Assembly (NCBI GenBank): GCA_012837765.1
Contig: DUQO01000062.1
Span: 1-33,893 of the forward strand
Direction: 5' to 3'
Length of the DNA stretch: 33,893 nucleotides
Source of the DNA: Mollicutes bacterium
GTDB lineage: Bacteria; Bacillota_I; Bacilli_A; RF39; UBA660
Shown: positions 1 through 33,893 of the stretch, one piece after another
Numbering within the stretch: the stretch's first letter is position 1
How the letters are laid out: the number at the start of each line of letters is the position of its first letter
Translations under genes and position numbers: made by a program
Notes under the pieces: generated by a model
The model's database searches: none
What the model saw: only the letters and a program-made list of their open reading frames with translations
Told to the model about the DNA's origin: nothing

Positions 1-211
1 AATAGTCAATTATTAACAAAATTTTGTTTGTAATAGTTACTTCTTCCAAATCATCATATAAATATATATCATCAATTATTTTGCCATTTGATATATTATT
101 AAAATCATTGATTATACGATAAAACAAACTCTTATTATTTATTTCAAAACTAAAAACATAATCATCTGATAATATAATATCATTGTCAATATATTTAATA
201 TTTAACTTCAT
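1..211 (-). CDS. csn2: Csn2, N-terminal part, cut by window edge
   Basis: Only the first 70 codons are present; the gene runs off the left edge. Csn2 is the type II-A specific adaptation protein that forms a ring on DNA ends and works with Cas1, Cas2 and Cas9 during spacer acquisition. The visible protein starts MKLNIKYIDNDIILSDDYVF and contains an acidic, Ile-rich stretch ending NKILLIIDY, which resembles Csn2 N-termini in style. The ATG overlaps the cas2 stop as ATGA (208-211), so translational coupling is likely. Identification rests mainly on position after cas9-cas1-cas2; the C-terminal half is not visible, so the Csn2 subfamily cannot be assigned. Confidence 0.75.
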   Translation of the reverse strand, partial: MKLNIKYIDNDIILSDDYVFSFEINNKSLFYRIINDFNNISNGKIIDDIYLYDDLEEVTITNKILLIIDY

Positions 212-528
212 AGAACAATCAATCTTTCTTCTGAGTCGACTATTTTATGATTGACATTTCCTATAATAAATTCCATGTCAAAATATTGTTTTTCAGTTAT
301 TAGAAGAACTTGTATCAATCCCTTTTTTGGTGCATTCTTCTTGATTCTATTTAACAAAAATTTAGCTTGCTGAGAATTTAATACTAACTTAGAATAAACT
401 GACTCTTGCAACATTATAAACCCCTGATTTATTAAGAACTTTCTAAACCTTATATAATTTCTATTATCATTTGAAGTTGTATTTGGTAAATCAAAAAAGA
501 CTATCGACCTCATTATTCTATTCCTCAT
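208..528 (-). CDS. cas2: CRISPR-associated endonuclease Cas2 (type II-A)
   Basis: 106 residues, the usual length for type II-A Cas2. Cas2 dimers bridge two Cas1 dimers in the spacer integration complex. The ferredoxin-like first strand carries the conserved Asp (MRSIVFFDLPN), followed by RKFLINQGFIMLQESVYSKL and, near the C-terminus, EKQYFDMEFIIG, all recognisable from Streptococcus Cas2. The gene overlaps the cas1 end by 11 bases. Two starts are possible: the ATG at 528, with AAGGA about 10 bases upstream, or the ATG at 513 (MRSIVFF), with GAGG 9 bases upstream. The longer form is given because streptococcal Cas2 has a similar short leader (from memory). Confidence 0.95.
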   Translation of the reverse strand: MRNRIMRSIVFFDLPNTTSNDNRNYIRFRKFLINQGFIMLQESVYSKLVLNSQQAKFLLNRIKKNAPKKGLIQVLLITEKQYFDMEFIIGNVNHKIVDSEERLIVL

Positions 529-1390
529 ATAAAATAAATCCTTTATATTTTTTATTTTTTTCTAATACATCTAAAGTGTTTTTAGTATAAAGTTTTATGA
601 TATCTTTCAACGTGTATTTTTTATTATCATACGAATACTTTTGATCAAAAAGAGAAATTAATTTCATTTTATAATCACTATCAAATTCAGTGATCTTATT
701 ATCAAAAACAAATTTATCTATTACGACTCTAAAAGGTTCCATCAAGTCACAAGAAAGATTAAATTGATTAAATTCATTTTTATGATGGATTCCTAACTGC
801 GTTAAATAACCCAAGTTAACTATTTCTTTATTAAAAGTTGATAACAAGATAGTATATCCATAGTTTAAAGCAGCGTTAATCTTGTCATTATTATGTCTTA
901 TAAAGTCATTACCAAAAAGAGCACTAAAATAAACTTTAGAAGAAAGCCCTTCCCTATTGGTTTCATCTCCATTTTTTACGTTGGTTAAATATCCCATTAA
1001 AAGGTCGTATTTATCACCATCAATATCTCTAATATTTAATGCTTGATTTATTATTTTGTTTTTAATAATTTCATCCCATAATTTGTTCGTATTTACTTTT
1101 GTCCATTTTATTTGATTCATTATTTTTTTGCTTGAGTTATGACTTGAATAAAAAGGCCTTATTTCACTAAATGGATTATGTTTTTCATCACAAAATATGA
1201 TATTTACTTTACTATCAATAATTTCCTTTAATAAATATGTAGAAACAGATACAGCTATAGAATCTACTATAATTGTATCTATTTCTGACAAATGAATGTA
1301 TTTTTCATCAAGACCTTGTTTTACTACTAAAAAACGATTCTTATAGTTTAGTTTTGATTGTTTAGTAATCAAAACAGTTCTAAAACTCAT
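518..1390 (-). CDS. cas1: CRISPR-associated integrase Cas1 (type II-A)
   Basis: 290 residues, matching type II-A Cas1. It catalyses integration of new spacers at the leader end of the array as a Cas1-Cas2 complex. The N-terminal beta domain opens with MSFRTVLITKQSKLNYKN. The alpha-helical catalytic domain shows NREGLSSKVYFSALFGNDF with metal-binding E147, then GIHHKNEFNQFNLSCDLMEP with H203 and D215/E218. These line up with S. pyogenes E149, H205 and E220 at a constant offset of two. All catalytic positions are intact. The start overlaps the last 11 bases of cas9 and the 3' end overlaps cas2, so cas9-cas1-cas2-csn2 forms one tightly coupled operon. Confidence 0.97.
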   Translation of the reverse strand: MSFRTVLITKQSKLNYKNRFLVVKQGLDEKYIHLSEIDTIIVDSIAVSVSTYLLKEIIDSKVNIIFCDEKHNPFSEIRPFYSSHNSSKKIMNQIKWTKVNTNKLWDEIIKNKIINQALNIRDIDGDKYDLLMGYLTNVKNGDETNREGLSSKVYFSALFGNDFIRHNNDKINAALNYGYTILLSTFNKEIVNLGYLTQLGIHHKNEFNQFNLSCDLMEPFRVVIDKFVFDNKITEFDSDYKMKLISLFDQKYSYDNKKYTLKDIIKLYTKNTLDVLEKNKKYKGFILYEE

Positions 1391-4300
1391 CTTCGCTCTC
1401 CCATATTCCTGTTATTGATTGATTAATTATTTTAGCACTGCTTATATTTAATTCATTTAAACGACCAAATCGATCTGTTTGCCCTAGAAATTTTAAGTTG
1501 GCATTTTCACTGTTAGCTCTTAGCATTCTAAATGTTTGTTTAACTATGTTTTCTTTTTCTTCTAATGATAAAATTTCAGTGTTTTTATATTTATACCATT
1601 CTTTTAATCTAATTACGTTTTTTTCATATATAGGATAATGCTTTTTAATTTTTTCTATTATATAGTCAATTATTTCACCTAATTGAACTCCATAATTAAT
1701 ATCATCAATTACTTTTTTCTTGTTATTAAGTAATCTATGAAGAGTATTTCCCCACTTAATTAATTTATCTCTTTCAAAGTGAAATTGAACGGCATTACAT
1801 ACCTCAACTAGTCCTGCTCCTGACCCTACTAAATAACATAATTTGCCATTCCAATTAAGTAAAGCATTAAAAGGTATTTTATCTTTAATAATTTTAAATT
1901 CAGTATCATCTTTTAGTTTAAGTGCTTTTCGAATATATTCATTAATAATATTTTGATTTTTTTTACTTTGTAAAAATATATGTATTGGAATTCCTAGCAT
2001 TTTATTAGTTTCTTTATTTTTTTTCTTATATTTTACTACAATTGTATAGGCCTTATTTACACCATCATAATATCCATATAAATTGGCAGGCAAATTATCT
2101 TTAAGCTTTACTTTTATATCAATATTTTTATCTGCTTTTGTTTTTTTAGTTTGATTATAAAACTCACCAGTTGAAAGTTCTGTTTTCTTTGTCACTAATA
2201 TATCGTTTCGATACAAAGTTTTTTCTACAACATCATTAAATTCAGAAGTATCAAAAATTTCACCTGTTTTTTCTGATATGTGTTGCAATCCATTTTCTAA
2301 ACTATTAATAACATAACCATATCTAAAATAATCATATTGTTTGTTTTTAAAATTTTTTTCACTTATTTCTTTAAGTTTAGCAAAATCAACTATTTTTAAA
2401 TATTCTTCTTTATATTCACCTAAAACTGCTGCTAAATATGCATCATGTGCATGATGATAATCATTTATTTCTCTAAATTTATATAATTTAAATTTTTCTC
2501 GGTAATTAGATGATAGATTAGCATGTAAATAAACAATGTTGCTTTTTGGATATAAATTTTTTAATATATTTGCTACATGTTTAGATATTTGTCTTGTTTC
2601 TACTAGTTGTCGATTGATAAAACCTTCAATATCAGAATCTTTATATTCTTTTCTTTTTAAACGGTTTAACTTACTAGTTGATATTAAATCTAATTTATGA
2701 AGTTGATTCCAAAAAACAAAAGACTTATTTCTATATTCCCGCGGAACAACAAAACTCGCTGCTTTGTTTTGATTCTCTTCTCTTAAAACAAGCGCTAGAT
2801 TATCGATCGAATCATCTTTAATTAATGTTCTTGGAATAATATGATCAATTTCATATTCGCTTAAATTTTCTATATTTAATTTTTTACCTGAATATAAACT
2901 TTTACCTAATTGAAGAAAATATAAATATAATTTCCTATTGTCTATTTTTTCATGACTAGCTAATTCTTTGCATAATTCGTTATAATTTTCAACGTCTTTT
3001 TTAATAGATTTATATATTTTCTCAAGTTTTTCTTTGCGGCTATCTTTTCTTTTTTTCTCTTCCTCTCCTCTAGCCATTTCTAACACTATATGTTCTGGTT
3101 CATATCCCATAAAATTTACTATTTCATCAACTATTTTTAAAGCTTGATATATGCCTCTTTTAGTAGCTGGTGAAGTAACTAAATTTTCAATTAATTCATA
3201 ACTTAATTTAGAGTCTATGTTTTTATTATTAAATTTGTCTATTTTATCTTGAAATTTATAGTTTCTATTATTTAAAATTTGCATAAAATTTTCTTCTGTT
3301 TCTGTCATCAAGGTTATTATATTTTTATGCTCATTAGTAATATCATCCTGATAATATATATCTGTAAGTAATGTTTTAGATAAATTACTCCACCCTTTAT
3401 ATTTTTTTGACAATATTTTATTTATTGCTTGATCATCTAACTTATAATTAGCATTGATTTTTTCTTTTAATATTTTTTTGTCTTCAAAAATAGTTATTAA
3501 TCTTATTATTTCTTCAGCATCTGCTTCTTTATAATTAGTTCCTTTAAATATTCCGTCATCTCCAAAAAAATCAATATATGATTGCATATTGTTGGCAAAT
3601 CTATCTTTTGCACTATATCCTTTTACATTCAACTCTAAATACGGGCTAAAATAATTACAACTTCTCAAGTATGAAACAAATTTATTGTTAGTAATTATTC
3701 CTGGTTCTTTTAAAAACAAATTATTATATATTGCTTTTTGTTGTTCATTTGTTAGTTTTTGATCATTTATTTTTATTTGTTTCAATTCATTTAAAACTTT
3801 AAATTTAGAATATAGAATTGAATTGGCAGGAATTGACGGTTCATCTAATAGATATGTACAATTTTTTATCATTCTTGTAATAAATTTTTCAGCTGATGCA
3901 TTTATATCTACAACTTCTTCAAAATTATAAGGCGTAATTAAAACATTATCTTGTTTTCTTATCATCCACATATTAGGATTGTCAATTTCATAATCACTAG
4001 TATAATTATGAAGTGGACCAACATAATAAGGAATTCTAAATTCTAAAAGCTTTAATATTTTGTATTTTTCCCTCACTTTTTCTAATAAAAACGGATAATA
4101 TTTTCCTTGATTTTCTATAATTCTAATTAATTCTTCTTTGTTCAATTGATATGGAAACTTTCCGTTATCAGTTTCTGTTATTTTAGGAAATATAATATAA
4201 TTTTCATTTTCTAATTTTTCTTTTAATTCATTATATTTTTCTAACAATTTTGTATCATTTATTTTCCCCATAGTTTTAGATAGTGATTCTTTTAACGCTT

Positions 4301-5462
4301 CTTTTATTTTTTTGTTATCAAAATCAGTATTAGGGTTTTTCATATAACGATCATATAAGCAAATATATTTATCTTTTGTTTTAAATATCTTATCGTACTC
4401 ATCTTTGTTATGTTTTAAAAGTTCTTTAATTAGTTTTAAATTTTCTTTATGAATATTATATTTTTGTACCATTAATGAAGAAATAAGTACCTCATTTGAA
4501 TCTCTAAATAATGTTTTTAAGAAAATCATATCATATAATTCTTTTAAGGCATTTAAAAATTCTATTTTATCCGGAATAACTTTTACTAATTCATCAATGT
4601 TATCTTCAAATACACTTCCATCAAAAGTTGTTTTTTCTTCTTTTTCTAATTCTAAATCAAACATATTATTTAATGAAAATTTATAACCCATCAATGCATT
4701 TACAAAAGAGGTTGTCATTTTTTTAGATAAAAATTTTTCTAATTCTTTCTTTAATTCTACCTTTTTATCTTTTTTCGATTTAATAAGTAAAGCCTTTTCT
4801 AAGTTAAAATAATCAATACTTTGTAATGTGTCAGCATCAAAACTTTCAACATAATTAATAAATGATGAGAAAACTTCTTCTAATTTTTCTCTTATATTTA
4901 AATCATTAACATTAAAATTATCGTTTTCATACAAAAAATTGCCACGATATTTTATAATGTGATGAAGTGCTAAGTAAACAAGTCTAACATCTTCTTTTTC
5001 GGGATTTTTTATTAATCTTTCCCTTAAATGATAAATAGTAGGATATTCTTTATAATAATCTTTTATTTGTTTTTTCTCTTCTTTTGTTAATTTAACAGTT
5101 TTGTTTTTATCATCTTTTTCATTATAGAATGACTCTTTTAATTTAACAAAAAAATTAGGGTCTACTTTTAATATTTCTTCTTCAAATTGTTTTTGCAACA
5201 ACTTTATTCGTGCTCTTCTACGATCATATCTTCTTCTAGTTGATCTTTTCTCGCGACGTGATTTTGCAGATTCAGCTTCATCAAATAATCTTACACCCCA
5301 CAAGACTTTTTGTTCACCTTTTACCTTACCCTTTTTTTCAATCTTTTTAACAGTTCTTTTTATCACTTTAAAAGTATTAGTATCAACTACTGCCCACCCT
5401 ACTGAAGTGGTTCCAATATCTAAACCAATATTATATGGTTTTTTCATTATATTTTTTTCCAT
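1380..5462 (-). CDS. cas9: Cas9 RNA-guided endonuclease, type II-A, intact
   Basis: 1360 residues, close to S. pyogenes Cas9 (1368). Guided by crRNA:tracrRNA, it cuts both target strands. RuvC-I is NIGLDIGTTSVGWAVVD with D15; the Arg-rich bridge helix lies at about 66-90; RuvC-II is HIVLEMARGEEEKKR with E795; HNH is EYEIDHIIPRTLIKDD with D873, H874 and N897; RuvC-III is HHAHDAYLAAVLG with H1004 and D1007. All nuclease residues are present. The C-terminus ends QSITGIWESEDEF. Ungapped alignment of this end to SpCas9 puts R1331 at the PAM-reading R1333 and G1333 at R1335, so the PAM is probably not plain NGG. The start at 5462 is set by AGGAGG seven bases upstream; that RBS lies inside the divergent tracrRNA promoter. 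Confidence 0.98.
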   Translation of the reverse strand: MEKNIMKKPYNIGLDIGTTSVGWAVVDTNTFKVIKRTVKKIEKKGKVKGEQKVLWGVRLFDEAESAKSRREKRSTRRRYDRRRARIKLLQKQFEEEILKVDPNFFVKLKESFYNEKDDKNKTVKLTKEEKKQIKDYYKEYPTIYHLRERLIKNPEKEDVRLVYLALHHIIKYRGNFLYENDNFNVNDLNIREKLEEVFSSFINYVESFDADTLQSIDYFNLEKALLIKSKKDKKVELKKELEKFLSKKMTTSFVNALMGYKFSLNNMFDLELEKEEKTTFDGSVFEDNIDELVKVIPDKIEFLNALKELYDMIFLKTLFRDSNEVLISSLMVQKYNIHKENLKLIKELLKHNKDEYDKIFKTKDKYICLYDRYMKNPNTDFDNKKIKEALKESLSKTMGKINDTKLLEKYNELKEKLENENYIIFPKITETDNGKFPYQLNKEELIRIIENQGKYYPFLLEKVREKYKILKLLEFRIPYYVGPLHNYTSDYEIDNPNMWMIRKQDNVLITPYNFEEVVDINASAEKFITRMIKNCTYLLDEPSIPANSILYSKFKVLNELKQIKINDQKLTNEQQKAIYNNLFLKEPGIITNNKFVSYLRSCNYFSPYLELNVKGYSAKDRFANNMQSYIDFFGDDGIFKGTNYKEADAEEIIRLITIFEDKKILKEKINANYKLDDQAINKILSKKYKGWSNLSKTLLTDIYYQDDITNEHKNIITLMTETEENFMQILNNRNYKFQDKIDKFNNKNIDSKLSYELIENLVTSPATKRGIYQALKIVDEIVNFMGYEPEHIVLEMARGEEEKKRKDSRKEKLEKIYKSIKKDVENYNELCKELASHEKIDNRKLYLYFLQLGKSLYSGKKLNIENLSEYEIDHIIPRTLIKDDSIDNLALVLREENQNKAASFVVPREYRNKSFVFWNQLHKLDLISTSKLNRLKRKEYKDSDIEGFINRQLVETRQISKHVANILKNLYPKSNIVYLHANLSSNYREKFKLYKFREINDYHHAHDAYLAAVLGEYKEEYLKIVDFAKLKEISEKNFKNKQYDYFRYGYVINSLENGLQHISEKTGEIFDTSEFNDVVEKTLYRNDILVTKKTELSTGEFYNQTKKTKADKNIDIKVKLKDNLPANLYGYYDGVNKAYTIVVKYKKKNKETNKMLGIPIHIFLQSKKNQNIINEYIRKALKLKDDTEFKIIKDKIPFNALLNWNGKLCYLVGSGAGLVEVCNAVQFHFERDKLIKWGNTLHRLLNNKKKVIDDINYGVQLGEIIDYIIEKIKKHYPIYEKNVIRLKEWYKYKNTEILSLEEKENIVKQTFRMLRANSENANLKFLGQTDRFGRLNELNISSAKIINQSITGIWESEDEF

Positions 5463-5491
5463 TTGACAACCTCCTTATTTTATGGTATATT
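5463..5491 (+). promoter_or_regulatory. tracrRNA promoter
   Basis: TTGACA at 5463-5468 and TATATT at 5486-5491 are separated by 17 bases, a near-perfect sigma-A promoter pointing away from cas9. Transcription should begin near 5498. The spacer contains CCTCCT (5470-5475), which on the other strand is the cas9 ribosome binding site, and the -35 box abuts the cas9 start codon. Confidence 0.88.
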
Positions 5492-5497
5492 TTAGTC

Positions 5498-5597
5498 GTA
5501 GTGGTAATACCATTTACAATGACATAGTAAAGTTAAAATAAAGGTTTTGCTTTGCAATTCCCTAAATACGATGATGCTGTTAGACAGCATTTTTTAT
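5498..5597 (+). ncRNA. tracrRNA of the type II-A system
   Basis: Trans-activating RNA that pairs with crRNA repeats and is bound by Cas9. The segment CATAGTAAAGTTAAAATAAA (5523-5542) closely resembles the S. pyogenes anti-repeat CATAGCAAGTTAAAATAAGG. The anti-repeat probably extends upstream to about 5498. A nexus-like hairpin follows (GG.TTGC-TTT-GCAA.CC, about 5543-5562). A strong intrinsic terminator follows that: ATGCTGT (5574-5580), loop TAG, ACAGCAT (5584-5590), then a T run to about 5597. The crRNA repeat should therefore contain CTATGTCATTGTAAATGG. The 5' end is set by the promoter at 5463-5491; the exact ends are inferred. The RNA lies fully antisense to the proposed cas operon leader. 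Confidence 0.88.
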
Positions 5598-5604
5598 TTT
5601 GAAA

Positions 5605-5641
5605 AAGCGCTAGTAATGTTGTTAAACCTTTACTAGCGCTT
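5605..5641 (-). terminator. Terminator-like hairpin in cas operon leader
   Basis: A perfect 12-base inverted repeat, AAGCGCTAGTAA (5605-5616) and TTACTAGCGCTT (5630-5641), with a 13-base loop. Read leftwards the stem is followed by TTTTTC, giving a terminator shape on the minus strand; read rightwards there is no T run. It begins about four bases after the predicted start of the cas operon transcript, so it may act as an attenuator or a 5' stabilising stem rather than closing an upstream gene. Confidence 0.6.
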
Positions 5642-5651
5642 CCATAATTTA

Positions 5652-5679
5652 ATTATAACATCTTTAAAAATATTTTCAA
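5652..5679 (-). promoter_or_regulatory. Probable cas operon promoter
   Basis: On the minus strand TTGAAA (5679-5674), a 16-base spacer and TATAAT (5657-5652) form a good sigma-A promoter, with transcription expected near 5645. It lies just downstream of the terminator that closes the Nudix side and is the best promoter seen for cas9-cas1-cas2-csn2. The resulting leader of about 180 bases would cross the whole tracrRNA gene in antisense. Confidence 0.65.
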
Positions 5680-5740
5680 CATTATTCGACATTTTTGTTA
5701 ACTAAAAGCTTAGGAAAACAAACGTATGTCATACTTATAT

Positions 5741-5770
5741 AAAAAAGAAAAAGCCTTTAAATAAAGACTT
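5741..5770 (-). terminator. Intrinsic terminator after Nudix pseudogene
   Basis: On the minus strand AAGTCTTTA-TT-TAAAGGCTT (5770-5751, one T.G wobble) is followed by TTTTTCTTTTTT. It lies 35 bases beyond the Nudix stop and separates that transcription unit from the cas operon. Confidence 0.75.
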
Positions 5771-5804
5771 CTTAACACATGTTTTTTATATAATTATTTA
5801 GCAC

Positions 5805-6305
5805 TTATTTTTTATATTCTGCAAAAACTTCAAGCATTTCTGGAACAATTATTTTATTTATTTTATTCCATTCTATACTTTCCATTAATATTTCTTCTAC
5901 TTCTTCTAAAGGGATATATCTTAATTTAAAATTACCTTCCTTTTCATGATCTGTTAAATTAATATTATTCAATGGTTCATCTGTTTTAATAATATAGTAA
6001 TTTATTAAAAAGCAGGAATTTAATCACTTTTCTGGACAATCCTGTTTAAAATATTTTATAACAAAAAATGGGGTTCTTTCAGTTTCTTCTAATTCTATCC
6101 CTGTTTCCTCTCTTATTTCCCTAACTAAACATTCTGCAAGTGTTTCATTTTCTTCTAAATGTCCACCAGGAAACTGATATGTTTTATGGCCAAAACCTAA
6201 TAATACTTCTTTTTTTGAATTAATCAATAATACTTTTACCCTAGTAACAACATTATTAATGTCCTTTTCAGTTAACATGTCATAATTGTAAAAAACCTCT
6301 TTCAT
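5805..6305 (-). pseudogene. Nudix hydrolase interrupted by in-frame TGA
   Basis: Nudix proteins hydrolyse nucleoside diphosphates linked to other moieties. A perfect Nudix box is present: GHLEENETLAECLVREIREE followed by TGI (G-x5-E-x7-R-E-x-x-E-E-x-G). The reading frame stops at TGA 6024-6026 after FKQDCPEK. The same frame then continues for 72 codons (YYIIKTDEPLNN, KEGNFKLRYIPLEEVEEIL) to TAA 5805-5807, which is the typical C-terminal half of this family. So a single nonsense change, probably GGA to TGA, interrupts an otherwise complete protein of about 166 residues. The ATG at 6305 is preferred because AAGGAG lies five bases upstream; an upstream ATG at 6329 has a badly spaced site. TGA is a true stop elsewhere here, so recoding is unlikely. 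Substrate is unknown. Confidence 0.82.
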
Positions 6306-6471
6306 AGTTTCTCCTTCTGCTAAAAACATACCTTCACTTTCTATAATTAATTATTCTTTTATTTATTCATTAGAGGACTCAATTGTACCATAGGTATCCT
6401 TTTTATATTCAATTATGTGAAATATGCATTATAGCTTTACATTCCAACAACTTTGTTAACTGAATTTTTAC

Positions 6472-7287
6472 TTATTCCTCATCATATTCATCCATAAAAC
6501 AATGATATTGTTTTCCTTTATGATATCCAATAACAGTATCTAAAACCACATTAGAAGCTGATTTTAATATATTCTTTGAAGCATTAGGATTATCCTTATT
6601 AAGTTCTTTTATAAGTTGTTTTGTCTCATATCTCTTAGAGGAACTAGAACAAACAGTAATCATACAACCACAATCCATAAAATGTAAATCATTACTTTTA
6701 ACAAATGATTTTATATCTTCTTCTAATACATAATATAGAGGTCTAATCAGTTCCATACCAATATGGTTAGTACTGTTTAATTTAGGCATCATTGTACCAA
6801 ATCTACCATTATATAATATATTCATCATGGTAGTTTCAATAACATCATCCATATGATGAGCTAAAGCTATTTTGTTACATCCTAACTCTTTAGCTTTCTC
6901 ATATAAATGACCTCTTCTCATACGAGCACATAAATAACACGGTTCGTTTTGTCCATATTTACTTACTACTTCAAAAACATCTGTTTTAAAAATGTTTATT
7001 GGAATATTTAAAAGTTTGGCATTTTCTTCAATTAATTTAATATTATCAGAATGATATCCTGGATCCATCGTAATAAACTCTAAATCAAATTTAAATTTAC
7101 CGTGTCTTTGTAATTCCTGCATGCATTTAGCTAAAAGCATACTATCTTTTCCACCACTTATACATACAGCTATCTTATCGTTTTCAGCAATCATTTGATA
7201 ATCATTTATAGCACGGACAAATTTTGTCCAAATAGTTTTTCTAAATTTTTTAATTAAACTTTTTTCTATCTCACGGTATCTTTCCAT
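6472..7287 (-). CDS. TtcA-family tRNA 2-thiolation protein (PP-loop ATPase)
   Basis: 271 residues from the chosen start. TtcA-family enzymes adenylate a tRNA base and insert sulfur (2-thiocytidine at position 32 in E. coli), using an iron-sulfur cluster. The PP-loop is AVCISGGKDSM (SGGKDS at 44-49). The cluster cysteines expected for the family are C117 and C120 (EPCYLCARMRRGHLY) plus one of C206, C208 or C213 (DCGCMITVC). HHMDDVIETTMMN is the second family signature. The ATG at 7287 is preferred to the upstream one at 7332 because AAGGTGG sits four bases before it. It lies 48 bases downstream of an uncharacterised membrane-anchored gene, probably in the same transcript. Which tRNA base is modified cannot be told. 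Confidence 0.87.
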   Translation of the reverse strand: MERYREIEKSLIKKFRKTIWTKFVRAINDYQMIAENDKIAVCISGGKDSMLLAKCMQELQRHGKFKFDLEFITMDPGYHSDNIKLIEENAKLLNIPINIFKTDVFEVVSKYGQNEPCYLCARMRRGHLYEKAKELGCNKIALAHHMDDVIETTMMNILYNGRFGTMMPKLNSTNHIGMELIRPLYYVLEEDIKSFVKSNDLHFMDCGCMITVCSSSSKRYETKQLIKELNKDNPNASKNILKSASNVVLDTVIGYHKGKQYHCFMDEYDEE

Positions 7288-7335
7288 AAAACCACCTTGT
7301 TTCATTATATATAATAACTCTTGTATAAACAAGAG

Positions 7336-8358
7336 TTATTTACGTTTTTTAGTATAACTATAATCTTCATTTGAATTTTCTTTTTGATCATAAAATTTTA
7401 CTTCTTTAATGATTTTTACAATTTCTTCTACTATTGTTTCAAGTTCACTTTCTTTATATTTTATATATATAAAATTAGGATACCACTCTATTATTAGTAG
7501 ATAAAGGATTTTTACCAATTCACTATATTCTACATCGTCCCTATTTATACGAGTAATTAATTGACTTATTTTAAAAGGGATAGTTGAAGAATCAGGAGCA
7601 TCTATCGTATTTATTTTCTTGGTTTTCATTGCTAAAACTTCTAACTTTTCTAATAATTTTGCTAATTCCTCTAACTTAGGATAAAGTATCTTTTTCGCTT
7701 CTTCAAACGAATGTTTTTCATTGACAGCAGATCTCTTACCGTTAGAATATGCATAGTATTTATAATGTGCTTTAATATTCTTTTGAACACTTTCCACTAT
7801 GGTTTTTGCTAATCTTTTTATTTCATGTTCAGAATATTGAACGTTTATTTTTGGTATCCTTTGCTTTATTTCATTTAAACATACTTTTTCAAGTTCCTTA
7901 TCAGTCACATTACCTTCTATAGACATAGTTACTAGTTTCTTATATATTTTAAAGATATCGTCTTTATTTTCTGTTTTTATAATAAAAACTTCTTTCTTTA
8001 TAGACATTTTAAAAATAGAGGTCATACTATAATTTTCCCTCTTTAGCTCTTGTTGTTCTTCATGAGTCATCTTTATAATTGATTTTTGAACTAACAAAGC
8101 TGTTATAAGGCTATTATAATTATTTATATAGTCCCCCATAAGTTTTATTGCTTTATATATATTTATAGGAAAAATATAAGGACTATTGCTTTCTTCTTTA
8201 GGATAATAACATTGATTCATTTTATCTAAATCATATAATTTATAATTAATTTTATATCCTTTTTTAGCTAAATTAACTCGTGTTTTATAATTAACTAGTA
8301 TTGAAGTGGTATGAGAAAAAACAACACTAAGAAAATATATAACTAAAAACTCCATCAT
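7336..8358 (-). CDS. Membrane-anchored protein of unknown function
   Basis: 340 residues, no family recognised. The N-terminus (MMEFLVIYFLSVVFSHTTSI) is one hydrophobic segment that would anchor the protein; the rest is soluble, charged and mostly helical, rich in Lys, Glu and Ile. A coiled-coil-like stretch occurs near residues 220-245 (YPKLEELAKLLEKLEVLAMK). No catalytic motif stands out. AGGGA lies seven bases upstream of the start. It sits 25 bases after the preceding possible-nuclease gene and 48 bases before the TtcA-family gene, so the three are probably cotranscribed from the promoter at 9217-9245. The context gives no firm clue to function. Confidence 0.7.
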   Translation of the reverse strand: MMEFLVIYFLSVVFSHTTSILVNYKTRVNLAKKGYKINYKLYDLDKMNQCYYPKEESNSPYIFPINIYKAIKLMGDYINNYNSLITALLVQKSIIKMTHEEQQELKRENYSMTSIFKMSIKKEVFIIKTENKDDIFKIYKKLVTMSIEGNVTDKELEKVCLNEIKQRIPKINVQYSEHEIKRLAKTIVESVQKNIKAHYKYYAYSNGKRSAVNEKHSFEEAKKILYPKLEELAKLLEKLEVLAMKTKKINTIDAPDSSTIPFKISQLITRINRDDVEYSELVKILYLLIIEWYPNFIYIKYKESELETIVEEIVKIIKEVKFYDQKENSNEDYSYTKKRK

Positions 8359-8383
8359 AATTATATCCCTGCTTCACTAATTA

Positions 8384-9190
8384 TTATACTTTTGATAATA
8401 CTCTAACATTATTAGATAATGTGTTTTTATTATTATCAAAAGAGCAATTATATTGAAAAAGAGTTTTTTTCAAATATCTTAATAAGTCCAACTTTTGTTT
8501 AGTTGTTGCTTCTACAGTATCATAACTTGTATCAGTTTTGACAGAAACACTTACAGGTATTGTAATTTTTTGATTCATAAACATTTTTTTAGGAAATGTA
8601 TCTGCAAATAATGTCTCAATATAATTTTTGCCTTCTTGATTAGCAATTCCCATCATATAATATGGCGCATAAAATTGATCTCTTTCTGTGAATAAGAAAC
8701 GATCTGCTTTCATATATGTTTTTATCCCGTTTCCATTTACAACATTACTATCATACTTAATACATCCAAAGTCTAAATTTTTGAAATTAGAAAAGTTATT
8801 AAAGACTTGGCTTCTTACACGGACACGATAAAAATTTATCAATGAATAATTTTCTTGTGCATTAATTTCTAATATGTCTTTTGGGTTGGCTACTATTTCT
8901 TCAATTATTCTATATGACAAAGATCTACAACCTTCTATATTTTTGAAATAATCATGATTTTTTAATGTACTAAACCACAAGCCTAACATATGAGCCAAGT
9001 TAGACTCTTTAATTGAAAATGTTAAATTACTAGAATCGCTAAAAGTAATATCATATTCCTTGTTCCTATAATGATCATTATATAAAGCAAGTGCATCCTT
9101 CAAAACCTTTAAAGATTCCAAACTATAATGGTTACCTGGATATGGCGGATTGATTTTTCGTACATAATCCAATTCTTTTCTAGATAACAT
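8384..9190 (-). CDS. Uncharacterised protein, possibly PBECR4-like nuclease
   Basis: 268 residues. The arrangement recalls the PBECR4 family (phage Barnase-EndoU-ColicinE5/D-RelE-like nucleases), judged by eye: an N-terminal helix (LKVLKDALALYNDHY), strands ending in SIKESNLAHMLGLWF, a variable helical middle, then KADRFLFTERDQFYAPYYMM and a Phe/Tyr-rich end. The candidate key residues are H67 in NLAHMLGL and K/D in IKTYMKADRF; neither is proven. There is no signal peptide or membrane segment. The start is preceded by GAGGGGGAG, and the gene has its own near-consensus promoter. The similarity is weak and could be chance; otherwise it is a hypothetical protein. Confidence 0.6.
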   Translation of the reverse strand: MLSRKELDYVRKINPPYPGNHYSLESLKVLKDALALYNDHYRNKEYDITFSDSSNLTFSIKESNLAHMLGLWFSTLKNHDYFKNIEGCRSLSYRIIEEIVANPKDILEINAQENYSLINFYRVRVRSQVFNNFSNFKNLDFGCIKYDSNVVNGNGIKTYMKADRFLFTERDQFYAPYYMMGIANQEGKNYIETLFADTFPKKMFMNQKITIPVSVSVKTDTSYDTVEATTKQKLDLLRYLKKTLFQYNCSFDNNKNTLSNNVRVLSKV

Positions 9191-9216
9191 AACTCCCCCT
9201 CTTTTCAGTTGTCGTT

Positions 9217-9245
9217 ATGATATCACCTTTAACAATTAATGTCAA
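9217..9245 (-). promoter_or_regulatory. Promoter for the 9190-to-5805 gene group
   Basis: On the minus strand TTGACA (9245-9240), a 17-base spacer and TATCAT (9222-9217) precede the possible nuclease gene by about 20 bases. It lies in the short gap after the 603-residue protein gene and so gives the downstream genes independent expression. Confidence 0.75.
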
Positions 9246-9258
9246 TAAACGGAAAATG

Positions 9259-11070
9259 TTAGTTAACATCTATTTCGTACGGATTATTTGTAGTGCCATC
9301 ACCACTTGTTATTTTTATACTAGTTTTTAAGCTTAAAACAGGACGTACACCTACTCCAATTGCGTTTGGAAATTCATTAGATGCATTACCACTAACACTT
9401 ATAAACGAGGCCTCATAATTGTTATTATATGGGCTTATTAACCAATAGTTATGGGTGTTAGAAGATGAATTAAGATTATTACCAGCTAACATTTCACCAT
9501 AGTGTAACATTCCAACATTTAATGTAATTTTGTCACTAGATTCATAAACACTTTTATAATCACTACCCATACTCCATTTACCTAAGAAATATGTATCCTC
9601 TACTATATAATCTTTATATTTTCCTAAATTGTTATAAAAAGAATTTTTAGCTGTTTTACTATTTAGGAAATAACCAATATTATGAGCCATTTCACCATTA
9701 TATTCACCTGATCCATCAGTTATATTAATTTTGTTATTACAATATTCATATGGCCATTCCGTACTACATAATTGAGTAACACTATTTCCTATATCAAAAT
9801 ACGTATATACATCTTTTTTTATTGTTCCAGTGCTTTTTACCCTAGTATCACTTACAACTTTTATATGACCTTCTATATCTTTACTGACAATACGATATTT
9901 GTTTTTTCCGATATTTATATATTCTCCTGCATATCTTGATGTAAGTAAATCTCCTTTTATTCCAGATTCATCACCTGTAATACGATACGGATCATTTTTA
10001 GTACCACTACCACTTGCTATAGATACCGTTTTTATCAAATTAATAACTGGTCGTATACCACTTACTGTATAACCATAATTAAGTGGTTTTGATAAATATT
10101 CTTTACTATCACCTGCTATAAAAATACTACCTGTATAATCAGTAACTAATATTTTATCATTTGATCTACTATCAGTAGTTGAAAACATTATTCTATCCTT
10201 AATATCTAAATAGCTTTCAGTCCCATCTTTATTAGGTCCTGCTGTAACATATTCCCACCATGTAAGTAAACCTATTTTGTCTTTTACTTTGGTATTACAG
10301 GTCGTATCAATGTCACTTGTAGGATCTTGTGAACCGATGCAAAAAGAATATTCTTTAATTAAATCTGGTCTATTTAAACTCTTATAGAAAACTCCTTCAT
10401 ATTCATCTTTTAACTTACTTTCTTCAGGTAATATGTTTAGCCATTTTCGGGCATAACTGTTAACATAATCAGCTTTTGTTGGTTTGCCCCACGATATAGA
10501 CACTACTGGTAGCGATGTAACTAATTTAATAGTTCCATCGCTATTTATTCCCATAATTCTATATTCTTGTCCACTAAACCATAGATAATTATTATTGATG
10601 GTTTCATTGGTACCTTTGTAATAAGCTCCGTTCTGATATTTTATGCTTTTTCCCTTTAAATCTTTTGTAATAATATCTTTTAAGCAACTTTTATTGTTAT
10701 ATAAACAGTTATCCCTATATTCATAATGTGCAATATATTTTTGGTCATCTTTTTTTGTTATATATATAATTGAATTGTTATCAAATGGTTTATCAGTATA
10801 TGGATTTATTGTTTTTTCAAGATATTTTTTATCAAGTAATTCTTTTAAAGTAATAGATGAAGTATACCCTATTAACATTTCTTTATATTCATCTTTTGCT
10901 GTAATCTTTAAAGCAGCTTCTTCAATTAAAGTAATTTCTTCATTATACCTTTTTTGTTTCAAACCTTTAGCTACTACTGGTATAAGTAAAACAATTGCAA
11001 CAACTAATAACATAATAGCCAAAATAATTATTAAAATCTCAATTTTTTTGTGTTTGTTTTCAGTATCCAT
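9259..11070 (-). CDS. Membrane-anchored surface protein with two tandem modules
   Basis: 603 residues. A short charged N-terminus (MDTENKHKKIE) is followed by a long hydrophobic segment (about 11-34), then a helix (YNEEITLIEEAALKI) like the stem of a type IV pilin, although the classic G/FTLVE cleavage site is missing. The outer part holds two related modules, at about 150-360 and 375-603. Each opens with a YRI strand (SGQEYRIMGINSDGTIK; GKNKYRIVSKDIEGHIK). Each closes with an RPV signature and a Gly/Asn turn (IRPVINL...GSGTKNDPYRI; VRPVLSL...GDGTTNNPYEI). This suggests internal duplication. It has several Cys residues and no enzyme motif. It has its own promoter and is the last gene before the next promoter. 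A role in adhesion or as a pseudopilin-like tip protein is inferred only. Confidence 0.72.
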   Translation of the reverse strand: MDTENKHKKIEILIIILAIMLLVVAIVLLIPVVAKGLKQKRYNEEITLIEEAALKITAKDEYKEMLIGYTSSITLKELLDKKYLEKTINPYTDKPFDNNSIIYITKKDDQKYIAHYEYRDNCLYNNKSCLKDIITKDLKGKSIKYQNGAYYKGTNETINNNYLWFSGQEYRIMGINSDGTIKLVTSLPVVSISWGKPTKADYVNSYARKWLNILPEESKLKDEYEGVFYKSLNRPDLIKEYSFCIGSQDPTSDIDTTCNTKVKDKIGLLTWWEYVTAGPNKDGTESYLDIKDRIMFSTTDSRSNDKILVTDYTGSIFIAGDSKEYLSKPLNYGYTVSGIRPVINLIKTVSIASGSGTKNDPYRITGDESGIKGDLLTSRYAGEYINIGKNKYRIVSKDIEGHIKVVSDTRVKSTGTIKKDVYTYFDIGNSVTQLCSTEWPYEYCNNKINITDGSGEYNGEMAHNIGYFLNSKTAKNSFYNNLGKYKDYIVEDTYFLGKWSMGSDYKSVYESSDKITLNVGMLHYGEMLAGNNLNSSSNTHNYWLISPYNNNYEASFISVSGNASNEFPNAIGVGVRPVLSLKTSIKITSGDGTTNNPYEIDVN

Positions 11071-11099
11071 AACCTATACACCACCTATTTTATATTTAA

Positions 11100-11128
11100 A
11101 TTATACACATTTATTTACAAAATGACAA
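11100..11128 (-). promoter_or_regulatory. Promoter of the 603-residue surface protein gene
   Basis: On the minus strand TTGTCA (11128-11123), a 17-base spacer and TATAAT (11105-11100), about 30 bases before the ATG at 11070. AGGTGGTG lies upstream of the start codon. Confidence 0.8.
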
Positions 11129-11155
11129 TATTTTACAAGCTTTTAATTCCATAAT

Positions 11156-11180
11156 AAAAAAGGCTTTAAAAGCCTTTTTT
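11156..11180. terminator. Bidirectional terminator between divergent genes
   Basis: AAAAAAGGCT (11156-11165) and AGCCTTTTTT (11171-11180) form a 10-bp stem with a five-base loop and T runs on both strands. The flanking genes both point away from it, so it ends neither of them. It may insulate against antisense transcription or mark a lost gene or small RNA. Confidence 0.75.
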
Positions 11181-11274
11181 AAAATAAATATTTTTCAACA
11201 ATTTTCGGTTCGTCAAATACTCTCTTTTGTATATTTTTATAAATCTCACACCATAATATGTATGAGGTGATATT

Positions 11275-11835
11275 ATGTTTATGATGCGTAAATATGAAAT
11301 ATTAGGCTTTTTCATTATTCCACTAATAAGTATTGCTCTAATTTTATTATTTTTGGTAATACCTCCTAATTTTGTTATCAATGGTATTAAACCAACTACT
11401 GATAGTTTATGGCAAGTAGGAAAATTGTTGTTTATTTCTATATTAATTTATTCAATTACTGAATATTTTGTTTTTGGTCGTAACTTTGATAATTTCTTCT
11501 TTTCAAAGGCAGCAGCTATCTTTTTAGCACCTATTATTTTTGTTCTATCAAGTTATGTTCTTGATATTTTACTAGGTGGTGCATCTTTAAACAATCATAT
11601 CATTAGTTATGGTTTAGCGGTTGGTTTAGGCCAATATATAAGTTACTATCTCTTAAAAGAAGGTTATCGTTTTAAGCTGATGAATGCCTATGCTATCTTT
11701 GGTGTTTTAATAATGCTTGGATTATATATTGGTTTTGGTAGAACAACAGATTCTTTTCAAGGTGCAATATATAAACCAATGAAAGAATATAGAGAGCACA
11801 TTAGATATCAACAAAAAATTATGGGGTTAATCTAG
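11275..11835 (+). CDS. DUF6512-like multi-pass membrane protein
   Basis: 186 residues with about five or six hydrophobic segments (for example ILGFFIIPLISIALILLFLV, AAIFLAPIIFVLSSYVLDIL and MNAYAIFGVLIMLGLYIGFG). A short motif after the first segment, TTDSLWQVGKLLFISILIY, then a Phe-rich loop (GRNFDNFFFSKA), resembles by eye the DUF6512 family, whose members carry a W-E-H-L-K-L motif at that place. Function is unknown. GAGGTGAT lies three bases before the ATG at 11275; ATGs at 11281 and 11284 could also be used. It is the only rightward gene between 9,200 and 23,300, and its last 17 bases overlap the convergent aspS 3' end. Confidence 0.65.
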   Translation: MFMMRKYEILGFFIIPLISIALILLFLVIPPNFVINGIKPTTDSLWQVGKLLFISILIYSITEYFVFGRNFDNFFFSKAAAIFLAPIIFVLSSYVLDILLGGASLNNHIISYGLAVGLGQYISYYLLKEGYRFKLMNAYAIFGVLIMLGLYIGFGRTTDSFQGAIYKPMKEYREHIRYQQKIMGLI

Positions 11836-13132
11836 TAGGACCGCGATATATAAATGTTGCCTCACGAATATTATCTATTTCAAAGATTAACATCATCAAT
11901 CTAGCTATACCAATAGCAAATCCACCATGTGGAGGACAACCATATTTAAAGAATTCTAAATAAAAGTTTAAGGTGTCAGGATCGATACCTTTTTCTATGA
12001 TTTGATTTCTTAATATATCATGTCGATGTTCTCTTTGAGCACCAGTTGTGATTTCAAGTCCCTTAAATAATAAGTCATAACTTTCAGTTAAACCATCACT
12101 ATCTAACATATGATAGAAAGGTCTTGAAGTAAATGGATATTTTGTTATAAAAATAAAGTCAGAATTATATTCTTCTTTAGCGTATTTACATATAAGTTCT
12201 TCTTCTTTACGTTCAAAATCATCAGGTCTTTCTGATACATAATTATATTTTTCTTTTAATATTTTTTTAGCCTCACTAAATGTAATACGTGGAAATTTAA
12301 CAGATACATCAGAGATTTCAACATTAAAAACACGTTTTATCTCTTCTCCATAAGTATTTTTTAATTTATTAAAGGTATATCGTAATAAGTTTTCTTCTTC
12401 ATCCATTACATCTTCTACTGAATTAATCCATGATACTTCTACATCAGCCATATTAATTTCAGTAGCATGATAAGAAGTATGTGAATTTTCTGCTCTAAAT
12501 GCAGGTCCTATTTCAAAAACTTTATCAAAGCCTGATGACATAGCCATCTGTTTATAAAATTGCGGACTTTGTGATAGACAAGCCTTTTCTCCAAAATAAT
12601 CTAATTTGAAGACTTCCGCGCCACTTTCTGCACTAGCCCCTGATATTTTAGGTGAATGAATTTCAATATATTCGTTTTCTATCCAATATTCTCTCATAGC
12701 ATGTTCTATAAGAGTTTGACATTTAAATAATAAGTTGTTTTCTTCACGTCTAAGATCTAAGAATCTGTAATCTAATCTAGTTTCACGTAAAGCTTTATCC
12801 TTTTCTTTTATATCAATTGGCAATTCATTTAAACTTTCACTAGTAACAATAATGTCAGTTGGTATTATTTCTTTACCACCAAGTTTTACATGAGAATTTT
12901 CAAGTAATTTACCAGTTACTTTTATTGTACTTTCTAATGAAAGAGATGATACTATTTCATTTAATTTTTTGTTTTCATCATTTTTTTCAATTGTTACTTG
13001 AACTTTTCCAGTACTATCTCTTAAAACTAAAAATTGGACGTATTGTAAATCACGAATGTTATCGACAAAACCATCGATTATAATATCTTGATCAAAATAA
13101 TTATCTAAATTTTTAATATATAATTTTTTCAT
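11819..13132 (-). CDS. aspS: Aspartyl-tRNA synthetase, archaeal-type
   Basis: 437 residues. It charges tRNA-Asp with aspartate and, if non-discriminating, tRNA-Asn as well. The order is an OB-fold anticodon domain (about 1-105, DGFVDNIRDLQYVQFLVLRD) followed by a class II core: motif 2 in FEIGPAFRAENSHTSYHATE and motif 3 in GGFAIGIARLMMLI. Standard bacterial AspRS is near 590 residues because of a GAD insertion; here that insertion is absent and the ending YRGPTRLTP is typical of the archaeal/eukaryal form. At the specificity position where archaeal enzymes carry Trp or His (GWVW/GWVH), this one has Asp (GFVD), so tRNA selectivity is unclear. AGGAG precedes the start, nine bases after hisS, and both lie under the same T-box. 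Confidence 0.95.
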   Translation of the reverse strand: MKKLYIKNLDNYFDQDIIIDGFVDNIRDLQYVQFLVLRDSTGKVQVTIEKNDENKKLNEIVSSLSLESTIKVTGKLLENSHVKLGGKEIIPTDIIVTSESLNELPIDIKEKDKALRETRLDYRFLDLRREENNLLFKCQTLIEHAMREYWIENEYIEIHSPKISGASAESGAEVFKLDYFGEKACLSQSPQFYKQMAMSSGFDKVFEIGPAFRAENSHTSYHATEINMADVEVSWINSVEDVMDEEENLLRYTFNKLKNTYGEEIKRVFNVEISDVSVKFPRITFSEAKKILKEKYNYVSERPDDFERKEEELICKYAKEEYNSDFIFITKYPFTSRPFYHMLDSDGLTESYDLLFKGLEITTGAQREHRHDILRNQIIEKGIDPDTLNFYLEFFKYGCPPHGGFAIGIARLMMLIFEIDNIREATFIYRGPTRLTP

Positions 13133-13141
13133 ATTATTCTC

Positions 13142-14401
13142 CTATCTAACACTTAAATAATCGACTATATCATATATACCAATTGTTTCTTCTTCTTTAG
13201 TATCATTATCTTTAATTTTAACTTGCCCACTTTTTAACTCATCATCACCAATTATTATAAAATATTTTGGATTTAATCTTTCAATACTTTTAAATTGCCC
13301 TTTTAAATTTCTATTTAAATAATCGGTTTCTACTTTAAAACCACTTAATCTAACAGATTGAACGATACTGAAAACCTCTTCTTTTTCACTTGATATATTA
13401 GCTATAAAAAGATCAAGACGATCATCTTTAATTAGGTCTATCTCTTCTGCTTCTAATGCAAGTAGAAGTCTTTCAATACCCATACCAAATCCCATTCCAG
13501 GAGTAGCTGGACCATCTAATGTTTCTACTAAATTATTGTATCTTCCTCCACCACAAATGGTATTTTGAGAGCCGAAACCTTCTATTTCAGCTTGTATCTC
13601 AAAAACAGTATGTGAATAATAATCAAGCCCTCTAACTAAGTTTGGATCTACAACATAATTTATTTCTAGTGCATCTAAGTATTCTTTTACTTTTTCAAAA
13701 CGATTTTTGCTATCATCAGTGAAATAATCAATTGTTTTTGGAGCTGTCTTCATTAGTTCATGAGAAGCATCTACTTTACAATCTAAAACTCGTAGTGGAT
13801 TTCTTTCTAATCGCAACTTACAATCATCACACAATTCATCTATTCTTGGTTTAAAATGGTTTATTAAAGCATCTTTATATTTTATTCTAGATTCTGTATC
13901 ACCAAGTGAATTTAATTTTACTACAAGCCCTTTTAAGCCTATTATTTTAAATAAATTAACAGCAATGCTAATAATCTCTGCATCAACCATTGGGTCATCA
14001 GAACCTAATACTTCTACTCCAAATTGAGTATGTTCACGAAGTCTTCCTGATTGTGGTCTTTCATATCTAAAACTAGACCCAATATAATATAATTTTACAG
14101 GTTGATTGGGGTTAGCATACATTTTATTTTCTATAAAACTTCTAATTACACCAGCTGTCCCTTCTGGTCTTAATGTCAAATTACGGTTTCCACGATCAAC
14201 AAAATCATATGTTTCCTTTGTAACAATATCAGTTGTTTCACCTACTCCACGATGAAACAATTCACTTGCTTCAAACATTGGAACTTTAATGTACTCATAA
14301 TTATATTTTTCGCATAAATCAGCAATCAAATTTTGAAGATAAATAAACTTTTTACCTTCCTTACCGTATAAATCAATTGTTCCCTTTGGTTTTTGTATCA
14401 T
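13142..14401 (-). CDS. hisS: Histidyl-tRNA synthetase
   Basis: 419 residues, normal length. It activates histidine and charges tRNA-His. The class II core opens with PKGTIDLYGKEGKKFIYLQN. Motif 2 follows in YIGSSFRYERPQSGRLREHTQ. The HisRS-specific signature LVRGLDYYSHTVFEI is followed by GGGRYNNLVE, and motif 3 is GMGFGMGIERLLLALE. A C-terminal alpha/beta anticodon-binding domain covers about 325-419 (DLFIANIS...KYFIIIGDDELKSGQVKIKD). AGGAGG lies five bases before the ATG. It is the first gene of a hisS-aspS operon, a pairing also found in Bacillus, and is preceded by a T-box leader and a strong promoter. Confidence 0.98.
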   Translation of the reverse strand: MIQKPKGTIDLYGKEGKKFIYLQNLIADLCEKYNYEYIKVPMFEASELFHRGVGETTDIVTKETYDFVDRGNRNLTLRPEGTAGVIRSFIENKMYANPNQPVKLYYIGSSFRYERPQSGRLREHTQFGVEVLGSDDPMVDAEIISIAVNLFKIIGLKGLVVKLNSLGDTESRIKYKDALINHFKPRIDELCDDCKLRLERNPLRVLDCKVDASHELMKTAPKTIDYFTDDSKNRFEKVKEYLDALEINYVVDPNLVRGLDYYSHTVFEIQAEIEGFGSQNTICGGGRYNNLVETLDGPATPGMGFGMGIERLLLALEAEEIDLIKDDRLDLFIANISSEKEEVFSIVQSVRLSGFKVETDYLNRNLKGQFKSIERLNPKYFIIIGDDELKSGQVKIKDNDTKEEETIGIYDIVDYLSVR

Positions 14402-14610
14402 AATATCCTCCTATATAAAACAAGCACAATGTGTTATAGGGACGAAACAATTCCGCGGTGCCACCCTACTTCACTAATGTGCTCTTTTTATTATAACGTC
14501 ATAAACGGTTCCTTTATGTAAGTGTCTTTCATGATTTCTCTAGTAGATGCTTCCATCAACACATCATTTTCTATGACTATAAAAATCACTACTCTTCTTA
14601 CTGGAATTAT
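14402..14610 (-). promoter_or_regulatory. T-box riboswitch leader of hisS-aspS
   Basis: The hallmark T-box AGGGTGGCACCGCGG is at 14467-14453 on the minus strand. A Stem I base pairs GTAAG (14601-14597) with CTTAC (14522-14518). The 3' side of the specifier loop reads GACAC (14526-14522), which contains GAC (Asp) and CAC (His) overlapping by one base; GAC followed by A best fits the usual codon position. A terminator can form from GAGCACA (about 14484-14478) with TGTGCTT, followed by a T-rich tract (TGTTTTAT). Uncharged tRNA should favour the antiterminator and allow expression of both synthetases. Confidence 0.93.
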
Positions 14611-14616
14611 ATTTAT

Positions 14617-14645
14617 ATTGTAACTTTTAATATCTATTTAGTCAA
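14617..14645 (-). promoter_or_regulatory. hisS-aspS promoter
   Basis: On the minus strand TTGACT (14645-14640), a 17-base spacer and TACAAT (14622-14617) place the transcript start near 14610, just before Stem I of the T-box. Confidence 0.85.
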
Positions 14646-14686
14646 CAATTTTATTTGTTTGATAGACTTTATCCTATGTTGAAGTT

Positions 14687-16206
14687 CTACAATTCTGGTC
14701 CTACAAACAATGTTGGACGAAAACCAAAATAACTAATTGCTGCTCCACTTTCATCATAAAAGGCAAATACTCCTGCAGCATTACCATTAGTATAATCACC
14801 ACCACGCCTAAACCAAGGTCTTTCTTGTTTTGGTGTAAACGAAAAATCACTATACCATGAACCAATTCCTATATGGTCATTACTAGTTTCGTAAATAGCA
14901 TCGCCTTTATTATAAATAGTTGAATTATAATTATTTTTGTCGCTATCAACAGATCCCGCTTTATATATGTCTATGTATTTTATATGTGAAGAAAAAGCGC
15001 TCTTTCCATGTTCAGTTAGATTATTATGTCCATTATTTATATAAGATGCTGTATATTCACAGGCTCCACCTGACATATCATAAACACCATATATATTACC
15101 AGTTGTTGATGCTTTTTGACCATTTGGAGTATTATACTTTCTCAAACAACCACTGGTAGGACTTGAATTGAAACTATCTCCAGCACAGCCTGTTGTAAAA
15201 TTATCAGCTGGGTTTATCCATACTTCATTTGAGCCTTGTCCATAAATAGATTTAGATAGGTAGGCAATTGCACCCCACTCAGTATTTTTCATCATGTGTG
15301 TATCTAACCGTTACCACTTTTACCCCAACCATACATCTCGTTTTTCTCCATACTTTTAGCTTTGTTAAAACTATCATTTACTGATATGCTAGTAATTGTT
15401 CTAGCATTTGGTACTATTTTAACATTACCACTGCCATCATCACTCGCTTCAAATTTAGCTGCCCAAAAACCTGTCACTTCAACATCACCAAAAGTAAAGG
15501 CTGGATGATTCGTATATTTGTTTCCGTTAGTTGAAGCATTTGATGATTCTGCTGTTTCACCAAAAAGGACATTTTTATTCCAATTATCATTTATTCCTTT
15601 ACTAAATTGGATATCAATTGTTCCTACAGTATTTGAATGCCAACCATTACTTATTTTATAAACATATCTTGGAATCCATACCCACATTGAACCATCTTTT
15701 GTTTTCACAGTAGCCCACTTTTTATGAGTTGGATTATAGTTATACCAATCAATATGATCTTCTGTTGTCTCAACACAAGTTGAGCCATCATATTTAATTG
15801 GAGTCATGCCTGGTGCTAACACTGGTTTATTTGCATCACCTACAAAATTAACTACAGTTTCAGTTGCAATAGTTACTCTTTGTGTCCCACCTACTGTTAA
15901 ACCTGCCCATTTGTTTTTCCCTACAATTGTTATATATTCTTTTCCATTCATTACTTTGACTACTAAATCATCATAATTTTCATCATCTAAACCTAACACA
16001 CCCTTTAAATTAGATAGATTTACTTGTGTCGGGTCAAAGTCTTCATCTTTTATTTTTTTATATTCTATTGCTTTTAAAACCATTTTTGCATTACTTTCAA
16101 AAGCACCTTTTTTCGACTTATCAATCAAATATGATATTCCTGGTATTGCAATTGCTAATATTACAATTGTAGCTAATAACTCTACTAATGTAAAACCTTA
16201 TTTCAT
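14687..16206 (-). pseudogene. Prepilin with FGE-sulfatase-like C-terminus, two lesions
   Basis: When repaired this is one protein of about 506 residues. From ATG 16206 (GGGAG seven bases upstream) the frame reads M-K-stop-GFTLVELLATIVILAIAI. TAA at 16200-16198 replaces the expected Lys codon directly before a classic type III prepilin signal. The frame then runs to TAG 15306-15304 after MYGWGKSGNG. Adding one base there (GGT-TAG to GGTGTAG) restores G-V-D-T-H-MMKNTEWGAIAYLS and reaches the stop at 14687. The last 200 residues carry IYGVYDMSGGACEYTA and WFRRGGDY...YFGFRPTL, like the formylglycine-generating-enzyme/C-type-lectin fold. The role would be a surface pilin-like adhesin. Two independent lesions argue for decay, unless the assembly is faulty. 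The stem is paralogous to the next gene to the right. Confidence 0.85.
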
Positions 16207-16277
16207 TACTACACTCCCTTATCGTTACAATAAAAGTGTAACATAAAAAAAGTCGATTGTAAATTATTTTTATATAC

Positions 16278-16303
16278 AAAACCCTTTTGTAAAACAAGGG
16301 GTT
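16278..16303 (-). terminator. Weak terminator after small prepilin-like gene
   Basis: On the minus strand AACCCCTTGT-TTTAC-AAAAGGGTT (16303-16278) forms an imperfect stem followed by TTTGTATATAAAAA, 16 bases after the small prepilin-like gene ends. Confidence 0.5.
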
Positions 16304-16318
16304 AACTGCGTTTTAAGG

Positions 16319-16711
16319 TTATGGATTTAAACATGATTTTTCATCTTTAATATCTACCACTTTCATGTCTTTTAAGGTACCACATGCAATTAAATTGTTC
16401 CATGTTAATTTTCCTTTTATCTTAATATATATTTCATTATCAATCGTTTTTAGTGCAAAAGATGAATAATCTTCATCTGAAAAACCATGACTTTTTAGAT
16501 TAGATATATTTAAACTATCAGGATTAAAATTATCTTCTTCTAATTTTTTATATTCAATCTGATAGATCAACATTTTTACATTACTCATAAAAGCACTTTT
16601 TCTAGCATTTTTCATGGCATTTGAAACAATAGGTGTCCCAATAAGCAATGTAATAATTGTTAACACTATTATTACTATTAGTTCTGTTTTGGTAAAAGCA
16701 TTTATTTTCAT
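16319..16711 (-). CDS. Small prepilin-like protein
   Basis: 130 residues. The N-terminus MKINAFTKTELIVIIVLTII is a type IV prepilin signal in slightly altered form: Ala takes the usual Gly position before Phe, and Glu is at +5. A long hydrophobic helix and the stem helix ARKSAFMSNVKMLIYQIEYK follow. Residues 39-75 closely match the neighbouring pseudogene (KKGAFESNAKMVLKAIEYKK; DPTQVNLSNLK versus NPDSLNISNLK), so the two are paralogues. The globular part is short and holds a possible disulfide pair (IACGTLK and KSCLNP). ATG 16711 is chosen because GGGAG lies seven bases before it; ATG 16717 would overlap that site. No pilus assembly genes are visible in the window. Confidence 0.78.
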   Translation of the reverse strand: MKINAFTKTELIVIIVLTIITLLIGTPIVSNAMKNARKSAFMSNVKMLIYQIEYKKLEEDNFNPDSLNISNLKSHGFSDEDYSSFALKTIDNEIYIKIKGKLTWNNLIACGTLKDMKVVDIKDEKSCLNP

Positions 16712-16730
16712 AAACATACTCCCATCAAAA

Positions 16731-16760
16731 AGTACTCCCCCATAAAATTTGGCGAGTACT
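16731..16760 (-). terminator. Terminator of the secDF-rel-dtd transcription unit
   Basis: On the minus strand AGTACTCGCC (16760-16751) pairs with GGGGAGTACT (16740-16731) across an A/T-rich loop and is followed by TTTT. It lies six bases after the AI-2E transporter stop and just before the RBS of the small prepilin-like gene. Confidence 0.75.
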
Positions 16761-16765
16761 AATAT

Positions 16766-17839
16766 TTATTCTTTTGCCTTTTTAGTAATTTTACCTATAC
16801 TTGAAGTGATTTCATTACGGTAAAAACGGTACGTAGTAAGCATTATAATAGTTAATGGAAGAGCTAAAATAATTCCTTTTATACCTGCTATAGCGCCTCC
16901 TGCAAAAACTGCAAAAATAGATAATAATGTTGGTATTTGATTTGACTTATTATATATTTTTGGTGAAGTAATATATCCATCAATATTTGGAAAAATAATA
17001 GATACTATAATAGTAAAAATCAATAATTTAGTATTAATAACAGAAGCTGTTATAACAGCAATTAAATTTGTAACAATACCACCAAAATATGGAATAATAG
17101 TTCCAACCGCAGATAACAATCCAAGCAGTAAATAATGAGGATGACCTATTAAATAGAAAACTGTTGTATATTGAATAAATATTATTAGAGCATATAATGC
17201 AAACGCATTAACATAATTATGTATAGCATCATCTAATTTTCTAAAATATCTTAAAGTTTTTTTATTTTTTCTATTCTCTAAGTACCTTTCAAATATATTC
17301 CTAATATTTTCCATATCTGATAGGAAGTAAACAGCAACAATAATGATAATAATAGTCTTTGAAATGATACCTAATGATTGATTTATTATACTTATAAATC
17401 CATCTGATATCCCCTTACCTAAACTACTTGTTATTTGATATGAAACATCAGATATTGCCTCTTTTAATCCTACTAGGTTAACGTCATATTTGACAGATAA
17501 ATCTTGAATAAATTTGATCAATGATGAGAATAACGAAGTTGTTTGTTCAAAAATAAGTGGTAAAATATTAGGAATTAAAAGCCATAATATAAAGCTTATA
17601 AAAAGAACAATGACAATACAGATAATAATCAGTGCTACTGATTTAGGCACTCCTTTTCTTATTAATGATTTTAATAGTGGATGAAGAACATATGCAATAC
17701 CAAAAGCTATTACAAAAGGAAGAAGAACATCAACAACTTTTTTCAATACTCCCATCCACAAATCCTTCATCAGCCAAATAAGAAATATAATTATTACGAT
17801 TAACAAAGTGTTTATCAACTTATAATTTATTTTTTTCAT
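16766..17839 (-). CDS. AI-2E family transporter (PerM/YtvI-like)
   Basis: 357 residues, typical for the family. About seven or eight membrane segments arranged in the AI-2E pattern: a pair at the N-terminus (LINTLLIVIIIFLIWLM; VDVLLPFVIAFGIAYVLHPL), another near 65-90, a long extracytoplasmic stretch (about 90-150), then a clustered C-terminal half. The C-terminal half contains IGHPHYLLLGLLSAVGTIIPYFGG, the conserved Pro-Tyr-Gly-Gly signature, and GYITSPKIYNKSNQIP. These proteins export or exchange small solutes; some are sodium/proton antiporters, and the family name does not prove AI-2 transport. The gene overlaps the dtd end by 20 bases and closes the operon. AGGAAGG precedes the start. 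Confidence 0.9.
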   Translation of the reverse strand: MKKINYKLINTLLIVIIIFLIWLMKDLWMGVLKKVVDVLLPFVIAFGIAYVLHPLLKSLIRKGVPKSVALIIICIVIVLFISFILWLLIPNILPLIFEQTTSLFSSLIKFIQDLSVKYDVNLVGLKEAISDVSYQITSSLGKGISDGFISIINQSLGIISKTIIIIIVAVYFLSDMENIRNIFERYLENRKNKKTLRYFRKLDDAIHNYVNAFALYALIIFIQYTTVFYLIGHPHYLLLGLLSAVGTIIPYFGGIVTNLIAVITASVINTKLLIFTIIVSIIFPNIDGYITSPKIYNKSNQIPTLLSIFAVFAGGAIAGIKGIILALPLTIIMLTTYRFYRNEITSSIGKITKKAKE

Positions 17840-18287
17840 AACACCCTTCCTTACTATCTATAATAATAGTTACTGGACCATCATTGATAAGAGAAACCTT
17901 CATATCTGCACCAAAAACACCTTCTTGTACTTTAAGTCCTTCACTCCTTAAGAGTTCATTAAACTTTTCATATAATGCTTTTGATTCATCATATTTCATT
18001 GCCATATCATAACTTGGTCTTCGTCCTTTTGAAGTGTTAGCATGTAAGGTAAACTGAGAAATTGATAAGATAGATCCTCCACTATTATTTATATCTACAT
18101 TCATTATACCATTTTCATCATCAAATAATCTTATAAATTTAATTTTTTTTACAATATAATTTAAATCTTCTATTGTATCCCCATGAGTAAAACCTACTAA
18201 TAAGACAAATCCTTTATCTATTTGACCAACAATCTTGTTATCTACTGTAACGCTAGCTTCACTAACTCTTTGTATTATCACTCTCAT
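17820..18287 (-). CDS. dtd: D-aminoacyl-tRNA deacylase
   Basis: 155 residues, normal length. Dtd removes D-amino acids, and glycine from mischarged tRNA-Ala, giving chiral proofreading in the cytoplasm. It begins with MRVIIQRVSEASVTVDN. The two active-site signatures are present: LSISQFTLHANTSKGRRPSY (SQFTL motif) and, near the C-terminus, SLINDGPVTIIID (NxGPVT motif). The ATG overlaps the rel stop as ATGA, and the 3' end overlaps the transporter start, so translation is coupled across three genes. rel-dtd adjacency is widespread in Bacillota and supports the identification of the upstream gene. Confidence 0.97.
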   Translation of the reverse strand: MRVIIQRVSEASVTVDNKIVGQIDKGFVLLVGFTHGDTIEDLNYIVKKIKFIRLFDDENGIMNVDINNSGGSILSISQFTLHANTSKGRRPSYDMAMKYDESKALYEKFNELLRSEGLKVQEGVFGADMKVSLINDGPVTIIIDSKEGCYEKNKL

Positions 18288-20443
18288 TTTGTAATACGCT
18301 CCACTTTATGAATATAAGGTATACTTAAAACATCATTTATAAACTTATCTAATTTTGTCTTATCAGGAGCTAAAACGATGATATCGTATACAATATGATC
18401 AAGATGATTGATTGTGTTGATCGCTTGGATATTGATGTTTAGATTAGTTGTTTTACCTATTATTTCTAACAAAAGATTTTCTTTTTGTTCTGCTTCAATT
18501 AAGATGTTAGTAGGCCACCCCTTATCGATATTTTCATTCCATTCAACATTAACAATTCTCTCTTCAACATCAGCTATGTTATGACAAATACTACGATGTA
18601 CAGTTATACCATGTCCTTTAGTAATATAACCAATAATATCATCACCTTTTATTGGCTTACAGCAACTTGCTAATGTTACTTTAATTTCATCTACACCTTC
18701 AACTAATACATCGTTTTTACTGACAGTTGGTTTTACATTTGGTGAAGATAATTTTTCTAATACTATTGTTTCTTTTGTTTTTGGTTCTTTATTAATTAGA
18801 TTGATTACATAAAGAGGTGTAAATTTAGATGAACCAATACTACGATATATATCTTCAATAGATGCTAAATTAAGTGTATCTAGCAAATAATCAATATTTT
18901 TATCTGTAAGGAAGGTTGAGAAAGTAAGTTTTTGTTTACGAAGCTCTTTTTGAAGCATTTCCTCACCACGTTTTATAGCTTCGTCCTTATCAATCTTACT
19001 AAAGAAATTCTTAATTTTTGTTTTAGCTTGAGCTGTTTTAGCTATATTTAACCATTCACGGTTTGGACCCTTGGAATTTTTATTAACATTAATTTTGACA
19101 ATATCGCCATCTTTTAATTCATAGTCAAGTGGTACTATCATTTCATTTACGATAGCTCCAACCATTTTGTCTCCTACTCCCGTATGTACACGATATGCAA
19201 AATCAATTGGAGTACTACCTACTGGCAATTCTATAACATCACCCTTAGGTGTAAATAAATATATATTATCATCTAACACTTCACTTTTTACATTACTTGC
19301 AAATTCTTCAGGATTATTATCCTCGTTATTAAGTTCAATAAGTGATCTAAACATTTGAAGTTTTTGCTCCATAACATTTTGTAAAGATTTACTTCCATCA
19401 GTATGTTCTTTATATGACCAATGTGACGCGATACCATATTCAGCTATCTGATCCATTTCATATGTTCTAATTTGAATTTCAAAAAGGTTTCCATCCACAC
19501 CAAAAATAGTGGTATGAAGTGATTGATACATATTTTCTTTAGGCATTGCTATATAATCTTTAAATCTTTTAGGAACAGGTTTAAACTTTGAATGAATAAG
19601 ACCTAAAGCTAGATAACAATTTTGCTCTGTTTCAACATATACACGAAGTGCTAAAATATCATATATTTCCTTAAAACGTCTTCCCTTTTGCATTTTATTA
19701 TAAATACTATATATACTTTTAGAACGACCTTTTATTTCATGTTTAATATTATTTTGAAGAAGAATATTAGAAATATTTTCTTTCATTTCTTTAATAGCAT
19801 TGTCTCGTTCTACTTTAGTATTATTTAATTTCTTTACAATATCATAATATGCATCTGGTTTATAATAACGAAGTGATAAATCTTCTAACTCACTTTTAAT
19901 ATGATATATACCAAGACGATGGGCTATAGGGGCTAAAATTTCCAATGTTTCTTTAGCTTTTTCCTTTTGCTTATTTTCAGGTATTGCCCACAAAGTACGC
20001 ATATTATGAAGACGATCAGCTAATTTGATATAAATTACCCTAACATCTTCACAAAGACCAACCAAGATCTTTTTATAATAAGTAATTGTATAATTACTAT
20101 CAGCATTAAACGATAATTTGTTTATTTTTGAAATACTACTTACTAAATTACTTATTTCTTCACCAAATACTGATTTTACTTCATCAATAGTGGTGTTATA
20201 ATCTAACACTTCATGAAGTAAGGCTGATGAAATAGTTTGATAATCACTTTTTAATTCAGTTAAAATCATAGCAACATTTAAATGGTGATCAATCAAACCA
20301 TTACCATCAAGTCTTTTTTCACCAAAATATTTGGCATTTCCAAATTCATAAGCTTTCTTTATTATTTCTAAGTCTTTTTTATCTTTTGTATAAGTACTTA
20401 CTTTAGAAAGCAAATCATCAAATACAATTGTTTTGTTTTCCAT
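18284..20443 (-). CDS. rel: Long Rel: (p)ppGpp synthetase with degenerate hydrolase site
   Basis: 719 residues with the full Rel layout: HD hydrolase (about 25-200), synthetase (about 225-345), TGS (392-452), helical region, zinc-finger domain (C594, C595, H616, C620) and ACT/RRM (645-719). Synthetase residues are intact: R240 and K242 (GRSKSIYSIYNKM), D262, RFKD (293-296), N304, Y306, H310 and E322 (FEIQIRT). The hydrolase site is not. R44, H53 and H77 remain, but D78 is Glu, E81 is Asp and D82 is Tyr (LLHEVLDYN against the usual LHDVxEDT), and the DGVTK segment reads SSISK; D143 (ADRLHNMRTL) remains. So it probably makes but does not efficiently degrade (p)ppGpp. AAGGAG precedes the start, 35 bases after secDF. 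Compare the short paralogue at 24769-26244. Confidence 0.95.
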   Translation of the reverse strand: MENKTIVFDDLLSKVSTYTKDKKDLEIIKKAYEFGNAKYFGEKRLDGNGLIDHHLNVAMILTELKSDYQTISSALLHEVLDYNTTIDEVKSVFGEEISNLVSSISKINKLSFNADSNYTITYYKKILVGLCEDVRVIYIKLADRLHNMRTLWAIPENKQKEKAKETLEILAPIAHRLGIYHIKSELEDLSLRYYKPDAYYDIVKKLNNTKVERDNAIKEMKENISNILLQNNIKHEIKGRSKSIYSIYNKMQKGRRFKEIYDILALRVYVETEQNCYLALGLIHSKFKPVPKRFKDYIAMPKENMYQSLHTTIFGVDGNLFEIQIRTYEMDQIAEYGIASHWSYKEHTDGSKSLQNVMEQKLQMFRSLIELNNEDNNPEEFASNVKSEVLDDNIYLFTPKGDVIELPVGSTPIDFAYRVHTGVGDKMVGAIVNEMIVPLDYELKDGDIVKINVNKNSKGPNREWLNIAKTAQAKTKIKNFFSKIDKDEAIKRGEEMLQKELRKQKLTFSTFLTDKNIDYLLDTLNLASIEDIYRSIGSSKFTPLYVINLINKEPKTKETIVLEKLSSPNVKPTVSKNDVLVEGVDEIKVTLASCCKPIKGDDIIGYITKGHGITVHRSICHNIADVEERIVNVEWNENIDKGWPTNILIEAEQKENLLLEIIGKTTNLNINIQAINTINHLDHIVYDIIVLAPDKTKLDKFINDVLSIPYIHKVERITK

Positions 20444-20478
20444 ATAGATAACTCCTTATCTGTAAAAGGTATAGTCAC

Positions 20479-22740
20479 TTATGAATTAATTCCCTTTATT
20501 GATAATTCATCAAGTCTATCTTTATATACCTTTTTATTTTCAGCTACTTTGCCAATGTTCTTTGATTCTAAAAAATACCATAATTGAGGAGCTAGAAAAA
20601 TAGTAGAATAAACACCTGCAGCTAATCCTATCATAATAGCTATATTGAAGTTGTTTATTTCATAAGCTCCTAGAAACACCAATGAAACAATTGGGAACAT
20701 TACAGTTGTAGTTGTAAAGACAGTTCTTGTTAAAGTACTTCTTAAACTATCATTTACAATGTTTTTTAACACTTCTTTATTTGGAATAATATTCTTATGT
20801 TTATCTTTTATTGTTTCTCTAATACGGTCAAATATAACGATTGTATCATTGATTGAATAACCAATAATAGTTAAAATAGCAGCTATAAAAATAACTGAGA
20901 CCTCAAGCTTAAAGATTGCAAAAAAGGCAACAATCAATAACACATCATGTACAAGCGCTATAATAGAGGAAATAGCATATGTAAATTTAAATCTAAATGA
21001 AACATAAATTATCATTCCAACAAGCGATAATAGAACAGCAAAGAATGCATTTTTAGTTAGTTCTTGTTTTACAATGTTTGATACAACCCCAATTTCAACA
21101 TCGGCATTATATTTTTTAGTAAAATAATCATTTACTTGTTCTGCTTTTTCTTTATTTAATACCTCATCTAATTTAAGATAAACAGAATTATTATCGATAT
21201 TATCCATTTCCATAGTTTCAATATTTAATTCTTTAATATCATCTTTTAAATCCTTTGCTTTTATTTGTTCTTTACTAGTTATAGTTATATCCGACCCACC
21301 TCTATAATCAATACCTAGATTAAGTCCACTAGTAAAGATAAAAGCACTTCCTATAATGAGAATTATTAAAGGTAATACTGGATGCCATTTACTATGTTTC
21401 ACAAACTCTATTTTCTTATATGGGGTTAATTTAATTGATTTTTCTTTACCCTTTGATATATCTTTTTCTTTTACCCCTATGAATAAATTATAATACTTAT
21501 CAAAGAATTTCGTTTTAACGAAAAGTTCAAGAATGTATTTAACAACAAAAACCATTACAACAATTGTTACAAAAATATTGATAATTAACATTGTTGCAAA
21601 ACCTTTAACACTACTCTCTCCTAAGAAAAATAAGATAAAGCCAACTAATAAAGTGGTTAGGTTAGCATCTAATATAGTAGAAAAAGATCTTTGATTACCT
21701 AATTTAAAGGCTTCTTTTAATGGTTTTCCAGCCCATAACTCTTCTTTAATACGTTCAAAACTTAAGATATTAGCATCAACTGCCATACCAACCCCAAGAA
21801 TTAAGGATGCTATACCTGGCAATGTTAAAACCCCACCTATTAGCCAAAATACTAGGAAGGTTAAAAATATGTAAATAACAATAACAAGACCTGCTATAAT
21901 ACCAGAAAATTTATATATTAAAGCAAAAAATATCAGAATCATTGCTATACCTATAACACCTGCTGTTAAGGTTTTATTTAAAGAATTTTCCCCAAATGTA
22001 GCGCCTACCATCTTAGATGATATTTCAGTTAGTTTAGTAGGAAGAGACCCTGAGTTAATTAAATCAACTAAAGCACCTGCTTCTTCTTTAGTAAAGTTAC
22101 CTTTAATGATAACATCACTTGCAAAAGCTTGTGAAACAGTAGCAGCTGATAAACATTTTGAAGCACTTAGTGATCCACAATTAGCTTCTTCCTTTACAAA
22201 AGTATCTTCCCCTTCGATGTAATCAATCCATATAACTATACGATTATCATCATAATCTTTTACCTTGTTTGTAACTTCATAAAATTTATCAACATCTTTA
22301 ATCGGTAATAACACAGCTGGTGCTCCACGTTCATCAGCAGTGAGTTTAACGCCTCCACCTTTTAAGACAGAACTAGTCATTAACAAATTGTCATTAGTAT
22401 CACGAAAACTCAAACTAGCAGCTTTACTTAATACATCACGAGCTTCTTCTCTATTAGTAATACCTGCTAATTTTACTCTGATACGACTATCACCTTCAAT
22501 GATGATATCAGGTTCTGAAACACCTAAAACATCTATTCTTTTACTGATTGTCTTATAGGTAGCAGTTAACATATCTTTAGTAAGTTTTTCACCTTCAAGA
22601 GGAGAAACTTCATATAAAACTTCAAATCCACCTTGTAAATCAAGACCATAGTTAATATCATTCATAAGTGGTATAAAACACAAAATCATTATACCTACTA
22701 ATGCTAATAATAAACTAAATCTAATAATTACTTTTTTCAT
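20479..22740 (-). CDS. secDF: Fused SecDF protein-translocase accessory subunit
   Basis: 753 residues, the single-chain SecDF found in Bacillota. It uses the proton gradient to complete Sec-dependent export. The SecD half (about 1-405) opens with a membrane segment and NYGLDLQGGFEVLYEV (D1 motif), has a periplasmic domain (GDSRIRVKLAGITNREEARD) and a five-helix bundle with GVGMAVDANILSFERIKEEL. The SecF half (about 430-745) repeats the pattern: LNLGIDYRGGSDI, then IIGYSINDTIVIFDRIRETI. Twelve membrane segments in total. A periplasmic Cys pair (CGSLSASKC) could form a disulfide. It lies between comN and rel, as in Bacillus. The RBS (AGAAAG) is weak. Confidence 0.97.
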   Translation of the reverse strand: MKKVIIRFSLLLALVGIMILCFIPLMNDINYGLDLQGGFEVLYEVSPLEGEKLTKDMLTATYKTISKRIDVLGVSEPDIIIEGDSRIRVKLAGITNREEARDVLSKAASLSFRDTNDNLLMTSSVLKGGGVKLTADERGAPAVLLPIKDVDKFYEVTNKVKDYDDNRIVIWIDYIEGEDTFVKEEANCGSLSASKCLSAATVSQAFASDVIIKGNFTKEEAGALVDLINSGSLPTKLTEISSKMVGATFGENSLNKTLTAGVIGIAMILIFFALIYKFSGIIAGLVIVIYIFLTFLVFWLIGGVLTLPGIASLILGVGMAVDANILSFERIKEELWAGKPLKEAFKLGNQRSFSTILDANLTTLLVGFILFFLGESSVKGFATMLIINIFVTIVVMVFVVKYILELFVKTKFFDKYYNLFIGVKEKDISKGKEKSIKLTPYKKIEFVKHSKWHPVLPLIILIIGSAFIFTSGLNLGIDYRGGSDITITSKEQIKAKDLKDDIKELNIETMEMDNIDNNSVYLKLDEVLNKEKAEQVNDYFTKKYNADVEIGVVSNIVKQELTKNAFFAVLLSLVGMIIYVSFRFKFTYAISSIIALVHDVLLIVAFFAIFKLEVSVIFIAAILTIIGYSINDTIVIFDRIRETIKDKHKNIIPNKEVLKNIVNDSLRSTLTRTVFTTTTVMFPIVSLVFLGAYEINNFNIAIMIGLAAGVYSTIFLAPQLWYFLESKNIGKVAENKKVYKDRLDELSIKGINS

Positions 22741-22758
22741 ATATACATCTTCTTTCTA

Positions 22759-22983
22759 CTATCTTTTCTTATTTAAAAATAAAGCATTTATTACATAACG
22801 AACAAGAAACGAACCAAAAGCAGCTATTAAAAAATATCCTGCAATAATTAAAAGTTCATCTTCCTTCGTTACTAACATGATAATACCAAATATTAATATA
22901 AAATATATAAAACAATATACTTTTTGTCTGTTCTTATAAAGCGTTGCTATAATTTTTCTTATAATTTCATTTTCACGATTCAT
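22759..22983 (-). CDS. Small two-helix membrane protein
   Basis: 74 residues; not recognised. A basic amphipathic N-terminus (NRENEIIRKIIATLYKNRQK) is followed by two membrane helices (VYCFIYFILIFGIIMLV; LLIIAGYFLIAAFGSFLV) separated by a short acidic turn (TKEDE), then a basic end. The start overlaps the comN stop as ATGA, with GAGGA seven bases upstream, and the gene ends 18 bases before secDF, so it is expressed with the translocase. Conserved placement suggests a role in membrane biology, but nothing identifies its function. Confidence 0.72.
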   Translation of the reverse strand: MNRENEIIRKIIATLYKNRQKVYCFIYFILIFGIIMLVTKEDELLIIAGYFLIAAFGSFLVRYVINALFLNKKR

Positions 22984-23264
22984 AGTATTTCCTCGGTTTC
23001 TTCCACAAGATTAACTTCCCTAACCACATTACTAATATTTGTTTTCACATATTTTTCAATTGCATAATTATCAACATTAAAAATATCACTTACCATTTCT
23101 GATAAAGATAAATTAGATGTTCTAACCCATTTTGTTTCTTTCAGATAATTCCATATATCTTCTTCTTTAACATAATTGATACCGACTCTTTTTAAATCAC
23201 TCTTTTTGGAAATTAGCGCTGGTTTAATCCTCGAGTATAATTCACTAAGGTTTTTAAATTCCAT
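22980..23264 (-). CDS. comN: ComN-like post-transcriptional regulator
   Basis: 94 residues from the chosen start. B. subtilis ComN (YrzD) acts post-transcriptionally on comE mRNA. The family core is visible: an N-terminal helix (LSELYSRIKPALISKKSDLK), then VKEEDIWNYLKETKWVRTSN and LSLSEMVSDIFNVDNYAIEK. It lies between secDF and a divergent spoVB homologue, as in Bacillus, which supports the assignment. The ATG at 23264 is chosen because AGGAG lies seven bases upstream; the frame is open further, to 23300. It is the first gene of the comN-secDF-rel-dtd unit. Whether this organism is competent cannot be judged here. Confidence 0.82.
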   Translation of the reverse strand: MEFKNLSELYSRIKPALISKKSDLKRVGINYVKEEDIWNYLKETKWVRTSNLSLSEMVSDIFNVDNYAIEKYVKTNISNVVREVNLVEETEEIL

Positions 23265-23305
23265 AAAATCGCTCCTTAATATTTTAATAAACAACATCAT
23301 ATATT

Positions 23306-23333
23306 ATTATAGCGTAAATTCAATATTTTTCAT
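23306..23333 (-). promoter_or_regulatory. Probable comN-secDF promoter
   Basis: On the minus strand ATGAAA (23333-23328), a 16-base spacer and TATAAT (23311-23306), 42 bases before the comN ATG. The -10 is perfect; the -35 is weak and overlaps the RBS region of the divergent flippase gene. Confidence 0.5.
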
Positions 23334-23344
23334 AGGAGAAATTT

Positions 23345-24640
23345 ATGAGAAAAAACAAATTCATTAGAGGTACAATTATCCTTATTATTGGAGGCTTTAT
23401 TAGTAAATTGCTGGGAATGGTTACAAAAATAATTACCACTAGATATATAGGTGATGAAGGAATCAGCCTTTACATGCTTATTATGCCTACTTTTTTATTG
23501 TTTCTAAATATATGTCAATTAGGTTTTCCTGTTGCTATATCTAAATTGGTTGCAGAAAATAATAAAAGTAATAAAAAAATAGTATTTTCATCTTTATCTA
23601 TTTCGTTTGTTTTAAATGTTGTCCTACTTATAATAGTATTACTTATAAGTCCTATTATAACTAAACTACTACATGAAAATAGAGTTCTATATCCTCTTAT
23701 GGCAATAGGACTGGTTTTACCTTTTGTTAGTATTTCAAGTATTATTAGAGGTTATTTCTTTGGTAAAGAGAAGATGTTTGCTCATACTACATCAAATATC
23801 TTTGAGCAAATAGTAAGATTAATATTAATTATATTTGTTACCCCAATATTATTAAAACATGGATTAGTAGCTGCTGTAACTGGAGTAGTACTATTAAATA
23901 TCATAAGTGAATTAACATCGATTGTTATTTTGATTTTTTTCTTACCTAAGAAAGTAACAATTAAAAAATCCGATATGAAACCTGATAAAACAATTATAAA
24001 AGATGTGTTAAACATAAGTATTCCTACCACTGGTTCAAGGTTGATAGGATCTATAGGTTACTTTTTAGAACCTATTATTTTAACATCTGTTTTACTTAAA
24101 GTCGGATATTCTAACACTTTCATATTAAATGAATACGGTACTTTAACAGGCTATGTTATGCCTCTTCTAATGATTCCGTCATTTTTCACACAAGCTATAG
24201 GATCAGCTTTAATTCCTGTTATTAGTAAAGGTTATTCGGATAAACACATAACATATGTTAAAAATAAAATTAAGCAAGGAGAACTATTTTCATTTATCAT
24301 AGGTATTTCTGTAACCCTAGTTATTATGTTGTGGCCTAAAACGCTTTTAAGAATTATTTTTAATACTCAAATGGGAAGTAATTATTTAAGATTTATGGCA
24401 CCATTTTATATAGCTTACTATTTACAAGTACCTTTAACTGCCGCTTTACAAGCGATGAATAGAGCGCGTGAAGCTATGATAAGTACCGTCATTGGCGTAT
24501 CTTCAAAAATAGGATTGATGATCATATTATCTTCATTAAGAGTTGGAATGTATGGATTTATCATTGCTGGTATTTCCAATATTTTTATTGTGACTATATA
24601 TAATTATATAAAGGTGAAAAGAGCATTAAATCAATCTTGA
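23345..24640 (+). CDS. SpoVB/MurJ-type lipid flippase (MOP superfamily)
   Basis: 431 residues with about 11-12 membrane segments. MOP-superfamily flippases move lipid-linked cell-wall or polysaccharide precursors across the membrane. Family features include the start KFIRGTIILIIGGFISKLLG, ITTRYIGDEGISLYMLIMPT, QLGFPVAISKLVAENNK and, mid-protein, NISIPTTGSRLIGSIGYFLE. B. subtilis SpoVB is near 518 residues, so the last membrane segments are missing here; the sequence ends cleanly at TGA with YNYIKVKRALNQS. AGGAG lies six bases before the ATG. The place next to comN and secDF is that of spoVB in Bacillus, but no sporulation gene is visible, so a vegetative flippase role is more likely. Confidence 0.88.
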   Translation: MRKNKFIRGTIILIIGGFISKLLGMVTKIITTRYIGDEGISLYMLIMPTFLLFLNICQLGFPVAISKLVAENNKSNKKIVFSSLSISFVLNVVLLIIVLLISPIITKLLHENRVLYPLMAIGLVLPFVSISSIIRGYFFGKEKMFAHTTSNIFEQIVRLILIIFVTPILLKHGLVAAVTGVVLLNIISELTSIVILIFFLPKKVTIKKSDMKPDKTIIKDVLNISIPTTGSRLIGSIGYFLEPIILTSVLLKVGYSNTFILNEYGTLTGYVMPLLMIPSFFTQAIGSALIPVISKGYSDKHITYVKNKIKQGELFSFIIGISVTLVIMLWPKTLLRIIFNTQMGSNYLRFMAPFYIAYYLQVPLTAALQAMNRAREAMISTVIGVSSKIGLMIILSSLRVGMYGFIIAGISNIFIVTIYNYIKVKRALNQS

Positions 24641-24665
24641 CAATTGGTTTTTCCTATTATAAAAT
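24637..24665 (+). promoter_or_regulatory. tRNA-Asn promoter overlapping flippase stop
   Basis: TTGACA (24637-24642), a 17-base spacer and TAAAAT (24660-24665) give a start near 24672. The -35 box includes the TGA stop codon (24638-24640) of the upstream flippase gene. Confidence 0.8.
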
Positions 24666-24673
24666 TAATTTGT

Positions 24674-24750
24674 GCCTCAATAGCTCAGCTGGTTAGAGCA
24701 CTTGACTGTTAATCAAGGGGTCCTAGGTTCAAGTCCTAGTTGAGGCGCCA
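24674..24750 (+). tRNA. tRNA-Asn (GTT), CCA encoded
   Basis: A full cloverleaf. The acceptor GCCTCAA pairs with TTGAGGC, with discriminator G and encoded CCA. The D arm is GCTC..GAGC. The anticodon arm CTTGA-CTGTTAA-TCAAG has anticodon GTT. The T arm CCTAG-GTTCAAGT-CCTAG carries the TTCAA core. It has its own promoter and terminator. Confidence 0.97.
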
Positions 24751-24759
24751 TTAATTGTG

Positions 24760-24795
24760 AAAAAAGTATTAATCATTAGGCATTAATACTTTTTT
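24760..24795. terminator. Bidirectional terminator inside the end of short rel
   Basis: AAAAAAGTATTAAT (24760-24773) and ATTAATACTTTTTT (24782-24795) form a 14-bp stem with an eight-base loop. It ends the tRNA-Asn transcript rightwards and the short rel transcript leftwards, and the rel stop codon (24771-24769) and last codons lie inside it. Confidence 0.85.
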
Positions 24796-26244
24796 GTTTG
24801 TATAAAATTTATTGATTTCTCGTTTAGCATAAGTAGTATCTGCTTTGTCGATCCAATCCAAACTAGGATTAGCCATATCATCGGTTACTATTTTAACTAT
24901 ATCCTTATTTTTTAATTTATAATCCAAATCAACATATTTATCATTTATCAAAGCACCTATCATAGTGTTTCCAATATTTTTATTGATACGATATGCAAAA
25001 TCAATTGGCGTACTACCATTTGGCAATTCTATAATTTCACCCTTTGGAGTATAAACATAAATGTTATCTGAAAACAATTCCCTTTTAGCTTGAAGAAGAA
25101 ATTCTTGATTATCTGCAGTAATCTTATCTAATTCAGAAAGGGATTGGAAAAATTGAAATTTAGTTCTTAAATCTTCCCTCATATAATTAACTGCTTCATT
25201 GCCATATTTTTTCCAGTATGACATTAACCCTTGATAAGCTATTTCATCCATGTCAAAAGTTCTTATTTGACATTGAACAACTTGCCCTTTCCTACCAACA
25301 ACAGTAGTATGAAGTGAACTATACATATTTGTTTTAGGAGATGCAATATAATCCTTAAACTTACCATCAATTGGTTTATATATAGAATGAATTAAACCCA
25401 AAACAAAATAACAGTCTTTCACATTTTCTACTATAACTTTTAATGCTAATAAATCTTGAATATCAGTAATATTTTTCTTTTTTAACATTTTATTATATAT
25501 TCCACAAATGTTTTTTATACGCATTTTTATTTCATGAGGTATTCCTTCGTTACTTAATATAGTTGAGACATTTATTAACATTTCTCCAATAATTTGATTA
25601 TTTTTTTGTCTTATCTTAGTTAATTTTAATTCCATATCCCTATACATATCAGGTTTCAAATATCTTAACGATAGATCCACCAACTCATTTTTCATTTTAA
25701 ATGCACCGATATAATACGCAAGTGGCACATATAATTCCATTGTTTCTAATGAATTTTCTTTTTGTTTAAATTCACTAAGATATTGAAGAGTTCTCATATT
25801 ATGAAGACGGTCCGCTAATTTGATAAGTAGCATTCTTATATCTTCATTCAAGCTCATAATAATTTTACGGTTATTGGTTGCAACAGCTTCTTCTTTGCTT
25901 GAAAAATTTAATTTATTTATTTTCGTTACCCCATCAACTAATGAAGCGACAGTATCGTTAAAAATAGTTGCAATATCTTCTTTAGTAAAATTTATATCTG
26001 ATGTATCTTCTATAACATCATGGAGTAAAGCTGCTGCTATAGTATCAGCATCAGCTTCATATTCAGATAAAATTAAAGCGACAGAAATAGGATGAACAAT
26101 ATATTCTTCCCCACTCTGACGCTTTTGTTCTGCATGTAAAATGTCAGCACAAAGATAAGCATTTATTATCATTTTAATAAGTGATTCATCTTTGATATAT
26201 TTTTTTATATTAAATAATAATTTTTGAAAGAGTTTATTTCCCAT
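24769..26244 (-). CDS. Short Rel homologue: intact hydrolase, degenerate synthetase
   Basis: 491 residues. Layout: HD hydrolase (about 1-200), synthetase-like domain (about 220-345), TGS (393-453) and a short tail; the helical, zinc-finger and ACT/RRM domains of long Rel are absent. The hydrolase residues are all present: R42, H51 (YIVHPISVA), H75 D76, E79 D80 (LLHDVIEDT), D145 and N149 (ADRLHNMRTL). In the synthetase part R242, K244, D264, N306, Y308 and H312 remain, but the catalytic Glu is Gln324 (QCQIRT against FEIQIRT in the long paralogue), the GRxKxxYS signature reads MRIKNICG, and AEYG reads AYQG. It is therefore probably a dedicated (p)ppGpp hydrolase, SpoT-like. ATG 26244 is chosen because AGGAG lies seven bases upstream. 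It is monocistronic, with its own strong promoter. Confidence 0.93.
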   Translation of the reverse strand: MGNKLFQKLLFNIKKYIKDESLIKMIINAYLCADILHAEQKRQSGEEYIVHPISVALILSEYEADADTIAAALLHDVIEDTSDINFTKEDIATIFNDTVASLVDGVTKINKLNFSSKEEAVATNNRKIIMSLNEDIRMLLIKLADRLHNMRTLQYLSEFKQKENSLETMELYVPLAYYIGAFKMKNELVDLSLRYLKPDMYRDMELKLTKIRQKNNQIIGEMLINVSTILSNEGIPHEIKMRIKNICGIYNKMLKKKNITDIQDLLALKVIVENVKDCYFVLGLIHSIYKPIDGKFKDYIASPKTNMYSSLHTTVVGRKGQVVQCQIRTFDMDEIAYQGLMSYWKKYGNEAVNYMREDLRTKFQFFQSLSELDKITADNQEFLLQAKRELFSDNIYVYTPKGEIIELPNGSTPIDFAYRINKNIGNTMIGALINDKYVDLDYKLKNKDIVKIVTDDMANPSLDWIDKADTTYAKREINKFYTNKKVLMPND

Positions 26245-26281
26245 ATAAACACTCCTACTTATAAAGAATTTTGTGTAAGAA

Positions 26282-26310
26282 ATAATACTATTTATTTTAT
26301 CAGTTGTCAA
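26282..26310 (-). promoter_or_regulatory. Promoter of the short rel gene
   Basis: On the minus strand TTGACA (26310-26305), a 17-base spacer and TATTAT (26287-26282), about 40 bases before the ATG at 26244. The rest of the gap to 26471 shows no gene or clear structure. Confidence 0.82.
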
Positions 26311-26471
26311 GTAGAAAACATTTTTCAAACAACCCAAAATTCCATAATCACTTTAACAAAAACTGAACAAGATCGCAATAGTATAGTCATTATATTACAC
26401 TATTCTACCAATCACTGCACTACATTTTCACAAAGTATGTCAGTGGAGTTATTTTGCTTTTTTATTACTTT

Positions 26472-27026
26472 TTATTTTATTAAGCTATGTGTTTTTTTCG
26501 TATTATCTATATATTCCCCATTAATACAAGAATGTTCTATTTCAGATTCCTTTTCAAAAGATAAAGACATATTCTTTGATATTAAAATACTATTAACTAT
26601 ATAACTGACATTTGATAATAGAGTCAAATTATTACTATAAATTAAATTATCAAACAATGTAATACTTGGTGATTTTACTGATAAAGAATTTAACAACTCA
26701 ATTTGACTATTGTTAGTTAAAAAGATTTGACTTTCTCCATCATGACCAAAATTGGTTATTGTAACATTCCCACTAAAGCTACAGTTTTTAAATTCAACAG
26801 ACTCCATTTGACACATAAAATTCAGATTATTTAATAAGCATTTTTCAAATGTATATGTATTGTATATATCTTTCAGAAAAATTTTATACTGTTCGCCATC
26901 TTTTTCGGCAATTTTATCAAAATTGAAATTACTTATTGTATAATGTTCTCCTCTTTTTCCATTTAAATACATATCTCGCTTAGTTTTATTCTCTATATAA
27001 GATCCTAAAATTTTTTTAATATTCAT
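26472..27026 (-). CDS. Hypothetical protein coupled to addA
   Basis: 184 residues, no family recognised. After a basic N-terminus (MNIKKILGSYIENKTKRDMY) the sequence becomes a run of short beta-like segments rich in Asn, Ser, Leu and Ile (CLLNNLNFMCQMESVEFKNC, NVTITNFGHDGESQIFLTNN, SLSVKSPSITLFDNLIYSNN). This spacing resembles a right-handed beta-helix or bactofilin-like repeat protein, inferred from pattern only. It has no signal peptide or membrane segment. The start ATG shares one base with the addA stop (TAATG), so translation is coupled to AddA. The 3' gap to the short rel gene shows no clear terminator. Confidence 0.68.
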   Translation of the reverse strand: MNIKKILGSYIENKTKRDMYLNGKRGEHYTISNFNFDKIAEKDGEQYKIFLKDIYNTYTFEKCLLNNLNFMCQMESVEFKNCSFSGNVTITNFGHDGESQIFLTNNSQIELLNSLSVKSPSITLFDNLIYSNNLTLLSNVSYIVNSILISKNMSLSFEKESEIEHSCINGEYIDNTKKTHSLIK

Positions 27027-30000
27027 TAGTTTACCTCCCTATACCTTTCGTCTAATATTGAATATAAATATAATTTTACTTCTTTATTATTAATAGATTC
27101 TATATATTGCTTATAACCATTTAATTGTTCTACATACTCTTGTTTGTCTATATCCTTTAGTTTGTAATCAATTATTTTTATATGATCATCGAACTCCAAC
27201 ATTAAATCTATTATACCATGATATTCCATATCATCTATATTATATATAAATTCATACTCCTTATATATTTTTGATTTATTTAAATTGGTTAAAAAATCTT
27301 GTTTTAAGAATGCAGCGATTTTATTTTTATATGGAAAATCAATACTATCAATATTAGGATTATTGAAGTCTAATGTTTCCAAATAATAGTGTATAGCTTT
27401 TCCAATTTCAAGGACTTTGACATTATCTTTATCAAGTAAAGTATTTATTCCTTTTGAATATGATGCATCTTTAATCGGTTTAGATTCTATATTGATTACC
27501 CTTTTATCAATTACAATATTACTTGGTGGAATACGCTTTTTATAGTCACTACTTTTTTGCAAACGATATTCTTCATTTACTATATTTTCTATATCTATAG
27601 TCTTAATGAAAGGGATCAATTTATTTTTTACTGATAGTAAAAGGTCTTTAAATGATCTATATTTTAATCTTGACGATATTGAAACCATCCCGCTTTCATC
27701 ATTTTCAAATGATTTTTGAGAATTTTCAAAATCACCTATAACAATCATTTTTTCCTTACATCTTGTTAACGCTACATAGAAAAGGCGTACTTTTTCTTCT
27801 ATTTCTTCACGCATATATTTCTCTTTGAGTAGATATTTATAAATTGTATTGCATAGTCCTTCATTAAAATATGGTGTTATTATACCGTAATCATTGTCAA
27901 AATAAAACATATCTTTTAAATCACTAATATTAAATTCAGCGTAAAGACCAGAATAATAGCATAAATTAAATTCTAAGCCCTTAGATTTATGTATATTCAT
28001 AATACGACACGCATTGTTATCAGTAATTTCTGCTGGTATCTTTATATCTGCATCACCAGACAAATTATTATCTAAATAAGTAATAAAAGATTCTAAATTA
28101 TAACCTATTTTAGATAACGATTTAGCACTTTCGATTAAGTAATCTATTCTACTAATCATATCGTTAACATTACCTATTTTAACGATGTTTTCAAAAACCT
28201 TAAAATCCTTAATAACTCTTTTTAACAAAATATCAATACTTATAGAATCAGATATCTTACTAATGGTATAAGCTTTATTATAAATATCAGTTTCCATATA
28301 TTTATCATCTATAAAAATATTAAACAAATCATTATCATTATAAGATGATAAGAAACTTCTACCAACACTCATAAAGGCATATTTGAATTCTTCATTAAAC
28401 TCATTCTTCTTAATGCAATGAATTAACTTTAATAGATTTTTAATAACTAGTATATTAGAACTTGATGCAACACTATCATCTTTATATACTGATAAAGGAA
28501 TACCCATAAAGGTAAATATTTTTTTATATAAATCAAAATTAGTTCCCCTATCCATTAAAATACAAATATCATTATAACAAATATCTCTTAAGCATTTATT
28601 TTTACTATCCATTATTTGATAGTGATTTTCTATTTTGTTTTTGATATCATTTGCTATCAAGAAAGCTTCAATTTCTTCCCTACGGTGTTTTATATCTTTA
28701 TTATAAGAATAATTATATATTTCAAAATTATAATTAGTCTTGCCATCATTTATAAATGACTTATTACCAAAAACAAGACGATGTTCATTTTTATAATCTG
28801 CTCCCCCAAAGTTAGTATCCATAATATCATCAAATATTAAATTGATGTTTTCAAGAACTTCTTTGCGTGATCTAAAATTTTTATTTAAATCAATTTTTAT
28901 ACCACCATCATTGTTCTTATAAAGATCATATTTAGATTTGAAAATATCAGGATTAGCATTACGGAAGCGATATATAGATTGTTTTATATCACCCACCATA
29001 TAAATGTTATTATTTGCAATTAATGATACGAACACTTCTTGTAAATCATTAGTATCTTGATATTCGTCTACTAATATTTCATGAAAACTTGTTTTAATTT
29101 CCTCTCTAATATCTGGAAATTCCTTAACCAACTTTATAGAAATATTTGCAATATCTATAAATTCATAAAGATCATAATCATATTTGAATTTGTTAATTCT
29201 TTTATCTAGTTCTTTAATAATCTCAATTATTACTTCAACATAATCTTTTGTACTTTTTATACTATTCTTTATCTCTTCTCTATTATTCCATATACACATA
29301 TCGCTAAGTTCTTTTAAAATAGCACTTATTTCTGTTTTGTATTGTTTTACTAATTCATCACTTCCTCTTGGAAGGTTTGGCGTTTTAACACCTAAATTGT
29401 TTTTAATTTCATCATAAGTAGAACTTTTAATTAATTGCTTTAACGATTTTTCTAAAGAATCAAAATAATCACTTTCAACATAATAGCTTATTTTAGATAA
29501 TAAAATATCTATTTCACTAAGTTTATCTTTTAATAAATTAGTGAATTTACTTATATCTTCTTCTATTTTAATATCATCAAACTCTTTAATTATATAATTA
29601 GATAAATAATTTTCTTTATCATGAAGCATACTTAATTTATCATTTATTTTTAAAATATATCTTTTTATATTAGAATCATCTTTTACACAAAAAGTACTTA
29701 TAAAATTTAAAAACAAGTTATTTTTTGATTCATATAATTCATCAAAGATCGTATCAATAATTGATTCTTTTTTTTCATTTAACAAACTACTTTCACAAAT
29801 GTTAACATCAGGTGATATATTTAATAAATATCCATATTTTTTAACAACTGATAAGGCATAGCTGTCAAATGTTGTTATATAAGCTGTATCCAACATAGAT
29901 AATTGTTCTTTTAGTGAATCATCACTATTTAAATAAGAACTTATTCTTTCTTTCATCTCATGAGCTGCAGCTTTAGTAAATGTTAAAACAAGCAATTCAT

Positions 30001-30145
30001 CTATATTGATACCATTTTTTAATTTTCTTATAATACGTTCAGTTAAAACAGCAGTTTTACCACTTCCAGCACCTGCACTAACAATAATATTAGTATTACT
30101 TTTCTCAATTGCTTCAAGCTGTTCATTAGTCCACTTTTTAGTCAT
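27026..30145 (-). CDS. addA: AddA helicase-nuclease subunit
   Basis: 1039 residues. AddAB processes double-strand breaks: AddA is the 3'-5' UvrD-type helicase and cuts one strand. The Walker A motif is at 24-31 (AGAGSGKT), helicase motif Ia region in ELLVLTFTKAAAHEMKERI, motif II is ILVDEYQDTNDLQEV, and motif III region is VGDIKQSIYRFRNANPDIF. Motif VI region is EKVRLFYVALTRCKEKMIVI. The C-terminal RecB-like nuclease shows EYEFIYNIDD, GIIDLMLEF and IKIIDYKLKD, with the expected Asp and Asp-x-Lys residues. It is shorter than B. subtilis AddA (about 1230). ATG 30145, with AGGAGG eight bases upstream, is the start; it overlaps the addB stop. Confidence 0.96.
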   Translation of the reverse strand: MTKKWTNEQLEAIEKSNTNIIVSAGAGSGKTAVLTERIIRKLKNGINIDELLVLTFTKAAAHEMKERISSYLNSDDSLKEQLSMLDTAYITTFDSYALSVVKKYGYLLNISPDVNICESSLLNEKKESIIDTIFDELYESKNNLFLNFISTFCVKDDSNIKRYILKINDKLSMLHDKENYLSNYIIKEFDDIKIEEDISKFTNLLKDKLSEIDILLSKISYYVESDYFDSLEKSLKQLIKSSTYDEIKNNLGVKTPNLPRGSDELVKQYKTEISAILKELSDMCIWNNREEIKNSIKSTKDYVEVIIEIIKELDKRINKFKYDYDLYEFIDIANISIKLVKEFPDIREEIKTSFHEILVDEYQDTNDLQEVFVSLIANNNIYMVGDIKQSIYRFRNANPDIFKSKYDLYKNNDGGIKIDLNKNFRSRKEVLENINLIFDDIMDTNFGGADYKNEHRLVFGNKSFINDGKTNYNFEIYNYSYNKDIKHRREEIEAFLIANDIKNKIENHYQIMDSKNKCLRDICYNDICILMDRGTNFDLYKKIFTFMGIPLSVYKDDSVASSSNILVIKNLLKLIHCIKKNEFNEEFKYAFMSVGRSFLSSYNDNDLFNIFIDDKYMETDIYNKAYTISKISDSISIDILLKRVIKDFKVFENIVKIGNVNDMISRIDYLIESAKSLSKIGYNLESFITYLDNNLSGDADIKIPAEITDNNACRIMNIHKSKGLEFNLCYYSGLYAEFNISDLKDMFYFDNDYGIITPYFNEGLCNTIYKYLLKEKYMREEIEEKVRLFYVALTRCKEKMIVIGDFENSQKSFENDESGMVSISSRLKYRSFKDLLLSVKNKLIPFIKTIDIENIVNEEYRLQKSSDYKKRIPPSNIVIDKRVINIESKPIKDASYSKGINTLLDKDNVKVLEIGKAIHYYLETLDFNNPNIDSIDFPYKNKIAAFLKQDFLTNLNKSKIYKEYEFIYNIDDMEYHGIIDLMLEFDDHIKIIDYKLKDIDKQEYVEQLNGYKQYIESINNKEVKLYLYSILDERYREVN

Positions 30146-32528
30146 GTTTTTCACCTCCTAAAAAGTCAATATTCTTTTGTTCTTTCAAATCGACGATATT
30201 TTGATCTTGCACATAACACAAATCACGTAATTTACAATATACACAAGATACATTTTTACCATTTATTCGTTTTGGATTAACGTAAAAATTACCCTTTATT
30301 ATATTAGTAGAAGCATGTTTAATATTTTTTTCAATCAATTTAATTAAGTTGTTCATTTGATTTTTATTTAAAAGTTTAGAGTAAGCTGCAAAACCATTTT
30401 TAGTAAGTTTTAGTCCTTTTATAAAACGACTATCAGCATAACTTTTATCAAAAGTACTAATGACATTTTCATCATCAATTGTATAACCAATCAATTTAAA
30501 AGCTTCCTTTTTTCTTGTATTGTAGTCTTTTTTAGAATCATAATTAATTTCATTATGCAAAATCTCTTGAAGATAGAAACCAACAAAAACAGGATCCTTT
30601 ATTTTTTTATAATTACTAATTAAATATAAATATATTGGTAATTGCATATTAAGACCATGTATGACATTATTAAGTTTAATCTCAGTTCTACCTGTTTTAT
30701 AATCTATTACAGCTACCTTTGGTTTATCGTCATCATTATACATAATCTTATCTATTACACCACTAAAAGTAACATCAATTTCATTAGGCAAATTAACATA
30801 TATTCTTTCTTCATATAGAGCTTTATCAAATGTAGATAATTCATTTTGCTTATTTATCACATCAATTACAAATTTTAATTCATCATGCAATTTATTTAAG
30901 AAAAACTTTTCTTTATTAGATAAAGTTAAATCTTTTAGATATGATGACCAGGTACTTTCAAAATCAAAATCCTTTAAAAACGCTTTAGATAAAACATAAT
31001 GAAACAAGTTACCTATTGTAAGATAAAAAGAATCTTCAATGCTTTTTAATTTCATAACATGATTTATATAATATTTAAAAGCACATTCAAAATAATCATT
31101 CAACGACGAATATGATAATTTTAGTTTAGGACTTAAATAATTTAACATCTTTTTACTATCAACACTTTTAAATTGGTTATCATATACTTTGTAATTAATA
31201 TCCTCATAATTGTGATACATTAAATCAATCTTATCATCTAATTCATTATACTTATCTAGCATATCTAATTTTTGGGATAACAATAACTTATCATAAATTG
31301 TTGAATATGAAATATTAGAATTGATAGAATAATTTTTAATAACATTTAGATTTAAAAAATCTATTAAACTTGATGGATAATATTCTTCACCTGATGCTTT
31401 TAATTTGTATGTTATAACAGCATTATTTAAACCTTTAATAACATTACTACATATTGTTTTTTCAATCTTGTTTTTTAAAGAAGTTGTCTCAATACCTATT
31501 TCACTTTTTAAATCATCAGTAATGTAGTCAACATCTTGATAAACAATTGGCATTGCCCCTTGATTAAAGTTCATGACAAAAACATAGTTATCAGGTGAAA
31601 TAACATTATCTTTTAAATTTATTATTTCTACTGCGTTATCTAATTTAGGGTTATTTACAAAGTTATTTTTAAATTCATAAATTATCATATCTTTAATATT
31701 TTGAAGACCTACAAACTTATTACAAATATTTATAATTTTATTATAAATATTCATGTTATCTGTTTCATATAAATCATACATTTTTGATAATTCATCTAAA
31801 CTAATTTGTAAGTCATTATTTTTTGTAAACAATTCGATAAAAGACAAACCAATTTCTGTAGAATATATACTTATATTGTTATTAAAATGGACTGGAATAT
31901 TATAAAATGAGAATATTCTATCTATTAAAGTAACATAATTATCTGATACATTACCTATCTTTATATTGTTAATTTCTACTCCCCTATCTATTAAGGTGCA
32001 AATAGAATGAGCTACAAAAGAGATTTCATCTTCAATTTCATTAAATTCATACACTGGAATATCAAGATTACTATAAGGCTTTTTTTCTATTATTTCTACT
32101 TTAGTATGTAATGAAATCTTATCTAATAATTTACTAAATAATTTATCAATATAATCATATCCATAAACAATAGCTTTCTTATTCTTAATACTATTTAAAA
32201 AGATATCATCTGTAGTAAGTAAGTGATTATTTATCAATTCTTTTTTCATCTTTACTAAATCATTTAATTTAGAAGATTTATATTTTATATCATCAACATA
32301 ATACATGTTATCTAAATACATTTTACATATATCTATTTTGTATTGATATTTCATCATAAGATAATGAATTGCTTTTTCATCATAATCAAATAAAATTTTC
32401 TTTTTAATATCTTCTTTAGTATAAATTTTTATATCACTTAATTTTTTTATGTTTTTTAGCATTTGTTTTTTTATACTATGAGGCATTATAAAAATAACTT
32501 GTTCATTTAAATATTTATTTATATCCAC
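30138..32528 (-). CDS. addB: AddB nuclease subunit, short form
   Basis: 796 residues, against about 1166 in B. subtilis. AddB scans for Chi-like sites and cuts the second strand. The C-terminal nuclease is clear: KLSYSSLNDYFECAFKYYI, then VTFSGVIDKIMYNDDDKPKV and AVIDYKTGRTE (catalytic Asp and Asp-x-Lys). The iron-sulfur cysteines are C482, C762, C765 and C771. The N-terminal half is compressed: no Walker A motif is visible (the start is MDINKYLNEQVIFIMPHSIK), so the inactive helicase region is reduced. The start codon is GTG (32528) with GGTGAT five bases upstream. The stop overlaps the addA start region, so addB-addA-hypothetical is one operon. Confidence 0.9.
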   Translation of the reverse strand: MDINKYLNEQVIFIMPHSIKKQMLKNIKKLSDIKIYTKEDIKKKILFDYDEKAIHYLMMKYQYKIDICKMYLDNMYYVDDIKYKSSKLNDLVKMKKELINNHLLTTDDIFLNSIKNKKAIVYGYDYIDKLFSKLLDKISLHTKVEIIEKKPYSNLDIPVYEFNEIEDEISFVAHSICTLIDRGVEINNIKIGNVSDNYVTLIDRIFSFYNIPVHFNNNISIYSTEIGLSFIELFTKNNDLQISLDELSKMYDLYETDNMNIYNKIINICNKFVGLQNIKDMIIYEFKNNFVNNPKLDNAVEIINLKDNVISPDNYVFVMNFNQGAMPIVYQDVDYITDDLKSEIGIETTSLKNKIEKTICSNVIKGLNNAVITYKLKASGEEYYPSSLIDFLNLNVIKNYSINSNISYSTIYDKLLLSQKLDMLDKYNELDDKIDLMYHNYEDINYKVYDNQFKSVDSKKMLNYLSPKLKLSYSSLNDYFECAFKYYINHVMKLKSIEDSFYLTIGNLFHYVLSKAFLKDFDFESTWSSYLKDLTLSNKEKFFLNKLHDELKFVIDVINKQNELSTFDKALYEERIYVNLPNEIDVTFSGVIDKIMYNDDDKPKVAVIDYKTGRTEIKLNNVIHGLNMQLPIYLYLISNYKKIKDPVFVGFYLQEILHNEINYDSKKDYNTRKKEAFKLIGYTIDDENVISTFDKSYADSRFIKGLKLTKNGFAAYSKLLNKNQMNNLIKLIEKNIKHASTNIIKGNFYVNPKRINGKNVSCVYCKLRDLCYVQDQNIVDLKEQKNIDFLGGEKHD

Positions 32529-32597
32529 AGTACATCACCATCTTTATTATATCATGATATGGTAAAAGACCGTTTTAAAAATCGTATTACTTTAAAC

Positions 32598-32620
32598 AAA
32601 AAAGAGCCAGAGCTCTTTTA
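32598..32620 (-). terminator. Terminator after DUF1292 gene
   Basis: On the minus strand AAAAGAGC (32619-32612), a four-base loop and GCTCTTTTTT (32607-32598), followed by GTTT. It lies just beyond the DUF1292 gene and before the addB start region. Confidence 0.85.
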
Positions 32621-32641
32621 AACATTCAGAAACATATAATT

Positions 32642-32965
32642 TTATTCTTCGTTTAAATATAATTCTTTCTCAACAATTGGAATTAATTCTTCCATCATTT
32701 CTTCATCAATTTCATTGTACACTTCATTACCTTGTTCATCTTTAGCTAATTCAAAAATATAAATATTACCTCCACAATCATCATCTTCATGACAACCACA
32801 TTCACAGTCTTCTTCGCATTCCTCATCAAAATCGCATTCACATGAATCACCTTCATAAAGAACCGCATATTTTTTATCTTTGTACTCTATTTCCTTAATT
32901 ACTGCTAACTCAAATTCTTCTCCATTTTCATCTACAACAGTTGCTGTTTTTATTTCTTTTTCCAT
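32642..32965 (-). CDS. DUF1292 family protein with Cys-rich insertion
   Basis: 107 residues, very acidic. DUF1292 (YrzB-like) proteins are small, widespread in Bacillota and of unknown function. The family outline is visible: TATVVDENGEEFELAVIKEI, KYAVLYEG, then NIYIFELAKDEQGNEVYNEI and DEEMMEELIPIVEKEL. Between the strands lies an insertion (about 41-66) with C42, C44, C50, C54, C56, C58, H59 and C64 among Glu and Asp. This is dense enough to bind metal such as zinc or an iron-sulfur cluster and is not usual in the family as I know it. AAGGAGG lies just upstream of the ATG. It is flanked by its own terminator and a weak upstream -10 (TATACT). Confidence 0.85.
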   Translation of the reverse strand: MEKEIKTATVVDENGEEFELAVIKEIEYKDKKYAVLYEGDSCECDFDEECEEDCECGCHEDDDCGGNIYIFELAKDEQGNEVYNEIDEEMMEELIPIVEKELYLNEE

Positions 32966-33300
32966 ATTATCCTCCTTATTTTAAGTATAACATAATAAAA
33001 TTATTTTTCATATCCTTTTCTTTTAGATTTTGAATTATTTTAAAAGTTTTTTATTATATAGATCTTATTTTTTAAAAGCATACTCTACATCTTTTATTCT
33101 ATGTCTTCAGTTCACACATATCTTACTTTTCTTAATCTATTCTTTACACTTAAATTGCCATTATTAGTAATGAGCGCTTCTTTAAATACAAATAGTATTA
33201 TTGATTATTAAATATACTTTTTATTATTTCATCACCTATTAAATTATGTGGTTAGTTATAATTTTTTATTCAAAGGAATATACTTTATTGGGTGATTATA
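32966..33300. other. Gene-free A+T-rich stretch
   Basis: About 335 bases between the divergent DUF1292 and YrzE-like genes. It must hold their promoters (a possible TATACT -10 for the leftward gene near 32985) but shows no convincing open frame, repeat or RNA structure. Confidence 0.6.
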
Positions 33301-33660
33301 ATGAAAATGTTTTTAAAAGGATTGATATTTACAAGTGTCGGGCTTTTAGGTTTAACTTTAATTCTTACTGTTCTTCACTATTTTAATTTAATTAATGATA
33401 AAGCTGTTGAAGTAATTAAACTTATTATTTCAATAACATCTATTAGTGTTGGAGGTTTTGTAGTTGGTGCATCATGCGAAAAAAAAGGTTGGCTTAGTGG
33501 TTTAAAATTTGCTTTTATAATAATATTAATTTTTGTCCTTTTCACCTTCATATTTCGTATTGGTTTTAATTTTAAAACATTTATTTATTACTTAATCATT
33601 ATTGCATCTTCAACAATTGGAAGTATGATAGGAATAAGCACAAAAATTAATGAAAAATAG
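33301..33660 (+). CDS. TIGR04086 family membrane protein (YrzE-like)
   Basis: 119 residues with four membrane helices: MKMFLKGLIFTSVGLLGLTL, VIKLIISITSISVGGFVVGA, FAFIIILIFVLFTFIFRIGF and YYLIIIASSTIGSMIGISTK. The loop ASCEKKGWLSGLKFA, with the Gly-Trp-Leu-Gly/Ser-Gly turn, is characteristic of the TIGR04086/YrzE family, whose function is unknown. In B. subtilis yrzE lies near spoVB, consistent with the region's conserved order. The ATG at 33301 is chosen because GGTGAT lies four bases upstream; a GTG at 33292 would overlap the ribosome binding site. It is followed at once by a bidirectional terminator. Confidence 0.85.
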   Translation: MKMFLKGLIFTSVGLLGLTLILTVLHYFNLINDKAVEVIKLIISITSISVGGFVVGASCEKKGWLSGLKFAFIIILIFVLFTFIFRIGFNFKTFIYYLIIIASSTIGSMIGISTKINEK

Positions 33661-33661
33661 T

Positions 33662-33692
33662 AAAACTCCAATTCAATGAATTGGAGTTTTTT
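33662..33692. terminator. Bidirectional terminator between convergent genes
   Basis: AAAACTCCAATTCA (33662-33675) and TGAATTGGAGTTTT (33677-33690) form a long stem with T runs on both strands. It serves the YrzE-like gene from the left and the Cys-rich gene from the right. Confidence 0.9.
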
Positions 33693-33726
33693 AAACATCT
33701 TTTATAATAACAATATATTATTTCTA

Positions 33727-33893
33727 TTACTGATTAGCTGCTCTATAACATTTCAAACTACTGCCTGAGCCGCTATAATTACTCCAACCAGATGAGCAAT
33801 AGTAATAAGTATAATATCCACTTGTACATGTTGAATATGCAAAGCTACCGGTTGCTGTGCAACTTCCTCCACTAACTGTATCTGGTTTATTAT
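33727..33893 (-). CDS. C-terminal end of a Cys/Ser/Tyr-rich protein, cut by window edge
   Basis: The last 54 codons of a leftward gene ending at TAA 33729-33727. The sequence is low in charge and rich in Ser, Gly, Tyr, Thr and Cys (SGGSCTATGSFAYSTCTSGY, YCSSGWSNYSGSGSSLKCYR, ending AANQ). Four regularly spaced Cys in a Gly/Ser/Tyr background suggest an extracellular, disulfide-linked, repeat-type surface protein. Start, signal peptide and family lie outside the window, so the full role is unknown. Confidence 0.7.
   Translation of the reverse strand, partial: NKPDTVSGGSCTATGSFAYSTCTSGYYTYYYCSSGWSNYSGSGSSLKCYRAANQ

Follow-up and report, generated by a model that had tools for sequence, protein, structure and literature searches.

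The window analysed here, a 33,893-nucleotide stretch of contig DUQO01000062.1 (assembly GCA_012837765.1, GTDB lineage Bacteria; Bacillota_I; Bacilli_A; RF39; UBA660), encodes two Rel proteins, one long and one short, whose lesions are complementary. Judging from their sequences, the two are probably paralogues, the short Rel a dedicated ppGpp hydrolase and the long Rel a synthetase with a decayed hydrolase. The classic example of a make-and-destroy enzyme that was split is RelA and SpoT, which came from one proteobacterial duplication and separated completely in a single family. An independent split in Bacillota, in which closely related genomes lost the hydrolase many times over, would amount to a set of replicated natural experiments on the uncoupling of Rel activities.

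Residues, domains and genomic setting of the two Rels

The long Rel (719 aa; 18284..20443, minus strand) and the short Rel (491 aa; 24769..26244, minus strand) both exceed the 499.2-bit cut-off of TIGR00691 (spoT_relA), with 670.9 and 524.3 bits, respectively. Both open reading frames were found at the coordinates given in an earlier, sequence-only reading of this DNA. The long Rel consists of HD (HD_4, residues 31-179), synthetase (RelA_SpoT, 239-348), TGS (394-451) and helical/zinc-finger (RelA_AH_RIS, 466-617) domains and a putative ACT domain; in its C-terminal part PF19296 scored over its cut-off and ACT_4 fell just short (25.2 versus 27). The short Rel has HD_4 (31-177), RelA_SpoT (242-345) and TGS (395-454) and ends there, with no helical, zinc-finger or ACT domain in its C-terminal part by profile search. 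Its structure model (pLDDT 84.8) had B. subtilis Rel (6yxa) and S. aureus Rel (7oiw) as best fold matches (TMt 0.93); in the model of the long Rel (pLDDT 74, pTM 0.47) the domains were too loosely placed for use.

We mapped the residues of both proteins onto B. subtilis Rel numbering. The long Rel keeps hydrolase residues R44, H53, H77, D143 (equivalent to 144) and N147 (equivalent to 148). Its central motif reads HEVL-DYNTT in place of HDVVEDT and is one residue shorter than normal (residues 74-83, ALLHEVLDYN; 20195..20224, minus strand, counted from the ATG at 20443). D78 is replaced by Glu and the E81-D82 pair is broken whichever way the gap is placed; phmmer placed it at 81, leaving D at 82. 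The Glu78 and broken pair of the sequence-only reading therefore stand, while its Asp81 and Tyr82 hinge on gap placement. All six mapped synthetase residues (R240, K242, D262, Y306, H310 and E322) are present, as that reading had it. By residues the long Rel is not a bifunctional Rel[HS], since the hydrolase set (R44, H53, H77-D78, E81-D82, D144) fails; degenerate HD, intact synthetase and C-terminal domains give it the synthetase-only [hS] form. It is thus RelA-type in predicted form, which implies no descent from proteobacterial RelA.

In the short Rel the hydrolase residues R42, H51, H75-D76, E79-D80, D145 and N149 are all intact. The Glu of functional synthetases is Gln324 (codon CAA; 25273..25275, minus strand, counted from the ATG at 26244). 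M-R-I-K stands in place of G-R-x-K, CG in place of YS, and Y-W in place of a later H-W. A complete hydrolase set alongside Gln324 and a lost GRxKxxYS signature had been claimed for this protein, and mapping confirmed both. The SpoT E319Q change that the sequence-only reading named as abolishing synthesis also matches the literature: this E. coli variant has no significant synthetase activity and normal ppGpp decay (PMC6085430). The short Rel is likewise not Rel[HS] by residues, since its synthetase set (R241, K243, D264, Y308, E324) fails; an intact HD domain with a retained, putatively inactive synthetase domain corresponds to the hydrolase-only SpoT-type [Hs] form.

The window's genome (G000, 93.6% complete) contained two PF13328 and two PF04607 matches, all within the window; searches with these two profiles found no small synthetase or further RSH hydrolase in it, so at this completeness the genome has no other RSH synthetase or hydrolase and the split would be complete. 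A second genome of the same genus (G001) carries the same two lesions, LHEILNYD in the long Rel and Gln for the synthetase Glu in the short. We rejected an assembly artefact, given that both genes lie on one contig and the pair recurs in G001 and across the family. An alternative genetic code altering the key residues was also rejected, as the codons of those residues are standard.

The end of the long Rel is overlapped by dtd, encoding D-aminoacyl-tRNA deacylase (17820..18287, minus strand), which is near the long Rel in 60/66 family loci. A SecDF-like gene, named by sequence without a family search (20479..22740, minus strand), lies 35 bases upstream on the same strand. Between the short Rel and a convergent flippase-like gene is a tRNA-Asn gene (24674..24750, plus strand) that is present in G001 too; a tRNA occurs at just 5/55 short-Rel loci. 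A promoter-like site, TTGACA-17-TATTAT (26282..26310, minus strand), precedes the ATG of the short Rel by about 40 bases; it is a consensus match only (11/12). The neighbours of the short Rel differ between genomes, and no conserved operon or mobile-element context was found for it. These positions bear out the earlier claim that the two Rel genes sit at separate locations, and they would be transcribed separately.

Phylogeny and residue survey across the family

All 63 short Rels in the tree formed one clade (SH-aLRT 100) and the family's long Rels another (98). In this tree of family and other Bacillota Rels, the two were joined at 99 and set apart from the 17 Rels from outside the family; this grouping therefore points to duplication within the lineage. 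The sister group of the short Rels is the family's set of longs, which rules out acquisition from other Bacillota for the Rels sampled. No second Rel appeared in the sampled genomes of other families, a sample drawn from one class and seemingly not extending to Bacillus. Separately, a scan of wider genome contigs returned mainly ordinary Rels and only four likely family longs.

Five synthetase residues are kept in 163/163 family long Rels. The hydrolase set is intact in 86 of them, and in 67 others two or more core hydrolase residues are gone, through about 14-16 separate events. D78, E81 and D82 do not vary among the 86 intact longs and 21 outgroup longs. None of the 71 short Rels sampled retains the synthetase Glu (Q in 67, K in 2, L in 1 and R in 1; the count takes in L338, re-typed as short), and 70 of these keep all eight checked hydrolase residues, the remaining one having D82E. 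A single ancestral event is the most likely origin of this synthetase loss. The sequences thus indicate one old Rel duplication, after which the short copy appears to have lost its synthetase and tail and the long copy, later and repeatedly, its hydrolase. The sequence-only reading had proposed duplication followed by reciprocal loss, a split evolved separately in this lineage. The tree upholds the duplication and its origin within a Bacillota lineage, and the pair is not confined to one assembly; the losses are complementary as described but were not one event.

The putatively inactive synthetase domain of the short Rels has not been left to drift. Pairwise dN/dS among short Rels was 0.07-0.27 for the whole gene and 0.04-0.29 for the dead synthetase domain, which is therefore still constrained by purifying selection, and K243, D264, K304, Y308 and H312 are kept at 95% or more. 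The domain may bind nucleotide, and A. baumannii SpoT differs here, GDP binding being lost there (PMC9974481). With the short Rel kept also where the long hydrolase is intact, these features would fit a protein that acts in the cell on another nucleotide, or that uses its folded pseudo-synthetase to regulate the long Rel, rather than a ppGpp hydrolase. We consider this unlikely, as the near-universal retention of the eight hydrolase residues argues for the usual substrate. Over residues 104-135, we found no difference in loop length of the kind that marks the specialised hydrolase of A. baumannii SpoT.

Distribution of the short Rel and the proposed division of labour

The short Rel is absent from 30/67 genomes with a hydrolase-broken long Rel, including G028, a near relative of the window, and present in 32/86 genomes with a hydrolase-intact long. 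The association of short with broken long Rel is modest (Fisher p 0.03) and not significant in phylogenetically independent pairs (median p 0.63). Hydrolase loss is thus not strictly tied, one for one, to the presence of the short Rel, and the short Rel is not only a replacement for a lost hydrolase. In the window's all-degenerate long clade of 13 genomes, only G000, G001, G170 and G113 have it, one G113 copy being interrupted by a stop.

In several genomes (G028, G064, G138, G154 and G197) the broken long Rel was the single RSH found, and either another hydrolase is present or the HD domain is not fully dead. E. coli that is relA+ but lacks spoT is not viable (PMC6085430), so that genomes seemingly with a synthetase and without an RSH hydrolase raise a direct question. 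Some hydrolysis by the long Rel might persist at a modified metal site (Glu78 and a shifted Asp), in which case it would still be bifunctional and the short Rel an auxiliary hydrolase; R44, H53, H77, D144 and N148 are still present in it. We regard such residual activity as improbable. Elsewhere in the family the motif has broken down by many unrelated routes, including deletions and loss of H77, D144 or R44, as expected of unconstrained decay, and D78, E81 and D82 are invariant wherever the site is intact.

It is also conceivable, though we doubt it, that the short Rel is mainly mobile within the family and that it accompanies a hydrolase-dead long Rel here by coincidence rather than adaptation. 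Mapping its presence onto the long-Rel tree takes about 49 changes, its neighbours vary, and G029, G030 and G091 have two copies each. Similarities are discordant: 95% for shorts versus 67% for longs between G169 and G172, 83% versus 54% between G077 and G169, and, within one genus, 70% versus 98% between G003 and G172. However, bin contamination may explain some of this discord (the G172 short is on a 5 kb contig), and G000, G001 and G170 are related in their shorts and close in the long tree too, suggesting vertical descent here.

Under the preferred reading of a dedicated hydrolase and a synthetase, a single Rel duplication would lie at the root of this uncultured family of Bacillota. Of its two products, the short one would have lost its synthetase (E324Q and neighbouring changes) and everything past TGS. 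What was left would be a dedicated ppGpp hydrolase made up of HD, pseudo-synthetase, core linker and TGS; it would lack the zinc-finger and ACT parts, through which Rel is coupled to the ribosome, and would be ribosome-independent. The long copy would have stayed at the ancestral rel-dtd locus with its synthetase and ribosome-sensing tail; in the window's lineage its hydrolase would have decayed into a pseudo-HD domain like that of RelA. When ribosomes stall, the long Rel would make ppGpp and the short Rel would remove it, with expression controlled separately. In the hydrolase-only SpoT of A. baumannii, the core and TGS align the HD site (PMC9974481); these are the parts that the short Rel keeps, and it may offer a naturally minimal hydrolase for testing whether core and TGS hold the site active.

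More tentatively, a ribosome-uncoupled hydrolase may have arisen once and been shared horizontally, relaxing selection so that Rel became a RelA-like synthetase some 14-16 separate times. Some lineages may then have lost the dedicated hydrolase in turn, which would leave them with a Rel that only synthesises and without any RSH hydrolase. If so, these lineages would have to remove ppGpp with an unknown enzyme or set their alarmone system differently.

Comparison with known split systems

A complementary Rel split has precedents, complete in Moraxellaceae and partial in Bacteroidota. Acinetobacter and Psychrobacter have RelA[hS] and SpoT[Hs], a complete split with dead domains retained (PMC3153485, PMC9974481), and the pair described here likewise appears to be one synthetase-only and one hydrolase-only paralogue. 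Moraxellaceae SpoT is full length with a badly eroded synthetase pocket (Asp272 and Tyr329 positions; GDP binding lost), whereas the hydrolase paralogue here is truncated after TGS, and most of the changes in its pocket fall at Glu324 and a few neighbouring positions. The phylum also differs, and hydrolase loss here is recurrent within one family. In Porphyromonas and Bacteroides, Rel is synthase-only and RshB is described with both activities (PMC6994654); there too Rel duplicated in a group other than Proteobacteria and one partner has a degenerate hydrolase, but on that description of RshB the split is partial.

RshC of six Bacillus strains is a second Rel copy cut in the helical domain, with TGS kept and conserved-cysteine and ACT domains absent; it is classed [HS] and its origin is ambiguous (PMC3153485). 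The architecture of the short Rel matches this truncation as described, and we found no report of synthetase loss or a hydrolase-dead partner in the RshC literature. The bifunctional Rels of Bacillota, such as B. subtilis Rel and RelSeq, share the fold and domain order of the present pair, but here each copy appears to have lost one of the two activities.

A synthetase-type and a hydrolase-type Rel in one genome

Both Rel genes of the window lie on the minus strand and clearly encode RelA/SpoT family members: the long Rel (18284-20443) has 719 aa, with HD (hydrolase), synthetase, TGS, helical/zinc-finger and ACT domains in that order, and the short Rel (24769-26244) has 491 aa and ends after TGS. 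The sequence-only reading had described the first as broken in its hydrolase motif with an intact synthetase, and the second as having a full hydrolase set, a synthetase Glu replaced by Gln324 and no GRxKxxYS signature; residue mapping bore out both descriptions. In the long Rel (B. subtilis Rel numbering), R44, H53, H77, D144 and N148 are retained, D78 is replaced by Glu and E81-D82 is no longer an intact pair, the motif reading HEVL-DYNTT against HDVVEDTDVT and being shorter by one residue; the set of synthetase residues is complete. The short Rel retains all eight hydrolase residues checked and carries the synthetase lesions Glu324 to Gln, GRxKxxYS to MRIKNICG and, later, HW to YW. Key-residue codons are ordinary in both genes. 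A model of the short Rel (pLDDT 84.8) matched Rel structures: B. subtilis Rel (6yxa) gave the best E-value, and the best fold match was to S. aureus Rel (7oiw; TMt 0.93, rmsd about 2).

The window genome (1.0 Mb, 93.6% complete) holds just these two proteins with RelA_SpoT (synthetase) or HD_4 (HD family) domains, so that, judged by sequence, RelA/SpoT-type (RSH) synthesis would fall to the long Rel alone and RSH hydrolysis to the short Rel alone. The long Rel sits in a same-strand run of SecDF-like, rel, dtd and AI-2E-type transporter genes, with a gap of 35 bases 5' of rel and overlapping genes 3' of it; since dtd was close to rel in 60 of the 66 family loci tested, rel most likely occupies its ancestral locus here. 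The 227-base gap upstream of the short Rel contains a good promoter-like sequence match (TTGACA-17-TATTAT, 26310-26282, minus strand). Of the proposal that each Rel is separately controlled, the distinct loci are supported, and a promoter of the short Rel's own is predicted as likely. The short Rel is followed by a tRNA-Asn gene and by a flippase-like gene of convergent orientation; addA/addB-like genes and a gene of unknown type lie upstream of it on its own strand. Neighbors of the short Rel vary among genomes, and the window's arrangement is common only to G001, a genome of the same genus. The gene of unknown type (26472-27026, minus strand) separates the addA-like gene from the short Rel and encodes a 184-aa protein with no NCBIfam match; of the other short-Rel loci, only that of G001 has it, likewise next to the short Rel.

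A probable single duplication and repeated hydrolase losses

We searched a sample of 193 genomes of the same uncultured Bacillota family and fetched Rel genes from them. All five synthetase residues were intact in 163/163 long Rels; the hydrolase set was intact in 86, had lost at least two of H77, D78, E81, D82 and D144 in 67, and was intermediate in 10. The broken motifs were varied (LHETINHG, LHDVIN, LHELDL, LSYLYDDK, LYKLLSLE and others) and included deletions. All eight hydrolase positions were intact in the long Rels retrieved for other families in the class. The synthetase Glu was lost in 71/71 short Rels (Q in 67, K in 2, L and R in 1 each), counting L338, which was re-typed from long; the hydrolase set was intact in 70 of these, the remaining one having D82E. 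Separately, the long Rel frame of L326 (G423) starts past the hydrolase motif and has a TAA inside the match; G423 has a short Rel and G095, of the same genus, does not. Rel frames of just 367-381 aa in L023 and L031 (family f4 of the class) have intact HD and synthetase parts, and TGS and later domains cannot fit.

In a Rel tree built without trait columns, the 63 short Rels formed one clade (SH-aLRT 100), as did the 48 family long Rels (98), and the two clades grouped together (99) to the exclusion of 17 further Bacillota Rels. The tree bears out an origin of the pair by duplication, and its simplest reading is a single duplication at the family base followed by truncation and synthetase loss in the short lineage. 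No second Rel-like match at E ≤ 1e-100 was found in the listed genomes of other families (two class samples). On a long-Rel tree that left out the HD domain, hydrolase state changed 14 times by parsimony, or was lost 16 times if loss is irreversible, and short presence changed 49 times; these counts are approximate as some branches are weakly supported. The earlier idea of reciprocal loss needs changing, as the losses were not a single reciprocal event: synthetase loss in the short lineage most likely happened once, in its ancestor, and the long hydrolase was lost about 14-16 times separately.

Distribution and probable movement of the short Rel

A short Rel was present in 37/67 genomes whose long hydrolase is broken and in 32/86 whose long hydrolase is intact (Fisher p 0.03); among phylogenetically independent pairs, this association was not significant (median p 0.63). 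The long Rel of the window falls in a clade of 13 genomes (support 74; 99 for an inner clade of 9). Every long-Rel hydrolase of the 13 is broken, and short Rels occur among them in G000 (the window genome), G001, G170 and G113. G113 has one short Rel (L047:1390-2913) interrupted by an in-frame TAG and a second copy (L336) with a reading frame of 380 aa, which may point to decay.

When relatives lacking the short Rel were searched specifically, no RSH hydrolase was found in G028 (L152), G064 (L309), G138 (L161), G154 (L303) or G197 (L307), where the sole RSH found is a long Rel with intact synthetase and broken hydrolase. Given completeness of 87-95%, it is unlikely that assembly gaps account for all the missing hydrolases; another enzyme may remove ppGpp in these genomes, or some activity may persist in the broken HD domain. 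As separate observations, G084, G101 and G136 (family f1; reported completeness 92-96%) had zero RelA_SpoT or HD_4 matches; in L322:3-1214 (G008), an HD_4 domain whose HD...ED motif is intact is joined to a P-loop kinase-like domain, and several relatives have HD proteins of comparable length (about 450 aa). G196:C3:105461-106438 is a 464-aa frame with two tandem RelA_SpoT domains, and G063:C2:4404-4742 is a RelA_SpoT domain inside a 939-aa frame, which may encode a large protein other than Rel that carries a synthetase-like domain.

Similarities of the two genes disagree between genomes: G169 and G172 share 95% in the short Rel and 67% in the long, G077 and G169 83% and 54%, and the same-genus pair G003 and G172 70% and 98%. 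Two short Rels occur in each of G029, G030 and G091. Together these make movement of the short Rel within the family probable, with the caveat that some of the discord may come from bin contamination. For the window's own lineage, vertical descent fits, as both the short and the long Rels of G000, G001 and G170 are related.

Proposed functions and known systems

Purifying selection acts on the short Rel, its dead synthetase domain included (dN/dS 0.04-0.29 there), so this domain probably still has a role. Short Rels retain K243, D264, K304, Y308 and H312, and most have R269K, R295K, E337S and H343Y. E. coli SpoT carrying E319Q loses synthesis and shows normal ppGpp decay (PMC6085430). In the hydrolase-only SpoT of A. 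baumannii, the HD site is aligned by the core and TGS domains and tuned by the pseudo-synthetase, zinc-finger and RRM (PMC9974481). As the short Rel has kept HD, pseudo-synthetase, linker region and TGS and dropped the remainder, it is best read as a putative ribosome-independent hydrolase; the long Rel of the window lineage is best read as a RelA-like synthetase that would make ppGpp when activated by the ribosome.

A complete split is known in Moraxellaceae, a partial one in Bacteroidota, and a TGS-truncated second Rel in RshC of Bacillus (PMC3153485, PMC6994654). Splitting itself is thus already known. Among open-licence papers, we found no published Bacillota account of the combination seen here, in which a truncated hydrolase-only partner occurs together with repeated independent loss of the hydrolase inside a single family and with relatives that have a broken hydrolase and no partner.

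Follow-up and report, generated by a model that had tools for sequence, protein, structure and literature searches.

A putative hydrolase-only Rel paralogue without ribosome-sensing C-terminal domains in a reduced-genome bacterial family

Known RSH architectures and the two Rel genes of the window

In Rel proteins the helical, zinc-finger and ACT domains serve ribosome binding, and His420 of the TGS domain contacts the 3' CCA end of tRNA. The described architecture closest to the protein reported here, compared by description, is RshC, a second Rel copy in six Bacillus strains (Atkinson et al. 2011; PMC3153485), which keeps TGS but is truncated within the helical domain, is listed as [HS] with both catalytic domains counted competent, and has an ambiguous placement, possibly near the delta-proteobacterial RshD. 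In the Moraxellaceae SpoT[Hs] of A. baumannii (SpoTAb; PDB 7qpr), which derives from the proteobacterial RelA/SpoT duplication, hydrolysis is the only activity, TGS and Core brace the HD site, and the synthetase is a regulatory pseudo-domain (PMC9974481). This enzyme keeps its HEL, ZFD and RRM domains and needs them for full activity, with hydrolysis falling 42-fold on deletion of TGS plus HEL, and strongly reduced in the 1-454 form, which is the one most like our protein (PMC9974481). On the other hand, S. aureus Rel engineered to lack its whole C-terminal region, with synthetase residues intact, stays hydrolase-ON in its own host (PMC6053245), while small alarmone hydrolases (Mesh1-like) work without ribosome control as a single HD domain, about 180-220 aa long among those encountered.

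We analysed a 33,893-nucleotide stretch of DNA (the window) from a Mollicutes bacterium, in which two Rel genes lie 4.3 kb apart among the following features.

18284-20443, minus strand: long Rel paralogue (P0002), 719 aa, between a SecDF-like gene and dtd
23345-24640, plus strand: SpoVB-like flippase adjoining the short Rel gene (322 bits, under the equivalog cut-off of 372)
24674-24750, plus strand: tRNA-Asn(GTT), 18 bases past the short Rel stop codon
24769-26244, minus strand: short Rel paralogue (P0001), 491 aa, exact ORF with an ATG start at 26244
26252..26257, minus strand: Shine-Dalgarno-like TAGGAG shortly 5' of the ATG at 26244, read from the sequence
26310-26282, minus strand: promoter-like TTGACA-17-TATTAT, an 11/12 match, 37 bases before the ATG of the short Rel gene
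26472-27026, minus strand: 184-aa protein of no known family, between addAB-like genes and the short Rel gene, in the same place in a same-genus genome (G001)

The position of the TTGACA-17-TATTAT match suggests that the short Rel gene has its own promoter, a case that is positional only, as the total of such matches in the region was not above that in shuffled sequences. No conserved neighbour gene or operon partner of the short Rel was found across relatives, with neighbours differing beyond the genus.

The full-length Rel, which the earlier note had overlooked, contains a TGS domain with His420, AH/RIS, the zinc-finger cysteines and an ACT domain, and lies next to dtd, an arrangement found in Listeria too. 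Its synthetase residues are intact (EIQIRT), but its hydrolase motif reads HEVLDY where HDxxED is expected. In a genome-wide search of the 1.0-Mb assembly (93.6% complete), the short and long genes were the only synthetase-domain and the only HD_4 genes found.

Architecture, distribution and catalytic residues of the short Rel

A Pfam search of the 491-aa protein returned HD_4 (31-177), RelA_SpoT (242-345) and TGS (395-454) domains, with a folded linker or 'Core' at ~346-392 between pseudo-synthetase and TGS, and no helical, zinc-finger or ACT domain. After TGS there are 37 residues, with one terminal helix, and then the stop, which bears out the earlier note's observation that TGS was kept without the ribosome-sensing C-terminal domains. 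The protein belongs to the long-type RSH superfamily (TIGR00691 spoT_relA, 524 bits against a cut-off of 499, profile 1-452 of 687), and its synthetase and TGS domains set it apart from the HD-only small alarmone hydrolases, although like these it is predicted to be a hydrolase without ribosome control. It has the architecture described for RshC, with HD, synthetase and TGS kept and an end within the helical domain, and is likewise a divergent additional copy accompanying a normal Rel.

We then fetched Rel genes from 63 genomes of the family holding a long Rel. Complete short Rels were present in 34 of these (37 copies, three genomes having two each), a further one (G079) carried a partial short Rel in L152 together with a stop-interrupted copy at L176:1987-3453, and in the remaining 28 genomes no short Rel was found. 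The 37 complete copies were 460-539 aa in length, including one of 489 aa and 64% identity in the same-genus genome, and nearly all ended 0-17 residues past the first post-TGS helix, the exception being the G034 protein, which has no such helix. Judged by length and end point, all 37 are without the helical, zinc-finger and ACT/RRM domains. Among the matches listed from other families of the class there was no short form; besides contig-end pieces and genomes reading TGA as a residue, these were full-length Rels.

This consistency of length and end point, the check by which the earlier note proposed to exclude a truncating mutation, identifies a conserved form, and the full-length orthologues with a frameshift here that would have spoken for truncation were not found among the 34 genomes. 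As the tRNA-Asn gene lies directly past the stop codon there is also no space for a lost C-terminal remnant, and tblastn of the whole window with the C-terminal half of the long paralogue recovered the long gene alone. Truncation or frameshift of the short Rel gene was rejected on these grounds.

Residues were compared in RelSeq numbering. The hydrolase residues R44, H53, H77, D78, E81, D82, D144, N148 and T151 are intact in 37/37 short Rels. The synthetase residue E323 is gone from every one of them, with Q in 36 (Q324 in this protein) and K in one, while all 82 long Rels from the family and the rest of the class, as well as seven named reference Rels, have E there. The RelSeq substitutions E323Q and D264G each abolish detectable synthetase activity (PMC13299517, citing Hogg et al.), and the loss of E323 agrees with the earlier note's remark on a dead synthetase domain. 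At the sequence level this is the [Hs] pattern of an intact hydrolase site with a lost synthetase residue, and without E323 and the helical, zinc-finger and ACT/RRM domains the protein is no Rel[HS]. The replaced E323 also distinguishes it from RshC. Family models nonetheless score the short proteins as ordinary RelA/SpoT, which calls for caution in annotation. The TGS His420 is kept in 82/82 long Rels but lost from 15/37 short Rels, this one included (N421), and the same His has been lost from the TGS of SpoTAb (PMC9974481). The hinge between HD and synthetase domains is more variable in the short Rels (with frequent K-to-E changes at position 212 and R-to-S changes at 215), although the (p)ppGpp hinge site was mapped only approximately and this variability supports no claim of its loss.

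The structure prediction proposed by the earlier note gave a confident, compact AlphaFold2 model of the short Rel (mean pLDDT 91.9, pTM 0.89, 37-sequence alignment), with Core and TGS ordered and a single helix after TGS. Using Foldseek, the catalytic half resembled S. aureus Rel (TM 0.95 by target), but the whole model matched B. subtilis Rel and SpoT at TM 0.58-0.66, with a different placement of domains. The match of the whole model to the compact state of SpoTAb was likewise poor (TM 0.58-0.60, rmsd 14-15), and the scaffold arrangement is therefore not confirmed in the short protein. The long Rel gave a much weaker model (pTM 0.48, 22-sequence alignment), a contrast compatible with a more rigid short protein but only suggestive of it, as the alignment depths differ (37 vs 22).

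Origin and selection

Trees were built from alignments with the catalytic motif columns removed, and included 19 further Rels of the class and 7 named outgroup Rels. The short Rels formed one clade and the long Rels of the family another, and the two were sisters, with SH-aLRT support of 99 and 98, respectively, in the first tree, and bootstrap/SH-aLRT support of 100/99 and 99/94 in a more careful tree with the seven named outgroups. The same-class and named outgroup Rels, E. coli SpoT included, fell outside this grouping, so the short Rel does not come from the beta/gamma-proteobacterial RelA/SpoT duplication. Its position as sister to the long Rel of its own family also differs from the ambiguous placement given for RshC. 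Because the short and long Rels are sister clades, the simplest account of these sequences is a single Rel duplication no later than the base of the family, with subsequent losses, or transfers among family members. An alternative is that the short Rel arrived by horizontal transfer from outside the lineage, and its patchy distribution, a gene neighbourhood conserved only within the genus, the presence of two short Rels in some genomes and some long branches among them could be read in this way. However, the sister relationship holds at 100/99 against same-class, Clostridia, Bacilli and E. coli outgroups and no short form appeared among the matches listed from other families of the class, making an outside source highly unlikely. 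Transfer of the short gene between members of the family is possible.

We compared conservation within the 34 genomes containing both copies. Mean identity in the HD domain was 0.595 among the short Rels vs 0.543 among the long Rels, while in the synthetase domain it was 0.462 vs 0.657 and in TGS 0.472 vs 0.709. In close pairs of short Rels dN/dS was about 0.04-0.19 across domains, with values of 0.05-0.19 in the synthetase domain and 0.04-0.10 in TGS and the tail together; overall, dN/dS among the short Rels was about 0.07-0.14. The pseudo-synthetase and TGS domains of the short Rels are under purifying selection, constrained less than in the long Rels, and this selection indicates that the retained domains do something. 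A truncated duplicate decaying without function would explain the lost C-terminal domains and synthetase chemistry, the 28/63 genomes in which no short Rel was found and the stop-interrupted copy in G079, but it leaves unexplained both the low overall dN/dS and a hydrolase site intact in every short Rel across dozens of genera. As a general account of the short Rels functionless decay is refuted by this pattern of conservation, and we consider it extremely improbable.

Retained domains and the division of alarmone synthesis and breakdown

We infer that the short Rel is probably a hydrolase-only [Hs] RSH paralogue uncoupled from the ribosome, with pseudo-synthetase and TGS kept as a scaffold. 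An ancestral bifunctional Rel would have duplicated before this reduced-genome family diversified, with the long copy keeping ribosome-controlled ppGpp synthesis while its hydrolase site became degenerate here and in about half of the genomes examined, and the short copy keeping hydrolysis while losing both the synthetase glutamate E323, replaced by Q or K, and the C-terminal helical, zinc-finger and ACT domains. The short protein would then degrade (p)ppGpp independently of the ribosome, and its pseudo-synthetase, Core and TGS may form one compact unit bracing the HD site in a hydrolysis-competent shape, a model that copies the role of Core and TGS in A. baumannii SpoT.

By its residues the short Rel should work like Moraxellaceae SpoT[Hs], although by descent it is no SpoT. 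Like that enzyme it combines a hydrolase-only set of residues and a pseudo-synthetase with the loss, in many copies and in this one, of the tRNA-reading His of TGS, and has a partner synthetase paralogue in the genome; unlike it, the short Rel has no HEL, ZFD or RRM. In addition, SpoTAb has a shortened alpha6-alpha7 loop and Core, which was not seen in the short Rels, where these have medians of 18 and 51 residues, about as in the long Rels. Convergence with Moraxellaceae SpoT[Hs] is the best reading of these likenesses and differences. If the dependence of SpoTAb on its tail is valid here, the short Rel would be a weak enzyme, and since C-terminal deletions of SpoTAb lose much of their activity, predicting an efficient hydrolase without the tail puts the model to a real test. 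Loss of the regulatory tail is shared with the S. aureus deletion construct. The short Rel is a natural counterpart of the HD-to-TGS truncation that cripples A. baumannii SpoT, while S. aureus Rel hydrolyses tail-less. As an enzyme apparently selected to work without its tail, it would allow what TGS, Core and tail each do in hydrolysis to be tested.

Other roles can be proposed for the retained domains. The pseudo-synthetase could be a nucleotide sensor, in which an E323Q pocket binds without catalysis and switches the hydrolase on or off in place of ribosome input. Consistent with this, D264, N306, Y308 and H312 are retained in 37/37 short Rels, K304 in 36/37 and both K297 and K243 in 33/37, Q is fixed at position 323 in all but one copy though mean identity in the domain is only 46% between short Rels, and dN/dS is low in this domain. 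However, R241 is retained in only 27/37 and R269 in none, positions invariant in the long Rels are consistently swapped (S248G, P293N, R295K, H343Y), the pseudo-synthetase of SpoTAb regulates without (p)ppGpp allostery (PMC9974481), and folding constraint alone could account for the conservation. On balance we regard a sensor as rather doubtful. A broader version, by which the family has re-invented the RelA/SpoT split and the E323Q pocket, binding nucleotide unreacting, gates a ribosome-free hydrolase, seems to us somewhat less likely still, but if true would mean that alarmone breakdown tracks nucleotide supply while synthesis tracks the ribosome.

Alternatively TGS could dock a protein that controls hydrolysis, either acyl carrier protein (ACP), which is known to partner SpoT in E. 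coli (PMC3153485), or another, and the retention of TGS under purifying selection fits such a role. Yet the PP-binding domain (PF00550) had no match in this genome or in 51/59 family genomes, most of the short-bearing ones included, using a search that was positive in 11/14 known genomes as a control, and ACP is accordingly disfavoured as a general TGS ligand. Docking is further opposed by the lack of a conserved neighbour gene and by a TGS identity lower among the short than among the long Rels, and retention is accounted for by scaffolding of the hydrolase site, the simpler role that TGS has in the hydrolase-only A. baumannii SpoT (PMC9974481). We therefore consider docking improbable. Of the earlier note's proposal that such a hydrolase may keep its dead synthetase and TGS domains as a regulatory platform, a conserved tail-less hydrolase form retaining both domains is supported and the ACP example is not.

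We finally assessed how far the two genes divide their functions. In this genome the residues of the two Rel proteins give good sequence-level support for a complete division of labour. Synthetase function appears kept in 63/63 long Rels of the family, with the residues checked nearly invariant, and the hydrolase site is incomplete or degenerate in 35/63, this genome's included. The aspartate of the HD motif is glutamate (HE) in the long Rels of 24/63 genomes, on separate parts of the tree, as it is in 18284-20443. A short Rel accompanied a degenerate long Rel in 23/35 genomes vs an intact one in 12/28 (p = 0.08, not significant), counting other HD_4 proteins as well gave p = 0.059 (not significant), and a tree-based pair test was underpowered; coupling of a degenerate long Rel with presence of the short one is suggestive only. 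In seven genomes with a degenerate long Rel, neither a short Rel nor another convincing HD_4 hydrolase was found (L075 in G028, L053 in G014, L131 in G064, L132 in G065, L133 in G066, L156 in G082 and L165 in G089), for which the explanation may lie in incomplete MAGs, in some activity left to the HE variant or in a different class of enzyme. Complete division of labour is not supported as a family-wide rule. Nevertheless, a bifunctional Rel seems here to have been duplicated and split, independently and outside Proteobacteria, into synthetase-type and hydrolase-type genes. The split is old and conserved across the family and looks like a repeat of the E. coli RelA/SpoT division, with the hydrolase-type copy also shedding its ribosome-sensing tail.

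Other arrangements were observed in relatives. Four genomes (G007, G008, G032 and G023) encode proteins of ~445-650 aa in which a Rel-like HD_4 hydrolase domain is fused to an AAA_28 P-loop (kinase-like) domain (L166:1039-2388, L167:765-2099, L168:931-2271 and L169:704-2662), one with an additional HD domain. In G075, in which the search found no long Rel, genes for a synthetase-only protein of 202 aa and an HD_4 protein of 247 aa overlap (L178:815-2153), a pair resembling a small alarmone synthetase and hydrolase.
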